Assembly: GCA_013360585.1 (NCBI GenBank)
Contig: JABWBH010000019.1
Location: 1-64,000 of the forward strand
Length of the DNA stretch: 64,000 bases
Direction of reading: 5' to 3'
Origin: Phycisphaerae bacterium
GTDB taxonomy: Bacteria; Planctomycetota; Phycisphaerae; UBA1845
The notes under the pieces were generated by a model. The model did not search any database. It had not been told where the DNA came from and saw nothing but the letters and a program-made list of their open reading frames with translations. Shown here piece after piece: positions 1 through 64,000 of the stretch. The position numbers and the translations under genes were made by a program. How positions within the stretch are numbered: position 1 is the first letter of the stretch; each line of letters begins with the position of its first letter.

Positions 1-146
1 CCGCCCCGGCGTGTGCGCCATACACGCCTCCCTTCGCAACAGGAGTCATGTTCCAAAGCGCGGCCGAAGAATGAAAGACGCGGTTGGCCGGACGCTTACG
101 AAAAACCGGACATACAAGAGGCGGACCGTGTGTCTTCGACGGGCGG

Positions 147-1256
147 CTACCGGGCGTAGAACGAGTGATAGTGGTCGAGGATCGGCGTGTCCGCGTTGAA
201 GATGTACGCGATCAGCGCCGCGCGCATCCACATCCCGTTGCGGACCTGCTCCCAGTATTTCGCCTGCGGCAGGGTGTCCAGCCGGGGGTCGATTTCATGC
301 CGCCGCGGGAGCGGGTGCAGGATCGCCAGATCCGGGCGGAACTGCCGCGCCATGTCCACCGTCAGGTGGAACCGGCCGTAGTCGATCGCCTTGGACTCGC
401 CCGCCACGTCCCACTCATCCTGGAGGCGCGTCATGTACACCGCGTGACACTCGCCGATGACCGCGCGCAGATCATGATGAACCTCGTGCTCGACGCCGTA
501 GCGCGAGACGTACTCGAGGATGTCCTCGCCGATCATCAGTTCCGGCGGCGCCACGAAAAGCATCCGCACGCCCGTGAAGCGCGACAGAAGGTACGCCAGC
601 GACCGCACGGTGCGCCCGCGCTTCAGGTCTCCGACGAACGCGATGGTGCGGCCTTGGAAGGCGTCGCTGGGCAGGCGCGGCGGCGCTCCGCGCTCGCCCG
701 CGGATCGCGGCGCGAAACATCGGTACAGCGTGTAAAGGTCCAGCAGCGCCTGCGTCGGGTGCTGATCCTTGCCGGACCCGCCGTTGATGATCGGCAGCGT
801 CCGTCGCATCCGGTTGAGCATCAGCGCCATCTCCTCGGCGAACCCCTCGACGGGGTGGCGCATGATGATCAGGTCGAAGTACTGGCTGAGCACCCGGACG
901 GTGTCCTCCTCCGTCTCGCCCTTCACCTCCGACGAGGTGCTCGGGTTGCGGACCTCGTTATAAGGAATGCCCAGCACCTGACATGCCGCCGAGAACGACA
1001 GGAACGTGCGCGTCGACGGCTGGATGAAATACAGCATCGCCCGCTTGTGACTGAGGATCGTCCGAAGGAACTGCGCGCCTTCGCGGTCGTCGCTGATGCG
1101 TCGCAGCATCTCGGAAAGACGGCAAAGCTGCTCCAGCGTCTCCCGGTCGAACTGCTGGGAAAGAATGACGTGAAACGGGCGGTCATTGCGGTTAAGCTGC
1201 GCCACCCGCTGGCTGGTCAGGAGCTGAGCCGGTTCTTCTTCAATCGCCCCGAGCAC
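147..1256 (-). CDS. pyrB: Aspartate carbamoyltransferase catalytic chain
   Basis: Cytoplasmic enzyme that condenses carbamoyl phosphate with L-aspartate, the committed step of pyrimidine synthesis. The 369-residue product shows the carbamoyl-phosphate signature QPSTRTF, an 80s-loop-like SEVKGET, HPTQALLDLYT, the MTRLQ stretch and HPLPR near the C-terminus, all in family order. It is somewhat longer than the roughly 310 residues of many catalytic chains; the extra length is at the N-terminus and around residue 200. No regulatory chain (pyrI) or other pyr gene is adjacent. The first 146 bases of the window, downstream of the stop, hold nothing recognisable. Confidence 0.93.
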   Translation of the reverse strand: MLGAIEEEPAQLLTSQRVAQLNRNDRPFHVILSQQFDRETLEQLCRLSEMLRRISDDREGAQFLRTILSHKRAMLYFIQPSTRTFLSFSAACQVLGIPYNEVRNPSTSSEVKGETEEDTVRVLSQYFDLIIMRHPVEGFAEEMALMLNRMRRTLPIINGGSGKDQHPTQALLDLYTLYRCFAPRSAGERGAPPRLPSDAFQGRTIAFVGDLKRGRTVRSLAYLLSRFTGVRMLFVAPPELMIGEDILEYVSRYGVEHEVHHDLRAVIGECHAVYMTRLQDEWDVAGESKAIDYGRFHLTVDMARQFRPDLAILHPLPRRHEIDPRLDTLPQAKYWEQVRNGMWMRAALIAYIFNADTPILDHYHSFYAR

Positions 1257-1457
1257 GCCCTCAGTAGAACCCGCCGCCGCGCGCTTGTCAATCCCCGCGG
1301 GGTCCGCCCTGATCCGTCAAGGGGGAGAATAAGGGAATTTTGCATTTCCCGGACGTCCGCCTCACGAATTCACACGCGTCTGTCCTTGACAAGGAGGGTT
1401 TCAAAAGGTGCGTTAATTGTGAAGCGTAACATTGCGTCGCCGTCGCGACGGGGACGA

Positions 1458-2147
1458 TCACTCCTCGCGCTTGTGAATTGCGTGTCCGGTTTTCGGCGAG
1501 CCGAGGACCGGTTGACGGTCGCCTTGCGGAATGACCACCGGGGTCACGCTGTTTTCGGTGTCGGAGGTCTCGGCTCCAACCGGCGAAGCACGCTCTGCGG
1601 TCGTCCCAGCCAGAACTTCAGGATCAGCCCCCGCCGGCGGCGGCGCGTCTGGACTCGCCAGTAACCCCTCGATCGATTCCGGATCACGCCGCGCGAGGTG
1701 CTGATCCTCCCCGGCGCGCCACGCCTCGCCGAAAAACACCGCGAACGTCAGCATCGCCGCGATCGCCGCCGCCCGGCTCGGCCAGCGCCAGAGCCGACGC
1801 CGCGCGCTCTCGTCCTCCAGCAGCACGTCGTCCACGCTCTCCGCTCCCGACGACGTCACCGAAATCCGCGGTTCCGCCCCAGCCCGAAGCGCCGAGAACG
1901 CCTGATAATCCGCCCGGTCCAGCAACGCAGGATCCGGATCGCCCTCGTTGAACATGCTCAGCCGGTTAACCGTCGCCCGCACACGCTCCGCCGCTTCTCG
2001 GCACGACGGACAACGCAGAAGATGAAACCGCAGCCCCTGCGGAAGCGCCGCCCCGGCAACCTCATCCTCATCATCCGTGAGGACGCTCAGAACCCAGCCG
2101 CGCTTCGGACAAAGATCAGTCGGCGGAAATGTTTCCTGGGGGTTCAT
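1458..2147 (-). CDS. Putative anti-sigma factor with zinc-finger-like N-terminus
   Basis: A 229-residue single-pass membrane protein. The N-terminus has an H-x3-C-x2-C zinc-binding pattern (H42, C46, C49) typical of ZAS-type anti-sigma factors, and a hydrophobic segment lies at about residues 125-143. The C-terminal part is Pro/Glu-rich and would lie outside the cytoplasm. The gene overlaps the preceding ECF sigma gene by ATGA, so the two are translationally coupled. By analogy with such pairs it should sequester that sigma factor at the membrane; the signal sensed is not visible. Confidence 0.7.
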   Translation of the reverse strand: MNPQETFPPTDLCPKRGWVLSVLTDDEDEVAGAALPQGLRFHLLRCPSCREAAERVRATVNRLSMFNEGDPDPALLDRADYQAFSALRAGAEPRISVTSSGAESVDDVLLEDESARRRLWRWPSRAAAIAAMLTFAVFFGEAWRAGEDQHLARRDPESIEGLLASPDAPPPAGADPEVLAGTTAERASPVGAETSDTENSVTPVVIPQGDRQPVLGSPKTGHAIHKREE

Positions 2148-2776
2148 GACGTCGGTCTTTCCTCAAGCAGTTCCGCGAGACGCACCACCGCCTGCCGGCG
2201 GTACACGCGCGCCGTTCCCGGTTCGATCCCCAGCACCTTGCTGACCTCGGCATACGACATCCGGCCCAGATCCCGCAGAATGACCACGTTTTGAAGGTGC
2301 GGCGGTAACGCCTCGATCGCCTCCCGAAGCGCGTCGTTCCGGATATCCGCCGCATTCGCCTCCGCCGCCTCCGCACGCTCCGCTCGATCATGCACGACGC
2401 GAAGCCAGTGATCCCGCCGACGCGCCTTGCGCCGGATCATCTCGATCGCGATGTTCGTCGCCGTGCGGTAGGCGAACGCCTTCGCGCTGCGCAGCCCCTC
2501 GGGACGGGGCAGATTCGCCAGCGAACACCAGCAATCCTGATATGCGTCAAGCACGTCCTGCTCGTCGCCGAGCAGCTTCCAGAGCATTCTTAGGATGATC
2601 GGACCGTCCGAGCAGATGATCTTCTCGATCCACGCGAAATCCGCCCTCCGCCTCGCCGTATCCCTGAAACTGACAGCGCTTTGCGGTGCAGAAGCCAGAG
2701 TCTTTTCCTCCACCCGCCTCGGGATCGGTTGGCTAGCCGCTGCACTCATCGAATCTTCAGGACGGGCGACGGACAT
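2144..2776 (-). CDS. ECF-family RNA polymerase sigma factor
   Basis: A 210-residue sigma-70 family protein. Region 2 is around residues 55-125 (LGDEQDVLDAYQDCWCSL, then AFAYRTATNIAIEMIRRKAR), and region 4 at about residues 150-200 has the helix-turn-helix ILRDLGRMSYAEVSKVLGIE. It is co-transcribed and overlaps by ATGA with the downstream anti-sigma-like gene. An ATG ten codons downstream (MSAAAS) is an alternative start. Confidence 0.85.
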   Translation of the reverse strand: MSVARPEDSMSAAASQPIPRRVEEKTLASAPQSAVSFRDTARRRADFAWIEKIICSDGPIILRMLWKLLGDEQDVLDAYQDCWCSLANLPRPEGLRSAKAFAYRTATNIAIEMIRRKARRRDHWLRVVHDRAERAEAAEANAADIRNDALREAIEALPPHLQNVVILRDLGRMSYAEVSKVLGIEPGTARVYRRQAVVRLAELLEERPTS

Positions 2777-2947
2777 GCGTGTTATTCTACCCAGCCCGCC
2801 CGAATTCCGGGAAGACCCGGAGATGTGGTTCCCCCGAGCAGGTGCCAGAAGGGGGGAAGAAGCGACTCCGCCGGCGCGCTACGAATTCCGCGGAGAAAAG
2901 ACCCCGTCCCAGAAGGCTCGGACCGGAACCCGGTCAGCCCCCCGACG

Positions 2948-3592
2948 CTACCGCATGACCCACTCTCGCTTGAGTCGGACCGGCGTCGCGTGCGGTCGGG
3001 TCTGCTCATCGCCGGGCAAGCGGTAGGTGACCGCCAGCGTCCGACGCAGGAGGAAATAAGGCGGATTGTCGTCTGATTCCGGTTTGTCCGGCGCGAAAGC
3101 CGGGTTCGTAACGCGCTTAAGTTCTCCGGAGAATCCCGAGGCGTAGATTACGAACTCGTTGGCCGCCGGGTCAAAATCCTCGAACACCGCCGCGGTCGTC
3201 CTTGAGTTGCTCTCCCCCTGGAGCAGGATTCCCGTCACCTTCGCCGGAGTGAAGAAAAACGGGTACTCTTTCTCATGTCGCCGGGCGATCGCGTCATACA
3301 CCGCCGGGTGAATCCCGTCCCCGGCGACCACGGACTTCAGGGAGTCCGTCACCAGCGCGACGGACGGAAAAAACGGAATATCCTTCCCGGTATTGTTGGT
3401 CACCCGGTAGAGGAAGTACCAGTACGTCCGCGGCGTGCTCTCCCCCGGCAAAGTCACCGAGATCCGCTGAGGGTCATGAAACGCCACGTCCAACTGCCAC
3501 TTCGACGAAACCGGCGCCGGCGTCGCCGTCGGCGAGCGCTCCTCGACCCCCGCTGCCGCCGCCGTCAAGCTAAGGAGAATCCCGCATAACAT
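2948..3592 (-). CDS. Secreted protein of unknown function
   Basis: I do not recognise the family. The open frame extends upstream to 3694, but the ATG at 3592 begins a clear signal peptide (MLCGILLSLTAAAAG), so it is preferred. The mature protein is about 195 residues with mixed strand-type sequence and the repeated theme of a measured quantity (YRVTNNTGKDIPFFPSVALVTD). It has no catalytic motif, no lipobox and no further membrane segment. It is probably periplasmic. Confidence 0.6.
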   Translation of the reverse strand: MLCGILLSLTAAAAGVEERSPTATPAPVSSKWQLDVAFHDPQRISVTLPGESTPRTYWYFLYRVTNNTGKDIPFFPSVALVTDSLKSVVAGDGIHPAVYDAIARRHEKEYPFFFTPAKVTGILLQGESNSRTTAAVFEDFDPAANEFVIYASGFSGELKRVTNPAFAPDKPESDDNPPYFLLRRTLAVTYRLPGDEQTRPHATPVRLKREWVMR

Positions 3593-3681
3593 GACTTTGA
3601 TGCTAGTCGGGATCCCGGACCTGTCAAATCCGCCTGTCCCGCGCCGCAGGCGCGGGTTCGCGCCCCCCTTCAGGCGGGGGG

Positions 3682-4545
3682 TCACCCTGTGCAATCCTTT
3701 TTCACCACCTTTTCCTGCCCGCAGTCGTCATTGCGGACCCGGTGCCGAGCGAAGTCGCAGTTGAAGTCGAACAACGTGATGACCGCCTTGCCGTCCGAAT
3801 TCACGGTCACGGCGAACTCGCTGACCACGCCGCCGAGAACGTCGATCACCTGCACGAGGTAGGTCTCGTTGGGGGCGTAGTCCTTGAGCTTGATCTTGAT
3901 GTCGTCGCCGTCGCGGTAGGCGCCCTTGATCTTCGCCCCCTCAGGACAGGGGTCCGCCTCCGCGCCGAAGCAGTGATCGTCGATCGTCGGGAATGTGCTG
4001 AAAAGCCCTTCCAACCGGATTTCCGCGATCCCTTCCGTGAATTGATAGCCGACAAACACGCTTTCCGCGGAAGCATCCTGAAACTCGCGCGAATCCACCG
4101 TGAACCCGCCGGCGTCCAGAATGCGGACACGGACGAAGATGCCTGTGTCCCGGCGCTCCTCGCGGAGTTCGAACCCGGCGATCTGCGCCGGCGTCGGATA
4201 CGTGATGGCGAGGCTGGTATCGCTGCGAATGCAGCGCGAGGGATGACCCTCGTGTCCGCGCCCCAGCCAGATGATGTTGTTCGAGAACCCCACGTAGAAG
4301 TTGTCGCACTCGACCAGTCCCGGTCCCTGTCCGTTGCATACGCGCGTGCAGTTGACTCCTCGGCAGTCGGTGACGGCGATCTGGTTGTCCGGAACCTCGA
4401 ACCCCTCGAAATCCTCGCATGTCCCGCCCGACCCGAGGAGGTCGTTCATCTGCGCCCGGGACTCGATCCACCCGTCGGCATGCGTCCGCAACGGCGCCCC
4501 CGCGATCACCGCCGCGACAATCCAAGCCCGCATCAACGTTTTCAT
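3682..4545 (-). CDS. Secreted protein of unknown function
   Basis: An exported protein of about 287 residues. The ATG at 4545 is chosen because it follows an AAAGGATCG ribosome site and opens a signal peptide (MKTLMRAWIVAAVIAG ending THADG). The mature part is Cys-rich near residues 60-85, in a stretch holding CRGVNCTRVCNGQG, and ends in a beta-rich segment. That pattern suits a disulfide-bonded extracellular domain. It diverges from the sigma factor gene at 4754. Function unknown. Confidence 0.6.
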   Translation of the reverse strand: MKTLMRAWIVAAVIAGAPLRTHADGWIESRAQMNDLLGSGGTCEDFEGFEVPDNQIAVTDCRGVNCTRVCNGQGPGLVECDNFYVGFSNNIIWLGRGHEGHPSRCIRSDTSLAITYPTPAQIAGFELREERRDTGIFVRVRILDAGGFTVDSREFQDASAESVFVGYQFTEGIAEIRLEGLFSTFPTIDDHCFGAEADPCPEGAKIKGAYRDGDDIKIKLKDYAPNETYLVQVIDVLGGVVSEFAVTVNSDGKAVITLFDFNCDFARHRVRNDDCGQEKVVKKDCTG

Positions 4546-4753
4546 ATTTCGATCCTTTCGCATCTCGCCAACGCTGCGCGAGTCGCCGCGCCGGCCGGTC
4601 CGGGCGGTGCTCACGCTCCCTATCCGTATTGCGCCGTGCAGGCCGGATTTCTCATTCAGTTCAGGAAATGCCGAGCTGACGGGGTATAATGCAGTCGGCG
4701 ACGCGCTCTGGCGCCCGCGTCTTTCGCCAACCGCGCCTTGTGAGGGCCCGACG

Positions 4754-5335
4754 TTGGACTGGATCACGACATCGACGATCCTTCACGACTTGCGTGACGC
4801 GACCAACGAGGCCGCGTGGCGCCGCCTCACCGACCGCTTTCGCCGTCCGATCATCGCCTTCGCGCTGCGGATGGGGCTGTCCGCCGCCGACGCGGAGGAC
4901 GCCGCCCAGGAAACGCTGACCGCCTTCGTGGAGTCGTTTCGGCGGGGAGCGTACGACCCGGCGCGCGGCCGGCTGAGCCGCTGGCTTTTCGGCATCGCCT
5001 ATCATCAGGCCCTCCGGGAGCGCCGACGCCGGGCGCAACAGCCGCCCTGCCAGCCTGAAACGTCGTTCTGGAATAAACTTCCGGATGAGCGCGAGGCGTC
5101 GTGGTGCTGGGATGCGGAGTGGGAGCAGGCGCTGCTCGAGGAGTGCCTGGCGCGGGCGAGGCTCGAGTTCGAACCCGAGACGTTTCGCGCCTTCGAATGC
5201 GCGATGCGCGCCGACGGCGGCGCCGACGACGTGGCGCGGCAACTGGGGATTCCCGTCAAGACCGTCTACAACGCCAAGCATCGCGTGCTCAAGCGCGTGC
5301 GGGAACTTCGCGCCGAGCTGGAGGAAGTCGTCTGA
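4754..5335 (+). CDS. ECF-family sigma factor paired with a kinase gene
   Basis: A sigma-70 family protein of about 193 residues. Region 2 appears as RPIIAFALRMGLSAADAEDA followed by AQETLTAFVESF, and the region 4 helix-turn-helix as ADDVARQLGIPVKTVYNAKHR. The start is uncertain: TTG at 4754 is preferred because GAGGG lies 8 bases upstream and the reading frame before it has no sigma similarity. The stop is 45 bases before a Ser/Thr kinase gene, an arrangement common in planctomycetes where the kinase is thought to control the sigma factor. Confidence 0.8.
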   Translation: MDWITTSTILHDLRDATNEAAWRRLTDRFRRPIIAFALRMGLSAADAEDAAQETLTAFVESFRRGAYDPARGRLSRWLFGIAYHQALRERRRRAQQPPCQPETSFWNKLPDEREASWCWDAEWEQALLEECLARARLEFEPETFRAFECAMRADGGADDVARQLGIPVKTVYNAKHRVLKRVRELRAELEEVV

Positions 5336-5380
5336 CCGCCGCCTCCGTGCTTTACGGAGCCGCAGGCCGGGGAGTTTCTT

Positions 5381-8098
5381 GTGTGTCCGGATGTCGATCA
5401 GCTTGAGCAGTGGGCAGGCGGCGAAGGCGACGACGCCTTCCTCTGCCGCGTCGCGGCTCACGTCGCCGCGTGCGACTCATGTTCAACCACGTTGCGCGAG
5501 ATATCAGAGAATCTCAGGCTGGTCGCGCCGGTGCGTCAGGCGCTGCTGAGGAGCGCCGCGGACGAAGTCGGCCCGCCCGAGCTTCCGCGCGTGGACGGGT
5601 ATGAACCGGTCCGGGAGCTGGGGCGCGGCGGGATGGGCGTCGTGTACGAGGCGAGGCAGGAGCACCCGCGCCGCCGCGTCGCCCTCAAAATCCTCTCCGC
5701 CGCACGCGCCAGCGACGGGCATTACGAGCGCCTCTTTGTCCGCGAGTCGCAGGCGTTGGCGAGACTCAGACATCCGGGAATCGCGGCGATCCACGAGGCC
5801 GGGCGTACCACCGACGGGCGATCCTACCTGGCGATGGAGCTTGTCGAAGGCAGGACGCTGACCGACTACTGCGCGGCGAACGCGTTCACCGCGCGACAGC
5901 GCCTTCACCTTTTTGCCCGCGTGTGCGACGCGGTCGCCTACGCTCACCAGCGCGGCGTCATTCATCGTGACCTGAAGCCCGCCAATGTGCTGGTCGCCGA
6001 CCGCGACGACGCGGCGCACGAGCCTGACGACGTCCGAAACGACTCAAAGGCGCGCCTCTCCCGCGCCGTTCCGAAGGTTTTGGACTTCGGCCTCGCGCGC
6101 ATCCTTCAGGGTGACGACGACGCTTCACCGGCGTCGATCGTGACCGAGATCGGGCATGTCTTCGGAACCGTCCCCTACATGAGTCCGGAGCACGTCCGCG
6201 GCAACGCTGCGGAGATCGACGTGCGCAGCGACGTGTACGCCCTGGGCGTGATGCTTTACGAACTGCTCACCGGGCGGCTTCCCTACGACGTCCCGCGAGG
6301 CCGGCTGGCGGCGGCGGCGGAAGTCATCTGCCGGCAAGCGCCCTTGCCGCCGCGCGCCGCGGCTCCGCTGGACGCGGACGTTGAGACGGTCTTGCTCAAG
6401 GCGCTGGAGAAGGATCCGGACCGCCGCTACCAGAGCGCGTCGTCGCTGAAGGACGACATCGAGCGCTACCTGGCGAACGAACCGATCCTCGCCCGTCCGC
6501 CAACCCTGCGCTACCAGCTTCGCAAGCTCGTCGCCCGGCATCGCGTCGAGTGCGCGTTCGCCGCGGCACTGGTCGCCCTGATCGGCGTTGGCGGCGTCGT
6601 TTCCGGGCGGCTGGCGTGGCGCCTGGCCGAGGAGAAGGCGGCGGCGGAGTCGGCGAAGGACGCGCAGTCGAAACTCCGCGAGTCCGCCGAGCACAACGAG
6701 GCGCGGGCGACGCAGGAAGCCCTGAAACTGGCGACCGTGCTTCAATTCGTTCAGGACATGCTCGCATCGCCCGATCCGACGCGCAACGACGGGCGCATTG
6801 ACGTGACCGTGCGCGAGATCCTCGACCGGACCGTCGCCGAGCTGGAAGCCGGATCGCTCTCCGGGCTGGCCCATGTCGAGGCCGTCGTCCGCGCGACGCT
6901 CGGCAACGCCTACCGGGCGCTCGGCGATCACGCGGCGGCCGAGCCTCAGCTCCTGCGCGCTGTCGAACTCGGCCGGACTTTGCAGGCCGATCATCACAAG
7001 GATCTCGTGTTCGCCCTCAATAAACTCGCCCGCCTTCGGCAGGAGCGCGGGGATTACGCTGACGCGGACGCGCTTTTCGGCGAGGCGCTGGAACTCGCCG
7101 GGGCGGCGTTCGGTCCGGAGCACGCCGAAGTCGGCAAACTCCTTAACAACCTGGGCGTGCTCCGCTGGTTGCGCGGAGACCTGGCGGGCGCCGTCGTCGT
7201 GACGGAGAAGGCGCTCGAGATTCGCATCCGCTGTCACGGCGAACGCACCAGCGAAGTCGCCACCACGTTGAACAATCTCGCGCTGATCGCACGCGACCAG
7301 GGCGACCTTCGCAGAGCCGAGGCTCTTTTCCGGCAATCCCTCGATATCGACCGGAAGGCCCGCGGCGAGCGCCATCCGAACGTCGCCAAGACGATGACCA
7401 ACCTCGCCGCGACGCTCACCGACCTGGAGCGCGCTGATGAGGCGATCGCGCTCGCCGAACCCGCGCTGGCGATCACCCGCGACCTGCTCGGCCCGAGGCA
7501 CGCGGACGTCGGCATGTGTTTGAACAACCTCGCCCGCGCCTTGGCGCTGGTCGGCGAGGTGTCGCGGGCTGACGCGCTCTTCGCGGAAGCGCTGGAGCTG
7601 GTGCGGCAGGAGCGCGGAGACGATCATCCTTCTTACGCGATGGTTCTGTGCAATCGCGCAAGCCTGCTGCTTTCCCTGGGGAATACAGCTGAAGCTCGGT
7701 CTTTGCAGCAGCAGGCGCTGGACATCCGCCGCGACAAGCTCGGCGACGCCCACCCGCACACGCTGCACTCGCGTTATCTGCTGGCGAGGATCGCGTTCGC
7801 CGAGGGCGATGCGGACGGAGCCGCCGCCCTCGTTGAGGAAGCCCTCGCCGCAACGGACGGCTTGCCTGAAACTCACTGGTTGCGGTCCGCGCTGAGACTG
7901 GAGCGGGCCTTGACCCCGGTTCCGGCGCCGGACGGCGGGACGGCGTCGGCGGAGTTACTCCCGATTCATGAAGCGCTGGAACGCGCCCTCGGTCCTGCGC
8001 ATTCGCTCACGCGCCGCGCGGCGGAGGCGCTGAGTCGGGACCGGGAGACGGATTCGAATCCGCGATCGGATCTGGATTCCGCTCGGGGGAGTCCGTAA
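5381..8098 (+). CDS. Membrane Ser/Thr protein kinase with zinc-finger-like N-terminus and TPR sensor array
   Basis: A 905-residue PknB-type kinase from a GTG start. Residues 1-40 contain H-x3-C-x2-C as in anti-sigma zinc fingers. The kinase domain spans about 75-350 with glycine loop GRGGMGVVYE (81-90), ALKIL lysine 103, HRDLKPAN (catalytic Asp197) and DFG at 235. A transmembrane helix lies at about 391-413, followed by a helical linker and roughly 400 residues of kinesin-light-chain-like TPR repeats (the LNNLA motif recurs). It probably forms a signalling operon with the sigma gene just upstream; the extracytoplasmic TPRs are the likely sensing surface. Its 3' end overlaps the convergent gene at 8007-8864 by 92 bases. 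Confidence 0.92.
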   Translation: MCPDVDQLEQWAGGEGDDAFLCRVAAHVAACDSCSTTLREISENLRLVAPVRQALLRSAADEVGPPELPRVDGYEPVRELGRGGMGVVYEARQEHPRRRVALKILSAARASDGHYERLFVRESQALARLRHPGIAAIHEAGRTTDGRSYLAMELVEGRTLTDYCAANAFTARQRLHLFARVCDAVAYAHQRGVIHRDLKPANVLVADRDDAAHEPDDVRNDSKARLSRAVPKVLDFGLARILQGDDDASPASIVTEIGHVFGTVPYMSPEHVRGNAAEIDVRSDVYALGVMLYELLTGRLPYDVPRGRLAAAAEVICRQAPLPPRAAAPLDADVETVLLKALEKDPDRRYQSASSLKDDIERYLANEPILARPPTLRYQLRKLVARHRVECAFAAALVALIGVGGVVSGRLAWRLAEEKAAAESAKDAQSKLRESAEHNEARATQEALKLATVLQFVQDMLASPDPTRNDGRIDVTVREILDRTVAELEAGSLSGLAHVEAVVRATLGNAYRALGDHAAAEPQLLRAVELGRTLQADHHKDLVFALNKLARLRQERGDYADADALFGEALELAGAAFGPEHAEVGKLLNNLGVLRWLRGDLAGAVVVTEKALEIRIRCHGERTSEVATTLNNLALIARDQGDLRRAEALFRQSLDIDRKARGERHPNVAKTMTNLAATLTDLERADEAIALAEPALAITRDLLGPRHADVGMCLNNLARALALVGEVSRADALFAEALELVRQERGDDHPSYAMVLCNRASLLLSLGNTAEARSLQQQALDIRRDKLGDAHPHTLHSRYLLARIAFAEGDADGAAALVEEALAATDGLPETHWLRSALRLERALTPVPAPDGGTASAELLPIHEALERALGPAHSLTRRAAEALSRDRETDSNPRSDLDSARGSP

Positions 8099-8864
8099 CT
8101 GCGTCCAGCAGACGCCGCTCCAGTTCCCGCTTCTCCTGCTGAAGACGCAGCGCCTCGCGGATCAGCCTCGACCGCGAGAGGCGCTCCAGCCGGGCGCGCT
8201 CCTTCGCCTCCTCGTCCGGACGCTCGACCGGCGCGCCGGTCCAGCGCCGGATCACCTCCACCCCGAAGATCACCCCGGCGACGCTCCGCGCCAGCTTCAG
8301 AAACACCCCTCGAAGCGTGAACGTCTGCGCCAACCGCAGCACGGCCAGCGCCTTGATCGCCCGCACCGCCCGCAGCAACCGCAGAAACGGCAGCACGAGG
8401 ACGATCACGTCCAGCCAGTTGGTGTAAACGTACGTCCAGCGCGACTCCGCAATCGTCACTTTCACCACGAACTCGACGAAAAACGCCAGCCAGATTAACG
8501 ACAGACCGGCCATCACGGCATGCGCCAGCCACGGCACGGTGGTGAGCGTTTCCTCCGCGTAGTGTTCGAGCACCAGCAGCGGCAGCACGAGCAGGGCGAG
8601 CACCATCATCGGCGTGCGGAAGAAGTCGTCGACGAGTTGGCGGTGCTCCGGTCCGACGACGCGCCAGCCCCGAAGCGGAATCCAGACCCACCGCCACCCA
8701 GGGGGCAGCGGTCGCAGACCGCGCGGTCGGCACACCGGTTTCGCCGCGTCTGACGCCGCGCAATCGGAAAAAGATGCAGAGAGGTCGGGCGTCGAGCTCT
8801 CGGCGCGCGATGCGGCATCGCCCGTGGGCGTCGGTTTTGCGGCGGTCGTCCCTGTGTCGTTCAT
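8007..8864 (-). CDS. Voltage-sensor-domain membrane protein without a pore
   Basis: A 285-residue protein with four hydrophobic segments at about residues 86-100, 115-136, 150-161 and 162-180. The last is a voltage-sensor-like S4 with basic residues every third position (R162, R165, R168, K171, then R177), preceded by an S3-like NWLDVIVLVLPF. There is no pore loop or selectivity filter after S4; instead a charged, coiled-coil-like tail (EEAKERARLERLSR to LQQEKRELERR) follows. This matches the ion-transport family sensor module alone, similar in layout to proton channels or voltage-regulated enzymes. Actual conductance is unknown. Confidence 0.65.
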   Translation of the reverse strand: MNDTGTTAAKPTPTGDAASRAESSTPDLSASFSDCAASDAAKPVCRPRGLRPLPPGWRWVWIPLRGWRVVGPEHRQLVDDFFRTPMMVLALLVLPLLVLEHYAEETLTTVPWLAHAVMAGLSLIWLAFFVEFVVKVTIAESRWTYVYTNWLDVIVLVLPFLRLLRAVRAIKALAVLRLAQTFTLRGVFLKLARSVAGVIFGVEVIRRWTGAPVERPDEEAKERARLERLSRSRLIREALRLQQEKRELERRLLDAVTDSPERNPDPIADSNPSPGPDSAPPPRGA

Positions 8865-8975
8865 GCGGCGGCATCCGGGGTTTTGTGCCCCGAATCATAT
8901 CGGCGGAGCAGCGGGCGGGACACGAAACAACGCGAAATGAGCATGTTTCCCCCGCGTCGGCGTGCAAGCAGCGGG

Positions 8976-10403
8976 TCAGGAGAACATCCGAAGCTGGGCT
9001 CGCTCGATCGCGTATTTATCGACCGGTTCGGTGATGTCCACCGGATAGTCGCCGGAAAAACACGCCGTGCAATACTGGTTGGCCGGCATGTTGACGCAGC
9101 CGAGCATCCCCTCAAGCGAAAGATACGCCAGCGAATCCACCTCCAGAAAATCCCGGATTTCCTCGACCGTCCGCGCGCTGGCGATCAACTGCGTCGGTTC
9201 GGGGAAGTCGATCCCGAAGTAACATCCGTGTCGGATCGGCGGGCTGGCGACGCGCAGATGAATCTCCTTTGCTCCGGCGGCGCGCAGGGCGTGAATCTTG
9301 CCCCGCGTCGTCGTTCCGCGTACGACGGAGTCCTCCACGACGACCAGCCGGCGCCCCGCGACCGCCTCGCGGATCACGTTCAACTTGATCTTCACCGTCG
9401 AGGCCCGGTCCGCCGGGTTCGGCAGGATGAACGACCGCCCGGCGTAGTGACTCGTTGTGAACGCCCGTCCGTAAGGCAGCCCGCTGCGACGGCTGAACCC
9501 GATCGCCGCGCACTGTCCGCACGTCGGGATCGGGACGACAAGGTCTCCGGTCGCCGGCGCCTCGTCAGCAAGGCGCATCCCCATCGCGACGCGCGTCAGG
9601 TGGACGTTGTCGCCGAAGACCCGGCTGGCGGGGTCGGCGAAATAAACATGCTCGAAGATGCAGGCCGCCTTGCGTTCCCCCTTGCGCTCCGGTCCGAAGC
9701 GGTGACTTTCGATCCCCGAGTCCCCGATCAGCACGATCTCGCCGGGCTCGACGTCGCGCAGATACTTTGCCTCGATCAGGTCCAGCGCTTTCGTTTCCGA
9801 CGCCGCCACCACCGCCCCGTTGCTCAACTGCCCGAGGCACAGCGGTCGGAAACCCAGCGGATCGCGCACCACCGCCACCCGATCCGGAAAAAGCAGCAGC
9901 AGCGAGTACGCGCCTTGAAGGTGATTCAGCACGTGCTCCAGCGCCCGCTTCCGACGCCGGTGCGCAGGCTTCGCCAGAAGATGAATGATCACCTCCGTGT
10001 CGCTGGTCGTCTGAAAAATATGTCCGAAATCCTCATAACTGCGGCGCAGCAAGGCCGCGTTGATGAGGTTGCCGTTGTGGGCGATCGCCACCTGTCCGCC
10101 GGCGAACGAAAACAGCAGGGGCTGCGCATTCTCCTCGGTGTCCGATCCGGTCGTTGAGTACCGGACATGCCCGATCGCCGCGCGCCCGCGCAGTGTGCGG
10201 ATGACGGACTCGTTGAAGACCTGATTAACCAGCCCACGCCGGGCGTAACGGGTCAGCCGACCTCCGTCCGACGTGGCGATCCCCGCCGACTCCTGCCCCC
10301 GGTGTTGCTGCGCATACAATCCGAGGTGAGTCAGCGCCGCTGCGTCAGGGTGACCCCAGATGCCGAACAAACCGCAATGATGACGAACTGAAGAATCCGC
10401 CAC
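8976..10403 (-). CDS. purF: Amidophosphoribosyltransferase
   Basis: First step of purine synthesis: transfers ammonia from glutamine to PRPP. The GTG at 10403 leaves a 9-residue propeptide before the catalytic Cys of HHCGLFGIWG, as in the processed Bacillus-type enzyme. The glutaminase part shows QQHRGQESAGI and AHNGNL; the PRTase part shows the PRPP loop VVVEDSVVRGTT. Cysteines in ACIFEHVYFADP, HGCYFGIDFP and YCTACFSGDYP fit the [4Fe-4S] subtype. An ATG at 10520 is an alternative longer start. It lies just downstream of recG on the same strand. Confidence 0.93.
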   Translation of the reverse strand: MADSSVRHHCGLFGIWGHPDAAALTHLGLYAQQHRGQESAGIATSDGGRLTRYARRGLVNQVFNESVIRTLRGRAAIGHVRYSTTGSDTEENAQPLLFSFAGGQVAIAHNGNLINAALLRRSYEDFGHIFQTTSDTEVIIHLLAKPAHRRRKRALEHVLNHLQGAYSLLLLFPDRVAVVRDPLGFRPLCLGQLSNGAVVAASETKALDLIEAKYLRDVEPGEIVLIGDSGIESHRFGPERKGERKAACIFEHVYFADPASRVFGDNVHLTRVAMGMRLADEAPATGDLVVPIPTCGQCAAIGFSRRSGLPYGRAFTTSHYAGRSFILPNPADRASTVKIKLNVIREAVAGRRLVVVEDSVVRGTTTRGKIHALRAAGAKEIHLRVASPPIRHGCYFGIDFPEPTQLIASARTVEEIRDFLEVDSLAYLSLEGMLGCVNMPANQYCTACFSGDYPVDITEPVDKYAIERAQLRMFS

Positions 10404-10540
10404 GTGATCCACGATCCGGGACGACCCGCCTGAACGCCGCTTTGCGGACCTGCTCCGGTCCGTCGCTTGCTGACTGTCCCGCCTCGGATTGTATCCCGAT
10501 CCGCAACGATGACAACGCATGTCGTCGCCCCAGGCGGAAC

Positions 10541-12631
10541 CTACCCGACGTCGACGTATCCCAGCGCGTCCGCGTACTGGGCGAGCAGGCATCGTCGCAG
10601 GGCGTCATGTTCCGGATGACTCAGTTCCGGATCGCCGTCCAGAACACGCACCGCGTCGTCCCGCGACTGCTGAAGCAGGTCCAGATCCCGCCCGACATCC
10701 GCCACCTTGAACACCGGAAGCCCGTGCTGTCGCGTGCCCAGCAATTCCCCCGGACCGCGCAGCCGCAGGTCTTCTTCCGCGATCCGGAACCCGTCGTCGG
10801 TCTCGCACAGCACACGCAGACGCGCCAACGCCGTCTCCGAAGGCGCGTCCGACCCGGTCATCAGCAGGCACCACGCCGGACGATCCCCCCGGCCGATGCG
10901 CCCCCGAAGCTGATGAAGCTGGCTGATCCCGAACCGCTCCGCGTGCTCGACGATCATCATCGTCGCTTCCGGAACATCCACCCCGACCTCGATCACCGTC
11001 GTGGCGAGCAACGCCCGGATCCGCCCGTCGCGGAAGTCCGTCATCACCCGGTCCTTCTCCTCGGAGCGCATCCGGCCGTGAACGACGCCCAGCGCAAGCC
11101 CGCTCAGCGGCCCGGCGGACAACCGCTCCAGCTCCTGCGTCGCGGATTTGAGCGGGAGGGACTCGGACTCCTCGACCAGCGGGTAAACGATGAACGCCTG
11201 CTCGCCGGCAAAAAGCCGCTCCCGAACGTCCCGCCACGCCCGCTCCTGCTGCGAAGGTGGAACCAGCGAAGTCGCAACCGGGCGCCGCCCCGGCGGGCGA
11301 TCCGGGATCACCGTGACGTCCAGATCGCCGAACACCGTCATCGCCAGCGAACGTGGGATCGGCGTCGCCGTCATGACCAGCGTGTGCGGCGCCGGGCCCT
11401 TCCCGCGCAGCGCATGCCGCTGCGCCACCCCGAACCGATGCTGCTCGTCGATGACGATCAGCGCCAACCGGCGGAACCGCACGTCGCCCTCGATCAGCGC
11501 GTGCGTCCCGATAACCAGGTCCGCCTCCCCCCGCCGGATCCGCTCCAGCGCGTCGCGCCGGGCGGACGCCGATAACTCCCCGGTCAGCAGGACGACGCGC
11601 ACCTGGCTGCCCGCCAGAAACGCCGACGTTTTCTCGTAGTGCTGGCGCGCCAGAATCTCCGTCGGCACGAGGATCGCCGCCTGCGCGCCGTTCGCCACCG
11701 TCGTCAGCGCCGCGTAAAGCGCGACCACCGTCTTCCCGCAACCGACGTCTCCCTGAAGCAGCCGGTTCATCGGCTGCGGCGAGGTCATATCCGCCCGGAT
11801 CACCCGCACCGCCTCGTCCTGTCCCGGGGTCAGGGCAAAAGGAAGCCTCGCACGGATGCGCTCGTCGATCCGCGGCGTCGTCGTGATCTCCGGCGTGTCC
11901 TTCCGCCGATCTTGCGACCGCCTCCGCATCCGCATCGCAAGCTGCATGACGAGAAACTCGTCGTACGCCAGCCTCCGCCGCGCATGCTCCGCGTCATCCG
12001 CCGATGTCGGCTCGTGAATGCGCAGGATCGCCGTCCGCCGCGGGGGCAGCCGACGCCGCGTCCGCAATTCCTCGGGGAGAATCTCCTCCACCCGGTCCGC
12101 CGCCGCGTGCAGGATCGGCCTCAGTGCCCGCCGGATGTCCTGCGACGAGAGTTTCCCCGTCGCCGGGTAGATCGGTTCGTACTGATCCTTGTCCTGCGAG
12201 AAAGGATCCGCTTCCGGCGCGAAGATATGCGTCTGCGGGTTGGTCATGCCCGCCCAGTCCCCCACGGCTTCCAGCCGTCCGGACACGCGCACGATGACGC
12301 CGTTCCCGAGGCGCTCGGCCAGATACGGCGAGTTGAACCAGCGCAGGAAGCAGCGCCCCGTCGCATCGATGATCTCGGCGTGGATCACATGCTTGTCGGG
12401 GAGTTTTCGCTCGCGGACGCGCCGCAGCTCTCCGATCAGCGTCGCCGGCGCGCCAAGTTCGCTCAGCGTGCCGATCGGCTGCGATTTCGGACGGTGCTCA
12501 TGACGGAAGGGAAAGTGCTCGATCAGGTCGCCGATCGTGCGGATCCCCAGCGAGGCGAACTCGTGCGCCCGCGCCGGACCGACTCCGCGGAGAAACTGCA
12601 CCGAATCCTGAAGTGAGATCGCCTCCGACAC
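10541..12631 (-). CDS. recG: ATP-dependent DNA helicase RecG
   Basis: Remodels stalled replication forks and branched DNA. The 696-residue length is normal for the family. The order is an N-terminal wedge/OB domain (FLRGVGPARAHEFASLGI, then LIGELRRVRERK), the helicase core with Walker A GDVGCGKTVVALYA, the Walker B variant IDEQHRFGV, motif III TATPIPRS, motif V TTVIEVGVDVPEA and motif VI QLRGRIGR, and the C-terminal FRIAEEDLRLRGPGE typical of RecG. purF follows on the same strand. Confidence 0.95.
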   Translation of the reverse strand: MSEAISLQDSVQFLRGVGPARAHEFASLGIRTIGDLIEHFPFRHEHRPKSQPIGTLSELGAPATLIGELRRVRERKLPDKHVIHAEIIDATGRCFLRWFNSPYLAERLGNGVIVRVSGRLEAVGDWAGMTNPQTHIFAPEADPFSQDKDQYEPIYPATGKLSSQDIRRALRPILHAAADRVEEILPEELRTRRRLPPRRTAILRIHEPTSADDAEHARRRLAYDEFLVMQLAMRMRRRSQDRRKDTPEITTTPRIDERIRARLPFALTPGQDEAVRVIRADMTSPQPMNRLLQGDVGCGKTVVALYAALTTVANGAQAAILVPTEILARQHYEKTSAFLAGSQVRVVLLTGELSASARRDALERIRRGEADLVIGTHALIEGDVRFRRLALIVIDEQHRFGVAQRHALRGKGPAPHTLVMTATPIPRSLAMTVFGDLDVTVIPDRPPGRRPVATSLVPPSQQERAWRDVRERLFAGEQAFIVYPLVEESESLPLKSATQELERLSAGPLSGLALGVVHGRMRSEEKDRVMTDFRDGRIRALLATTVIEVGVDVPEATMMIVEHAERFGISQLHQLRGRIGRGDRPAWCLLMTGSDAPSETALARLRVLCETDDGFRIAEEDLRLRGPGELLGTRQHGLPVFKVADVGRDLDLLQQSRDDAVRVLDGDPELSHPEHDALRRCLLAQYADALGYVDVG

Positions 12632-12713
12632 GGCTCAACTCGCGGAATCCTCGCTTCCGACGCGCGGGCCGCCGCCTCGATGTCCTTGATGCTCTTCGGA
12701 TCCGGGCGACCGG

Positions 12714-13070
12714 TCAGGGAATGACCAGCTTCTGTCCGACCTTAATCTGGTTCGGGTCGGCGAGCTGGCTTTGATTCGCCGCATAAATGTCGCGCCACTT
12801 CGACTGATTGCCGTAATACTGCCGCGCCAGCGAGTACAACGTGTCTCCCTTGGCGACGACGTGAACGCGCTGTCCGCCCGCCGCGGAATCCGCCGTGTAC
12901 GTCTCGTCCGACGACGTGCCGGTCAATGACGCCGGAGACTGATACCCCGTGTCGTAGCCGCCGCCGTACATGTCCGCCGACTGCGTGTCATCCGGTTTCT
13001 TCGGCTTATTGCACCCGGCGCTGACGACCAGACCCGAAGCGATCAACACGAGCATTGCGGCGCGAAGCAT
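12714..13070 (-). CDS. LysM-domain lipoprotein
   Basis: A 118-residue protein with a lipoprotein signal (MLRAAMLVLIASGLVV, then SAGC as the lipidation site), a Gly/Tyr/Ser-rich linker, and one C-terminal LysM domain (VVAKGDTLYSLARQYYG to NQIKVGQKLVIP). LysM binds N-acetylglucosamine-containing polymers such as peptidoglycan. It is probably anchored in a membrane and holds onto the cell wall. It sits downstream of, and on the opposite strand from, the zinc-ribbon gene at 13381. Confidence 0.85.
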   Translation of the reverse strand: MLRAAMLVLIASGLVVSAGCNKPKKPDDTQSADMYGGGYDTGYQSPASLTGTSSDETYTADSAAGGQRVHVVAKGDTLYSLARQYYGNQSKWRDIYAANQSQLADPNQIKVGQKLVIP

Positions 13071-13380
13071 TGCGGTTCCCTCCGTGAAAGGAAGTGTCCG
13101 GGAAACCCTGTGTCCCCGATTGCGCCGACGATGCTAGCGGCGCTCCGCGCGCTGTCAATGATTTTCACGCCGACGACCAGGTCGGGGGGACTCGGGTCGT
13201 CCGTCCTGCCCGAGCCTCGCCGGTCAGGAAGCGGGCTCCCCCGGGCAATCCGCTTGTCGGGGGGGGGGCGACGCCCGGCTTCGTCATCCGCCGTCCGCGG
13301 CAAGGGTTCGTCTCCCGCGTTTTTAAACCTCTCGCTCCCGCTCGACGATACATACCCGGACCGACCGGGAGATTCCGCCG
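13071..13380. other. Intergenic stretch with a dispersed-repeat copy
   Basis: Divergent 310-base gap between the LysM gene and the zinc-ribbon gene. It holds a degenerate copy of the dispersed element (GGTCAGGAAGCGGG at about 13221-13234) followed by a run of eight or more G at about 13259. Reading frames here have no convincing product. Confidence 0.5.
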
Positions 13381-13881
13381 ATGAACTGTCCCAACTGCGC
13401 TGCGCCGCTCCGCCCGATTGCCGGGCGGAAGTACCTCTTTTGCGAACATTGCTCGACGTTTCACTACCCGGAAGCCTCCCCCGAGACCGCCGGCTCGCCC
13501 GATCGCGTGATCCGGCTCGGCGAACGCAGCGACCTGCGCTGTCCGGTGTGCGACGTGGACCTCGTCTCCGCCACGTCGGAAGGGCTGTCTCTTTTGAGCT
13601 GCCCGCAATGCGACGGCCTGCTGGCGACAAATGACGATTTCAGCCTGCTGGTCCGCCTCCGCCGCGCCGCGCACGAGGGGCCGCCCGCCCAGCCCGTCCC
13701 GCTGGAACCGGTCGAACTCGCCCGCACAACGACCTGTCCGAATTGCCGCAAAGCGATGGAGACGCACCCCTACTACGGCCCGGGCAACGTCGTCATCGAC
13801 ACCTGCCCGCGCTGCAAAGTGCTCTGGCTGGACAGCGGCGAACTGGCGGCGATCGAACGCGCGCCCGGCTCGCGCTGGTAG
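13381..13881 (+). CDS. TFIIB-type zinc-ribbon protein
   Basis: A 166-residue cytoplasmic protein built of three paired CxxC zinc ribbons: CPNC with CEHC (residues about 3-24), CPVC with CPQC (54-80), and CPNC with CPRC (118-143). The last is followed by LWLDSGELAAIER, a hallmark of the zf-TFIIB family (PF13453), in which the segment after the second CxxC pair reads WLDxGEL. Its molecular role is not established. GGGAGATT lies upstream of the ATG. Confidence 0.8.
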   Translation: MNCPNCAAPLRPIAGRKYLFCEHCSTFHYPEASPETAGSPDRVIRLGERSDLRCPVCDVDLVSATSEGLSLLSCPQCDGLLATNDDFSLLVRLRRAAHEGPPAQPVPLEPVELARTTTCPNCRKAMETHPYYGPGNVVIDTCPRCKVLWLDSGELAAIERAPGSRW

Positions 13882-13897
13882 AACTCCCTTTCAAATA

Positions 13898-13932
13898 CCG
13901 AGCCGCGCCCGTCAGGAAGCGGGTGTTCGCAG
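13898..13932 (+). repeat. Dispersed intergenic repeat, copy b
   Basis: GCCGCGCCCGTCAGGAAGCG with flanking bases, between the zinc-ribbon gene and gpmI. Same core as the copies near 13219, 24553, 24655, 30285, 35141 and 38736. Confidence 0.6.
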
Positions 13933-14086
13933 CGCTCTTGTCTCACCTCCTCCGAAGGGTCTAAAGCACACTCCCTCCCGCCGCCGCAAACTCAACCCGC
14001 GCCTCGCGCCAAGCCCGCGTGACCCGTTCCGCTTCGCAGGTTAGAACTGACCCTCGGCGCGAAGATTCGCCCGTCTGGAGGGTCAC

Positions 14087-15811
14087 ATGTCGTCTTACCG
14101 GTATCGCCCTGTCGTGCTCATCGTCCGCGACGGCTGGGGCGCCAATCCCCACCCCGAGTGGAACCACGCCAACGCCGTCCACCTTGCCCGAAAACCCGTG
14201 GACGACCGTCTGATGGCGACCTATCCGCACGTCCTTATCAAGACCAGCGGGCGCGACGTCGGCCTGCCCGACGGCACGATGGGCAACAGCGAGGTCGGGC
14301 ATCAGAACATCGGTGCGGGGCGCATCGTCGAGCAGGAGATCATGCGCATCACCGGGCGCATCGAGGACGGCATGTTCTTCGAGAACCCTGTCCTCGTCGG
14401 CGCCTTCGAGCACGCCCGCAAGACCGGCGGCGGCGTCCACCTGATGGGCCTGTGCAGCAACGGGCAGGTGCATTCCGACCTCGACCACCTTTATGCCTTG
14501 ATGGATTTGAGCGGCAGACTCCGCTTCCCGGGGGACCGGGTCTGGATTCACGCCTTCACCGACGGCCGCGACACGCCGCCGTTCTCAGGCGTGGACTTCC
14601 TGCGTCAGATCGATGAGCGGTGTCACAAAATTGGCATCAACCCGGTGGCGAGCGTCTGCGGGCGCTACTGGGCGATGGACCGCGACCACCGCTGGGACCG
14701 GGTCGAAAAAGCATACGGAATGCTCACCGGGCGCGGAGGTCTCGCTCACGCCTCCGTATTTCCGTCCGCCGACGGCGCCATGCGGCATTACTACGATCAT
14801 CCCGCCGGCGACTCGATGAAGGGCGATGAGTTCATCCCGCCGTCCGTGGTCTTTCAGAGCCGCGACGGTGAGAGAGCGCATGCCGCCAAACTCGAGGCGG
14901 ACAGTCCTCCGCCCGGTCCCCCCCCCGGCCGCATCCGCGACGGCGACGCCGTCATTTTCTTCAATTTCCGCGGTGACCGTCCGCGAGAACTCGTGCAGGC
15001 GTTTACCTTCGATGAGTTCCCCTTCGACGGCGTGGATAAGACAGGCCGGAAAAAACGGATGGGCTTCGACCGCGGACCGAAGCTCGACCTCTACTTCGCC
15101 ACGATGACCGAGTATGAAAAGGGCCTGCCGGTCCACGTCGCCTTCCCGAAACCCGGCAAGATGAAGGATATCTTCGGCGAAGTCGTCTCGCGCCTCGGCC
15201 TGCGCCAGTTCCGCTGCGCCGAGACGGAGAAGTACCCGCACGTCACGTTCTTCTTCAACGACTACCGCGACGAGCCTTTCCCCAGCGAAGAGCGCCAGAT
15301 GGTGCAGTCCCCGCGCGACGTGGCCACGTACGATCAGAAGCCCGGGATGTCCGCGTACGAAGTCACGCGCGTGATGCTCGAACGCATCGCCGCCGGCGTG
15401 GACGACGCGATGATCCTCAACTTCGCCAACCCGGACATGGTCGGGCACACCGGCAGCCTCTCCGCGGCCATCCGTGCGGTGGAGGTGGTGGACGAGTGCG
15501 TGGGCAGAATTGTTGACGCGGTGCTCGCCTGCGGCGGCGCTTTGATCGTGACCGCCGACCACGGCAACTGCGAACAAATGATCGACCCCGCCACCGGCGG
15601 CCCGCACACGGCGCACACGACGTATCCGGTGGAGTGCCTCGTGGTGGGGAAGGGGTTGGAGCGCGACGCGTCCCCCATCGCCGAGGGTCAACCTGCCCGC
15701 CCTGTCCACCTCCGCGAAGGCGGCCGCCTGGCTGACATCGCGCCGACGCTGCTGGAGCTGATGGGGGTGGAGATCCCCGAGCCGATGACAGGAAGATCCC
15801 TTCTTCATTGA
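14087..15811 (+). CDS. gpmI: 2,3-bisphosphoglycerate-independent phosphoglycerate mutase
   Basis: Interconverts 3- and 2-phosphoglycerate in glycolysis using two Mn ions. The 574-residue product belongs to the alkaline phosphatase superfamily: metal-ligand Asp15 in RDGWGAN, nucleophile Ser68 in MGNSEVGHQN, HAFTDGRDTPP, SVCGRYWAMDRD (substrate Arg), NFANPDMVGHTG and the C-terminal TADHGNCEQM with TAHTTYPVE. It is slightly longer than the typical 510-550 because of a Pro-rich insert near residue 275. A GGAGGGTC ribosome site precedes the ATG. Confidence 0.95.
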   Translation: MSSYRYRPVVLIVRDGWGANPHPEWNHANAVHLARKPVDDRLMATYPHVLIKTSGRDVGLPDGTMGNSEVGHQNIGAGRIVEQEIMRITGRIEDGMFFENPVLVGAFEHARKTGGGVHLMGLCSNGQVHSDLDHLYALMDLSGRLRFPGDRVWIHAFTDGRDTPPFSGVDFLRQIDERCHKIGINPVASVCGRYWAMDRDHRWDRVEKAYGMLTGRGGLAHASVFPSADGAMRHYYDHPAGDSMKGDEFIPPSVVFQSRDGERAHAAKLEADSPPPGPPPGRIRDGDAVIFFNFRGDRPRELVQAFTFDEFPFDGVDKTGRKKRMGFDRGPKLDLYFATMTEYEKGLPVHVAFPKPGKMKDIFGEVVSRLGLRQFRCAETEKYPHVTFFFNDYRDEPFPSEERQMVQSPRDVATYDQKPGMSAYEVTRVMLERIAAGVDDAMILNFANPDMVGHTGSLSAAIRAVEVVDECVGRIVDAVLACGGALIVTADHGNCEQMIDPATGGPHTAHTTYPVECLVVGKGLERDASPIAEGQPARPVHLREGGRLADIAPTLLELMGVEIPEPMTGRSLLH

Positions 15812-15830
15812 AGCAGATTCAGTGTCAGGC

Positions 15831-15859
15831 TTGACGAGGACTTGATTTGATGTTAGGTT
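15831..15859 (+). promoter_or_regulatory. Putative sigma-70-type promoter for the tcmP remnant
   Basis: TTGACG at 15831-15836 followed after about 16 bases by TTAGGT/TAGGTT, in a locally AT-rich stretch between gpmI and the gene at 15895. It is a match by eye only. Confidence 0.3.
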
Positions 15860-15894
15860 TATGGTTGATTCCCTGAGTCGGGGAGCGAACCATC

Positions 15895-16299
15895 ATGGCC
15901 AAGCATCAGTTCGGCGGGAGCTGGACGGAGCAGAAGCTTGAGCGAATCCGGAGGTGCCTCGGCGCGTCTACCACGATCTTCCGGAACAACCCGGAAGAGT
16001 GGAGCGCAGCGTTGACTCGGGCGTTGGGGACCGATTTGTGGCGGGAGGCCTTCTACGCGAAAAAGCAGGAACTTACCTTGTTCGGACCTGAAGTGAGCGA
16101 AAAGAAGGACGCGACGCTCGACGTGATCGGCGCGTTCTTCATTGATCGACTCAAGTCGATCTTTGCCGGGGTTGCGGGAAACTCTCTGAGCCTGAAGAAT
16201 TCCACGGGTTCACCGATTTATCTGCTTTGTTTTGCCGCAGGAAATCTGAAGGGCGCTAGAACAGCCGTGAAGATCGCGCAGGATATTCTGGCGGGTTGA
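15895..16299 (+). pseudogene. tcmP: Internally deleted tcmP (three-Cys-motif partner protein)
   Basis: The 134-residue product has the start of TcmP (HQFGGSWTEQKLERIRRCLG, then ASTTIFRNN) joined at about residue 32 to its end (EEWSAALTRALGTDLWREAFY to YLLCFAAGN and AVKIAQDIL). The central methyltransferase-like domain, normally some 200 residues with a YIDAFAGTG-type motif, is absent. The deletion junction is near base 15991 and keeps the frame. TcmP genes occur beside a three-Cys-motif protein, and here the next gene is exactly that (DUF5131), also damaged. From memory of the family; no alignment was run. Confidence 0.65.
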
Positions 16300-16308
16300 T
16301 TTCAAGAG

Positions 16309-17086
16309 ATGGCCGCCACCTCCTCCATCGAACGGACCGAAATGACCTGGAACCCCCGTCTCCGGGTGTTCCAAGGTCAGCGAAGGCTGTCGGCATTGTT
16401 ATGCCGAGCGGATGGCCAAGCGCCTGCGCGCGATGGGCAACGGGCGCTACGCGAACGGGTTCGAGGTGACTCTGCACGACGATCTCGTGGACCTGCCGCG
16501 GCGGATGCGCCAGCCGCGGGTCATCTTCGTCAACTCGATGAGCGACCTGTTCCACGAGAGAATTCCCGACGATTTCATCCGTCGCGTCTTCGACACCATG
16601 CAGGCCTGTCCGCAGCACACGTTTCAAGTGCTCACCAAGCGCAGCGCGCGACTCGCGGAGCTTGCGCCGAATCTGCCCTGGCCGACGAACGTCTGGATGG
16701 GCGTGAGCATCGAGGATGCGCGCGTCGTCCATCGTATTGACGACCTGCGCAAGGTGCCGATGGCCAGGAGGGAGGGTGTCAGATTCCTCTCCTGCGAATC
16801 CCTGATCGGGCCTCTCGAAAACCAGGCGCTCGATGGCATTTCCTGGGTGATCGTCGGCGGCGAGTCCGGTCCCGGCGCGCGACCGATGCAGCGCTCCTGG
16901 GTCGAGTCCATCCGCCAGCAGTGTCGCCGCGCGAAGGTGGCGTTCTTCTTCAAGCAGTGGGGCGGTGTGCAGAAGCACCGTGCAGGCCGGGAATTGAACG
17001 GCCGGACGTACGATGGAATGCCCAAACGTGAGTTCCGGGTTCAAGACGGCTCTACATTGAAGCGGACTTTGCCGGTCCTGACCTGA
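16309..17086 (+). pseudogene. Frameshifted DUF5131 (phage Gp37/Gp68-like) three-Cys-motif protein
   Basis: From 16412 an intact frame encodes the bulk of a DUF5131 protein (MRQPRVIFVNSMSDLFHERI, FQVLTKRSARL, WVIVGGESGPGARPM, FFFKQWGG). The conserved N-terminus lies in another frame: from ATG 16309 it reads SSIERTEMTWNP, then a C5 run at 16353-16357 shifts the frame. Removing one C restores MTWNPVSGCSKVSEGCRHCY and the three-cysteine motif C-x6-C-x2-C, in frame with the rest. An expected Trp in the SIEWTE motif is Arg here (CGG). It may be a real mutation or an assembly error in the homopolymer. A radical-SAM-like role has been suggested for the family but is unproven. Confidence 0.75.
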
Positions 17087-17166
17087 GCAGAATTAACCCC
17101 GGGAGGCACAGAGGCACGTTGTAAGCTCGTGAGCGTCCGCGTTATCTGTTTACGCGGACTGCGGTC

Positions 17167-17261
17167 GGGTGGCAGGCTCTCACCGTACTCAGCGTGAGCA
17201 TGCTGGCCCCCGTGCATGCGTAGGAGCATGCTTACGCCTGGACGGCGAAAGCATGCCACCC
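17167..17261. repeat. Nested inverted repeat (long hairpin)
   Basis: Outer arms GGGTGGCAGGCT (17167-17178) and AGCATGCCACCC (17250-17261) pair with one mismatch; inner arms CGTGAGCATGCT (17193-17204) and AGCATGCTTACG (17225-17236) pair with one G-T. The rest of the 17087-17380 gap shows no gene. It could be a small non-autonomous repeat element or a structured transcript end. Confidence 0.5.
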
Positions 17262-17380
17262 TGTCGCCGAATCTCGCGTCTGGCTGGGCGCAGGATCCAC
17301 GGAAATGCGCCGCGGGCTTGGCGAAACCCGCCAAGCCCGCGACCGAAGTCATTAAGACAGGTCTAACCGCGCGCCGTGCG

Positions 17381-18520
17381 TCAGTTCGGGCACGGCATCG
17401 CCGAACACGGGCAGCCCTCGTAGGACGGGCGTCCGGTTCCCGGCGACAACAGACCGGTGGGAACCGTCGGCGATGGCAGGGTGTCCTTCTGCCAGCCCGG
17501 TCCGCGGATGATGATGCACGTGTTATCCGTAGAGCAATCGTTGGACCAGCGGAAGAAGTTCGGTCTCGGGCAGTCCTCCAGCAGGCGGTGCTGAATGTAG
17601 TGCTGGTAGTAGCCCTGGGCGTCCTTCGTCCCTTCGACCAGGATCTTCTGGAACTCCACGTGCGCATCGACGAACGCCCTGTTGTAGGTCCAGTCCTTGC
17701 CGTGCCAACCGTTCAGGCTCTTCGTTCGTCCCGGATCGACGCCCGGAAGACCCAACCCCTGGCAGAAGTCGGACTCCCGCCGCGACGCCCACGCCCAGCG
17801 GCCGATGTTCTCCTCGTAGTAGATCGTGTTGCTCGGGGTTGGAATGCGCGTGATCGGCCGCAGGTACGGTCCGTTGCTGGACATCGGGTTCCGACCGCCG
17901 GAGATAGCGATCAGGAACACGTTGGCGGCGAACGAGTTCCCGAACCAGTCGTACGAACTGATGTTGCCGCTGTCGATCCAGTCCTGACAGTGTGACCCGC
18001 GCGGCGGACCTTCATCGCCGGCGCAGGTGTACACATCCAACTGCATCTTCGTGTCGGCGCGGACGATGTCGTCGTTGCCGGTCATGTGATCCTCGAACCC
18101 GCCCTTGTAGATCGTCTCGTTCAGCGGGCGCGTCCCCGGTCCGAAGCCGCAGCGCGTTCCGTACTTGCTGGTCAGCTCCCGATCGCCGCCGCCGCTGCAG
18201 AACCCGCCGCGGCCGATGCCGCTCTTTCCGCCCCACTCGTAGGCGCCGATGAACGTCGGCGTCTGCGGATTCTGCTCATACTGCCGCCCGTGGATCGGGA
18301 TCGCCCACGCCCCGTCGTCCTCCGAAGCGTAGGTCCGGCTCGCCAGCGAGATGTCCCGCAGGTGCGCCCCGCACTTCGTCCGTTTGGCCTGATTCCGCGC
18401 GTTCTGAAGCGACGGCAGCAGAATCGAGATCAGCAGCGCGATGATCGCAATGACCACCAGCAGCTCGATCAACGTGAAACCACCCGCCGCGCCGCGGCGG
18501 GGTCTTCGTGATTGCAACAT
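17381..18520 (-). CDS. Prepilin-like protein with N-terminal methylation motif
   Basis: A 379-residue protein with the type IV pilin/pseudopilin signature: basic leader, then [20 protein letters not shown] with cleavage after Gly and Glu at +5, and a long hydrophobic helix. The large C-terminal domain has paired cysteines and [10 protein letters not shown], which resembles the short H-rich end motif of planctomycete DUF1559-type proteins. It would be exported by a type II secretion/pilus machine not in this window. It is the downstream member of a tandem pair; 38 bases separate it from its paralogue. Confidence 0.85.
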
Positions 18521-18558
18521 CTTAGAATACCCCTTCTATCTCATACGCCCTGTCACAC

Positions 18559-19722
18559 CTACCTACCGTTCAGGACACGGATATCCCGTATCACAACGCA
18601 TCCCTCGTACGATGGCCGGCCCTGTCCATCGTGTCGAAGGCCCGTCGCCACGACCGGCGTCGGGAGGCAGTCCTTCTGCCAACCGTCTCCACGGATGACG
18701 ACGCAACGATAATCGATACCGCACGCCGGATTCGTCCACGGGAAGAACTGTGTGTAGTGATTCCCGGAAAAATTCTGAGCACAGTCCTCAAGCATCTTCT
18801 CGAAACGATAGTGCTGATAATAGCCAGCCGCGTCGCGCGTTCCTTCGATAAGCACCTTCTGGAACTCGACGTGTGCGTCCACAAACGAACGGTTATACGT
18901 CCAGTCCTTTCCATGCCACCCTTCGATCACGCGCTTCTGCGGGTGCAGCGAGACGCCCGTCAGGAAGTCGCAGCGATCCTCGCGCGCCGCCCAGCCCCAT
19001 CGGCCGATGTTCTCCTCGTAGTAGATTACCCGGCTAGGCGAGGGGATCCGGGTAATCGGCCGCAGGTAAGGCGAGTTGCTGTCCATCGGACCACCGGTCG
19101 ACGGGCCGATCATGAACACGTTCGCCGCAAAAGAATTACCGAACCAGTCGTACGACGACACCGTGGATCCGCGATTGATCCAATCCTGGCAGTGCCCCGA
19201 ACTCGGCGGACCTTCGTCGCCGGCGCACGTGAACACATCCAACTGCATTTTTGTGTCCGCACGGACGATCTCATCGCTCCCGTTGACGTGATCCTCGAAC
19301 CCGCCCTTGTAGATGGTCTCGTTCAGCGGGCGTGACCCCGGGCCAAAACCGCATCGTGTCCCGTACTTGCTGCGAAGCTCGGGGTCGCCGCTTCCGGAGC
19401 AGAACCCGGGTTTGCCGATGCCGCTCTTTCCGCCCCACTCATACGCGCCGATAAAGGTCGGCGACTGAGTGTTCTGAGAGTACTGCCGTCCGTGGATGGG
19501 GATCGCCCAGGCGCCGTCGTCCTCCGACGCGTAGGTCCGACTCGCCAGCGAGATGTCCCGCAGGTGCGCCCCACACTTCGTCCGCTTCGCCTGGTTCCGC
19601 GCGTTCTGGAGCGACGGAAGCAGAATCGAGATCAGCAGCGCGATGATCGCGATGACCACCAGCAGCTCGATCAGCGTGAAACCACCCGCCCGAATTGCGG
19701 TCTTCGTTCGATGCGACGACAT
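18559..19722 (-). CDS. Prepilin-like protein, tandem paralogue
   Basis: A 387-residue paralogue of the next gene. The first 150 residues are nearly identical in layout ([69 protein letters not shown]), and divergence grows toward the C-terminus. It is the upstream gene of the pair and ends 38 bases before the paralogue begins, so a shared transcript is likely. Duplication is the simplest origin. Confidence 0.85.
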
Positions 19723-20191
19723 GACGTGCGCTCCGACGATTTGAACTCACAGCCGGGAAGCCGCCCCTCCTCAGGATGCGGCCGCCCGAACCGATCGGCG
19801 ACAGTCCCTGAATACAACTCGCACGAAACCTTAACCCAAAACCTCGTTCGCCCTCAACCCCCGATCATTTAGCTCCGCACTCCGGTTAACCTTCTCTCTC
19901 ATGAAAGTAGACACCCTCCCGGGTATCCCGCCGGTGATCGTGGTAAAAAAGAGGCGGTCCTATCGCGTTGCTTGCGTGGTCCCCTTGCTATCTGCGGCTG
20001 GCGTCAGGGGTCTGGACCGGTGCGGCCGTCCAAAGTCGCCTTGCCGTATGACGGGAATCTCGTTATTGTCTGGGCGATTGACCCCGTAGTCTGCGGGTTT
20101 CGCCAGCCGCGAGGCAGGTACGGGGGGTTTGAGGTTGGTTTCGCCGAAACGGTGTCGCCGCCTTGGGGAGTGAGTGACAGAGGATTGATTC
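19723..20191. other. Intergenic region, no gene recognised
   Basis: A 469-base divergent gap between the pilin pair and the HTH gene. A 62-codon frame at 19901-20089 has no ribosome site and no recognisable product. Just before 20192 is AGAGGATTGATTC, a good ribosome site for the HTH gene. No riboswitch was recognised. Confidence 0.4.
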
Positions 20192-20515
20192 ATGCCCGCA
20201 AACGGCCGTCCGAATTCCGATATTCTTAAAACGAAAGCAATTCAATCAGCACTTCAATTTGCTCTTGAGAAAAGGCTCTTCTCGAAAAATCCCGAGCTAA
20301 GGAAAGCCGCGGAATCCTGGCTCAAAGACGCCGATAATGATCGCTCGGTCTTCGGGCGTCAGATGCGGATGATTCAAGTGCTCCGAAAGGGCGCCACTCT
20401 GGAGGAGATGGTTCGCAGGCTCAAATCGTCGCGTCGAACCGTGTTTCGCTATCTTAACGAGCTGGAGCGGGCCGGGTACACCGTCAAGCTTGAGGACAGC
20501 GTTTACCGCGTGTGA
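20192..20515 (+). CDS. Small HTH-domain protein
   Basis: A 107-residue protein whose C-terminal half is a winged-helix/HTH_11-like domain (MIQVLRKGATLEEMVRRLKS then SRRTVFRYLNELERAGYTVK). The N-terminal half is helical and charged, with no ligand-binding domain. It is probably a small DNA-binding regulator; targets unknown. The ribosome site AGAGGA lies 7-8 bases before the ATG. Confidence 0.65.
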   Translation: MPANGRPNSDILKTKAIQSALQFALEKRLFSKNPELRKAAESWLKDADNDRSVFGRQMRMIQVLRKGATLEEMVRRLKSSRRTVFRYLNELERAGYTVKLEDSVYRV

Positions 20516-20566
20516 CGGTTTGACCTCTCACGGCGTACGCCGCGTCTCGCACTCCGCATTTTTTTA

Positions 20567-20596
20567 TTGCAATTTCCCTGCTCCTGGGGGTATATT
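20567..20596 (+). promoter_or_regulatory. Putative promoter of the 20810 lipoprotein gene
   Basis: TTGCAA at 20567-20572, 18 bases, then TATATT at 20591-20596, about 210 bases before the lipoprotein start. It stands out as an AT-rich patch in GC-rich sequence. Confidence 0.4.
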
Positions 20597-20809
20597 CCCG
20601 AAGTCTGGGTTTTCGCAGGTCTCGTGCATTCGGAGGCTCGGGCTGTCGGGCTGGTCCCTCTGTTCCGAAACCCCAGCGACCGATTGCAGCGGCTGGCCAG
20701 GACTCTTGAGCGGGCGAATACTCCCAGACCTTGCGAGTATGAACTCGACTTGTCCGTTGTGGCGCCCGGTTCGGCCGTGAACGAGGCGCGTTTCGAGGCG
20801 GGGCGGGTG

Positions 20810-23101
20810 ATGGCGAAGCGACTAGACCTGCGCGAATTTCTGCTACTCCTGCCGGTGGCGCTGCTGCTTGGCGGATGCGGCGGCGTCTCCGGTCCTGCGC
20901 CAACGTCCACCGGCTCGCCAGCGACCGAGGGATCCGGTGCCGAGGCCCCGGATTCCGTCAATGATGTGGTGTCGGACCAGTTTCCCGGAGAGTTGGGCGG
21001 CGTTGGGGGGGACGAGAGTCCGGCGTTTGCGGCGATCGCGATCCGAAACGCGGCGGAATCACCCGCCGCAGTCACGGTCTTGTTCGCCGCCGACGGGGTG
21101 CAGGTGCATATCGCCTACGTCCGTGTGCTGCCCGGAACGATCGTTCAGGTTTCCAGCCCCGCGCCGGCAAACCGAATCCAGATCAATGCGGTTACGGATG
21201 ACGGGGCGATCGTCCTGAACCGGACGTTCGCTCTCGGGGTCGACTACGAACTCGACGAAATGATCGAGTTCATCCTTGAACCGAACGAAGGCGACCACAC
21301 GGATGACGGGTCGGCGGACCCCGGCGACGGGTTCGCGCCCCCGGTTTTCCGGGTGATATCGGTGGAAATCGAGGGGGCCGTGACCGCGATCGGGTCAACC
21401 GTCCGCGTTCAGTGGGAGGATGAGGGCGGCAGCCCTCAATCCACGGTTGCGTTTCACCTTCGATCGCTGAGCGACGTTGACTCGTCGTCTCGAGGCGTGC
21501 AGGTGTCGCCGCAGGTCGCCCTCGCGCTCGACGGGATCAACGACGAGATCCGCCTAGTGCTCTCCGGCATTGCGGCGGGCGAGTACGAATTGCTCGCGGT
21601 GGTCCGCGACGGAACGTATCAGGCGTCGGTGGTCGCGGTCCCGCAAATGACGCTGTTCCGCGATCCGCTCAACGCGCCTCCGACGATCCGCCTGCTGACT
21701 CCCGCGCAGGCGATCACCACGAGCGCTGCGAACGCCTTCGACGTCTGCTGGGACGACGCGGATTCCGACAGCTCCGCGGTCGTGTCGCTTTCGCTGTTCC
21801 GCGTCATGCCGTCGGGGGAGAGCGTCTCTTACGCTCTGGCCGGTCCGCTTCCTGAAGACCCGGACGGTGCTGCGGATTGCGTGAGGGTGATCCCCAGCCA
21901 GGTCATTCCCGGCGTGTACGATCTGGTGGCGACGATCAGCGACGGCGTGCTCAGCGGCGTCGATCGCCGGGAGCGGTGGATCGAGATCCGGGGAACCGAG
22001 ACGGACCACCCGCCGACCCTCACACTGCTCGCGCCGGCGGCGAACGTCGTGACCGCCCGAGGAGGAGCGGTATCCGTCTCCTGGCATGACGACGATAGCG
22101 ACAGTTCGGCGATCATTTCGCTGATGCTGGACCCGGATCTTTCGGGCGACGCGCTCGACGGGAACGAGGTGTTGCTGGTTTCCGCGCTCGCGGAGGATCC
22201 GGACGGCGCGGGGAATGACGATATCCGCATCGGCTTCCCGATCGGGATTGCTGCGGGGGAATACCGCCTGGCGGGAACGATCTGGGACGGTCGTACGTCG
22301 GCGGTCAGTTTCGCCGCCGGGAGGATCAGCATCACCGACGGCGGCAGCGACGGGCAGTCGGAATCACCGGGCGTTGACGCAGTGTGGCCGCTGGTCGACC
22401 AGCGCCTCCGTGACGGCTACGGTCTGACCTTCGGAGCACGGTTCAGCAACGTTGCGTCAGGCGACATCGGCGTGCGGTACTTCCTGAAAGGGGTTCTCGC
22501 CGGCGAAACCTGGAGCGTCGATCTTCTGCCCGTCTCCACCGTGCTTCGAAACGGAAGCGCCTTTACATGGACGGCGGATCTCTCGCGGATTTCGATTCCT
22601 GACGAGGTTCGGGCGCGCGGGCTTGAGGTGCGGGTGCAGCTTTATGACGGCGACCGGCTGGTCGCGTCTGATTCCGCCCCCGGCGCCGTTTTCATCCGCC
22701 GGGAGCTTGTACCGCTCGGAATCGGCGGGGTCTTGCCGGACTGCGACGCCCACAACGGCGTTCCGGCGGACGCGCGGATTGAGTTCGGCTGGGTGAGCGG
22801 AGGCTCGGCGGTTCACGATCCGGCGAACATCGTGCGGTTCTGGCTGGCGAAGGACGGAGTCTGGCCTCCGCCGCTGGATGACGATCGTACGCATCGGATC
22901 ATCCTGCTCGGCGCGGAGCAGCCCGGCGTCGTTTTCAACGAAGCCGTGCCGTGGGAGGCGCTTACCGGGATGGACCCGGGTCTGTATACGTTGATTGCCG
23001 AGATTCACGATCCGCAATTCGGCGAAATCATCCACGCGTTCACGGATCGGCGGATCGAGATCTGCGCGGTCGGTCGCCAGGGCGGCGGCGGGCTGCCTTA
23101 A
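20810..23101 (+). CDS. Large lipoprotein with Ig-like repeats
   Basis: About 763 residues. The ATG at 20810 is preferred over the upstream 20567 start because it directly begins a lipoprotein signal (MAKRLDLREFLLLLPVALLL ending GGC). The exported part is acidic and contains at least two repeats of a Big/PKD-like strand pattern: PPTIRLLTPAQ with WDDADSDSSAVVSLSL, and PPTLTLLAPAAN with WHDDDSDSSAIISLML. The later half (about 560-740) is distinct, with PDCDAHNGVPADARIEFGW. Likely a cell-surface structural or binding protein. Its 3' end overlaps convergent rnpA by 62 bases. Confidence 0.65.
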   Translation: MAKRLDLREFLLLLPVALLLGGCGGVSGPAPTSTGSPATEGSGAEAPDSVNDVVSDQFPGELGGVGGDESPAFAAIAIRNAAESPAAVTVLFAADGVQVHIAYVRVLPGTIVQVSSPAPANRIQINAVTDDGAIVLNRTFALGVDYELDEMIEFILEPNEGDHTDDGSADPGDGFAPPVFRVISVEIEGAVTAIGSTVRVQWEDEGGSPQSTVAFHLRSLSDVDSSSRGVQVSPQVALALDGINDEIRLVLSGIAAGEYELLAVVRDGTYQASVVAVPQMTLFRDPLNAPPTIRLLTPAQAITTSAANAFDVCWDDADSDSSAVVSLSLFRVMPSGESVSYALAGPLPEDPDGAADCVRVIPSQVIPGVYDLVATISDGVLSGVDRRERWIEIRGTETDHPPTLTLLAPAANVVTARGGAVSVSWHDDDSDSSAIISLMLDPDLSGDALDGNEVLLVSALAEDPDGAGNDDIRIGFPIGIAAGEYRLAGTIWDGRTSAVSFAAGRISITDGGSDGQSESPGVDAVWPLVDQRLRDGYGLTFGARFSNVASGDIGVRYFLKGVLAGETWSVDLLPVSTVLRNGSAFTWTADLSRISIPDEVRARGLEVRVQLYDGDRLVASDSAPGAVFIRRELVPLGIGGVLPDCDAHNGVPADARIEFGWVSGGSAVHDPANIVRFWLAKDGVWPPPLDDDRTHRIILLGAEQPGVVFNEAVPWEALTGMDPGLYTLIAEIHDPQFGEIIHAFTDRRIEICAVGRQGGGGLP

Positions 23102-23426
23102 CACTCAATCTGATGAGCGACTCCGCCAGCACCGCGTAGCTGCATCCCTCGGCCGTGCGAAGCTGGCACATCAGGTCCACGCCCACGGGAATCCGGTCCC
23201 GGTTCCGCCGGAACGCCTCGCGCACGCGGCGCCTCAGTCGATTGCGCAGCACCGCCGTTCCGACGCGGCGCGGCGCTCGCAGCCCGATCCGGGAACGTTC
23301 GAGGGTGTTATTCAGCACCCACAACGTCATGCAATAATCTGAAACGCGGATACCGTGACGAATCACTCGATCGACGTCGCTGCGCCGAAAAAGGCGATCG
23401 TTGGGTGTAAAACGCTCGCGACTCAC
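23040..23426 (-). CDS. rnpA: Ribonuclease P protein component
   Basis: Protein subunit that helps the RNase P RNA cut 5' leaders from tRNA precursors. The 128-residue product starts at GTG and has the N-terminal RFTPNDRLFRRSDVDRVIR, the RIGLRAPRRVG strand and the family signature VLRNRLRRRVREAFRRN. The usual upstream neighbour rpmH is not present: the frames between 23427 and 23542 do not encode L34. The 3' end runs 62 bases into the convergent lipoprotein gene. Confidence 0.85.
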   Translation of the reverse strand: MSRERFTPNDRLFRRSDVDRVIRHGIRVSDYCMTLWVLNNTLERSRIGLRAPRRVGTAVLRNRLRRRVREAFRRNRDRIPVGVDLMCQLRTAEGCSYAVLAESLIRLSVKAARRRPGDRPRRSRSADP

Positions 23427-23542
23427 GTTCGCAAGCGCCCCACCGACGCGGCTCGCCGCCCCGGAACGTTGCGGATCGTCCGCAAATCCGCGACCCTGTT
23501 GCGGCCTTGCGGATGTCGCCGATGATACGGTAAGGGTCTCAT

Positions 23543-24535
23543 ATGCGTCAGCATCGCCGCCATCATAACCGCTCGGCGCCGTCGAGGCTGTCGGTGCGGG
23601 TCTCGCGACGCCTGTACCGGGGTGTCTGTGTTGCCGGACTGCTTTCCGCTGCCGTCGCTACCGCGTTTGCCCAGGACGCGCCGTCCGCGACACCGCCTTC
23701 GTCGGCGCCGCCGGACGCCGCGACCCGCGCCAGTCAGCCCGATCCCGCCGCCACGGCGCGGTCATCGTCGCCCACGCCGGGGGCGGCGACGCCGCGGATC
23801 TCTCGTGCGCCGCGAATCCCGTCACCGCGAGAGGAGCTTCTGAAGACCTTGTACGGCGCCGATTTCGGATCTTACGCCGCGCTACCCTTGACCGGCGTGA
23901 ATCCCGTCGAATCGCCGGCCTCTGTGCAGGATCCCTTCCGCTCGCCCGCTTCACTGGATCCGCAGGATCGCCGCTGGGATCCGCCCTCCGCATTACGGCC
24001 TGGGTCGTTGCCGATCTCCTTCGGCACCTTGTTTCCGGATGCGGATCGTTCGCTCAAGCCCGGCGGATACGGACCGCGATCCGCGATTCTGCACGAGTCG
24101 AACGCGGCGGGTTTCTCAGCCTCTTTGAAGACGAAGCTCGACGCCATCCTTGCCCGTCCGACGCTTCCGGCATCGTCGCGTCCGGGTTTCGGGCTTGAAG
24201 ACCCGCTCCTGCGCTTCGACGTCCGGAACACGTTGTTCACCGGTCAGGATGCGGGCGGCCTTCTCTCGCCAGGTCCGCGTCAGCCGCTCCCGCCGACCAC
24301 CGGGCTTTCGATCGCGCCGCCCGCCGGATCGATCTATCTGATGACGCCGGCGATGTCGATCCCTTTCTTGACGGTGCCAACGCCGGGGTTCAGCCTGTTT
24401 CAGCCCGATCGGCTCAACCCGTCGCCGCTGATGAAGTTGGAGCATGCTTCGTCGGGTTTGATCGACCTTTCGGCGCTGCCGCCCGACACGTCGCGACGAC
24501 TCCCCCGCGAGCCCGGAACGTCCGGCCGCAACTGA
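23543..24535 (+). CDS. Secreted Pro/Ser-rich protein of unknown function
   Basis: A 330-residue protein with a long basic leader and signal peptide (RLYRGVCVAGLLSAAVATAF, cut near AQD), then a low-complexity Pro/Ala/Ser region (about residues 46-95) and a proline-rich C-terminal part without recognised motifs. No membrane anchor. I do not recognise the family. It diverges from rnpA. Confidence 0.5.
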   Translation: MRQHRRHHNRSAPSRLSVRVSRRLYRGVCVAGLLSAAVATAFAQDAPSATPPSSAPPDAATRASQPDPAATARSSSPTPGAATPRISRAPRIPSPREELLKTLYGADFGSYAALPLTGVNPVESPASVQDPFRSPASLDPQDRRWDPPSALRPGSLPISFGTLFPDADRSLKPGGYGPRSAILHESNAAGFSASLKTKLDAILARPTLPASSRPGFGLEDPLLRFDVRNTLFTGQDAGGLLSPGPRQPLPPTTGLSIAPPAGSIYLMTPAMSIPFLTVPTPGFSLFQPDRLNPSPLMKLEHASSGLIDLSALPPDTSRRLPREPGTSGRN

Positions 24536-24550
24536 GGCGCTTTTGCATAA

Positions 24551-24682
24551 GCGAACCGCGCCCGTCAGGAAGCGTCCCTTCTCCGGACCGGAGGATCGAT
24601 TTGAAGCAAAATCCGCCTAGATGCTTTCTCCCGGTCTTTTCTTGCGGGCGTTGAACGCCCGCTTCCTGACGGGCACGGTTCA
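24551..24682. repeat. Dispersed repeat, two inverted copies
   Basis: AACCGCGCCCGTCAGGAAGCG (one base trimmed here to the core CCGCGCCCGTCAGGAAGCG) at about 24556-24574 and its inverse CGCTTCCTGACGGGC at about 24660-24674 flank some 85 bases, forming a large inverted pair between convergent genes. An extra CTTGCGGGCGTTGAACGCCCGC hairpin-like stretch adjoins the second copy. Confidence 0.6.
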
Positions 24683-24753
24683 GTTCGTATCTGTATCAAA
24701 CCCGAACCGGCTCGCGCACGCCGTGAACCGGGCGGTAACCCGCTCGCTTCTGG

Positions 24754-26703
24754 TCAAGCGGCGCGTCGGTGCGGTCTGAGCAGCGAAACCAAGACCGTTG
24801 CGCTGACGGCGACGACCGCCGCACAAATGACCGCCTCGCTCCAGCGTCCGTAAAGCCCGAATCCCGCGCCGAACAACGCCGCGTAAACCGCCGCACACCC
24901 CAGCATCATGCACACGATCGATCGCGGCAGGTTCGACCTCCCGCGCTCCGCGCCCGCGATGTCCTCGCCGTCCCGCCGCGCATCTTCAATCACCCGTCGC
25001 CAGCCGGGTCCGCCCGGCTGGGTCAGCCGATGAAACGACCGGAGCGTGCGCCCATCCGAGGGCGGCGTCATCAGCGTGACCGCCACCCACGCGATCGTCG
25101 TGACGCCGACGCCGATCAGCAGCTCATGCCAATCCGCCAGTCCTGACGCGGCCCCGACCTGAAAATACACGGCGACGCCGAACGAGACCGCCATCGCGCT
25201 CAGTTCGCTGTAAGGATTGATCCGCCACCAGAACCAGCGGAGAATGAAGAGCAGGCCGGTTCCCGCACCGATCTGAAGCAGAATTTGAAACGCCGCCAGC
25301 GCGTTCTGAAGCGCCAACGCCAGCGCTCCCGCGAGAATCATCAGGACGACGGTCGAGGACCGCGCCACCCAGATCAACTCCCGCTCGCCGGCGCCGGGCC
25401 TCACAAAGCGCCGCCAGACGTCGTTCACGACGTAGCTCGAACCCCAGTTCAGGTGCGTCGAGATCGTCGACATGTACGCCGCCGCCAGCGACGCCACCAC
25501 CAGCCCCAGCAGACCCGCCGGAAGAAACGTCAGCATCGCGGGGTACGCCAGATCGTGCCCCGCCTTGTTCACCGGAACCGCGGGAAACGCGGCATGAATC
25601 GCCGTCAGACCTCGTTCCTGAAGAACCAGCCTCTGAATCTGCGCCGCCATCGCTGCATCCACGCTCCCCGGATCGCGCCGCCACTGCTCCACCTGCGGCG
25701 CCAGACTCCGGCTCGCCAGCGCTTGCCGGGCGCCGACCCGCTCCTCTGAAGTATCCAGCGGAAACACAATCAGCGACGCCAGTGCTACGAGAATCCAAGG
25801 CCACGGGCGCAAGGCGTAATGCGCGGCGTTGAAGAAGAACGTCGCCCCGATCGCGTGACGCTCGTCCTTCGCCGCCAGCATCCGCTGCGCGATGTACCCG
25901 CCGCCGCCAGGCTCCGCGCCGGGGTACCAGACGCTCCACCACTGCACGGCCAGCGGCATGATGAAAAGGTGCGTCAATGTGCTCCAGTCCACCTGTCCGT
26001 CGCGCCCGAATGAAAGCGGAACGAGCGAGAGCTTCGGCGCGACCGCCTCGTGCCCGAGCAGCCCCGCCAGCCCCCCGACCGCAGGTTGCCGAAGCGCGAC
26101 CCACGCCGCACACACCGCGCCGGCCATCGCCGCCAGAAACAGCACGAAATCCGTGAGCACCACGGCCGTCAACCCGCCCGCCGCGCTGAACAAGACGGTG
26201 ACCGCCGACGCCAGCAGGATGCTCGTCGTCGGGGAGAACCCGAACATCACCCCGCCGATCTTGATCGCCGCCAGCGACACGGTCGCCATGATGCACACGT
26301 TGAAGAACACGCCGAGGTACAAAGCCCGGAATCCGCGCAGAAACGCCGCCGCCTTTCCCGAGTACCGCAGCTCGTAAAACTCCACGTCCGTCGTCACGCC
26401 CGACCGTCTCCACAACCGCGCGTACACGAACACCGTCAGCATTCCGGTCAGCAGGAACGCCCACCACGCCCAGTTCCCGCCCACGCCGTTCTGACGCACG
26501 ATGTCCGTGACGAGGTTCGGCGTGTCCGTCGAGAACGTCGTCGCCACCATCGAGAAGCCGAGCAGCCACCACGGCATCCGCCGACCTGAAAGAAAGAACT
26601 CTCCGACGCCGCGACCCGCGCCTCGCGCCGCCGCCGCCCCGATCCCCAGCGTCACGATGAAGAACGCCGCGATCACGCTCCAGTCCAGCGTCGTTAATCT
26701 CAT
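24754..26703 (-). CDS. Sodium:solute symporter (SSS family)
   Basis: A 649-residue inner-membrane transporter of the SSS/SGLT family with about 13 hydrophobic segments. Family features include FFLSGRRMPWWLLGFSMVAT near the N-terminus, GGLTAVVLTDFVLF (Na-site helix), and AAYMSTISTHLNWGSSYVV, the conserved ASxMSTxSTxLN loop. Substrate not evident; sugars, amino acids and vitamins are all known in the family. The start overlaps the stop of moeA by ATGA, so it is translationally coupled. Confidence 0.88.
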   Translation of the reverse strand: MRLTTLDWSVIAAFFIVTLGIGAAAARGAGRGVGEFFLSGRRMPWWLLGFSMVATTFSTDTPNLVTDIVRQNGVGGNWAWWAFLLTGMLTVFVYARLWRRSGVTTDVEFYELRYSGKAAAFLRGFRALYLGVFFNVCIMATVSLAAIKIGGVMFGFSPTTSILLASAVTVLFSAAGGLTAVVLTDFVLFLAAMAGAVCAAWVALRQPAVGGLAGLLGHEAVAPKLSLVPLSFGRDGQVDWSTLTHLFIMPLAVQWWSVWYPGAEPGGGGYIAQRMLAAKDERHAIGATFFFNAAHYALRPWPWILVALASLIVFPLDTSEERVGARQALASRSLAPQVEQWRRDPGSVDAAMAAQIQRLVLQERGLTAIHAAFPAVPVNKAGHDLAYPAMLTFLPAGLLGLVVASLAAAYMSTISTHLNWGSSYVVNDVWRRFVRPGAGERELIWVARSSTVVLMILAGALALALQNALAAFQILLQIGAGTGLLFILRWFWWRINPYSELSAMAVSFGVAVYFQVGAASGLADWHELLIGVGVTTIAWVAVTLMTPPSDGRTLRSFHRLTQPGGPGWRRVIEDARRDGEDIAGAERGRSNLPRSIVCMMLGCAAVYAALFGAGFGLYGRWSEAVICAAVVAVSATVLVSLLRPHRRAA

Positions 26704-27971
26704 TCGCGCTCTCCGTCAGCGTTCCGGTCCTCTCCGACGCACGTCCAGTGCGGCAGCAAGCGCACCGTCACGATCGACCCGTCCGTCGCCGCCGTCGTCC
26801 CCGCCTCACGAACGATCAGCGCATCCGCGCCGGCCATCCCGAAGGGATCCCCCGATCCCTGCCACGGTTGAGGCGAGGCGCGCCACGCGCCTGCCGCGTC
26901 GCAAGTCAGCTTCGCCGGAATGAAACTGCAACGCGCGCCGGCCTCCGGCAGTCGACCGATCAACCGGGCGCTCAACGTCCGATGCGTCGCGGCGGCGTGA
27001 CCCTGCAAACGCGCCAACGCCTCGGCGACAAAAAGATGAAACCCGATGAACGCGCTGATCGGGTTGCCGGGCAGCCCGAACACGCCCTGCCCGCCCGGCG
27101 ACGTTGCAAAAAGCGTCGGACGCCCGGGTTTGATCGCCACCTTGTGAAAGTGCGTCCGACAGCCGAGTTCCGCGACGATCCCGGGAACGAAGTCGTACTC
27201 GCCGGCCGACACGCCGCCGGTCAGGCACAGCACGTCGCATCGCTCCAGCGCCTCGCCGATCGCCGCGCGAATCTCGCCGGGAACGTCGCGCACGGAGATC
27301 GTCATGATCGGAATCGCCTGCGCCTCACGCACCAGCGCCGTCAGCAGCGGGGCGTTCGAATTCCGGATCTGTGCGCCGAACGGCTTGCGTCCCGGTTCGA
27401 TCAGTTCGTCGCCGGTCACGACGATCGCCACGCGCGGCGCGGCGTAGACGCAAACCTTCGCCGCCCCTGAGGTCGCCGCCACCGCGATCTCCAGCGGCCC
27501 CAGCCGCATCCCCGCTGACAAGGTCATGTCACCCGCCCTTACGTAGGACGCTTGCGGAGTGATGAACTGTCCCGTCGTCGCGCTCTTGAGGATGCGGACG
27601 GCGCGACCGCCGTCCTCCGCCGCCGTGTCTTCGACCCGGACGATCGCATCCGCCCCGGGCGGAACCGGCGCGCCGGTATTGATCCGCATCGCCTCGCCCG
27701 GTCCCACCGCGCCCAAGGGTGCGTGTCCGGCCGCGATGTCTCCCACGACCTTGAGCGTCACCGGCGCGGCACGCACATCGTCGGCGCGCACCGCGTAGCC
27801 GTCCATCAACGCCCGGTCGAAAGGGGGGTAGTCCACGTCGCACGCCACGGCCTCCGCCAGCGTCCGATGCAGCGCGTCCTCCAGCCGGACGCACTCCACC
27901 CGTCCGGGGCGGATATGCTCGCGCACGATCCTTGCGGCTTCCTCAGGAGACATCAGCGCTTTTCCGGTCAT
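26700..27971 (-). CDS. moeA: Molybdopterin molybdenumtransferase
   Basis: Inserts molybdate into adenylylated molybdopterin to finish Mo cofactor. The ATG at 27971 gives 423 residues, the normal length; an upstream extension to 28181 has no similarity. Visible motifs: FDRALMDGYAVRADD, VRVEDTA, VVTGDELIEPG, NSNAPLL, LTGGVSAGEYDF, VAIKPGRPTLF and FGLPGNPISAFIGF. No other moa/mob gene is nearby. The ATGA overlap with the downstream SSS symporter is unusual and could hint at co-regulation. Confidence 0.93.
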   Translation of the reverse strand: MTGKALMSPEEAARIVREHIRPGRVECVRLEDALHRTLAEAVACDVDYPPFDRALMDGYAVRADDVRAAPVTLKVVGDIAAGHAPLGAVGPGEAMRINTGAPVPPGADAIVRVEDTAAEDGGRAVRILKSATTGQFITPQASYVRAGDMTLSAGMRLGPLEIAVAATSGAAKVCVYAAPRVAIVVTGDELIEPGRKPFGAQIRNSNAPLLTALVREAQAIPIMTISVRDVPGEIRAAIGEALERCDVLCLTGGVSAGEYDFVPGIVAELGCRTHFHKVAIKPGRPTLFATSPGGQGVFGLPGNPISAFIGFHLFVAEALARLQGHAAATHRTLSARLIGRLPEAGARCSFIPAKLTCDAAGAWRASPQPWQGSGDPFGMAGADALIVREAGTTAATDGSIVTVRLLPHWTCVGEDRNADGERE

Positions 27972-28193
27972 GCCCTCCGCTCCGTCGCCGCAATGCCCAC
28001 TACACCCCTCCGAAATCGTCCCTGCTCGTCCAATCTTGTCAGGAGCCGTCGCCGGGATGAGAACGATCCGCGTTGCGGATACGATGACCGAACTGAATCC
28101 CGGGCGGAACCCGGCGCCGAAACGGCTTCCTGGATCGTGCCAAGAACCGGCGACGCGACCGTCCCGTGACACTCTGTTCAAAAGGAGTCACTT

Positions 28194-30239
28194 GTGCAAC
28201 GTCGAAAACGTATTTCGTTCATTGCCTCCGCGCTAACGCTCGCCGGCGCCGCCCCGTCCGCGATGGCCCAGGGCACGCCCTCGCCGCTCATCCCGCGCGA
28301 AGTTTTCTTCGGCAACCCGGACAAGGCCGGCGTTCAGCTTTCTCCGGACGGGAAGCAGATCGCCTTCCTCGCGCCCGTCAACGATGTCCTGAACGTCTGG
28401 GTCGGACCGATCGCCGACCCCTCGAAGGCGAAACCCGTGACGGATGACAAGGTCCGCGGCATCCGCAACTACTTCTGGGCTTACACCAACGGGCACCTCC
28501 TTTATACGCAGGACAAGGGCGGCGATGAAAACTGGCGCCTCTACTGCGTGGACCTCGCCGCCGGCACGACGAAAGACCTCACCCCCTTTGACAAGGTTCA
28601 GGCCCGCGTCCAGGAGGTCAGTCACAAGACCCCGAACGAGATTCTCGTCGCCCTCAACAACCGCAACCCCCAGTTGCACGACATCCACCGCGTCAATCTC
28701 CTCACCGGGCAGATGACGCTCGTCGAGCAGAACGACGAAGGTTACGCCGGTTACCTCACGGACGACGACTACCACATCCGCTTCGCCGTCAAGATGACCC
28801 CCGACGGCGGTTCCGAGATCTTCAAGGCCGCTGACGGCGGAACGTGGATCTCGTTCACGAAGATCACCGCCGATGACAACATGACCACCAACCCTGTCGG
28901 CCTCGACAAGTCGGGCAGGAATCTTTACATGCTCGACAGCCGCGGGCGTAACACGGCCGCCCTCACCCTGCTCAACATCGAGACGTCCGACAGCAAGATG
29001 CTCGCCGAAGACCCCAAGGCGGACATCACCGACTTCGTCGTTCACCCCACCGAGTACAATGTGCAGGCCGTCGGCGCCACCTTCGACCGCCGGAAGTGGC
29101 AGATCCTCGACCCCGCCATCAAGGACGACTTCGCCGCTCTCGCGAAGGTGGCGGACGGCGAGTTCAACATCACCAGCCGGACGCTGGATGACGGCACGTG
29201 GACGGTCGCCTACGTGATGGACAACGGTCCGGTCCGTTACTACACCTACGACCGCAAGACGAAGAAGGCGAACTTCCTCTTCACCAACAAGAAGGATCTT
29301 GAGGCGCTCAAGCTCGCCCGGATGCATCCGACGGTCATCAAGTCCCGCGACGGGCTGGACCTCGTATCCTATCTGACGCTGCCGGAGTGGACCGACAGTG
29401 ACGGCGACGCCCGCCCCGACAAGCCGCTCCCGCTGGTGCTTTTCGTCCACGGCGGACCCTGGGCGCGCGATCAGTGGGGTCTGAACCCGTATCATCAGTG
29501 GCTGTCGAACCGCGGTTATGCCGTCCTCAGCGTCAACTACCGCGGCTCCACCGGATTCGGGAAGAACTTCATCAACGCCGCGAACATGCAGTGGTCGCGG
29601 AAAATGCACGACGATCTGATTGACGCGGTCAACTGGACGATTGAGCAGAAGGTCGCGGACAAGAACAAGGTCGCCATCATGGGCGGCAGCTACGGCGGGT
29701 ACGCCACGCTCGTCGGATTGACCTTCACCCCTGACACGTTCGCCTGCGGCGTGGACATCGTCGGACCGTCCAGCCTTCAGACGCTGCTGGAGTCCATCCC
29801 GCCGTATTGGGCGCCGATGGTGGACATGTTCACCACCCGCGTCGGGGATCACCGGACGGAGGAGGGACGCAAGCTCCTTGCCGACTGCTCACCGCTGACG
29901 CACGTGGACAAGATCAGCAGGCCGCTGCTCATCGGGCAGGGCGCCAACGATCCGCGCGTCAAGCAGGCCGAGTCCGACCAGATCGTCGCGGCGATGAAAA
30001 AGAAGAACATCCCGGTGACGTACTGCCTCTTTCCGGATGAGGGGCACGGGTTCGCCCGTCCGGTGAACCGGATGGCGTTCAACGCGGTGACCGAGGCGTT
30101 CCTCTCCGAGCACATCGGCGGACGCTTCGAGCCGATCAGTGAGAACATCAACGACTCGACGCTCCAGGTTCCCGAAGGCGCCGACGGTGTGAAGGGGCTG
30201 CGCACGGTGCTCAAGGCGTCCGGCGGTCCGGACACATAA
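28194..30239 (+). CDS. S9-family prolyl oligopeptidase-like peptidase
   Basis: A 681-residue exported serine peptidase. A GTG start follows AAAGGAG; residues 1-26 are a signal peptide ending AMAQG. A beta-propeller (about 40-380) precedes an alpha/beta-hydrolase domain with LFVHGGPWARDQWG (oxyanion region), nucleophile Ser in GGSYGGY, catalytic Asp in GQGANDPRVK and His in DEGHGF. Likely a periplasmic or secreted peptidase that digests short peptides. Confidence 0.92.
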   Translation: MQRRKRISFIASALTLAGAAPSAMAQGTPSPLIPREVFFGNPDKAGVQLSPDGKQIAFLAPVNDVLNVWVGPIADPSKAKPVTDDKVRGIRNYFWAYTNGHLLYTQDKGGDENWRLYCVDLAAGTTKDLTPFDKVQARVQEVSHKTPNEILVALNNRNPQLHDIHRVNLLTGQMTLVEQNDEGYAGYLTDDDYHIRFAVKMTPDGGSEIFKAADGGTWISFTKITADDNMTTNPVGLDKSGRNLYMLDSRGRNTAALTLLNIETSDSKMLAEDPKADITDFVVHPTEYNVQAVGATFDRRKWQILDPAIKDDFAALAKVADGEFNITSRTLDDGTWTVAYVMDNGPVRYYTYDRKTKKANFLFTNKKDLEALKLARMHPTVIKSRDGLDLVSYLTLPEWTDSDGDARPDKPLPLVLFVHGGPWARDQWGLNPYHQWLSNRGYAVLSVNYRGSTGFGKNFINAANMQWSRKMHDDLIDAVNWTIEQKVADKNKVAIMGGSYGGYATLVGLTFTPDTFACGVDIVGPSSLQTLLESIPPYWAPMVDMFTTRVGDHRTEEGRKLLADCSPLTHVDKISRPLLIGQGANDPRVKQAESDQIVAAMKKKNIPVTYCLFPDEGHGFARPVNRMAFNAVTEAFLSEHIGGRFEPISENINDSTLQVPEGADGVKGLRTVLKASGGPDT

Positions 30240-30252
30240 TCTTCAGAAGGAG

Positions 30253-30315
30253 GGGTCTTACACGCGGCATCAAAACCCGCGTGTAAGACCCGCTTCCTTG
30301 CGGGCGCGGTTCGGT
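30253..30315 (+). terminator. Perfect hairpin followed by dispersed-repeat copy
   Basis: GGGTCTTACACGCGG (30253-30267) pairs perfectly with CCGCGTGTAAGACCC (30277-30291) over a 9-base loop, right after the S9 peptidase stop. There is no T run; the dispersed repeat (CGCTTCCTTGCGGGCGCGGT) begins within the second arm. It could stop or protect the transcript end. Confidence 0.45.
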
Positions 30316-30332
30316 TTTGAAACTGCGTGTCA

Positions 30333-30422
30333 GGCGCCGCGGTCGGAAGCTGCATGAGACGGGGGTCTGTTCCCGCGACGGTGACAAAGCATGCAGACTT
30401 CCGGCCGCGGCGCCGCTTTTTT
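30333..30422 (+). terminator. Long structured hairpin with T tract
   Basis: GGCGCCGCGGTCGGAAG (about 30333-30349) pairs along 17 positions (one G-U) with CTTCCGGCCGCGGCGCC (30398-30414), followed by GCTTTTTTC. The stem continues inward as CTGCATG (30350-30356) with CATGCAG (30390-30396). It reads as a rho-independent terminator with an unusually large head for the S9 peptidase transcript, or as a small structured RNA. It lies downstream of the convergent bPH2 gene's stop. Confidence 0.55.
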
Positions 30423-30473
30423 CAGATCCGGGGTTCGCGTTCCGGAAACGCCGTCGGCGTGTCGCCGCGCCGA

Positions 30474-31133
30474 TCAGGCGTGGGGGAGAAGGTCGAGCGC
30501 GTTTTCGATCGCCCGCCGGATGCGGGCATGAACGTCTTCGGCCCGCTGAAGGTGGGCCCAGCTCCACGGCGTGCGGTCCTCGTGCTGAGTCACGAACGTG
30601 ATCGTGCCCAGATGCAGCAACTTCTCATGCGGACCTGAGGACAGATACGTGTTGCGGATGTCGACCAGCGCCGTCGACGTCACGCGCGGCGCCCGCACTC
30701 CGTGAATCTCGAGCACCCGGCGGTTCGTCAGCACGTACCACGTCGCGCTCCAGCTCACCACCGCAAGCATCAGCCTCGCCAACCCCGCCCCGAAGCACAA
30801 CTGCGCGGCGCGCTCCGCCGAAAGCCCCATCGGAGACGTCCCGCTCAGCAGCAACCCCAGCGCCAGCACGGTCAAAACCGCCAGCCACCGCGCCGACTTG
30901 AACAGCGGGGAGAAGACCGAGGGTTTGATCGCCAGCAGAATCAGCTCTCCACCGTCCAGTGCCTCCAGCGGCAGCCGCAGAACCGACGGCGATGCCGACG
31001 CCGCTTCCGGCTGGGCCTCGATGGTGGCGATCCGGCAAGGCTCGACCCAAGCCGGGCGCACTGGGGCGCTCGGACCCGGGAGCATCCGATCCGTCCGCCT
31101 TTGCGTCGATCGTAATTTCATGCCGAAGCTCAT
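30474..31133 (-). CDS. bPH2-type membrane protein
   Basis: About 219 residues with two hydrophobic helices (ARWLAVLTVLALGLLLSG and LARLMLAVVSWSATWYV) followed by a PH-like domain starting YVLTNRRVLEIHGVRAPRV, the characteristic YxLTxxRxxxxxG of bacterial PH domain 2 proteins. The ATG at 31133 is chosen because it overlaps the stop of the upstream glycosyltransferase gene as ATGA. Membrane-associated; precise role unknown. Confidence 0.7.
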   Translation of the reverse strand: MSFGMKLRSTQRRTDRMLPGPSAPVRPAWVEPCRIATIEAQPEAASASPSVLRLPLEALDGGELILLAIKPSVFSPLFKSARWLAVLTVLALGLLLSGTSPMGLSAERAAQLCFGAGLARLMLAVVSWSATWYVLTNRRVLEIHGVRAPRVTSTALVDIRNTYLSSGPHEKLLHLGTITFVTQHEDRTPWSWAHLQRAEDVHARIRRAIENALDLLPHA

Positions 31134-32458
31134 GCTTGCACGTATTCTATCGGTTGAACGATGTTTGCAACATTCGTGCCGGAATCGGCCTCGACGGCCT
31201 TTTCGACGCCGGACGCCTGCCCCCGTCTTGTCACTCCGGCCTGGTCCAACAACTTGACGAGGTCGCGTATCCGGTGACTGTAAAGGTGTTCCCGGAGCGT
31301 CCGCCGCTGCCCCGCCGCCGCGATCCGATCCCGCTGCGCCCGGTTTTCCAGGTAGTATCGGACCTTCGTCAGAAGCTCGGTCTCGCTTCGGAAAGTCTCG
31401 CATTCCTTCCCCGGCTCGAAGAATTTCGGCAGGTCCGGCGTCCAGTAAGTCAGCAGGAACCCGCCCGCCGCCGTGACCTCGAAGTGGCGGAGATTCAACC
31501 CGGATTCGAGGCAGCCTTTCACCAGGTTCAGGCAGATCGGCACTTCGCGCATCCGCCGGATCAGCGCCGCCCGGTCGCGGATCGTCGGCAGCGAGTGAAG
31601 TCCGTGATCCTTCTCCCAGTGATCGCCGACAAGCTCGAACCGCTCCCCCAGGTGTTTCTGAAGAAAGACCGCGAACCGGTCCCGCTGTCGCAGCGCGAGA
31701 TACGCGTTGTAGACAAACTTCGTGTTGAAGTACTCGGCGGCCCTTCGCGCGCCGATTTCAACGGAGTCCGCGGCGTTCCCGCCCTCGCCGAAACCGTACA
31801 AGTCGAAGTAGGTGCGGTGGAAGGGCGTTCCCGGCGCGTCTGCGTTCACGGCCGCAGCCGTCAGCCCGGGCAGGAGCTGCCGCGGCAGCACCGTGTTCTG
31901 TGACCGGAACCAGGAACTCGCCGGATGCCCCATGAAAGCCACGACAGGTCCGTCATACCGGACTGTCGGCGGCGAAAGATCGAACGTTGTGTCGTGGATC
32001 GCCATCGGAACGTGTACGACGTTGGGAACCCCCAGCCGAGTCAGCTCCTCAAGGTGCGCCGACTCCCACACCGCTTTGATCCAGCACGGCTGCGAAAGCA
32101 GCGCCCAGTGCTGAAGCCACGGAACCTGGTTCATCGTGGACGTGACGGGATCGATATACAGGCAGACGTAAGGAATCCCGACCGCGTCGCACGTCATCCG
32201 GACTTCGCTGGCACGGCCCGGAACGGGGGACAACGTCAGAGCGCCGGTGTCCACGTCGAGGATGAGGTCTGCGCCGGACGCGCGCAGAAAAGGCTCGTAC
32301 ACGCTTCCGTCGGAAAGGCGCTGCGCAAGCCCACGGTGAATGTCCTCGTTCGGCAGCGCCGGCAGGAGCACGGCTTCATACCCGGCCGCGACCACGCTGT
32401 CGAACATCTGCGAAGTCGTCGCAATCCGACGGATCATGAAGGCGCTCCTGTCCTGCAA
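31130..32458 (-). CDS. CgeB-like glycosyltransferase (Glyco_trans_1_2)
   Basis: A 442-residue GT-B-like protein. The C-terminal part carries LRHFEVTAAGGFLLTYWTPD and LPKFFEPGKECETFRSETEL followed by HLYSHRIRDLVKLL, the pattern of CgeB/YkvP-type glycosyltransferases (PF13524). No signal peptide or membrane helix. Donor and acceptor unknown; homologues modify spore coat or surface structures. It is a diverged paralogue of the next gene upstream, 21 bases away, and overlaps the bPH2 gene by ATGA. Confidence 0.75.
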   Translation of the reverse strand: MQDRSAFMIRRIATTSQMFDSVVAAGYEAVLLPALPNEDIHRGLAQRLSDGSVYEPFLRASGADLILDVDTGALTLSPVPGRASEVRMTCDAVGIPYVCLYIDPVTSTMNQVPWLQHWALLSQPCWIKAVWESAHLEELTRLGVPNVVHVPMAIHDTTFDLSPPTVRYDGPVVAFMGHPASSWFRSQNTVLPRQLLPGLTAAAVNADAPGTPFHRTYFDLYGFGEGGNAADSVEIGARRAAEYFNTKFVYNAYLALRQRDRFAVFLQKHLGERFELVGDHWEKDHGLHSLPTIRDRAALIRRMREVPICLNLVKGCLESGLNLRHFEVTAAGGFLLTYWTPDLPKFFEPGKECETFRSETELLTKVRYYLENRAQRDRIAAAGQRRTLREHLYSHRIRDLVKLLDQAGVTRRGQASGVEKAVEADSGTNVANIVQPIEYVQA

Positions 32459-32479
32459 CCCGCGACCGAACCTCCGCGA

Positions 32480-33769
32480 TCAGCGCTCCGCGCCTGCCGC
32501 CTGGACAGGACGGCTCGCCGTCGCCAGCACTTCGCCGGGCGACGTCTGCGTCGGCGGCATCTGGGCGGCGGCGTCCAGAAGACGGCGCAGACGGTGGCTG
32601 TACAAGTGCTCCGACAGCGTCCGCTTCTGCCCCGCTCGGGCGATCTCGATCCGCCGCTGCGCGTGACCGAGGTAGTACTCGATCTTCTCCAGCAGTTCCG
32701 ACTCGCCCCGGAACACGTCGCACTCCTCTCCGACCACGAAGCAATCCTCCAGTTCGGGATGATCGTGGCAGAGCAGGAAGCCTCCAGCGGCGGTGATCTC
32801 GAAGTGCCGCATGTTCAGCCCCGTCTCTGCGTTTCCGTTGACGAAGTTCAGGTTGATCGCGCTGCGCCGGAAATGCGTCCGGTATTGCTCGTCCGACAGC
32901 GGCGGGTCGCAGGCGATACCGTATGCCTCGTTCCAGCCGCGCCCGGCCAGGTGAAAAAGATTCCCCAGTTGGCGCCGCAGGAAGATGACGTACCGGTCGC
33001 GGTTTCGGAGGCACAGCGACGCATGATGAAAGAGCTTCGCGGCGTAGTAGCGCTGGATGCGTTCGAAGCGGTCCTTCACCGGCTCATCCGCAGGGACGGC
33101 CCCGGAAAGTCCGTACAAATCGTGATAAACGTCGTAGAACGTTGCTCCCGGAAGGTCCGCCCGCACCGCTCCCGCGAGTGCCCCCGCAAAAAGCTGCCCC
33201 GTTCCCACCGGCATGTTCGACGAGAAATACCGAGTGTTCTGTCCGCCGACGAACGACACGGCGCACGCCACATCGTCCTCCTTCAGCGGCGTCTCGTCAT
33301 AATCGCCGTCCGGCGCCGCCATCGGAACGTGGATCACGCCCGGCACGCCGAAGCGCTCCAGCTCCGTGGCGTGCGCCCGGTCCCAGACCGCCTTGATCCA
33401 GCTCCGGCTTCCCAGCGACATCCACGCCGCCGGCCACGGCAGGCGCTGAAGGCAGACATGAACCGGATCCACGAAATGAGACACCAGCGTTGCACCGCAG
33501 CGCTCGTGCAGCAGGTGCAGATCATTCTCGCCGCCGGGACCGCTGACGAAGTTCAATCCCGTCCCGCCGTTGTCCACCCAGATACCGCCCGACGCCGCAC
33601 GCGGCTCGATCTCGCGTCCGAACCGCAGCCGCGCCGCAACGTCCGCGTCATAAGGGTTCGCGCCGCGCGCCGCCGGACCGTCAAACGAGACGAACTTCGA
33701 CCCCGCCTTCCGGACTGCCTGCTCCCACCACCCTCCGCCGAACACCGCAAGATTCTGTTGTTTATTCAT
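32480..33769 (-). CDS. CgeB-like glycosyltransferase, paralogue
   Basis: A 429-residue paralogue of the following gene with the same C-terminal signature (MRHFEITAAGGFLLCHDHPE, FVVGEECDVFRGESELLEKI, HLYSHRLRRLLD). The middle parts also align (SWIKAVWDRAHATELERFGV versus CWIKAVWESAHLEELTRLGV), which supports tandem duplication. First gene of a three-gene operon with the second glycosyltransferase and the bPH2 protein. Confidence 0.75.
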   Translation of the reverse strand: MNKQQNLAVFGGGWWEQAVRKAGSKFVSFDGPAARGANPYDADVAARLRFGREIEPRAASGGIWVDNGGTGLNFVSGPGGENDLHLLHERCGATLVSHFVDPVHVCLQRLPWPAAWMSLGSRSWIKAVWDRAHATELERFGVPGVIHVPMAAPDGDYDETPLKEDDVACAVSFVGGQNTRYFSSNMPVGTGQLFAGALAGAVRADLPGATFYDVYHDLYGLSGAVPADEPVKDRFERIQRYYAAKLFHHASLCLRNRDRYVIFLRRQLGNLFHLAGRGWNEAYGIACDPPLSDEQYRTHFRRSAINLNFVNGNAETGLNMRHFEITAAGGFLLCHDHPELEDCFVVGEECDVFRGESELLEKIEYYLGHAQRRIEIARAGQKRTLSEHLYSHRLRRLLDAAAQMPPTQTSPGEVLATASRPVQAAGAER

Positions 33770-33980
33770 GCCTTCGGTTTATCGGTCATCGCACGGGCAG
33801 CCGGCACCCCGCGCAAATTCCGCGCTTCCCCCAACCCTGTCTCTCCCCTCGGGTGATCTCATTCGCCGCCGCCTCGCGGGCTTGCGGTTCATGTTCCCCG
33901 GTTCCGCGACACGTCGGGCGTCAGGTTGGTTGCGGCGCGGGTGTCGTGGGCGCGGGAGTGATGCGTGAGGGCGGGTCGCT

Positions 33981-34026
33981 TATAATCCTTCGGCGACGAC
34001 CTGAAGCAGGGGGCGACGGCCTGAAG
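33981..34026 (+). promoter_or_regulatory. Putative nadA promoter with direct-repeat operator
   Basis: A perfect TATAAT at 33981-33986 (weak -35) is followed by two direct repeats, GGCGACGACCTGAAG (33992-34006) and GGCGACGGCCTGAAG (34012-34026), 20 bases apart, that is about two helix turns. They overlap the likely transcription start, a repressor-like position. The rest of the 33770-34085 gap shows nothing else. Confidence 0.45.
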
Positions 34027-34085
34027 TCGGGTGGCGTCACCCGTCGTGTTGCGCGGCGGGAGGAGGGGGCGCGGAGGGTGAGCGC

Positions 34086-35102
34086 ATGAGTTCAACGAGC
34101 GTGCTGGAACTGCCGCTGACGGCATCGGGCATGACGCCGCGCGTCGTGGACCCGGCGCTGGATCTCGAAGTCGAGATCCGGCGCCTGAAAAAGCAGCTCA
34201 ATGCCGTCATCCTTGCGCATTACTACCAGGAAAGCGACATCCAGGACGTCGCGGACTTCGTCGGAGACAGTCTGGGGCTTTCGCAGGAGGCGGCGAAAAC
34301 CCGGGCGGACGTCATCGTTTTCTGCGGCGTGCATTTCATGGCGGAGACGGCGAAGATCCTCAACCCCGACAAACGCGTGCTCCTGCCGGACCTGGACGCG
34401 GGGTGTTCGCTGGCCGACCGCTGTCCGCCCGAGACGTTTGCGCAGTGGCTGAAGTTGTATCCGGGGCACACGGTCATCTCGTACATCAACTGCAGCGCCG
34501 CGGTGAAGGCCCTTTCGGACGTGATCTGCACCTCGTCCAACGCCGTCGAGATCGTCCGCAGCGTTCCGAAGGATCGCCCGATCGTCTTCGCCCCGGATCG
34601 CCACCTCGGGCGCTGGGTGATGAAGCAGACCGGGCGGGACATGGTGCTGTGGCCGGGGTTCTGCGTCGTGCATGAGCAGTTCTCGCAGCGCCGGATCGTG
34701 CGCCTCCGGGCGGAGCATCCCGACGCGCTTCTGATCGCTCACCCGGAGTGCGAGGAGTCAGTGCTCAGCCTTGCGGACCACGTGGGCTCGACCAGTTCGC
34801 TGCTGCAATTCGTGCGGACCTCTCCGGCGAAGGCGTTCATCGTGGCGACGGAGGCGGGGATTCTTCACCCGATGCGGCGGGCGCGCCCCGACGCGAAGCT
34901 GATCCCGGCGGAGCCCAGCAGCGGCTGCAACTGCGCGTTGTGCCCGTATATGCGGCTGAACACCCTCGAGAAGGTCTACCTGTGCATGCGTGACGGGCGT
35001 CCGCAGATCGAGATTCCCGAGCCGACGCGAACCAAGGCGCTGCGCGCCGTGCAGCGCATGCTGGACGTCAGCGCCGGGAAGGTCTTTACCGGCGGGGATT
35101 GA
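34086..35102 (+). CDS. nadA: Quinolinate synthase
   Basis: [4Fe-4S] enzyme that makes quinolinate from iminoaspartate and dihydroxyacetone phosphate in NAD synthesis. The 338 residues show [18 protein letters not shown] (Cys107), [30 protein letters not shown] and [10 protein letters not shown], which supply the three cluster cysteines and substrate residues. nadB and nadC are not adjacent. Confidence 0.95.
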
Positions 35103-35117
35103 CGCGCCGGATCAGAT

Positions 35118-35175
35118 CCCGCGTGCAAGGATGAGAAGACTTGTTTCCTGACGGGCGTGACGCGGTTTGACGCCG
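35118..35175. repeat. Dispersed intergenic repeat, copy f
   Basis: TTTCCTGACGGGCGTGACGCGG in the nadA-sppA gap, an inverse-orientation copy with a 3-base insertion. The remaining 35103-35379 gap shows no gene. Confidence 0.45.
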
Positions 35176-35379
35176 GAGTTCCCCCCTCGTCGGCGTGCAT
35201 ATGACGGTTCCGCGCGGTATGTAGGCGAGCGAAGGGTCGTCGCGGGTTCGGAGTAGAACTCAGAAGGACGGATCTTAATGTAAGCGAGGTCCTGGCCCGG
35301 GCGATCCATCGCACGGGCTGAAGCCGCGCAGGTCGGGTTTCACGCTCAGCGTTTCTACCTGGCGGCGGGGAGTTGACGG

Positions 35380-36360
35380 ATGAAGATACGATCGGCGGTT
35401 GTCGCGGCGGGAATGTTGGGAAGTCTGATGCTGTCCGGCTGCATGCCCGACGGGTTGCTCATCACGCTCGTCAACACGGAGCGCGAGCTGGAGGAGCGCG
35501 AGTTGTTCCGCGACGGACGCTGGACCGCCGACAAGATCGCGGTCATCGACGTCGACGGTATCATCCTCAACGCCCCGGCCCCGAAGCTGTTCAGCGCGGG
35601 CGAGCATCCGGTCAGCCTGCTGACCGAGCAACTTGACAAGGCGCGGCGCGACCGGTCGGTCAAGGCCGTCGTCCTGCGGATCAACTCCCCCGGCGGCGCC
35701 GTGACCGCCAGCGACCTGATGCACGATGAGATCCGCCGCTTCCGGGCTTCGGGCAAACCCGTCGTCGCGCACATGATGGACGTCGCCGCCAGCGGGGGCT
35801 ACTACATCGCCTGCGCCTGCGACGAGATCGCGGCGTGCCGCACGACCGTGACCGGGAGCATCGGCGTCATCATGCAGTTGTTTGACGTCGAGGGGACGAT
35901 GAAGCTGATCGGCGTGACCAGCAACACGATCACCTCCGGTCCGCACAAGGACTCCGGGTCGCCGTTCCGGACGATGCGCGACGAGGAGCGGGCGCTCTTT
36001 CAGACGATGGTGGACGACATGTACGCGCGCTTCGTCGAAGTCGTGGACGAGGGGCGGGCGAATCTCGACGCGGTGCAGGTCCGGACGCTCGGCGACGGCC
36101 GCGTGTACACCGCGCCGCAGGCGCTTCAGGCGGGACTGATCGATCGGATCGGAACGCTGCGCGACACGATCGAGGCGGTGAAGAAGCGGGTCGGGATCGA
36201 CGCGGCGCGAGTCGTCGTCTATCACCGTCCGCTTGACTACCGGCCGACGATCTACGCCCAACCCCCCTCGGCGCCGGAGATCAACGTGCTGCGCATCGAC
36301 GGGGGGGCGCTGCCGCCGCCGACGCCGCAGTTCCTGTATCTGTGGGCGCCTGGATTGTGA
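35380..36360 (+). CDS. sppA: Signal peptide peptidase SppA-type serine protease, lipoprotein
   Basis: A 326-residue exported protein with lipobox LSGC at about residue 21. Short-form SppA: INSPGGAVTAS strand, nucleophile Ser in VAASGGYYIAC, TTVTGSIGVIMQ and a Lys in TSGPHKDSGSPFR that fits the catalytic dyad lysine. Expected to degrade released signal peptides or membrane-bound fragments. A lipid anchor instead of a transmembrane helix is a noteworthy variation. Confidence 0.85.
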   Translation: MKIRSAVVAAGMLGSLMLSGCMPDGLLITLVNTERELEERELFRDGRWTADKIAVIDVDGIILNAPAPKLFSAGEHPVSLLTEQLDKARRDRSVKAVVLRINSPGGAVTASDLMHDEIRRFRASGKPVVAHMMDVAASGGYYIACACDEIAACRTTVTGSIGVIMQLFDVEGTMKLIGVTSNTITSGPHKDSGSPFRTMRDEERALFQTMVDDMYARFVEVVDEGRANLDAVQVRTLGDGRVYTAPQALQAGLIDRIGTLRDTIEAVKKRVGIDAARVVVYHRPLDYRPTIYAQPPSAPEINVLRIDGGALPPPTPQFLYLWAPGL

Positions 36361-36670
36361 ACCCACCGGCGGGTCTTGGCGTCGCTGTGCCGCAAGGCGT
36401 CGGCTCGTCGCGCCTGTGTCAATCCGGGGATCCTGAGGAGCCGGATTGCTGGAAGTCAGGCTTGATTATTGACGGAGTGGCCGTAGCGAAGGATTTCAAA
36501 ACGTGACAGCCGTGACCGGGCGCAAGGATCGCGGGATGAACACGGCGGCGGGAGTTTCCGCGGAGAGGCGCTCCGGGGTTTTGAGGCTTGCGTTTTTCAG
36601 AGGAGTAGGTACAAATCCCGATACGTTTAAGGGCCGTGCCCTGACGAGTTTCGTTTGAAAGGATTCCGGC
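36361..36670. other. Intergenic region, no gene recognised
   Basis: A 310-base gap between sppA and the PilZ gene. It ends with GAAAGGATTCCGGC, a good ribosome site for the PilZ gene. No repeat or RNA motif was recognised. Confidence 0.35.
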
Positions 36671-37054
36671 ATGTCCAGTTTCCTTCCTCCTCCCGCGGAA
36701 TCGGGAATGTTTCAGAACGACGCCGCGACGGCGCTGCTGGACGAGCGCCGTGTGTGCGCGCGCGCGGATCATCGGTGGGATGTGACGTTGGTGCGCGACG
36801 ACGGCGCCACGATCGGACCTTACCGATCCGACAACATCAGTGAGTCAGGACTGCACGTCACCGTTCCCGTCGGTTACGGACTGGCGGTCGGACAGCGCTA
36901 CGAAGTGTTGATCCGGAAGCCGGCGACTTCCCGTGAGAATTGCGGGTTGGACGACGGGATTTACGCCACGGTGGTGCGAACGCAGGTCAAGGCCGGCGGC
37001 GATCAGCATTGCATCGGCGTGGGCCTGCGGCTGGACCAGCCGCTGTTCTTCTGA
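36671..37054 (+). CDS. PilZ-domain protein
   Basis: A 127-residue single-domain protein. It has the two c-di-GMP-binding elements of PilZ: an Arg-rich RRVCARADHRW stretch near residue 27 and SDNISESGLHV ((D/N)xSxxG) near residue 54. It probably binds cyclic di-GMP and passes the signal to a partner. The first RxxxR spacing is imperfect (RADHR), so binding is likely but unproven. The window also contains an HDOD-GGDEF protein at 49192. Confidence 0.7.
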   Translation: MSSFLPPPAESGMFQNDAATALLDERRVCARADHRWDVTLVRDDGATIGPYRSDNISESGLHVTVPVGYGLAVGQRYEVLIRKPATSRENCGLDDGIYATVVRTQVKAGGDQHCIGVGLRLDQPLFF

Positions 37055-37176
37055 CTCGTCTCCGCCCCCAACCCCGACGTCAGGTAGGCTTGTATCCGAT
37101 CGTCATCCGAATACGGCGCGCGTCAGATATCCACCGCCTTGTTTGACGGGTTGGACGCACGCCGAAGAATGCCCGC

Positions 37177-38637
37177 ATGTTCCGACTCGGGCAGGCAGGC
37201 ACCCTGATCCTTTCCGCGGCGCTTTTCGGCGCCGCCGTCGCCGCTCCGTGGCATCCTGACCCGACGATCCGCCGGGCGACGGGGATCGTACTGGCCGCGC
37301 TGGTGCTGTGGATCGGTGAAGCGGCGCCGCTGGGCGTGGTGGCGCTGGGCATTCCGGTCGCCGCGACGCTGAGCGGCGTGCTGACGTGGACGGAGGCGCT
37401 CTCGGCGTGGGGCGATCCGATCGTCTTTCTTTTTCTCGGAACGTTTCTTTTGGCGCGGGCGCTGGACAAACACGGGGTGTTCGACCGGCTGATCTCGCTG
37501 CGCCACGACCGTGGCGGCGGTGACGTGGGGCGGTTGTGTCTGCTGGTGCTGGCGTTTTCGGGAGCGATATCGTCGGTGCAGAACAACACGGCGGTGACGG
37601 CGATGCTCCTGCCGGTCGTTGTAACGCTGGCGCGGAAGACGTCGGCCCCCTCGCTGCCGCTGCTGGCGTTGTCCTACGGCGCGACGTTCGGCGGGATGGC
37701 CGCGCCCGTCGGAACCGCGCCGAATTTCATCGGTTTTGCGCAGATCAAGCAGATCGCGCCGCAGTTCAGCTTCCTCACGTGGCTGACGGTCGGTGTGCCG
37801 GTCTGGATCGGGACGACGCTGATCGGGTGGGCGGTGCTCCGTGTCGCCCGGCGCTGGGCGCCGTCGGGCGCGGCGGAAGGCGCGGACGAGGGTGGGAAGG
37901 CGGCCTCGTTCGAGGTTCGGGAGGAGGTTCATCCGCCGATCGGCGCCGGGCTGGAGGGGCGTGTTCCGAGAGCGGAACACGCCGCGGCGGCAAGACGCTG
38001 GGCGATCGGCGTGTTCCTCGCTGCGGCGGCGGCCTGGTTGATCTCCGGGGCGATCGTCAGCTTCACGTTGCCGGAAGACGCGGCGCAGAAGTGGGTCCGC
38101 CGGTATCTTCCGGAAAGCCTGATTCCGCTGGCGGCGGCGCTGGTTCTTTTCGTGGTGCGGTCCGGGTCCGATCGGCGGAGCGTGCTGGAGCGGGCGGATC
38201 TGCGATCGCTGGACTGGGACACGCTCTTTCTGATCGCCGGCGGACTTTGCCTGGGAAAAGTGCTCGACGCGAGCGGCGCGGCGGACGCGCTGGCCGGGTT
38301 CGTGGTCGGGTTGCGGATGCCGCCGCTGTCGTTGATGTTCGCGCTGGCGGGGGTGACGGTTCTTCTGTCGGAGCTGACCAGCAATACGGCCACGGCTTCG
38401 CTGCTGGTGCCGATCGCGGCGGCGCTCGCCGCCAAAACCGGGATCCCGCCGGTGCAGATGATCCTGCTGGTGGCGTTGTCGGCGAGCCTGGGTTTCGCGC
38501 TGCCGATCTCGACGCCGCCGAACGCGATCGTTTACGGCACGCGGCTGATTCCCCTGCGTCTGATGGCCGGCGCCGGGCTGGTGGTGGACGTGCTGACGCT
38601 GGTGTGGGTGGTGGTCTGCGTGCGCGTGTTCGGCTGA
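37177..38637 (+). CDS. DASS/SLC13-family anion permease
   Basis: A 486-residue inner-membrane transporter with about 12 hydrophobic segments. The two inverted Na-binding motifs are visible: SVQNNTAVTAMLLP then APVGTAPNFIG in the first half, and LTSNTATASLLVP then LPISTPPNAIVYG in the second. Likely substrates are dicarboxylates, sulfate or similar anions with Na. A long charged loop divides the halves. Confidence 0.85.
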   Translation: MFRLGQAGTLILSAALFGAAVAAPWHPDPTIRRATGIVLAALVLWIGEAAPLGVVALGIPVAATLSGVLTWTEALSAWGDPIVFLFLGTFLLARALDKHGVFDRLISLRHDRGGGDVGRLCLLVLAFSGAISSVQNNTAVTAMLLPVVVTLARKTSAPSLPLLALSYGATFGGMAAPVGTAPNFIGFAQIKQIAPQFSFLTWLTVGVPVWIGTTLIGWAVLRVARRWAPSGAAEGADEGGKAASFEVREEVHPPIGAGLEGRVPRAEHAAAARRWAIGVFLAAAAAWLISGAIVSFTLPEDAAQKWVRRYLPESLIPLAAALVLFVVRSGSDRRSVLERADLRSLDWDTLFLIAGGLCLGKVLDASGAADALAGFVVGLRMPPLSLMFALAGVTVLLSELTSNTATASLLVPIAAALAAKTGIPPVQMILLVALSASLGFALPISTPPNAIVYGTRLIPLRLMAGAGLVVDVLTLVWVVVCVRVFG

Positions 38638-38731
38638 TCGGGGTCGAGGAGTAGGTCGTCGAGGCATGCGCGGTTGCGGATGTGCCCGCCTCGCCGAGGT
38701 CGGTTCGAGGCCTGAGAATCCGCCCGCAAGC

Positions 38732-38770
38732 CAGGAAAAACCGCTTCCTGACGGACGTGGTTCGGCTATC
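38732..38770. repeat. Dispersed intergenic repeat, copy g
   Basis: AACCGCTTCCTGACGGACGT with GGTTCGG following, before the class III aminotransferase gene. Inverse orientation. Confidence 0.45.
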
Positions 38771-38880
38771 AAACGTGCGTCACCGGGTTTTCCCGGCGTG
38801 GTTTGGGCGCGACGTTCGCCGGCGATATGATGGCGCGTCGTCAAAGAGAGTTCTGCAAGAGTGCTGGTGGAGCGGATGCG

Positions 38881-40212
38881 TTGACGAGGACTGAAGAACT
38901 TCTTTCCCGGCGGGCGGCTGTCGTCCCGGCCGCCGTCCCGAGGGTGACGGCGGCGTCGGTTGTGTCCGGGCGCGGGGCGATCGTCGTGGACGCCGACGGT
39001 CGGGAGCTGATCGACTTCGCCACCGGAATCGGCGTGATGGCGGTCGGACATTCGCAGGGCCCGGTCCTTCGCGCTATCCGGGAGCAGACCGAGAAGCTCC
39101 AGCACACGTGCATTCACGTCGCCACGTATGAGCCGTATGTCGCGCTGTGCGAGAAGCTCGCGACGCTCTTTCCGCACGGTGACAAGACGAAAGTGTTCCT
39201 CACCAACAGCGGCGCGGAAGCGGTGGAGAACGCGGTGAAGATCGCGCGTCAGGCGACGAAGCGCGCCGGGATCCTCACGTTTACGGAGAGTTTTCACGGG
39301 CGGACGCTGCTGTGCCTCTCGCTGACCTCGAAGGTGGGGTACAAGTCGGGCTGCGGGCCTTTTGCGCCTGAGGTCTACCGTCTTCCGTTTCCGAATTACT
39401 ACCGCCACGGCGACGGGTTGACGCTGTCGGCGTTCGTCGAGCGGGAGCTGGCGCGGCTGCGTCAGGCGTTGGTCAACGTCGTGGCGCCGGGCAACCTCGC
39501 CGCCGTGCTGATCGAGGTCGTGCAGGGAGAGGGCGGGTTCGTGCCGGCGCCGTTCGAGTACCTGCGGGGGCTGCGGCGGGTCTGCGACGAGCACGGCGTC
39601 CTGCTCATCATCGACGAGATTCAGACCGGGTTCTGCCGCACCGGTCGGTGGGCGGCGTACGAGCACGCGGGGATTCGTCCGGACCTGTCCACATGGGCGA
39701 AGGCGATGGGCGGCGGGCTTCCGATCGCGGCGGTCGTGGGTCGGGCGGAGGTTCTCGACGCCTGTGCCCCGGGGACGCTGGGCGGAACTTACGGGGGAAA
39801 CCCGGTGGCGTGTGCCGCGGCGCTGGCGACGATCCAGGTGATGGAGGACGAGGGGTTGTGCGAGCGCGCGGTGCGGATCGGGAACGTGCTGCGCGACCGG
39901 TTCCTTGATCTTCAGGCGCGCTGCCCGCTGATCGGCGACGTGCGTGGGCTGGGGGCGATGACGGCGATCGAGCTGGTGCATGACGGCGACCCGAACAAGC
40001 CCGCGACCGACGTGGTGAAACAACTCGTGGACGCTTGCGAGAAGCGTGGGCTGCTTATTGTGCCTGCCGGGTCTTACGGGAACATCGTGCGGATTCTGTG
40101 CCCGCTGGTGATTCCCGACGAACCACTGGAGCGAGGGCTGGACGTTCTGGAAGGTGAACTTCTGCGGCTGGCCTGTGTCGAGAAGGAGAAGGGTCAGCCC
40201 GTCCGAGTGTGA
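38881..40212 (+). CDS. Class III pyridoxal-phosphate aminotransferase (4-aminobutyrate-type)
   Basis: About 443 residues from TTG 38881 (GGTGGAGCGG just upstream), which places the N-terminus LTRTEELLSRRAAVVPAAVP where GabT proteins begin; ATGs at 38827/38830 are alternatives. Motifs: NSGAEAVENAVKIAR, SFHGRTLLCLSLT, IIDEIQTGFCRTG, and the PLP lysine in WAKAMGGGLP. Probably transaminates GABA or a similar omega-amino acid to 2-oxoglutarate. Confidence 0.85.
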   Translation: MTRTEELLSRRAAVVPAAVPRVTAASVVSGRGAIVVDADGRELIDFATGIGVMAVGHSQGPVLRAIREQTEKLQHTCIHVATYEPYVALCEKLATLFPHGDKTKVFLTNSGAEAVENAVKIARQATKRAGILTFTESFHGRTLLCLSLTSKVGYKSGCGPFAPEVYRLPFPNYYRHGDGLTLSAFVERELARLRQALVNVVAPGNLAAVLIEVVQGEGGFVPAPFEYLRGLRRVCDEHGVLLIIDEIQTGFCRTGRWAAYEHAGIRPDLSTWAKAMGGGLPIAAVVGRAEVLDACAPGTLGGTYGGNPVACAAALATIQVMEDEGLCERAVRIGNVLRDRFLDLQARCPLIGDVRGLGAMTAIELVHDGDPNKPATDVVKQLVDACEKRGLLIVPAGSYGNIVRILCPLVIPDEPLERGLDVLEGELLRLACVEKEKGQPVRV

Positions 40213-40282
40213 CGACGACGTCCGGCGGTTGCCCCGGGGGGGCCGGCATTTTGTATTGATCGTTCTTGATTCCGCATTCCTC

Positions 40283-41146
40283 ATGATTCCCTTTACCATC
40301 GCCGGTATCCAGATGCAGATCAGCGGACGCGAGGACAACCTTGCGCGTATCCGGGCGAAGATCGATCACACGATGCACATGTTTCCGCAGGTGCGGATGA
40401 TCGTGCTTCCGGAACTGGCGGCGTTCGGACCCTCGACGGCAAAGGCGCAGCCGCTGCCGGGGCCGGCGGAGCGGACGTTTCAGGAGATCGCTGCAAGGCA
40501 CAAGGTCTGGCTCGTCAACGGCTCGATGTTCGAGTCGCACGAGGGCAAGGTTTACAACACGTGTTCAGTGATCGACCCCGAGGGCAAGGTGGCGGCGCGA
40601 TATCGGAAGGCGTTCCCCTTTCGCCCGTATGAGGCGGGCGTCGAGGCGGGGGATTCGTTCTGCGTGTTCGACGTGCCTCGGGTGGGTCGGTTCGGCGTGC
40701 TGATCTGTTATGACCTCTGGTTTCCTGAGGCGGCGCGAGCGCTTGCCGCGCTGGGGGCGGAAGTCCTTGTGCATCCGGTCATGACCACGACGATCGACCG
40801 TGACATCGAGCTGGCGATGGCGGTCGCCACGGCGGCGCAGCAGCAATGCTACGTGTTCGAGGTTAACGGCGTCGGCGACGGCGGCGTGGGGCAGTCCATC
40901 ATCGTCGATCCGGACGCGGTCACGCTTTATCGCGCGGGAAGCGGCGAGGAGATCCTCCCCCTGGAACTCGACCTGGCTCGGGTGCGCCGCAGCCGGGAGT
41001 TCGGTGTGCGCGGACTGGGGCAGGTGCTCAAGAGCTTCCGGGATCGTCGCGTGCTTCTTGCGAATACGTTTGACCTCGGCGAACGCAGCACCCCGGCCTG
41101 GGACACGCTGGGTCCGCTTCGCAAGCCTGGGGGCGACGCGGCGTAA
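40283..41146 (+). CDS. Nitrilase-superfamily carbon-nitrogen hydrolase
   Basis: A 287-residue amidohydrolase with the Glu-Lys-Cys triad: Glu in VLPELAAFG, Lys in RYRKAFPFRPYE, Cys in VLICYDLWFPE. The start at ATG 40283 gives the typical domain length; upstream codons are unrelated. Substrate unknown, probably a small amide. It follows the aminotransferase gene by 70 bases, so a shared nitrogen-catabolism operon is possible. Confidence 0.82.
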   Translation: MIPFTIAGIQMQISGREDNLARIRAKIDHTMHMFPQVRMIVLPELAAFGPSTAKAQPLPGPAERTFQEIAARHKVWLVNGSMFESHEGKVYNTCSVIDPEGKVAARYRKAFPFRPYEAGVEAGDSFCVFDVPRVGRFGVLICYDLWFPEAARALAALGAEVLVHPVMTTTIDRDIELAMAVATAAQQQCYVFEVNGVGDGGVGQSIIVDPDAVTLYRAGSGEEILPLELDLARVRRSREFGVRGLGQVLKSFRDRRVLLANTFDLGERSTPAWDTLGPLRKPGGDAA

Positions 41147-41469
41147 TCCCCGCGCCGATTCACGTATGCTGCGGGCTGCGCGTTCGTTGCTCGAATACCG
41201 GTTGCGGGCCGGAGATGCGCGATCCGGGGAGGGTTCGTCCGCGCGGCGCGGGGGTTCCGGCAGGTGCTGGAGAAACCGTGCGCCGGCGCTTGATTCGGCG
41301 CGACGGTTGTGGGACTCTCGCCGCCGCGCGGGGGCGTTCGTCGTCGCGGAGGTGTCCGGCCGTCGCGCGGGTGGATCGTGCGCGGCTTGCCCAGCCGAAC
41401 TGGAGGTCCGGCATCGGAGGTTGCGGGGTTTTCCCGGCGAGTGTTGCGAAGCAGCCGGAAGGGAGTCGG
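41147..41469. other. Intergenic region, no gene recognised
   Basis: A 323-base gap before the ABC ATPase. The open frame extends upstream to 41215 but shows no conserved residues, so it is taken as non-coding. TATGCT at about 41166 could be a -10 element. Confidence 0.35.
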
Positions 41470-42249
41470 ATGTCGAGCGCAATTGAGTCTGCCGCAGCTA
41501 CGGCGCCGGATCGTCGTCGTGCCGCGTCGCGTCCGCTGCTTTGCGCGGAGAACGTGCAGAAGACATACACGCTGGGGAGGCATGTGCTTCCCGTGCTGCG
41601 CGGGGCATCGCTGGACGTCCGTGAGGGCGAGTTCGTCGCGGTGATGGGCGCGTCCGGATCGGGGAAGAGCACGCTGCTGCACATTCTGGGGGTGCTCGAT
41701 CTTCCGGATGCGGGCCGGGTGCTGATCCGTGACCGGGACGTGTTCCGAAGTTCGCGTCGTGAGCGGGAGCGGGTGCGTAATCGTGACGTCGGGTTCGTCT
41801 TTCAATTCTACCACCTGCTGCCGGAGGCGACGGTTTTTGAGAACGTGCTGATGCCTTGCATGATCCGACACAGCTTCGGGAGGTGGTGGTCCAACCGCGC
41901 GGAAAGCCGACGCGCGGTCGAGGAGGTGCTGGAGAAGGTGGGCCTGGGGGCGCGTCAGCGTCATCGTTCTCGTGAGCTTTCCGGCGGGGAGCGCCAGCGG
42001 GTGGCGATCGCGCGGGCGATCGTCGGACGTCCAATCCTCTTGCTGGCGGACGAGCCGACAGGTAATCTGGATGAGGCTACCGGCCGGGGCATCCTGAAGG
42101 TTCTTTCGGACCTGAACGCCCAGGGCCAGACCATCGTGATGGTGACGCACGATCCAAATGTGGCCGCCCAGGCGCACCGGTGCGTACACTTACGTGACGG
42201 GCGAGTCGTCGCGGACGCGGAACCGCCCGCGCCGCGCGCGGGAACCTGA
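41470..42249 (+). CDS. LolD-like ABC transporter ATPase
   Basis: A 259-residue ATPase from ATG 41470 (GAAGGGAGTCGG upstream). Walker A GASGSGKSTLL, Q-loop VFQFYHLLPEATVFENV, signature LSGGERQRVAIARA, Walker B LLLADEPTGNLD, switch His in VTHDPN. The EPTGNLD form and the HLLPE Q-loop place it with LolD/MacB exporters of lipoproteins or antimicrobials. The permease is not adjacent; ilvE follows 23 bases later. Confidence 0.8.
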   Translation: MSSAIESAAATAPDRRRAASRPLLCAENVQKTYTLGRHVLPVLRGASLDVREGEFVAVMGASGSGKSTLLHILGVLDLPDAGRVLIRDRDVFRSSRRERERVRNRDVGFVFQFYHLLPEATVFENVLMPCMIRHSFGRWWSNRAESRRAVEEVLEKVGLGARQRHRSRELSGGERQRVAIARAIVGRPILLLADEPTGNLDEATGRGILKVLSDLNAQGQTIVMVTHDPNVAAQAHRCVHLRDGRVVADAEPPAPRAGT

Positions 42250-42272
42250 AGACCGAGGACAGGAGGCGAAAC

Positions 42273-43199
42273 ATGAGCGTGATGATCCCTGAACCCCTCA
42301 GTGCCCGTAAGAACTCGATGGCGCCCCGCGAAGACCTGAAAATCTGGATCGACGGCGAGCTGCTGCCGCCGTCGGAGGCGAAAATCAGCGTGTTCGATCA
42401 CGGTCTGCTTTACGGCGACGGGATCTTCGAGGGCATCCGGGTCTACAACGGGCGCATCTTCAAGGAGCGGGAGCATCTGCGCCGTTTCGGCGAAAGCGCG
42501 AAGGCGATCCGCCTCGAGCTGCCCCTGCCGCTGGAGGGCATCGGTGAGGCGATGCATGAGACGCTGCGAGCCAACAACATCACCGGCGACGCCTACATCC
42601 GTCTGCTCTGCACGCGCGGGGTGGGCAAGTTGGGGATCTCGATCTACAAGGCGGCTTGCCCGAGCCTGATCGTCATTGCCGACAAGATTGAGTTGTATCC
42701 GCCGGATGTTTATCAGCGCGGGCTCAAGTGCATCACGTCGTCGAGCATCCGCGTTCCGCCGCACGCCCTGTCGCCGCGGATCAAGTCTCTCAACTATCTC
42801 AACAATGTGCTGGCGAAGGCGGAGGCGAACGACGCCGGGGCGGACGAAGCGATTCTGCTCAATCATCTCGGGCAGATTTCCGAATGCACCGGCGATAACC
42901 TGTTTCTCGTCAAGAACAACCGGTTGGCGACGCCGCCGACCAGCGCGGGCATTCTCGACGGCATTACGCGCGCGGTCGTGATGGAGCTGGCGCGCCGGCG
43001 GAACCTTCCGGTCGATGAGAAGGCGCTGATCCAGTTCGACCTTTATGTGGCGGACGAAATCTTCGCGACGGGCACGGCCGCGGAGATTGTCCCGGTGACA
43101 TCCGTCGATCGCCGGGTGGTGGGCGACGGCAAGCCCGGTCCGATCACGCGGCAGCTCATGCAGGACTTCGTCACATACCGGAACGCGGAAGGCGGCTGA
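42273..43199 (+). CDS. ilvE: Branched-chain amino acid aminotransferase
   Basis: A 308-residue class IV PLP enzyme. Motifs: KISVFDHGLLYGDGIFEGIR, YIRLLCTRG, PLP lysine in SPRIKSLNYLNN, GQISECTGDNLFLV, TPPTSAGILDGITR and EIFATGTAAEIVPV. Final step of Leu/Ile/Val synthesis or first step of their breakdown. Confidence 0.9.
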   Translation: MSVMIPEPLSARKNSMAPREDLKIWIDGELLPPSEAKISVFDHGLLYGDGIFEGIRVYNGRIFKEREHLRRFGESAKAIRLELPLPLEGIGEAMHETLRANNITGDAYIRLLCTRGVGKLGISIYKAACPSLIVIADKIELYPPDVYQRGLKCITSSSIRVPPHALSPRIKSLNYLNNVLAKAEANDAGADEAILLNHLGQISECTGDNLFLVKNNRLATPPTSAGILDGITRAVVMELARRRNLPVDEKALIQFDLYVADEIFATGTAAEIVPVTSVDRRVVGDGKPGPITRQLMQDFVTYRNAEGG

Positions 43200-43529
43200 C
43201 GTCGCCGACCGCGGATGAACTTCGCTGATCGAAATCCGGAAGCCGGATGCGACCGGCGGCATCGGGGCGTCGGCGTGGTGTCGGTGTTGTGCGTCCGCGC
43301 GCCGATCTGTCCGCCGTCGTATGCCCTCCGCGCCGATTCTGCGCGTGCCCCTGATCGCCGTTGTTTTTTTGCGCCGAATCTGCGCGACCCTCGGCCACTA
43401 TCACATCCGACGACCCTCGAATTGTAGAGTCCCCTTCAGGGAAAGAAGCATCTCCTTGCGGGGCGCGGGACGGTGCGGACGCGCCGTCCCGCGCTCTTGA
43501 TTCGGAAGCCAGAACAGGAGGGTGACGGG
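43200..43529. other. Intergenic region with inverted repeat
   Basis: A 330-base gap. GCGCGGGACGG (43463-43473) and CCGTCCCGCGC (43484-43494) form a perfect 11-bp hairpin with a 10-base loop and no T tract. AGGAGGGTGACGGG at 43516-43529 is a strong ribosome site for the next gene. Confidence 0.45.
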
Positions 43530-45065
43530 ATGCTCTTGCGCGAACGATCGTGGTGCGACGCCGACGTCGCGACGGATTCGACGGGAACCGGGAAAAACGC
43601 TTCGGACGGGTTGACCGGGCTGGCGATCGAGCGGCCGTTTATCCCGGACCCGGCCAACGAGCGAGTGCATGCCGCCCTGAAATCGTCGAACGAGCCACGA
43701 GCGAACGCTGGGCGCGGCGGCGGTGATCGGACGGGGGGCGACCAACCCCTCCTCTGCAAGGAGCCGGACCGCCTGGCGGACCTTCAGCGGCGCTTCGGAA
43801 CGACGCCGATTGTGTTGTTTCTGCTTCTGCTGCTGGCGGGAAACCTCGGGTGTGGCGGGGATTTTTCGTTGTCGGACAATCCGTCGCTGGTCGAACCCTT
43901 CTCACAGCTTGATCTGGGCGCCGAACCCTCCGGTGATGAGCTGGCGGAGAATGAGTCGTTCGCGCAGGCTCAGCAACTGCCGGTGTCGGTCAGGGTGGAT
44001 TACACGCTTCGCGGAAGCATCGACAGCGCGGATGACGTGGATGTTTACGACGCGGGTCCGGTTGAGGTCGGCGACCGGATTCTCGCGGAAGTGTTCGCGG
44101 ATGACGGGTTACAGGCCGCGATCGCGTTTTTCGATGAGAACGGGCACTCCCTTCTGGTCAACGACAGCCGCAACGCGTACCTAGGCCGGCTGGAGCCCTA
44201 CGTGGACCTTGTCGCCCGCCGCGGCAGCGCACAAGCGTATCTGGTCGTCACCTCGACGCCGGGGACGCTTTCGACGGGCGATTACACGCTGGCGGTGCGG
44301 ATTGATCCGGGGGCGGAGGCGCTGTCGCCGACGCCGCAGAGAATCCTGCTTAACTTCGACGGCGCGGAAGACGTCGGGTTCGGAGGACGGCCGGACATCG
44401 ACATCCCCGCGTTCGACGCCGCGGGGATTTCGCCGACCTTCGCGGGGGCGTCGGCCGACCTTGCCGAGCAGATTACGGCGCTGGTCCGCGAGGATTTCGC
44501 GGGGTTGGACGTTGAGATTCTATCCACGGTGGAGGGCGCGTCCGCGGACGGGGAGACCTCGGTCATACATTTCGGAACCTACGACGCCGCGCTGCTCGGG
44601 GTCGCGGAAAGCGTGGATGAGTACAACGGTGAAACTCGGCAGGACGCGATCGTCTTCACGGACACGTTCGCCGCATTCAATCCGCTCAATCCGTCGATCG
44701 ACGAGATGGCGCAGGCGATCGCCAACGTCGCCAGCCACGAGATCGGACACCTGCTGGGACTGGTGCATACCTCGGGCAGCGAGGATCTGATGGACATCAC
44801 GGCGAGTCTGTCCCAGCTTATGCTCGATCAGTCGTTTGTGGTGGCAGGGCTTCATCCCACCGTTTTTCTGATCGGGGCGCAGAATTCGCCAGTGTACCTG
44901 TCGGACTCGGTGGGAGCGGACGCTGCGGTGCAGAAGGCAGCGGCCCGCACGGCGCTGATGCGTCGGGCCGCGGGGCTTTTGCGGCGCCCGCCCGGCTCGC
45001 CCGATCTGCCGCGCTCGGGGCTTCACTTCGGCTCCTGCGGTCACGGACCGCGCCGGCCGGATTGA
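43530..45065 (+). CDS. Zinc metalloprotease, probable lipoprotein
   Basis: About 511 residues from ATG 43530. It has the metzincin-like zinc motif HEIGHLLGLVH and a downstream DLMD turn, plus an N-terminal stretch (AENESFAQAQQL) typical of bacterial pre-peptidase modules. A hydrophobic run ending LAGNLGC at about residue 108 looks like a lipobox, oddly deep; either the true start is farther in (for example GTG near 43665) or a long cytoplasmic tail precedes it. Tandem paralogue of the next gene. Confidence 0.65.
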   Translation: MLLRERSWCDADVATDSTGTGKNASDGLTGLAIERPFIPDPANERVHAALKSSNEPRANAGRGGGDRTGGDQPLLCKEPDRLADLQRRFGTTPIVLFLLLLLAGNLGCGGDFSLSDNPSLVEPFSQLDLGAEPSGDELAENESFAQAQQLPVSVRVDYTLRGSIDSADDVDVYDAGPVEVGDRILAEVFADDGLQAAIAFFDENGHSLLVNDSRNAYLGRLEPYVDLVARRGSAQAYLVVTSTPGTLSTGDYTLAVRIDPGAEALSPTPQRILLNFDGAEDVGFGGRPDIDIPAFDAAGISPTFAGASADLAEQITALVREDFAGLDVEILSTVEGASADGETSVIHFGTYDAALLGVAESVDEYNGETRQDAIVFTDTFAAFNPLNPSIDEMAQAIANVASHEIGHLLGLVHTSGSEDLMDITASLSQLMLDQSFVVAGLHPTVFLIGAQNSPVYLSDSVGADAAVQKAAARTALMRRAAGLLRRPPGSPDLPRSGLHFGSCGHGPRRPD

Positions 45066-45159
45066 CCGGACTTTTCCTTCCTCCTTACGATGGGCGACCT
45101 TCGGGGCGCCGGTGCGGATCGGCGTTGCACCCCGGCGGCGTCATCGTGGAGGATGAGGC

Positions 45160-46362
45160 GTGAGGGAAGGTCCGGGCCGAGCGCGGGGGGGGTGTCGATC
45201 ACATCGAGACCTCAGCGGTTTTGCGGCGCGGATCGCGCGCCTGCTGCCGTCCTGCGCGGCGGCGGTGCTGCTGGGGTGCGGAGCTGTTGCGAATCCCGGT
45301 GGCGGCGGTTTTCTTGAAGACGGCAACGTCGGCGATGTCAGCGGCGTCACCGGAAAGACGCGCGGGGAGCCGAACGACGCATTTGAAGCGGCGATCATCG
45401 CCGTGTTCAACGCGGAGAACGAGGCCTCGTTGCAGGGAACAATTCTCACCAGCGAAGACGTGGACGTTTTCAGCCTCGGTCTCATATCCGTCGGCGACCG
45501 AATCCGCATCAGCGCGACGACTCCGGGGTCGCCGCTGGATGTCTCGCTGGTCTTGTTCGATGCCGACGGAGCGATCGTTTTCGCCAACGACGACATCAGC
45601 GACAGCAATCTGGACGCCGAGCTGGACCACGTTGCCCGGCACGGGGGCGACCCCTACTACGTGATGGTGTCGGCTTCGACGTTCGCGTTCCCCGATGAGG
45701 CGGAGGGAACCTACCGCGTGGAAGTGCGCGTCGATTCAGGGGAGGAAGTTCCAGCCCCCGCCGCGCAGGCTTTGTTTCTCGACTTCCGCGGCGGAACGGT
45801 GAACTCACCGGTTCTCGGCACGGTTGAAGTAGACCCCTTCGACGCGGGGCGCATCAGCAGCGTTTATGAGGGCGACGACGAGGAACTCAAGGCGCTGATC
45901 CGCGCGGAAATCGTCAGCAATTTCAGCCCCTTCAACGTGTCCGTTCTCACGAGTGACGAATTCACCCCCGATGACGAAACCCAGGTGACAACGCTTTACT
46001 TCGGGGGGTACGCGCCGGATATCTTCGGCGAGGCCGAGGCGATCGACTGGTACAACATCAATTGCTGCGACGATGCGATCATCTACACCGAGGCGTTCGA
46101 CCCGGACAGCGTTTTTCTTTCACCGCCGACGGTTTCGCAACTGGCGCGGGCGATCGGCAACGTCGCCTCGCACGAAGCCGGCCACCTTCTCGGACTGAAT
46201 CACACAAACGACGACCGCGATCTGATGGACGACCGCTCGCCGTCGATCTCGCTCACCCGCGACCAGAATTTCACGATCGCCCCGCTGTCCACCCAGATTG
46301 CCCCGATCGGAGTTCAGGATTCCGCCCTGCTGCTGCTGGAGACGCTGGGGCCTCCGTTGTAG
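45160..46362 (+). CDS. Lipoprotein zinc metalloprotease
   Basis: A 400-residue paralogue of the preceding gene from GTG 45160. A lipobox (VLLGC) follows a hydrophobic leader; then NDAFEAA pre-peptidase-like region, a beta-rich domain (DVDVFSLGLISVGDRIRISA) and HEAGHLLGLNHTNDD with DLMDD. Together they suggest a surface-anchored metzincin-type protease; substrate unknown. Confidence 0.72.
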   Translation: MREGPGRARGGCRSHRDLSGFAARIARLLPSCAAAVLLGCGAVANPGGGGFLEDGNVGDVSGVTGKTRGEPNDAFEAAIIAVFNAENEASLQGTILTSEDVDVFSLGLISVGDRIRISATTPGSPLDVSLVLFDADGAIVFANDDISDSNLDAELDHVARHGGDPYYVMVSASTFAFPDEAEGTYRVEVRVDSGEEVPAPAAQALFLDFRGGTVNSPVLGTVEVDPFDAGRISSVYEGDDEELKALIRAEIVSNFSPFNVSVLTSDEFTPDDETQVTTLYFGGYAPDIFGEAEAIDWYNINCCDDAIIYTEAFDPDSVFLSPPTVSQLARAIGNVASHEAGHLLGLNHTNDDRDLMDDRSPSISLTRDQNFTIAPLSTQIAPIGVQDSALLLLETLGPPL

Positions 46363-46628
46363 GACGCCTGAAGCGCGCCGGCAGCCGGCGCCAAGTCGAA
46401 CGTCGCACGTTCCGAGAACCTCGCTCGCGCGGAGGGCCCCCGACGACGCGCCTCGCGGCGGGGGGCGGGCGTCACATCTTGTCGGACGGTGTCAAAGTCC
46501 TTCCTGCCGCTGCAACGCCGCACTTGTCCCCGCGAATACTAGGTTGAAGACTGAGAATGTCGGTGAGGGGTGCGTCCGCTGAACGCGGCGCTGCCCGGCG
46601 CAACTGAGCGAGGGGGAAACGAAGCGGC

Positions 46629-46877
46629 ATGCCCGGCGGTCCCGTCTACCTGCACTGTCCGTTCTGCGATCACCCGACGATCTTCCCCGGGTCGTTCGTG
46701 GATGAACCGCACCGCTGCCGACAGTGCGGCGGGATGTACCGACCGTCCCGCGACGGGCGCCAGCCGGACCGCGATGCCGCGAAACCGCTCGTTCCGCTTC
46801 CTCAGCGACGCCGGGTCGCGGGGCGCCCGGTTCGTGCCCCCTTTGCATCCGCCCCGAAGGCGCGCGCCGCGCGATGA
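46629..46877 (+). CDS. Small zinc-ribbon protein
   Basis: An 82-residue protein with paired CxxC ligands: CPFC (residues 10-13) and CRQC (30-33), spacing 16, then an Arg-rich tail. GAGGGGGAAACG lies upstream of the ATG. The pattern suits a short zinc ribbon; function unknown. Confidence 0.5.
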   Translation: MPGGPVYLHCPFCDHPTIFPGSFVDEPHRCRQCGGMYRPSRDGRQPDRDAAKPLVPLPQRRRVAGRPVRAPFASAPKARAAR

Positions 46878-47019
46878 CCCGAGGCGGCGGCGCCGCGCCG
46901 TCGGCGATTCCGCGGTCCGGTCTCGCCTTCGCCGCGCGGGTTGCGTTATGATGCCCCCGGGGGAGCGCCACGATCGCACGGCGCATCGTCGCGCGTCCCC
47001 TAGACGGAGAGCATCGAGC

Positions 47020-48255
47020 ATGATCGAAGTACGACCGTTCCGCGCCCTGCGCTACAATTTCGACCGGTATCCGGACATCTCCGCGCTGATTGCACCGCCG
47101 TATGACGTCCTCGATCTGTCTGACAAGGAAGCACTGCTTCGCCGCTCGGATCGCAATGTCGTCGCCGTGGACCTTCCGCACGTGCCGCCGAAGTCCGCCG
47201 GTCCGCCGGAAGCCTACCGCCGCGCGGCCGAGACGCTTCGGAGCTGGCGGAGCGACGGCACGCTTGTATGCGAGCCCTCACCGGCGATGTACGCCTATCA
47301 TCAGGAATTCATGCACGAGGGACGCCGCTACACCCGCAAAATGCTGATTGTGACCCTCAGACTCTCTCCCTTCTCCGAGGGGAATGTGCTTCCGCACGAG
47401 GAGACGTTCGGCGGGCCGAAGGAGGATCGTCTCGCGCTGATGAAGGCGACGGCGTGTCAGCTTTCGCCCATCTTCGGCTTGTACTCGGATCCGGAAGGCG
47501 AGGTGGATGCGGCGCTGCGCCCGGTGACGCGGAGCCGCCCCTCCGTGGTCGGAACCCTCGACGGGGTGGACAATCGGATGTGGACGACGACCGACGCCGG
47601 CGTCCACCGCGCCGTCAGCGCCCTGCTCTCGCAAAAGAAAGTGTTCATTGCTGACGGGCATCACCGCTACGGGACGGCCTTGCTTTACCGCGACGGACTT
47701 TCGGGCGACGCGGGACGACCGGGCGGAGAGCATCCCGCGAGTTTCATCATGTTCGTCCTCGCCTCGATGGACGACCCGGGCTGCCTGATCCTCCCCTACA
47801 ACCGTGTGCTGCCGGGTCGGGCGCTGGCCGACGTCCTTTCCGCCTGGCGATCGTCGACGGCGACGTGCGGTGACGCCGAGGCCGACCTGCGCCTTTTCGA
47901 CCCGCAGACGCAGCGGACGGTCGCCCTGAAGTTCACGCAGCGGTCGCGGCTGGATGCGCTGTCCCCGGAGAAAAGCCCCGCCTGGCGAAAGCTGGACGTT
48001 GCTTATCTTCACCGGGTGCTGATCGACGAGGATCTTCGCGCTGGAGCCGCGGACCTGCCGAAGGTTGCATATGTCAAGTCCGTCGAGCAGGCGAGGGACA
48101 CCGCCCGCGCGGAGCGAGGCGTCGCGCTTCTGCTGAACGCCACGCCGATGTCGCACCTGAAAGCCGTCAGCGAGGCGGGCGATCTGATGCCGCAGAAGAG
48201 CACCTTCTTTGCCCCCAAGCTTGTCACGGGCATGACGATGTATTCCCTGGAGTAA
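47020..48255 (+). CDS. DUF1015-family protein
   Basis: A 411-residue cytoplasmic protein. The ATG at 47020 begins MIEVRPFRALRYNFDRYPDI, the standard start of DUF1015 (PF06245). Further family motifs: IAPPYDVL, LPHEETFGGPKEDRLALMKA, FIADGHHRYGTALLYRD and the C-terminal MPQKSTFFAPKL. No biochemical role is assumed. The next gene begins 3 bases after its stop. Confidence 0.88.
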   Translation: MIEVRPFRALRYNFDRYPDISALIAPPYDVLDLSDKEALLRRSDRNVVAVDLPHVPPKSAGPPEAYRRAAETLRSWRSDGTLVCEPSPAMYAYHQEFMHEGRRYTRKMLIVTLRLSPFSEGNVLPHEETFGGPKEDRLALMKATACQLSPIFGLYSDPEGEVDAALRPVTRSRPSVVGTLDGVDNRMWTTTDAGVHRAVSALLSQKKVFIADGHHRYGTALLYRDGLSGDAGRPGGEHPASFIMFVLASMDDPGCLILPYNRVLPGRALADVLSAWRSSTATCGDAEADLRLFDPQTQRTVALKFTQRSRLDALSPEKSPAWRKLDVAYLHRVLIDEDLRAGAADLPKVAYVKSVEQARDTARAERGVALLLNATPMSHLKAVSEAGDLMPQKSTFFAPKLVTGMTMYSLE

Positions 48256-48258
48256 GTC

Positions 48259-49176
48259 GTGGCGGCAACGACGTTGAGAGGCGCAGCGCTCGTTCGGCTT
48301 CAATACAGCGGGCGCAGAGTTTACGCCGCGCTCGCCGGGATTGCGGCGCTCCTCGGCGCAGGTTGCGGCGCCGCGATGCGTCACCTGCCTGAACTGGCGA
48401 CGGCGGAGACACCGCAGGTCGAGGGTTTTGACGATCACGGCTGGGCGCTGACCCTGCTGGAGAACGTGTCACAGGGTTGTGTGAACTACGATCATCTTCG
48501 CGCGCACCCCGAACCGCTGCTCGCATTCCTCGCGCAGATCGAGCGGATCGGTCCGCGCACTCATCCCGAGGCCTTCGCCACGCGAGCCTCGGTCCTGACC
48601 TACTACGTCAATGCCTACAACGCCTGCGCGCTTCGGGCGGTGCTCGATGCCGGGGTTCCGGAAAGCATGTACGAACTCGGACGCGCCTCCCCGGAGCTTC
48701 GGTTCTCCTTCGTCGTGGAGGGGCGGCGCGTCACGCTGGCGGACCTTCGCCGTGCCGCGCGCGAGGCCGCGGGGACGGACGCGCGCATTGAGTTCTGCCT
48801 GTGCGAGCCGGCGATCGGCGCGGCCCCGCTTCCGTCAACGCCGCTCCGCCCGGACGGTCTGGACGCCCAGCTGGACGCGATCGCCCGCACCGCACTCGCC
48901 CGGGACGCCGTCCTGCGGTTCGATCATGCCCGCGAGCGCATCCTCGTCGCGTTGTTTGTTCACCATCGCAGAGAGGCGTTGATCGACGGGTATCGCAGAA
49001 GGATGGGCACGTCTCACGGAACGTTGGTCAACGTGCTGAACCTGCTGACGGATGAAGCGGTCCGGGCGCGCCTCGCGTCGGCGGTCGGTTATGAAATCGT
49101 CCCGATGCCCTTCGACCGGCGGCTGAATGCGTGCGTCCCCGAGCCCGCTCCGTCGCCCGCCGTCGATCGAAATTGA
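48259..49176 (+). CDS. DUF547 lipoprotein
   Basis: A 305-residue exported protein with a lipobox-like AGC at about residue 36 after a hydrophobic leader. DUF547 motifs: CVNYDHLR, TYYVNAYNACALRAVL, RIEFCLCEPAIGAAPL. GTG start 3 bases after DUF1015, so the two are probably co-transcribed. Function unknown. Confidence 0.8.
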   Translation: MAATTLRGAALVRLQYSGRRVYAALAGIAALLGAGCGAAMRHLPELATAETPQVEGFDDHGWALTLLENVSQGCVNYDHLRAHPEPLLAFLAQIERIGPRTHPEAFATRASVLTYYVNAYNACALRAVLDAGVPESMYELGRASPELRFSFVVEGRRVTLADLRRAAREAAGTDARIEFCLCEPAIGAAPLPSTPLRPDGLDAQLDAIARTALARDAVLRFDHARERILVALFVHHRREALIDGYRRRMGTSHGTLVNVLNLLTDEAVRARLASAVGYEIVPMPFDRRLNACVPEPAPSPAVDRN

Positions 49177-49191
49177 CGAGACTGCCCGAGG

Positions 49192-50772
49192 TCAGTTCGG
49201 GGCTGCGGCGACGCGGCGCGACGGCGTCCCCGGCGTCCCGCCCGGTCCCGTGGGGCCCGCCGTGGTTTCCACCCGATCCCGTCCGTTGCGCTTCGCCGTG
49301 TACATCGCCCGGTCAGCCAGGTGCAGCAATTGCCCGGCCGTCATCCCGTCCTCCAGGGCGTCGACGTGTCCGATCCCGAGGCTCGCGGTAACGCGCAAGG
49401 CTCGGCCTGACCAGTGAATGACCAGCTTCGCCACGGTGTTGCGCAGCTCCTCCGCCAGCGCCGCCGCCTCGGCGCTCGAGGCTCGGGGAACCACCACCGC
49501 GAACTCCTCTCCCCCGTAACGCGCGACCAACCCGCGACCGTTCACCGCCGACTTCAACGCCGATGCCACGCCTTTCAGAATCGCATCTCCCGCGGCATGC
49601 CCGTATTCATCGTTGAACTGCTTGAACAGGTCGATGTCCACAAAGATGACGCTCAGACCCTCTCGCTGGGACTGGGCCCGACGGACCTCTTCTTCGAGCC
49701 GCCGATCGAGGACCGCCCGGTTCGCGATCCCCGTCAATCCGTCCGTCGACGCAATCTCGAGGATTGCTTTCTTCTCCTCCTCAAGCCGCTCCGCATGTCG
49801 CCGCGCGTCCTCGACTTCCCGCGCCGACGCCGCCCGATCCGCCTCCGCCTCCAGCGCAAAGCGCGTCATCGCCGCCGCCGCCTCCGCCTGAATCTGCGCG
49901 TACGACACCGGCGACTCAATGTCGATCTCCAGATACGACGCCATCTCGTTGACGTGAGCGTCCAGGGCGATGAGCGTCTCTTCGACAATATCTGCCCCCA
50001 ACCCGGTCAGCCGCGTCACGTCCGCTCGTGTTTCCTCGACCAGCCCCGCACCGGGATCCCGGTTGAAAAGCGCCGCGATCCGTGCCGCGCCCATCACAAT
50101 ACCCGCCAGCGCCCGCCCCTCGCCGGAAACACTCTCCACACCAGCCCCGTGATGCGCGCCGACCGCTTCGCACAGCAGCGGCGGCAGCCCCCACGCATGC
50201 AGCACCGCCTGCCCGATCTGCGCATGATCCACCCCCAGCCGCGCCCGCTCGACGGCCTCGATCGCCGTCCCCGCCGCCGCCGCCTCCAGGACGCTCCGGT
50301 ACACCTCGCCTGCCTTGCGGTGCGCCGCCAGCATTCCGATGTCCGACAGCAGACCCGCGACGAACGCCTCGTCCGCCAAGCCGTTTCCCTTTCCGCGCCC
50401 CAGTTGCCGCGCCGCCGCCGCCGTCGTCAGCGACCGCCGCCAGTACCGTCGGTAATCAAATCCCTCCGTCGACCGGAATGACATCAATCCGGTCAGCGAA
50501 AACCCCAGCGCCATCGCCTTCACCGCGCGCAATCCGACGATCACCACCGCCTGCCGGATCGACGTCACTTCGCGCGACAGCCCGAACATCGAAGAGTTCA
50601 CGACCTTCAGCAGGCGCGCCGCCAGCGCCGGATCGTTCTGAAGCGCCCCCGCGATCTGGTCCAGCGTGACGTCTTTGTTGCGGGAAAGCCGCATCACCTC
50701 CAGCGCCGCCGCCGGCAAGGACGGCAGGTCTTCGACGTTGCACACCGCTGCAAGAAACTCGTTCCGCCCCAT
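49192..50772 (-). CDS. HDOD-GGDEF protein (putative diguanylate cyclase)
   Basis: 526 residues. The N-terminal HDOD domain (about residues 15-210; PSLPAAALEVMRLS, ALQNDPALAARLLKVVNS) precedes a helical linker and a C-terminal GGDEF domain with FKQFNDEYGHAAGDAILKGV and the active RYGGEEFAV. It likely makes c-di-GMP in response to a signal through HDOD. The RxxD inhibitory site is not obvious. Confidence 0.88.
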   Translation of the reverse strand: MGRNEFLAAVCNVEDLPSLPAAALEVMRLSRNKDVTLDQIAGALQNDPALAARLLKVVNSSMFGLSREVTSIRQAVVIVGLRAVKAMALGFSLTGLMSFRSTEGFDYRRYWRRSLTTAAAARQLGRGKGNGLADEAFVAGLLSDIGMLAAHRKAGEVYRSVLEAAAAGTAIEAVERARLGVDHAQIGQAVLHAWGLPPLLCEAVGAHHGAGVESVSGEGRALAGIVMGAARIAALFNRDPGAGLVEETRADVTRLTGLGADIVEETLIALDAHVNEMASYLEIDIESPVSYAQIQAEAAAAMTRFALEAEADRAASAREVEDARRHAERLEEEKKAILEIASTDGLTGIANRAVLDRRLEEEVRRAQSQREGLSVIFVDIDLFKQFNDEYGHAAGDAILKGVASALKSAVNGRGLVARYGGEEFAVVVPRASSAEAAALAEELRNTVAKLVIHWSGRALRVTASLGIGHVDALEDGMTAGQLLHLADRAMYTAKRNGRDRVETTAGPTGPGGTPGTPSRRVAAAPN

Positions 50773-51649
50773 CCTCGTCCCCCGTCACCTACGCGAAAAC
50801 ATCGACGAACTCCGCGCCAGCGGGGGAGCCGTCGGGGCTCCCCAACTTGCGCGCATCTCGCGCCTTGAATCGCCTCCTACCGGAGCCTGCAAAAGGGGGT
50901 GCAGCCTCCAACCCGCTCGTCCCACGGGAATGTCCGCCGGCATGCCTCATCGCCAGACCCGATCTCAACCCGGAACCGGGAGGCGTCAGTCATCCGGGTC
51001 CGCCCGACAAGGACGGCCTTGCGGCGGGTTAACACTCCCGTGTATTATTCTGCATCGGCAAAACGTCGAGGACTGTGCGACGCTGACGGTCCGTGCGTCC
51101 GCTCACTTGCGGTGGGGGGGGGGCGAAAGGGGCGCAATTCTTGCCCCGGCGCGGCTTCAGTCCGAGAACGCAACGCCAGTATCCCCGGAAAAAGCAGACG
51201 CCCGCGCCGCAAGAGCGCCATCAACGTTGTTCGATCGGCAGGATATATTCTCCGCAGCATTAAACCCTTATTGAGCGGACGACGGGTTCTCCGCTCACGG
51301 ATTGCGGCGAGCCGACAAAGACGGGATCGACCTCGAGCCGCTGGCCCTCGAGCACCGCTCTGGGCCGCCCCGCACCGGAACCCTGGCCTGCCGACCTCCT
51401 GGCGGTTGGCCGAAATGCTGAGAATGCTCGGAAGTCCGCTCCCTGCCGAACCGTCGATTTCCAGCCCTGGCTGCGGCTCAGCCCGGTCATTCCGGTGAGA
51501 ATTCGTGGATCCGAGACCCTTGCCGCACCCGTTGAATCCAGACCGTCACGGACCGGGTGTCCGTCCAAGCTCTTGACACGACCGGGCCGCTGCGTAAAAG
51601 AAAGTGAACGTAGCGGGGTCGGTCCGGTGAACGCCGTTCCCCCCGTCCT
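50773..51649. other. Long intergenic region before tRNA-Gly
   Basis: 877 bases without a convincing gene. A short palindrome GGGGAGCC-GTCG-GGGCTCCCC lies at about 50824-50843. The two longest frames (50666-51274 and 50899-51498) are Arg/Pro-rich and lack conserved residues. No RNA gene besides the tRNA was recognised. Confidence 0.4.
51573..51600 (+). promoter_or_regulatory. Putative tRNA-Gly promoter
   Basis: TTGACA (51573-51578), 16 bases, TAAAAG (51595-51600), about 50 bases before the tRNA start. The -35 element is perfect and the -10 is partial. Confidence 0.55.
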
Positions 51650-51721
51650 GCGGGTGTAGCTCAGTGGTAGAGCGTCACGTTGCCAACGTGAATGTCGTCG
51701 GTTCGAGCCCGATCACCCGCT
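51650..51721 (+). tRNA. tRNA-Gly (GCC anticodon)
   Basis: 72 bases fold into a cloverleaf: acceptor GCGGGTG with CACCCGC, D arm with AGCTCAGTGGTAGAGC, anticodon arm CACGTTGCCAACGTG with anticodon GCC, and T arm with GGTTCGAGCCC. CCA is not encoded. A tyrosine integrase gene and mobile-element genes follow, so its 3' half is the likely attachment site. Confidence 0.95.
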
Positions 51722-52079
51722 TCCTTCCCCCGCCGGGGTCCTGACGTGACAGCGGTTGCCAACCTACGACACGGGCGACCTTTACGGCCCCTTGCCGCGC
51801 GCGGCGTTCAACCCTCCAAATCAGGCCCGTTTTGCCAGCGGTTGACCCGAAGTGCCTGGCGCGGACACCTGTGAGTGCAAGGTTTAGTGCAAGGTAAACT
51901 CGAGCATGTGCATTCAAGTGTGTGCGCGCGCGCGCCCCCCCCACACCCCCCGGAGGTGCGTCAACGCACTCCGGGGCTGGGGAAAGTGTGCGCGCGCGAA
52001 GAGGCAGGAACAATCAGCAGGTTCGGAAGACTCCAGGGAGTGAAGTGGATCTAGACCGTCTAGGCGCCGAAAGCCACGC
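51722..52079. promoter_or_regulatory. Left edge of the mobile element, possible arm-type sites
   Basis: A 358-base gap between the tRNA and the 3' end of the integrase gene. It holds two direct copies of AGTGCAAGGT (51874-51883 and 51886-51895), 12 bases apart, which may be integrase arm sites, and a GTGTGCGCGCGCGCG alternating tract near 51919-51936 that could adopt Z-DNA. Confidence 0.35.
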
Positions 52080-53573
52080 CTACGCGAACGCCTTCTCGCG
52101 GCCGGTGGATGGGGAAGTGCCCGTCTCGGAGAGCGTCGGCAGCGCCGCCAGCGCCCCGGCGATGTCGAGGAGCTTCGGGTCGGTGTAAATGTTGGCGGTG
52201 AGCTCCGGCTTGGAATGTCGCATCGCGGCCTGAGCGGTACGGAGCGGTACGCCCGCGGCGCACAGATGCGTTCCGAAGGTGACACGCAGGGCGTGGACGT
52301 CCACGACGCGGTTACGCTCGTCGCGCTTGGCAATGCCCGCGACGGCCAGGTCGCGATCGAAGATCCGCGTCAGGCCCGTCGGGACGCCGAGCACGGGGGT
52401 GTCGGTGGGGAGCCGTACTGGGATCGGCTCGCCCCACGCCCGACACTCGCTCTGCAGGCGTGCCAGGCGCTCGTCCATCCACGCCTTCAGCTCGGCGGCG
52501 AGGTCCGCCCGCAAGGGGATGCTCGACCCTTGGCGGTTCTTCTCGTCCTCGGGATTGAGCACCGCGTAGGCCACGGGTCCGTCGAGTTCGAGCTGGGCGA
52601 CGGTCAGCGACGCCAATTCGCCCTTACGCAGGCCGGTGAGCGCCAGCGCCTTGTACACAAGGGCGCGTTTGCGGCCTTCGCTCTCCAGTTCGGCGATCAG
52701 CAAAGGGTTCTCTTCGAGGGCTTCACGTGCCCGGTCAACCGCGCCGTCGATCTGCTCGTACGACAGCGCTGCCCGCGTCCAGGTCGACCGGCTCTTCTTC
52801 GATGCGGCTTTGCCCCCGGATACGGTCTCGCGCCCGTATTCCGCCAGCGGGCGCAATCGGGCGACCCGCAGCAAGCGCACCAGCTCCTCCTGGGTCAGCG
52901 CGCGCCGTTGGTGCCGCCGGTCACGCTTCGCGTCGGCCCGCGGGAGATCCGCGAAGGGACTCTGCGTGAGCCGGCCGGTCCGCCGGCACCAGTTGCCGAA
53001 ACCGACCAGCGCCTCGCGGTAACTGTTCCGCGTCGCCGCGCTCAGGCCGTCGTCCTTCCGGGCGAGCAGCCACTGCTCGACCGGCCCGGCGGCCATGCGA
53101 TTGAGCCTCTTGAACCCGCATTCGTCCATGAGCCGGTCCAGCCGAACCCGCAGCATGGAGATTCGACGTGCATCGCCGCCCTTGGCTTCGAGGTGACGCA
53201 CGTAGGCCTCGAGATGGCGCTTCACGGGCACACTGGCGTGGTCGGCAACTTCGTCTTCCGCTTCGGTCATCACTCCGGCGCGGACGAGCTCTGCACGGCG
53301 TTCCAGTTGCGTCAGCACGGTTCGGGCGGCCATTTCGTCCCTGCAGCCGGTCGCGACTTCGATCACTTCACCGCCGCCATCGCGGTATCGGGCGATGTAG
53401 AACCGCGATTCGCCCCGGACGCGAAGCGGATCGCCTTCGCCGTCGATGACCTCGGCGGTACGCACCTGGCCGTTGCGCAGCCGCCAACGGGCAATGCGTT
53501 GACCGTCCCTTTCGACGATCTCCGCTCCCGGCGGCGCCGGCATGGTGTAGGCTTTTCGGTAGACTCTTCCCAT
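52080..53573 (-). CDS. Tyrosine recombinase/integrase
   Basis: 497 residues. The C-terminal catalytic domain has Arg in LTGLRKGELAS, the HxxR box HALRVTFGTHL, and the nucleophile Tyr in TANIYTDPKLLD. A core-binding domain precedes it (about residues 110-210). Located next to tRNA-Gly with its 3' end facing the tRNA, as in tRNA-targeting integrative elements. Confidence 0.9.
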   Translation of the reverse strand: MGRVYRKAYTMPAPPGAEIVERDGQRIARWRLRNGQVRTAEVIDGEGDPLRVRGESRFYIARYRDGGGEVIEVATGCRDEMAARTVLTQLERRAELVRAGVMTEAEDEVADHASVPVKRHLEAYVRHLEAKGGDARRISMLRVRLDRLMDECGFKRLNRMAAGPVEQWLLARKDDGLSAATRNSYREALVGFGNWCRRTGRLTQSPFADLPRADAKRDRRHQRRALTQEELVRLLRVARLRPLAEYGRETVSGGKAASKKSRSTWTRAALSYEQIDGAVDRAREALEENPLLIAELESEGRKRALVYKALALTGLRKGELASLTVAQLELDGPVAYAVLNPEDEKNRQGSSIPLRADLAAELKAWMDERLARLQSECRAWGEPIPVRLPTDTPVLGVPTGLTRIFDRDLAVAGIAKRDERNRVVDVHALRVTFGTHLCAAGVPLRTAQAAMRHSKPELTANIYTDPKLLDIAGALAALPTLSETGTSPSTGREKAFA

Positions 53574-53974
53574 CGTTCATGTCCTCCCGCCCGGACCCAC
53601 CCCGGGCGAGCCCAGTGAGGCTCAAGGGGGCGAGGAACTCAAGGCGAAATTGCAAGCGGTTTTCCTTCCATGCCCCCACACGCCGGACCCGCTTCAGTTG
53701 ATTCACCCTCGATTGAATGCCTTCGCGGAAAATTTCGACAGGATGGGGGGCGGTCCACCTGCGCAACCTGCGCGAACCTGCGCGATGGTTGGGATTGCCG
53801 TACGTGTGCGCGGGTGCGTGCGCAGGCGTGCGCGCGCGCGTGGGTCCCGGTGATCGCGCAGGTTCGCGCAGGCGCGCTCGTAAGTCCTTTGCCCACAATG
53901 CCTGAGCGCCTGCGCGATGTCGGGATGGATCGCGCAGGTTGTGCGCAGGTCTGCGCAGGTGGCTGGATACACCA
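53574..53974. repeat. Cluster of TGCGCGA-type repeats, putative origin
   Basis: Between integrase and helicase genes, about nine copies of a CCTGCGCGA-like unit occur in both orientations: CCTGCGCAACCTGCGCGAAC near 53760, TCGCGCAGGTTCGCGCAGG near 53854, CGCCTGCGCGATG near 53907, and TCGCGCAGGTTGTGCGCAGG near 53930. Intergenic clustering beside replication genes fits iterons of an element origin. No gene is seen here. Confidence 0.5.
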
Positions 53975-55552
53975 TCATGCCGACACGTCCTTCAAAGCGA
54001 TCCCCTGGTAGAATCTTTGATTGCCCGTGCCGAGACGGGTGACAATGCCAGTGACCGCCGCCGCGAGGTCGCGGCCGAAGGTTTGCTTCGTCGAAACCGA
54101 AACCCGACCGTCGGCGTCACACCATCGTTTCCAGGCGTGATATAAGTCATCGACCCACACTCGAAGCGCCTGCCCCGTTTCGCAACACTCCCGCACGAAA
54201 GCGCCGACAGGGCTGGAGAGATCCTCCATATCGCGTAGCGCGTCTTCAACGCTGGATGGCTGGAGGAAGTGACCACGTTTTTGAAGATGCCGCCAGCCCT
54301 CAATGGACCAGTTCAGGATCCCGGGTCGCTCGTTAAGCAATCGACGCGTGAGGGTTCTGTCTTCGCGACCATAAAAGCTCTCATTCAGCCGTAGGATCAT
54401 GAACCTGCCCGCCAAAGCTCCAGAAGCATCCGTCAGGCGGGGCAGCTCGTTGGTCAGGAAGACAAAGCGCGTGGGAAGCTTCATGGTCAGGCTGGGTAAG
54501 AACTTGCGGTCGACCGTGAGAGAGTCCTCCCCGGAGATGCACAGCAAGCGTTCGATGACAATCTGGATGTTGTCTCCGGCGAATCGCGCGTCGCTCACGA
54601 TGCCCAGCGATTTGCCGATCAACGGCTGAAGACCGAACGGGCCGGCGAGACTGGAAGTCGTGGGACCACAGATATTCCCCCGACCCACGAGGCCACTCAG
54701 CACGCGCGCAATTGTGCCCTTTCCACTGCGTTTCGGCCCGACGATGAGCAACATCTTATGCTGCGAAGTGTCCCCGGTAAGACAGTAGCCGAACCATTCT
54801 TTGAGAAGATCCAGCGCCTGAGCGTCATCCCTGAACAGTTGTCGTAAGAACGAGTTCCACTGTTTCGGATCAGGTGCCCGCGGATCGTGGTCATAATCCA
54901 ATGCGTTAACGTTAAAGAACGCCGGCGTCGGCTGGAGCTTTTTCATCGTCGGCAAATGCAGCAACGATGAACGCGTCGCGATGATTTCCGAGGGCTCGGG
55001 ACAGTTCGGCCCCGCCGTCAGCCACGACGGTGAAGGGGTGGTCGCCTCCAGGTGGACGTGGGCTTGGATCGATGCCTGTGCCGACTGCAGTGTGTTCGGA
55101 TTGGCGGGGAAATCTTTCGCCGTCCACGCTTGCTCCTCGGGGTCCCAGATCATGAGGACCGCGTTGTGGAGCCACGGGAGTAACCTGTTCCTGAGGCTGC
55201 CGTCCTCGCGTTCAACGTAGCGGTTGCCAGCCCATTCCCAAAACTGACCCGCGTAATGTCGCAGCGTCATGCCTTCGGAATGGTGATGGAACGCCTCGAC
55301 GTAGGCTTCGGCCGTGGGCAGCGTTCGCTCAACCGCGAGAATAAGCCTTCCCGTCTCGGGATCGATCGTCCCGGGCTCCGGTGCGCTCGAGAGTGGTTTC
55401 TTACATGCGCGGCCGCTTGAAGACGACTTCTTCTTGCGTCGCGCTTTGGAACTCGCCGACCCCCTTTTCGTGTTTGGTTCACGACTCGCGAGAGAAGCGG
55501 CATCATCGATGAGCTGATGAGCAATGTCGCCAGCCCGAACATGTCGTTTCAT
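53975..55552 (-). CDS. SF3 (D5-type) replicative helicase
   Basis: About 525 residues from ATG 55552, which overlaps the upstream primase stop as ATGA. The D5_N-type region (about 60-260) precedes the SF3 ATPase with Walker A LIVGPKRSGKGTIARV, an acidic B segment LGIVSDARF and motif C-like TRFVFLTNELPRL, as in P4/phage-plasmid helicase-primases. Would unwind element DNA with the adjacent primase. Confidence 0.85.
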   Translation of the reverse strand: MKRHVRAGDIAHQLIDDAASLASREPNTKRGSASSKARRKKKSSSSGRACKKPLSSAPEPGTIDPETGRLILAVERTLPTAEAYVEAFHHHSEGMTLRHYAGQFWEWAGNRYVEREDGSLRNRLLPWLHNAVLMIWDPEEQAWTAKDFPANPNTLQSAQASIQAHVHLEATTPSPSWLTAGPNCPEPSEIIATRSSLLHLPTMKKLQPTPAFFNVNALDYDHDPRAPDPKQWNSFLRQLFRDDAQALDLLKEWFGYCLTGDTSQHKMLLIVGPKRSGKGTIARVLSGLVGRGNICGPTTSSLAGPFGLQPLIGKSLGIVSDARFAGDNIQIVIERLLCISGEDSLTVDRKFLPSLTMKLPTRFVFLTNELPRLTDASGALAGRFMILRLNESFYGREDRTLTRRLLNERPGILNWSIEGWRHLQKRGHFLQPSSVEDALRDMEDLSSPVGAFVRECCETGQALRVWVDDLYHAWKRWCDADGRVSVSTKQTFGRDLAAAVTGIVTRLGTGNQRFYQGIALKDVSA

Positions 55553-56646
55553 GCCAATCTCACATTTCGAGAAACGGACTTCAACGCGGACGCAAAGGCA
55601 CTCCGCGCCTCGCGCTTCGGTAAACCACACGCCGCCGCCCCAGCGACGATCAGGCGCTCCGCCTCACGCTCATCGACCCCGCACCCCAGCAGGTTGGCAG
55701 CGGCCGCAAAGGCGGATTGATTGCGCGCGCCCTCGGGCACGCGGCCTTCGATGAACTCGCGCGTCGCAGGATGGATCCGCTCGATGGGTAGTGCGGGAGT
55801 TGGGAAGCGAGGGGGCTGTCGGCGGGGATGTGCGGAATCTCCTGTCCGGCGCGCCAACGCGGCTCGCGCCTCTGCGGTGAAGACCTCCCAGGCTTGAGGA
55901 TCGCAAGCAGGTAGGCCCTCGAGTTGGGTGGGTTTGTCCTCAAACGGATCGACGATGACGCCGCCGCCGTGCGCAGCGAAGGCGCCGGCGCACGGGAGAG
56001 TCATCGACCAGCCATGCGGTGGTCGGGAGGTGGATCGAGGCACGAGTTCGACCGAACCCGCGTCGCCGAGCCGCGCGATTGCTCCGTTCGCGCAGAGAAA
56101 GGCATGGGGAACCGCGCACTGCGCCGCGTCCAGAACCGCGATATTGAATGCCGCCGCAGCGAGACCGGCAGCGCCAATGACCGCGGTTTCAAGATCTACC
56201 GGCCCGGGTGGGAAGAAGAAGACATGCCGTCCGAGAGCACGACGCGAGCGGGCGACCAGGAGACCTGAGGAAAGGCCGGCAGCATCGGCGCGCTCTGCAA
56301 TGCAACGGGCTGCATGCGCCGGATCGGCCAGCCCCGTCGCGCCGTGATCAGCGGCGTCCAGATCGATCGCCAGCCATCGGACTAGGCCATCGGTTCCCGG
56401 GCAGTAGGCGGCCAGCACCACCTGATCCACGCGTTCCAGCCGCGGCGGGTATCCCTCCGCGATGAAGGTGAGCGTCGCCGGACGGCCGCACAGATGCGCA
56501 TCGACGAGCGCCATCACCGCGTGCGGATCAGGCGGTAGCACGATTCGGCAGGGTTTTTCGCTGCGGCGAATCGCAGTAGCGAAATGCGATCCGTTCAGGA
56601 GGACCAGCAGCAATTCCATGAGAGACGGATTCGGGAGGGGCGTCAT
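55549..56646 (-). CDS. AEP/PrimPol-like primase
   Basis: About 365 residues. The start at 56646 overlaps the upstream HTH gene as ATGA. The archaeo-eukaryotic primase signature is suggested by WLAIDLDAADHG (DxD metal pair) and the later SGLLVARSRRALGRHVFFF, a G-x-H-type block; a helical C-terminal module (NQSAFAAAANLLGCGVDERE) resembles PriCT. Functions with the SF3 helicase. Assignment is by motif only. Confidence 0.65.
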   Translation of the reverse strand: MTPLPNPSLMELLLVLLNGSHFATAIRRSEKPCRIVLPPDPHAVMALVDAHLCGRPATLTFIAEGYPPRLERVDQVVLAAYCPGTDGLVRWLAIDLDAADHGATGLADPAHAARCIAERADAAGLSSGLLVARSRRALGRHVFFFPPGPVDLETAVIGAAGLAAAAFNIAVLDAAQCAVPHAFLCANGAIARLGDAGSVELVPRSTSRPPHGWSMTLPCAGAFAAHGGGVIVDPFEDKPTQLEGLPACDPQAWEVFTAEARAALARRTGDSAHPRRQPPRFPTPALPIERIHPATREFIEGRVPEGARNQSAFAAAANLLGCGVDEREAERLIVAGAAACGLPKREARSAFASALKSVSRNVRLA

Positions 56647-56879
56647 CGGGTCCCCCGGCACGATTCGCGGACCTGCGGGCACCCCGCGGCAATCCACTCG
56701 AGTAAAGATGACCGTTTCCAGCGGACCAAGGTGCCGAGCCGTACGGGAGGGGGCATCCGACCTGCGTCGGAGAGGCGCCGGATGTGGCGCTCACTGCAAT
56801 CGCCGAGCAACGCAGCTACAGCGCGAACGTCTAGAAGTTCGGGCGCAACAAGCGGCTGAGTGTTGGAGGATAAGTTCAT
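56643..56879 (-). CDS. AlpA/excisionase-like HTH protein
   Basis: 78 residues with the MerR/AlpA-type HTH (LLDVRAVAALLGDCSERHIR then RLSDAGRMPPPVRLGTLVRW). AAGGAG lies upstream of the ATG. It may control excision or activate the replication genes it overlaps. Confidence 0.7.
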   Translation of the reverse strand: MNLSSNTQPLVAPELLDVRAVAALLGDCSERHIRRLSDAGRMPPPVRLGTLVRWKRSSLLEWIAAGCPQVRESCRGTR

Positions 56880-56982
56880 CCCTGCAGTGCTCCTTTCGAG
56901 TTCTCGACGATGGTTCGCACCTCGCGCGCGTCACATCGGGCGTGCTGTCCGATTCCAGTTGCGGAAATCTCACCCCGGTCAG

Positions 56983-57183
56983 TCATTTGCGCACCTCGAC
57001 TTCCGGAGCGGGTGTGCTCTGCTCGCGCAGCCAGATCGAGATGACTTCAGGGTCAAACCGGATTTCGCCGTCGGGAAGCCGCACGCACGGGATTAGCCCG
57101 CGGCGCGCTAAGCGCGCGGACCGGCCACGGGGGAATCGAAGGCGGCTGTCGAGTTCAGTCGGTTTCAGCAGCTGGTCGCTCAC
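56983..57183 (-). CDS. Second small HTH protein
   Basis: 66 residues from GTG 57183 (TAAGG seven bases upstream; the frame opens at TTG 57189). Short HTH-like domain: LLKPTELDSRLRFPRGRSAR and LARRGLIPCVRLPDGEIRFD, then VISIWLREQ. Similar role to the neighbouring AlpA-like protein. Confidence 0.55.
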   Translation of the reverse strand: MSDQLLKPTELDSRLRFPRGRSARLARRGLIPCVRLPDGEIRFDPEVISIWLREQSTPAPEVEVRK

Positions 57184-57278
57184 AACCAAACCTTACCACG
57201 CGAAAACGTGCGCCGACGCGGCTTGTGGCGGAGTGGGTATGAGTGGGGAGCAGATAGTATGAGATAGTTCGAGAGGGA

Positions 57279-58361
57279 TTACTTCTCCGGGAGCTTCGGA
57301 AACTGAGCGCGACAGAAGATGAACGTCTGTCGGTTGAGAGTCCTGAATCGAACGTGACCCGAGTTCATCAGGCTCGTGAGTTTCTTCACGGTCATATCGC
57401 CGCCAATGGCGTCCGCAGCTTGTTTCTTGCTCAGGGGGGCCGACGGCGTGACCGGTTCGCTGGCGTTGCCTACGCCTCCCGCTTTCGCCGTCGGCTCGTT
57501 ATCTGCTGGTTTTCCCGCGTGATCGGTGAGGATGTCAATCGCCGCTGACGAAGCGCTGAACAGGTCGTCCAGGTCGCTCGTGAAGGAACGGGGAAGCTGT
57601 TCAAGCCAGCGGTCGGGGAACTTCAGTTGTGGCCCAAGCACCGCGCTCGACTTCAACCTCCGCAGCTCCCCCAAGTTGTAGGGAAAGTCCTGTCCGTTGT
57701 GAATGCAATTTCGATTCGCTCTCAGGTTGGGCCAGCGCTGCGCCCATGCCAGATCGAAGAGCAGGTACACCCATCGTAGTGCGGGCTCGCCCGTGCGAAG
57801 AGTCTCGGTCGGGACCGGTGCAAAGTCTGCAAACGAATTATCCGGGACGACAGCACCCGCCCTTGCGGCAAACGCCTTAAACACGTCCACGCCCTTCCGA
57901 TCGCCAAAGACACACACCGTGCGCCCGATGGGTGGGACTACGGCGAAGGGATCCCCAGCGCTATTCGCAATGGGTTTACCGTGAATATCGAGAAAGGGTT
58001 TGGTTCCAAGGGGTGCGAGTGTCGGAATCGCTGGAATGCCCACTTCGCGGTAAACGCCGCACATGGTCCAGGCGGGAGTGCGGAGGAAGGTCGGAGCCGT
58101 GCCGTTGATAGCGATACACTCGCCTGCCTCGGGTTCATCGTGACCGAGCCAACAGCGCAAGCGCCCGTGATGGACCAGGGCGTCTTCGAACCGGTCGCGC
58201 AGGGAACGCAGCAGCTCGATGGGTTTCTCGCTAGCCGCCGATTCGGCTGAGGGGGTTCCCGTCCCTTGTTGTGCCTCGCCAGCCTTCTCATACTGGCCAT
58301 GGCGCGCATGCAGCTTGCTGCGCTCTGCGAGTCGTGAAGACCGACGTGAATCGTCCGCCAT
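57279..58361 (-). CDS. Unrecognised protein abutting the CRISPR array
   Basis: 360 residues; I do not recognise the family. The N-terminus is Ser/Ala/Arg-rich; a central domain contains VCVFGDRKGVDVFKAFAARA; the C-terminus has an HTH-like LSKKQAADAIGGDMTVKKLT. The ATG is 19 bases from the distal CRISPR repeat, with AAGGATG as ribosome site, so its promoter must be inside or beyond the array. It could be an element gene transcribed as array read-through. Confidence 0.55.
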   Translation of the reverse strand: MADDSRRSSRLAERSKLHARHGQYEKAGEAQQGTGTPSAESAASEKPIELLRSLRDRFEDALVHHGRLRCWLGHDEPEAGECIAINGTAPTFLRTPAWTMCGVYREVGIPAIPTLAPLGTKPFLDIHGKPIANSAGDPFAVVPPIGRTVCVFGDRKGVDVFKAFAARAGAVVPDNSFADFAPVPTETLRTGEPALRWVYLLFDLAWAQRWPNLRANRNCIHNGQDFPYNLGELRRLKSSAVLGPQLKFPDRWLEQLPRSFTSDLDDLFSASSAAIDILTDHAGKPADNEPTAKAGGVGNASEPVTPSAPLSKKQAADAIGGDMTVKKLTSLMNSGHVRFRTLNRQTFIFCRAQFPKLPEK

Positions 58362-58380
58362 CGTGCAACATCCTTATTGG

Positions 58381-60663
58381 GGTTCACCCCCACGTGCGTG
58401 GGGACATCATCGCTCTCATCTCCGCCCACGTCATCGTCGTCGGTTCACCCCCACGTGCGTGGGGACATCGCAATCAGGCTCCGCCTCAAGGACGGTAGAC
58501 CGGTTCACCCCCACGTGCGTGGGGACATCAGCATGGTTTCGGCTGAAACGGCAAACCTCGTCGGTTCACCCCCACGTGCGTGGGGACATCGACGTTTGTT
58601 CCCTCCGGACGGCCGGGCCGATCGGTTCACCCCCACGTGCGTGGGGACATCGGCGTCTGGCGGAGTGTCCGCGAGCGCCGCGTCGGTTCACCCCCACGTG
58701 CGTGGGGACATCGTACCGCAGAATCCTTGGCGGGGACGCCAACTGGGTTCACCCCCACGTGCGTGGGGACATCCGCTCGTGCTCTGGGAGCGGCTTGCCC
58801 GTGACCGGTTCACCCCCACGTGCGTGGGGACATCGTTGTTAGCTGCCGCGACACAGCCCGACCAGTCGGTTCACCCCCACGTGCGTGGGGACATCGCCGG
58901 CGATCTGGCCGAGTTCGACGACTCCAGCGGTTCACCCCCACGTGCGTGGGGACATCGATAGAGGACGACGGGCCTGAAGGCGAGCCGATCGGTTCACCCC
59001 CACGTGCGTGGGGACATCGTGATCGGCATCGCCATCATCTCGTCCCACGTCGGTTCACCCCCACGTGCGTGGGGACATCGAATCTCCGAGATGGAACCGA
59101 CCCGGTAGTGCGGTTCACCCCCACGTGCGTGGGGACATCTTCACGGTTTCTAACTACCGAGAAACTAAAAGCGGTTCACCCCCACGTGCGTGGGGACATC
59201 CCCGCAAGGGGGGGTTTGGGGGGGTTCTCTATCGGTTCACCCCCACGTGCGTGGGGACATCGCGACGAGCGTATACATCCGCTGCCGGCTGATCGGTTCA
59301 CCCCCACGTGCGTGGGGACATCTACACCAGCACAGCCAGCTGTTGCGGCTCGATCGGTTCACCCCCACGTGCGTGGGGACATCTTGCACTGGTCGCCATA
59401 ATACACCTGCCTTAACGGTTCACCCCCACGTGCGTGGGGACATCATCCGGCGAGGTCTGACGAGGAACGCGCGCACCGGTTCACCCCCACGTGCGTGGGG
59501 ACATCGTCGAGCAGATGTCGGGGGGCGAGTACGCGACCGGTTCACCCCCACGTGCGTGGGGACATCGTGACTCGCCGGGAATCGCCGGGCGCTCACACCG
59601 GTTCACCCCCACGTGCGTGGGGACATCTCATCGTCGTATCCTCCTGTGTATAGAGTCCCCGGTTCACCCCCACGTGCGTGGGGACATCTCTCCACCGGCA
59701 CGACCGGATTCCCCGTCTACCGGTTCACCCCCACGTGCGTGGGGACATCGCCCGAAAGAGATACCGGATACCTTTCGCTGACGGTTCACCCCCACGTGCG
59801 TGGGGACATCGCCGACGCCGACCGTAATGAAGCACCGCTCCGCGGTTCACCCCCACGTGCGTGGGGACATCCATTATACATATCGGTTGCGTCGATGCAA
59901 CCCCGGTTCACCCCCACGTGCGTGGGGACATCGCCGATCCCGCCCGGTGCGTTGCCGGGCGGGACGGTTCACCCCCACGTGCGTGGGGACATCTCACGAA
60001 TCCGACGATCGTGGACAACGTGTTTCGGTTCACCCCCACGTGCGTGGGGACATCTCACGGAGAACTCGGTGACGGTGACGGTCGTGCGGTTCACCCCCAC
60101 GTGCGTGGGGACATCCGAGGGGGACTACTTCGGGCGGGCCGACGAGGAGGTTCACCCCCACGTGCGTGGGGACATCATCTACGGCGGCATGATGGACCCC
60201 TCGGAAAGCGGTTCACCCCCACGTGCGTGGGGACATCGAAACGTTTCCGCGAACGACTTGTCTGTGTTCGGTTCACCCCCACGTGCGTGGGGACATCTGT
60301 GGTGAGGTATTCCGGTTTCATTGTTGTCCCGGTTCACCCCCACGTGCGTGGGGACATCGTCGAGAACGTGAGGCGAGCGGACGGCGTGAACGGTTCACCC
60401 CCACGTGCGTGGGGACATCCATCCGGAACGTTCACGCTCCAGACGGGTTTTCGGTTCACCCCCACGTGCGTGGGGACATCACGTCGTCGGGGATGGTCGC
60501 GGCGGCCCACAGCGGTTCACCCCCACGTGCGTGGGGACATCGGAGGGGTTGGCTTAACGATCGGAGGGGTTGGCGGTTCACCCCCACGTGCGTGGGGACA
60601 TCGAATATGCCGCCTTCACATACTTACGGACCAGCGGTTCACCCCCACGTGCGTGGGGACATC
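58381..60663 (-). CRISPR. Type I-E CRISPR array, 38 repeats, 37 spacers
   Basis: A 28-base unit starts GGTTCACCCC and ends TGGGGACATC on the plus strand. Read on the minus strand it begins GATGTCCCCAC, forms a stem, and ends GTGAACCG, the type I-E form with an 8-base 5' handle, so pre-crRNA is transcribed leftward. All 38 copies look identical; position 29 is usually C (G on the minus strand). Spacers are 32-34 bases; unit starts are 61 apart except three at 60 and one at 62. The leader-proximal end is at 60663, 8 bases from the cas2 stop. Confidence 0.98.
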
Positions 60664-60671
60664 ACTGAGCC

Positions 60672-60953
60672 TTAGCTCACAGATGGCGATCTTATCAGAA
60701 CCAAGCCCTCGAAATCAACCGGAGTTCGATCGGTTTTCCCATGTGTTCGGATGGCGAATCCCTGCTCAGTCGGGTTCTTGAAGATCATGGTGGCCCCTCC
60801 GCCGCGAAGCAGGCTGGTCGTCTTGTCCCAGACCTTGTCCCGAACGAGTGCGGAAAGGCGGCCTACGAATACGCCCGTCCGCGGCTCGATCATCCAGCGG
60901 CTCAGCAGCCCCCGCAGCGAAGCCGGGACGCGCTCAACAATCAGAACCACCAT
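60672..60953 (-). CDS. cas2: CRISPR adaptation protein Cas2 (type I-E)
   Basis: 93 residues with the Cas2e form: MVVLIVERVPASLRGLLSRW, then RTGVFVGRLSALVRDKVW. Forms the Cas1-Cas2 integrase core for spacer acquisition. It overlaps the cas1 3' end by 20 bases. Its stop is 8 bases before the first repeat, so the leader must overlap its coding sequence. Confidence 0.93.
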   Translation of the reverse strand: MVVLIVERVPASLRGLLSRWMIEPRTGVFVGRLSALVRDKVWDKTTSLLRGGGATMIFKNPTEQGFAIRTHGKTDRTPVDFEGLVLIRSPSVS

Positions 60954-61893
60954 AGTTCATGCCTCCTTCCGCCGTCTGGTCTGAACCGCCGCTCTCCGGA
61001 TCCCACAGCCGGGTCGGTCGCGCCGGCTCCTCGTCCCAGTCCTCAATCGCCGCGGTCGTGGGAACCTCGACGCCCGGCACGTCGAGCACGGCGGCGATCT
61101 CGGGAATGATGTGTTCCAGAAGATCGGTATCCCGAAACCGATCCCGACACGCCAACCGCACCGATCTCTCCAGATCGCTCAGGTAGGAACCGGCTATCTC
61201 GAAGGCCAGCGGGATTACGACATCGACCTTGTACAAGTCGGCGATGTCGTAAACGAAGGAAAGCTGCTTGCCGGTGTGGATGAACCCCAGCGCCGGCGAA
61301 TACCCGGCGGAGAGAATCGCAGCGTGAACCACCCCGTAAAGGCACGCATTGGCTGTGGAAAGCGCTCGATTGACCGGACTGGCCGACGCCCATTCGCCGC
61401 GCTTATACAACCGTCCCGTCCATTCGACGTTGTACTTGAGGCTGGCCGCGGCGTAGGTCTCGCGGACGCGGATGCCCTCGCGCCCGCGGAGCTGCTTGAG
61501 CGAAAGCCCCTCGGGCAACGTCTCGTCAAATCGGCGCTCGTACATGCGTCGGACCACGGCGAGCCGGGCGATGGGCGACGCCCACAGTGCGGCCTGCTTC
61601 AGGAGGTTGGCCGAGCTGCGCGTGCCGCCGGTGCTATGGGCGTACATCCGCACGCCCTCCTGGCCGACCCATGCGACAAGGCAGTTGTTGTCGGCCAGCG
61701 TCCGCGCGGCGGCGTGCGTTATCGTGGTGCCGGGACCGAGCATGAGAACGGCGAGTGCCGCGACGGGGACGTGGGTTGACCCTTCCTTGTCGTGAACGGC
61801 GATGGCCTGCTCGTGCTGGTCGATGCGCGCGTGCTCGACGTAGAGGAAGCTGAGACGGTCGTCGAAGCGCGCGAGTTGATGCAGATCGTCCAT
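60934..61893 (-). CDS. cas1: CRISPR adaptation integrase Cas1 (type I-E)
   Basis: 319 residues from ATG 61893 (GTGGGAG upstream). Catalytic set matches Cas1e: Glu139 in LRGREGIRVR, His206 in GFIHTGKQLSF, and Asp216/Asp219 in VYDIADLYK. Inserts new spacers with Cas2. An upstream frame to 62193 has no Cas1 similarity and overlaps cas6e. About 103 bases separate it from cas6e. Confidence 0.95.
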   Translation of the reverse strand: MDDLHQLARFDDRLSFLYVEHARIDQHEQAIAVHDKEGSTHVPVAALAVLMLGPGTTITHAAARTLADNNCLVAWVGQEGVRMYAHSTGGTRSSANLLKQAALWASPIARLAVVRRMYERRFDETLPEGLSLKQLRGREGIRVRETYAAASLKYNVEWTGRLYKRGEWASASPVNRALSTANACLYGVVHAAILSAGYSPALGFIHTGKQLSFVYDIADLYKVDVVIPLAFEIAGSYLSDLERSVRLACRDRFRDTDLLEHIIPEIAAVLDVPGVEVPTTAAIEDWDEEPARPTRLWDPESGGSDQTAEGGMNYGGSDC

Positions 61894-61996
61894 GCGGGAG
61901 GCTCCCACGGAAAGCGGCGAGTATTCACTTGTCAAAGATCGGACGGGGCGGGTGCCAACGTGAAGGCATCGCCACGATTCGGGCCTCATGCACGGC

Positions 61997-62824
61997 TTAG
62001 CGGACCGGGGCGACGGAGAGCAAGCCGAAGCCGAAGGCCTTGGCGGGGCCGATGCCGCGAATGATAATTTCGCGGAAGCGGTCGGCATCGACCACTTCGA
62101 GGATGCCGTCATAGCGCACCGCGCGAAGCTGCTGACCCTTTCCCGTTTCATGCGTCTTGTTGACGTAGACATAGCCGGGTTCGAGAGACTCAATCGAAGT
62201 CAGCTTGAACCCGCCCAATGGGGCGCGTCGACCCAGCCAAGCGTTCCACTGGTCGGGTGGCACTGGAACGCGCTTGCCGAATGACTCACGGTCCACGGGT
62301 TGACCGTTCGCATCCAATGAGGCTTCTCGGAGGCGCTTGGTCGGATTGGAGAGCAAGCGGAAGCGCAAGCGCTGACCACGCTCGAATCGCCGCTCGTCGG
62401 CCTTCGTTTCCGGAAGGGCAGCCAAAAGGTGGCGCGCGTTGTGAAATGCGTAGTCCCAATCAGGCTCCAAGGCCGACTGAACCAGAATGACAACGCGGCC
62501 ATTTGGCGTCACGTCAACACGGTGCAGGAAGTTGTGCGCCTTGTCGCGTGGGACGTGTATCGGTCGGTCAGCGGCTTCCGGCGCAATACCACGGGAAGGC
62601 GATACCTGCTCGGCAACAACCGCGCAGCGCTCAGGGCGCGGATCGAGGAAGCCGCACGGTTCATAGGGCATTAAGAACTCCGGGTCTTGCTCACGCTGGG
62701 ACGGAGTCGGGAAAGCCATGCAGAGGCGCTGATGGACGTGATAGCGATTGCGCAGCCAAAGGCGCCCAGGGCGCGGCCTGTCGGGGTTATCGCCGACGTT
62801 GATGAGTAGACAGGAAAGGTACAC
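61997..62824 (-). CDS. cas6e: CRISPR RNA-processing endonuclease Cas6e
   Basis: 275 residues (CasE/Cse3 family). The N-terminal catalytic pair Y28-x2-H31 in RNRYHVHQRLCMAFP corresponds to the Tyr/His of characterised Cas6e; the C-terminal G-rich GIGPAKAFGFGLLSV is the usual ending. Cuts each repeat at the base of its stem. Begins 3 bases after the stop of the HNH gene. Confidence 0.92.
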   Translation of the reverse strand: MYLSCLLINVGDNPDRPRPGRLWLRNRYHVHQRLCMAFPTPSQREQDPEFLMPYEPCGFLDPRPERCAVVAEQVSPSRGIAPEAADRPIHVPRDKAHNFLHRVDVTPNGRVVILVQSALEPDWDYAFHNARHLLAALPETKADERRFERGQRLRFRLLSNPTKRLREASLDANGQPVDRESFGKRVPVPPDQWNAWLGRRAPLGGFKLTSIESLEPGYVYVNKTHETGKGQQLRAVRYDGILEVVDADRFREIIIRGIGPAKAFGFGLLSVAPVR

Positions 62825-62827
62825 GGC

Positions 62828-63415
62828 TTAGACCTCCTCGGGGCTTAAGCGTCGCCTTCGAGTTTCCAGCGACCGAAAACGGATGATCTCGTCACGCTTG
62901 GTGATGATCCGGTCGCGCCAGTGCGGATCATCGGGATTGATGCGGTCCAACCCCATACCCAGGCCGTACTCGATCATGGTGACGGCGTCGTGGCACAAAC
63001 GACAGAGCGAGCGCAACTCTTCGAGACGTTCCTCTCCCCCGGCGTGGCGATAGGTGACATGCTGAACGGTCGTACCCGGCGATTTGCAGAAGACGCACAG
63101 GTCATGGTCGTGGTCGAGCCGTTGAAGTCGGCGCTTCTTGTATTCGCTGTTGCCATAGTCGGCTCGTGGGCGAGGTGGTCGAGGAGTCGCGCGTTGCGCA
63201 GGTTCTTTCGCAATGCCGACTTCGCCGTTTGCGCCTACGCGCAGTTCCTGGCGGATGACGAATCGGGCGCTATGTGCCGGCGGCTCGAACGTCAGTGGAA
63301 CATCGTACCAGACGAGCGCATCGTCGGGGGCTTCGGGCTGCACTGGCGTAGGGATCCAGTCGAGCAGGCAATCCAAGGTTTCTGGAGCCGGGTCCCCGAA
63401 CGTAACCCTCTTCAT
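62828..63415 (-). CDS. HNH nuclease with Cas5e-like N-terminal remnant
   Basis: 195 residues from ATG 63415 (GAGAGAGG upstream, spacing short). The first 60 residues (DDALVWYDVPLTFEPPAHSA, then RFVIRQELRV) resemble the last strands of type I-E Cas5. A Pro/Arg linker leads to an HNH domain: C107-x2-C110, His119 in VQHVTY, C138-x2-C141 and H142, with LRSLCRLCHDAV. It sits where cas5 sits in type I-E operons. HNH-fused Cas5 has been described in Cas3-less I-E systems. The N-terminal Cas5 body is missing. The frame is open upstream into RHS sequence. Confidence 0.6.
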   Translation of the reverse strand: MKRVTFGDPAPETLDCLLDWIPTPVQPEAPDDALVWYDVPLTFEPPAHSARFVIRQELRVGANGEVGIAKEPAQRATPRPPRPRADYGNSEYKKRRLQRLDHDHDLCVFCKSPGTTVQHVTYRHAGGEERLEELRSLCRLCHDAVTMIEYGLGMGLDRINPDDPHWRDRIITKRDEIIRFRSLETRRRRLSPEEV

Positions 63416-63523
63416 AACCTCTCTCTTTCGACGGCGGCGTGTGGTTTTGGCGGAAACTGTTAACTGGAAATCACCGAAGAGAGTCGAAGCCGCGAAAAAC
63501 ACCTGCGAGGCGATCGGATGACG

Positions 63524-64000
63524 GAATCCGAAAGGCTCTGTCAATCGATTGACGCCGAGGCCCATCGCGGCGACGAACGTCCCCTGGTCCGTCGCGTCCA
63601 CGTCCCCATCCCGATCGAAGTCCCCCGGCGAGTAGTCCCAGAGGCGGACCTTCCCATAGCCGTCGTAGACATCGGCCTCGGCCAGCGCCCCGTTCTTCTC
63701 CACCAGCCCCGTCACCGTGAACAGCTCCTGCAACAGATAGTAGAACGTGTCGGCCTCATCGGCCTCGCCCTCGATCAGCGCCACGCGCTCGTCCACATAC
63801 TGCGTGCCGTTGATGAACCGCCGTGCCGGCGTCCCGTCACTATGATAATCCGCGATCTCGGCCTGGCCGTCATGGTAGAACCGCAGGTCCGCGGTCTGGC
63901 TGTCGCTCGTGCCGTCATACTGCGTCCACGCGGTGATCTTGCGGCCGAGGGCGTCGTAGGCGAACGTCGCGACCGTGGTGTTCGACCCGGAGTTCGGGTC
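63524..64000 (-). pseudogene. 3' part of an RHS-repeat gene, cut at the CRISPR junction
   Basis: Continuous minus-strand frame entering from beyond base 64000: TFAYDALGRKITAWTQYDGT, RFINGTQYVDERVALIE and DGYGKVRLWDYSPGDFDRDG are planctomycete-type RHS/YD sequence with a dockerin-like DFDRDGDVDATDQ. RHS similarity stops after EPFGF at about 63524; the usual RHS-core ending is absent and the frame continues without stop into the HNH gene. Partial at the window edge. Confidence 0.6.

What the first reader, a model, noticed from the sequence alone, without database searches (positions are those of the whole stretch)
51650..58361. tRNA-Gly integrated element with its own PrimPol-helicase module beside a CRISPR locus
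A tyrosine integrase, AlpA-like HTHs, an AEP-like primase and an SF3 helicase linked by ATGA overlaps form a compact replication-integration unit, like satellite or P4-type elements. The CRISPR locus directly follows in the same orientation and may be cargo used against rival elements.
Basis: partly seen in the sequence, partly recalled or inferred. Interest (0 to 1): 0.6.

Follow-up and report, generated by a model that had tools for sequence, protein, structure and literature searches.

The report
tRNA-integrated satellite-like island carrying CRISPR
A mobile DNA element sits in a glycine tRNA gene of an uncultured planctomycete, with its own copying and packaging genes but no virus shell genes found, and it carries a CRISPR immune locus that has lost its cutting machinery; relatives of the element carry other anti-virus systems in the same place.

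Summary
51650-58361 contains a complete tRNA-Gly(GCC), a tyrosine integrase, an iteron array, a P4/D5-type SF3 helicase, an AEP PrimPol (fold confirmed), an AlpA-like HTH and ATGA overlaps. This is only the left end of a larger element. Its right att site (45-bp exact tRNA copy) lies on another contig (C61). A congeneric genome shows the empty site, so the CRISPR lies inside the element unless assembly or a later rearrangement misleads. A congener has a complete 34.9-kb relative in tRNA-Gly, with a type I R-M system where the window has CRISPR. Both share a right end of ParB-methylase, HNH, TerS and TerL; no portal or capsid gene was found in either. Smaller relatives (7.1-9.2 kb) sit in tRNA-Val, -Cys and -Leu. 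Best reading: a Phycisphaerae family of satellite-like integrative elements with a defence-cargo position, not P4-like by the published gene set. The cargo here is a Cas3-less (Cas5-HNH) type I-E locus: most of cas5 was replaced by an RHS gene, cas7 and cas8e were not found in the genome, cse2 is absent from the contig, and the leader is missing. "Used against rivals" is unsupported: the locus probably cannot interfere or adapt, and the spacers tested hit nothing.

The parts
51650..51721 (+). tRNA-Gly(GCC), integration target, kept intact
   Evidence: ARAGORN
51676..51720 (+). att core (left), 45 bp identical to C61:20456-20500(-)
   Evidence: exact copy and ~78% similar arm
51874..51894 (+). 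two integrase arm-type sites AGTGCAAGG, +171 and +183 from the core pattern
   Evidence: only copies in the 64-kb window; matching sites at the right end (-92) and in the related G002 element (+183, -92)
52080..53573 (-). tyrosine recombinase (integrase), 497 aa
   Evidence: PF00589 1.9e-15; phrog_1 6e-31; 65-76% identical integrases in 4 related elements
53758..53959 (.). iteron array, 10 copies of (T/C)GCGCAGG in both orientations; candidate replication origin
   Evidence: 10 copies against 0.14 on average (largest 3) in 2000 Markov dinucleotide randomisations; DNA fold z -6.85
53975..55552 (-). SF3 (P4/D5-type) helicase, starts at ATGA overlap with primase
   Evidence: TIGR01613 1.4e-48, Pox_D5 1.6e-7; overlap
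55549..56646 (-). archaeo-eukaryotic primase (PrimPol)
   Evidence: AF2 model vs CAPP Prim-Pol Z 16.8; conserved in 6 other elements
56643..56879 (-). AlpA-like excisionase/regulator HTH
   Evidence: PF12728 7.6e-8, phrog_66 1.1e-7
56983..57189 (-). second small HTH_17-like protein (weak)
   Evidence: PF12728 0.0056
57279..58361 (-). ORF360, unknown function, conserved element core protein (homology to G002 begins about 58256)
   Evidence: 54-61% to the G002 protein at the same position; structure model uninformative, pLDDT 36
58381..60663 (-). type I-E CRISPR array, 38 identical 28-nt repeats, 37 spacers (cargo)
60672..60953 (-). cas2e
   Evidence: TIGR01873 1.7e-24; stop codon 8 bp from the first repeat, no leader
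60934..61893 (-). cas1e
   Evidence: TIGR03638 6.5e-112
61997..62824 (-). cas6e
   Evidence: TIGR01907 1.5e-21
62828..63480 (-). 3' remnant of cas5-HNH (HNH domain and linker) fused in frame to an RHS/YD-repeat ORF that continues past 64000 (to C38:64723)
   Evidence: matches solved Cas5-HNH residues 199-385 of 388; intact homologues of 368-400 aa elsewhere

Best explanation
This is the left end of an integrated, satellite-like mobile element of Phycisphaerae. The integrase recombines the tRNA-Gly 3' end with the element's att copy, leaving the tRNA intact; AlpA probably controls excision. The PrimPol and SF3 helicase, acting at the iteron array between helicase and integrase, replicate the excised circle. 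The right end supplies HNH, TerS, TerL and a ParB-methylase. With no portal, capsid or tail gene found, the element most likely has its DNA packaged into a helper phage's heads. The stretch next to ORF360 is an exchangeable cargo position used for defence systems. Here the cargo is a Cas3-less (Cas5-HNH) type I-E CRISPR locus that later decayed: a fusion with an RHS gene removed most of cas5 and, it seems, everything upstream (cas7, cse2, cas8e), and the leader is gone. Shown: both att sites, the empty site in a congener, the complete related element, the PrimPol fold, defence cargo at the same position, the cas5 truncation. Inferred: excision, replication, helper packaging, and the order of the decay events.
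For: Empty site: in G001 (same genus) the two host flanks share an exact 127-bp overlap holding one complete tRNA-Gly; the left flank is 94% identical to window 48000-51753 and the right flank 86-92% to C61. Right att on C61 with a 45-bp core. Arm site AGTGCAAGG at +183 and -92 in both G000 and G002, otherwise absent from the window and (apart from one host-side copy at +183) from the C61 stretch. Complete G002 element: 34,874 bp, 51-bp att, same integrase, AlpA, primase and ORF360, then hsdR/hsdS/hsdM with PDC-M30A/B proteins. Shared right end ParB-MTase/HARE-HTH/HNH/TerS/TerL in G000 and G002. Three smaller elements with PrimPol and tRNA att repeats: 9,194, 8,525 and 7,101 bp. IMG/VR contig L081 with AlpA, PrimPol, helicase and integrase plus two TerS. 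Truncated cas5 and no detected cas7/cas8e.
Against: The middle of the element is missing from the assembly: C38 ends at 71559 inside an RHS gene and C61 ends beyond TerL, so continuity from CRISPR to right att is inferred. No helper phage, excised circle or packaging was observed. Three related elements (7-9 kb) showed no terminase gene in their gene lists. The TerL family also occurs in a phage-like locus with a portal gene (G010), so the terminase could be a prophage remnant. Iteron sequence is not shared with the G002 relative.
Confidence: 0.68

Rival explanations
1. A decayed temperate prophage: the terminase end is what remains after loss of head and tail genes, and CRISPR, R-M and RHS genes filled the gap.
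For: HNH, TerS and TerL are full-length and closest to phage families; the related G010 TerL lies beside a true portal protein, PF04860 1.1e-100.
Against: The same portal-less ParB-MTase/HNH/TerS/TerL end is seen in G000, G002, G032 and G056 and, in part, in G006, G022 and G023. Remnants would not be expected to keep 85-88% identical intact terminase genes in two species that both lack the rest. PrimPol elements without structural genes exist in at least three other tRNAs.
Confidence: 0.17
2. The CRISPR/RHS block is not part of the element: a chromosomal rearrangement or a chimeric contig joined it next to ORF360.
For: The join is unusual: the array begins 19 bp from the ORF360 start, the leader is missing, and cas5 is fused to RHS. 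The element's middle is unassembled.
Against: C38 is one contig; GC is fairly even across the join (0.60-0.67); the G002 element also has defence genes directly after the ORF360 homologue and an RHS gene before TerL; no att lies between the integrase and the CRISPR.
Confidence: 0.12
3. An integrative element spread by conjugation or natural transfer, with no phage involvement.
For: Small relatives carry only integration, replication and cargo genes in their gene lists.
Against: Two terminase subunits and an HNH nuclease typical of packaging modules are kept in the large members, two TerS genes in L081, and no relaxase was recognised among the genes seen (not searched specifically).
Confidence: 0.12

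Closest known systems
PICMI (phage-inducible chromosomal minimalist islands, Vibrionaceae; PMC10803314)
   Same: integrase, AlpA and primase core; no capsid-remodelling genes; defence hotspot beside the primase that includes type I R-M
   Different: PICMI integrate at fis, are small and known from Vibrionaceae; this family uses tRNA genes, an AEP PrimPol with separate helicase, and in its large members HNH-TerS-TerL
P4-like satellites (PMC8628076, PMC9122126)
   Same: integrase, AlpA-like HTH, P4-type SF3 helicase, a defence hotspot
   Different: no psu, sid, delta or epsilon found; primase is a separate AEP gene; up to 35 kb; carries type I R-M and CRISPR-Cas, which Rousset et al. report as lacking in P4/P2 hotspots
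Tycheposons and VEIMEs (marine islands, cited in PMC10803314 and PMC11389934)
   Same: tyrosine recombinase, own replication module, variable cargo, some with packaging genes (details beyond the citations are from memory)
   Different: other hosts; no sequence comparison was made
Cas5-HNH (Cas3-less) type I-E CRISPR (PMC10910872; solved structure 8yb6)
   Same: cas5-HNH C-terminus, cas6e, cas1, cas2, array; intact planctomycete loci show cas7-cas5HNH-cas6e-cas1-cas2 order, named by eye, and no cas3 was noticed
   Different: window copy lacks residues 1-198 of cas5-HNH, cas7, cse2, cas8e and the leader
CRISPR-associated Prim-Pol (CAPP), 7nqe
   Same: AEP Prim-Pol fold, Z 16.8
   Different: 12% identity; here the gene is an element replication gene, and its closeness to a CRISPR is not shared by relatives

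Membership tests
P4-like satellites | integrase (PF00589) | tested here: met
   1.9e-15
P4-like satellites | alpha-type helicase (PF03288) | tested here: met
   1.6e-7, 52 of 86 profile positions
P4-like satellites | AlpA (PF05930) | tested here: inconclusive
   matches HTH_17 and phrog_66 instead
P4-like satellites | psu, sid, delta, epsilon (at most two of the seven components may be missing, PMC8628076) | tested here: not met
   none in Pfam scans of the window proteins nor PHROG scans of the proteins scanned from the complete G002 element; R-M cargo proteins were scanned with PADLOC only
phage satellite (general) | integration/replication genes present, structural virion genes absent | tested here: met
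   in the complete G002 element no portal, capsid or tail hit; the G000 middle is unseen
phage satellite (general) | mobilised by a helper phage | not testable with these tools
   needs induction or virome data
tailed prophage | portal, capsid and tail genes | tested here: not met
   not found in G002; a portal is detected beside TerL in the control locus G010
type I-E CRISPR-Cas, Cas5-HNH variant | complete Cascade (cas8e, cse2, cas7, cas5-HNH, cas6e) | tested here: not met
   cas7 not found by Pfam model or homologue, cas8e not found by homologue, cas5 truncated; cse2 not searched in the genome
type I-E CRISPR-Cas, Cas5-HNH variant | leader between cas2 and array | tested here: not met
   8 bp, against about 67-99 bp in five intact loci
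tRNA-integrating element | tRNA 3' end duplicated at the far end, with empty site | tested here: met
   45-bp att on C61; empty site in G001

The most novel reading that the evidence does not exclude
An apparently undescribed family of planctomycete phage satellites that bring their own HNH-TerS-TerL packaging motor but no capsid, replicate with a PrimPol and a swappable helicase, and carry full-size defence systems (type I R-M, Cas5-HNH CRISPR) of a kind reported as absent from the P4 and P2 hotspots.
Probability: 0.35. Interest if true: 0.72.

Novelty: new variant of a known kind. Interest (0 to 1): 0.5.

Why it matters
Phage satellites and their defence hotspots are known mainly from other phyla such as Proteobacteria and Firmicutes (own knowledge). 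A PrimPol-based family in Phycisphaerae, with terminase but no capsid genes found and with type I R-M or CRISPR cargo, would extend both the host range and the cargo size of satellite-like elements. It would also give a concrete route by which Cas5-HNH CRISPR loci could move between planctomycetes.

Tried and rejected
P4-family membership (gene set not met). CRISPR outside the element (no att between; empty site found). Primase linked to CRISPR function as CAPP is: rejected, because relatives without CRISPR beside it keep the gene. Spacer targets: no match with up to 6 mismatches in 22 fetched sequence stretches, no convincing phage hit, none of 3 spacers found in IMG/VR; a 19-nt partial match of spacer 26 to a related integrase did not extend. 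ORF360 fold: model too poor. PrimPol: no relatives in the phage and plasmid collections, one distant IMG/VR contig; integrase: none in IMG/VR.

Full report
Where it lies. The window is contig C38 (71,559 bases) of an 84-contig, 97% complete genome. A same-genus relative (G002) is a Phycisphaerales MAG, recognised by its 223,538-base contig, so the host is a planctomycete.

The observation. All named genes are present at the stated coordinates. The integrase, the P4-type SF3 helicase and the AlpA-like HTH have family matches. The primase has none, but its AlphaFold model (from seven homologues) matches the CAPP Prim-Pol domain at Z 16.8 over 202 residues, with other AEP primases below it. The two ATGA overlaps are real. 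Between helicase and integrase lie ten copies of (T/C)GCGCAGG in both orientations within about 200 bp, against 0.14 on average in randomised sequence: a candidate origin. G126 has a different repeat (TGCCAAAA, 6 copies) in the same interval, and G006 three copies of it.

The att sites. The tRNA 3' half occurs only twice in the genome: in the tRNA and on contig C61. The C61 copy is 45 bp exact, followed by a 78% similar arm. The arm-type site AGTGCAAGG lies +183 from the core pattern at the left end and -92 at the right end, in both this element and the G002 element. In G001, host DNA matching the window's left flank (94%) and DNA matching the C61 flank (86-92%) end and start with the same 127 bp, which hold one complete tRNA-Gly. 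Everything to the right of the tRNA on C38 and up to the att on C61 is therefore inserted relative to G001, about 29.9 kb or more. The limits are that G001's two flanks are separate contigs with an overlap, and that the middle of the G000 element is not assembled.

Relatives. G002 holds a complete element of 34,874 bp with a 51-bp att in tRNA-Gly: integrase, AlpA, a different helicase type (phrog_2373), the PrimPol, the ORF360 homologue, then type I R-M genes with PDC-M30 proteins, an RHS gene of 2541 aa, TerL, TerS, HNH, a HARE-like protein and a ParB-methylase. Elements of 9,194, 8,525 and 7,101 bp occupy tRNA-Val, -Cys and -Leu; the 8,525-bp one carries a DUF3800/PDC-M04A gene at the cargo position. 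G022 carries R-M-like genes there. The right-end packaging module recurs without a portal in the other genomes examined, while G010, with a related TerL, has a portal beside it.

The CRISPR cargo. Five other planctomycete loci have full cas5-HNH genes of 368-400 aa. They show cas7-cas5HNH-cas6e-cas1-cas2-array order, with cas8e and cse2 where the contig reaches them (named by eye), no cas3 noticed, and about 67-99 bp between cas2 and the array. In the window only residues 199-385 of Cas5-HNH remain, fused in frame to an RHS ORF. No cas7 was found by family model or homologue, and no cas8e by homologue; those homologue searches had no positive control within the genome. Only 8 bp separate cas2 from the first repeat. 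A single deletion between the RHS gene and cas5 would explain the fusion; this is inference. All repeats are identical, which suggests the loss is recent; this too is inference.

How it most likely works, and its standing. See the best explanation: integration and excision at tRNA-Gly, own initiation and helicase, packaging through the element's own terminase into a helper's heads, and an exchangeable defence position. The first two rest on anatomy, the third is inferred, the fourth rests on comparison. Rousset et al. (PMC9122126) note that P4 and P2 hotspots lack CRISPR-Cas and type I R-M; PICMI hotspots do include type I R-M (PMC10803314). The present family is therefore best called a new variant of a known kind: satellite-like elements with defence cargo. 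No paper on phage satellites in planctomycetes was found in the library with the terms used.

Noticed in passing
G001 L034 (C193) and C61 (L004:9782): The empty tRNA-Gly site in G001 carries a degenerate element-like left arm (AGTGCAAGG at +180), and G000's right flank has one at +183: probably the fossil end of an earlier element at the same tRNA.
   Followed up: partly
L032:14749-16941 (G002): The ParB-methylase carries an extra segment with a weak Hint match (2e-4), absent from the G000 copy; likely an intein.
   Followed up: partly
L098:10005-12701 (G056): TerL ORF of 898 aa matches the G000 TerL in two pieces (425 and 98 aa); possibly also an intein.
   Followed up: no
L004:17565-17700 (C61): A second, frameshifted copy of the TerL 3' end follows the intact gene.
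   Followed up: no
L003:7438-10188 (C38:65438-68188): An IS630-like and an IS66-like transposase (named by eye) lie between two RHS/dockerin-like ORFs inside the element.
   Followed up: no
window 30883-30972: ARAGORN calls a doubtful tRNA with an unassigned anticodon.
   Followed up: no
window 53975-55552 and L031:4201-5934: The helicase gene differs in type between elements (P4/D5-like here, another DNA helicase family in G002) while the PrimPol is kept: module exchange.
   Followed up: partly

Follow-up and report, generated by a model that had tools for sequence, protein, structure and literature searches.

Results

A type I-E CRISPR array ends 19 nt from the start of orf360

The window that we analyzed comprises 64,000 bases (bases 1–64000 of the 71,559-base contig C38). 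On its minus strand it carries, from high to low coordinates, an RHS/YD-HNH open reading frame (ORF), cas6e, cas1e, cas2e, a CRISPR array, a gene of 360 codons referred to here as orf360, two HTH genes, a putative primase, a P4-family helicase, and an integrase; beyond the integrase lies a tRNA-Gly(GCC) on the plus strand. The product of orf360 (57279–58361, minus strand; taken from the ORF list) combines an N-terminal domain without a known fold (residues ~48–285) with a C-terminal winged-helix-like module (~305–358).

Between the orf360 ATG and the core of the distal repeat we read 19 nt of minus-strand sequence (58362–58380), or 18 nt if the altered 29th base of the repeat is counted; gap lengths and coordinates were worked out by hand. 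The gap holds AAGGA (58371–58375), which lies 9 nt before the ATG and makes a good ribosome site; a promoter or a terminator would not fit in it. The initial annotation of this DNA had pointed to the 19-base spacing, to the shared direction of array and gene (both on the minus strand), and to a gap that fits a ribosome site but not a promoter, and each of these observations holds. In the orf360 reading frame, the first ATG, GTG, or TTG after codon 1 is codon 68; an internal start would therefore cut into the conserved domain (from about residue 48 on). The close spacing is unusual for the family: in five relatives sharing the N-terminal domain, 130–579 nt lie upstream to the nearest non-overlapping frame of at least 100 amino acids, with opposite-strand frames that overlap the gene start (L019, L021, and L023) set aside.

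The array (type I-E; 58381–60663, minus strand) consists of 38 repeats and 37 spacers of 32–34 nt, repeats being counted as exact copies of a 28-nt core and spacer lengths being measured on that core. In the minus-strand sense the repeat unit is GATGTCCCCACGCACGTGGGGGTGAACCG, with cas2 at the leader end, a reading that we take to be the usual I-E orientation. The last base of the repeat nearest orf360 is changed, as is common at the trailer end of arrays. Only 8 nt (60664–60671) separate the cas2 stop from the first repeat, which leaves two options for the leader, overlap with cas2 or absence; two other I-E loci, L101 and L103, likewise leave little space there. Spacer 33, counted from the distal end, shares 29 identical nt with a spacer (L086:437–465) from another array in this genome, one with a type II Cas1, so two CRISPR types sampled the same target. 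Spacer 36, counted likewise, has GCCAACCCCTCC at each of its two ends. Spacer 26 has a 19-nt stretch in common with related integrase genes but matches at just 22–23 of 33 positions over its full length, and we did not call it as targeting them.

The cas genes, all on the minus strand, are cas2e (60672–60953; TIGR01873, PF09707), cas1e (60934–61893; TIGR03638, with the start codon inferred by hand and the family match spanning 61084–61881), and cas6e (61997–62824; TIGR01907, called Cas6e by PADLOC). They are preceded by the C-terminal remnant of a Cas5-HNH gene (62828–63385, minus strand; HNH match), which continues in frame behind an RHS/YD-repeat ORF reaching 64723 on the contig; its end was worked out by hand. 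This remnant of 185 amino acids is 66% identical to the intact Cas5-HNH of L103. Upstream of the CRISPR locus, two transposase-like ORFs, recognized by eye from their translations, are flanked by RHS-type ORFs (L002 5438–8188). L101 and L103, which are intact I-E loci of family genomes, agree with the portion of the published description of Type I-E Cas5-HNH systems available to us (PMC10910872) in having cse1, cas7e, cas5-HNH, cas6e, cas1, cas2, and an array. Set against that same portion, the window retains the Cas5-HNH tail, cas6e, cas1, cas2, and the array, whereas the N-terminal part of Cas5 and the other effector genes are gone. No match to TIGR01869 (cas7e) was found in the genome, which is 97% complete, and the locus therefore falls short of the complete effector set of such a system. 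Judged by its sequence, the CRISPR locus is decayed, with only the tail of its Cas5-HNH gene surviving.

The CRISPR locus lies within a tRNA-integrated element

Following orf360 on the minus strand are hth2, a small HTH-like gene with a GTG start (56983–57183; weak match to phrog_66); hth1, an AlpA/excisionase-like HTH gene (56643–56879; PF12728, phrog_66); a putative primase/polymerase (55549–56697; weak matches to PF22548, E 0.3, and phrog_695, E 0.013); a P4-family primase/helicase C-terminal protein (53975–55630; TIGR01613, E 1.4e-48; phrog_6088); and a tyrosine integrase (52080–53573; PF00589, phrog_1). The integration target is the tRNA-Gly(GCC) (51650–51721, plus strand; ARAGORN).

A 47-nt attL core (51676–51722, plus strand) recurs exactly as an attR on C61, another contig of this genome; there, the tRNA sequence from position 27 onward is duplicated beside lysS. 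Because the assembly leaves C38 and C61 unlinked, this element is split over two contigs and is not seen in one piece. The congener G002 has the same arrangement, with att repeats of 51 identical nt that lie 34,874 bases apart; the repeats start at tRNA position 27 in both genomes, and the attR sequences, including the element side, are 80% alike. A second congener, G001, has the empty site. One of its contigs carries the left flank (93% identical) up to the tRNA, where the contig ends; another opens with that same tRNA and continues into a short ORF and then lysS, whose counterpart in the window's own genome is the one beside attR on C61. An integrase beside a tRNA, direct att repeats, and an empty site in a relative together mark a tRNA-integrated element, here on two contigs, and the att repeats of the two elements with the empty site of the second congener place the CRISPR locus within it as cargo. 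A stretch within the distal spacer (58424–58446) resembles the tRNA (19/23, E 0.19) and had been considered as attR; discovery of the 47-nt attR on C61 led us to drop it.

Near attR, both elements carry an HNH-TerS-TerL packaging set (L047 13332–16093; L041 9907–12751), whose products are 78%, 88%, and 85% identical, respectively, between the two genomes; a ParB-methylase protein also lies near attR in both. In a PHROGs scan of nine ORFs from the G002 element only, packaging (terminase) was the sole structural class clearly matched. As far as the available part of the Islander account of tRNA-integrated genomic islands goes (PMC4383910), those islands and the element have in common a tyrosine integrase beside a tRNA and a displaced tRNA fragment at the far end. 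The element differs from what is given there in its att core, which begins within the anticodon arm (tRNA position 27), and in its host group, Planctomycetota.

orf360 keeps its position while the neighboring cargo changes

G002, of the same genus, is the closest relative. Its element carries the tRNA-Gly, an integrase (75% identical), an HTH gene, a different helicase, the putative primase (62%), hth2 (72%), orf360 (52%–55%), and divergent type I restriction genes, the last lying upstream of orf360. Within this sister-element slot (L019 10722–19475), the type I restriction genes (R, S, and M-like) are accompanied by other genes where the window has CRISPR. The position of orf360 is thus kept while the cargo changes.

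Searches with orf360 found matches in 8 of 100 related genomes at E 0.001 or better, its own genome included, and a family profile matched 14 of the 114 genomes of the order, six of them (again including its own) over the N-terminal domain. Across the phylum, 2 of 392 genomes matched, namely its own and that of L027; the latter match spans 34 residues with one stop and was dropped as chance. Scans of genome-contig and viral-contig collections returned no relatives of orf360. Each of the six neighborhoods of the N-terminal family, the window's included, contains a tRNA gene, which is tRNA-Gly(GCC) in five; a related integrase and hth1 are each present in 5/6. Three further genomes (G006, G014, and G036) each have tRNA-Gly(GCC), a related integrase, and hth1, and the relative in G034 (L025) has neither a related integrase nor hth1 beside it. 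Of 51 family genomes, 14 have a related integrase, and a tRNA is present in 7 of the 11 integrase stretches fetched (L090–L100). Named public relatives of the integrase come from metagenome-assembled genomes of Phycisphaerae and other Planctomycetota, plus one record named Hydrogenedentota. Where the profile matched the C-terminal part only, an hth1-like gene lies just downstream on the same strand in 7/8 genomes.

P4 carries an integrase, a P4-family primase/helicase, and an AlpA-like regulator. The window element has all three, the combination by which P4-like and PICI elements are recognized. In P4-like satellites, according to the portion of PMC9122126 at hand, conserved genes flank a slot whose defence genes vary, a defence hotspot, and the element shares this varying slot along with the three genes. 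It differs from the satellites as covered in that portion in being larger (34.9 kb in G002), in having its own terminase set, and in holding a CRISPR locus or type I restriction-modification genes in the slot.

The orf360 family shows no recurrent association with type I-E CRISPR

The 19-nt spacing, the common direction, and the lack of a promoter-like site nearby on the minus strand would all suit a CRISPR-linked accessory protein that is transcribed together with the array and takes part in type I-E immunity. The distribution of the family speaks against this. With cas1e counted where the profile passes its cut-off, the 51 family genomes include six carriers of the N-terminal family and four cas1e genomes, overlapping in one (Fisher p 0.40). 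Five orf360 relatives sit in elements with no I-E locus or array near them within the fetched stretches. Among three other I-E loci, the distal array end is visible in L101 alone (L103 begins in the array, and L102 has no visible array); there, a convergent kinase-like ORF, identified by eye, lies ~220 nt away and is not an orf360 relative. PADLOC, too, gives orf360 no match. Since orf360 is an element core gene and the array is element cargo, closeness to the array is no mark of a CRISPR accessory gene. A role in CRISPR immunity is thus very improbable; the initial annotation had left the choice between an accessory protein and an element gene, and it is the second that is borne out, co-occurrence with I-E arrays giving no sign of association.

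The C-terminal module of orf360 resembles excisionase and MerR-type winged helices

No family in Pfam, NCBIfam, PHROGs, or PADLOC matched orf360, and PDB sequence searches gave nothing credible. Searching PDB and BFVD with a model of the full-length protein (pLDDT 60) yielded nothing useful, and the model's N-terminal fold is not confident; we draw no conclusion from this lack of structural matches. The N-terminal domain has invariant residues across six sequences, and relatives lack a clear equivalent of the first 47 residues.

The last ~55 residues were modeled as two helices and a wing (model pLDDT 80). Foldseek placed Pukovnik Xis first (probability 0.84, TMq 0.51), the matches being weak (best E 0.59, Z under 5 throughout). 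VIA gave Z scores of 4.6 for BldC (rmsd 2.8, 48 aligned), 4.2 for Pukovnik Xis (2.2, 47), and 3.7 for both MtaN (2.3, 47) and RdfS (2.1, 46). The module is thus closest to Xis, BldC, and MtaN among excisionase and MerR-type proteins; unlike them, it is joined to a domain without a known fold, and it matches no sequence family. In L022, L024, and L026 it is found on other proteins, next to hth genes, and the G002 homologue has a different C-terminal end, which together indicate that the orf360 C terminus is modular. Because of that different end, we restrict the proposed DNA binding to carriers of the module rather than to the whole family. From the modeled winged helix, we infer that orf360 is most likely a DNA-binding regulator or a replication or excision factor.

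Transcription of orf360 plausibly depends on the array

DNA similarity between the window and G002 fades upstream of ~codon 46 of orf360, which suggests that the CRISPR junction took the place of the original 5′ region. The usual 5′ region is missing only in the window, not in relatives, and G002 has a weak promoter-like site upstream of its orf360. A scan for consensus promoters, a type-specific search, found none on the minus strand from 52000 to 64000; on the plus strand it gave one match, with 2.0 expected from shuffles.

Given the 19-nt spacing, the orf360 mRNA has to originate within the array or upstream of it, and with no promoter-like site nearby on the minus strand it probably begins in or beyond the array. 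A putative dependence on read-through from the array is plausible. Cas6e of type I-E systems cuts 8 nt from the repeat end, and a cut in the distal repeat would leave a 26-nt leader on the orf360 mRNA. A stronger form of such coupling would have the element's core block transcriptionally slaved to its CRISPR cargo: cas6e, cas1, cas2, the array, and orf360, perhaps with the HTH and replication genes, would form one unit in which Cas6e cleavage makes the 5′ end of the orf360 mRNA, with the ribosome site in the 26-nt leader. We regard this arrangement as rather unlikely.

Transcription from the leader end would be irrelevant if orf360 had its own promoter within the last spacers or repeats. An element gene is presumably needed in every host, and cryptic promoters in CRISPR arrays are described for Sulfolobales in the accessible part of PMC10883916. 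The scan of 52000–64000 found no sigma-70-like site on the minus strand, which weighs against such a promoter, although promoters of this group may look different; we hold it to be possible, if somewhat doubtful. Another reading is that orf360 is a relic here, its promoter and original start removed by the cargo junction and its expression lost. Both the divergence upstream of ~codon 46 and the decay of the CRISPR locus would fit, but the 360-codon frame is intact and preceded by a good ribosome site, and the protein keeps its 52%–55% identity to the G002 homologue; we find this reading quite unlikely.

Discussion

The explanation that we favor, and think likely, is that orf360 is a core gene of a phage-like element integrated at tRNA-Gly(GCC), with the I-E locus as its cargo, a C-terminal winged helix that likely binds element DNA, and a 5′ region that was lost at the cargo junction. 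The element, its att sites, the empty site, the cargo slot, and the conservation of the gene are read directly from the DNA, and the protein's function and transcription are put forward as predictions. On this explanation, orf360 would head the replication/regulation block of a Planctomycetota element whose named relatives are mostly Phycisphaerae, one that would comprise the integrase, the AlpA-like HTH genes, the putative primase, and the P4-family helicase, with the HNH-TerS-TerL set at its far end. The I-E locus would occupy a variable slot just upstream of orf360, filled in the sister element by type I restriction genes. Through its excisionase/MerR-like winged helix, the protein may bind element DNA and regulate or assist replication or excision. 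The joining of the cargo would have cost orf360 its usual 5′ region, so that the gene now begins 19 nt from the array.

The junction is real and unusual, and its cause is ordinary: defence cargo beside an element core gene. Among the records listed in our literature searches, none described this element or a gene that relies on an array in this manner, which is no proof of absence.

According to these findings, a phage-like element integrated in a Planctomycetota genome harbors a CRISPR locus, and the slot for defence cargo that holds it resembles that of P4-like satellites. The findings also show that close spacing to an array can, by itself, mislead guilt-by-association searches for CRISPR accessory genes. 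Should orf360 rely on transcription of the array, it would offer a natural example of an array serving as a promoter region, with Cas6e making the mRNA end, and if the coupled unit were true, CRISPR expression would set the regulation of the element.
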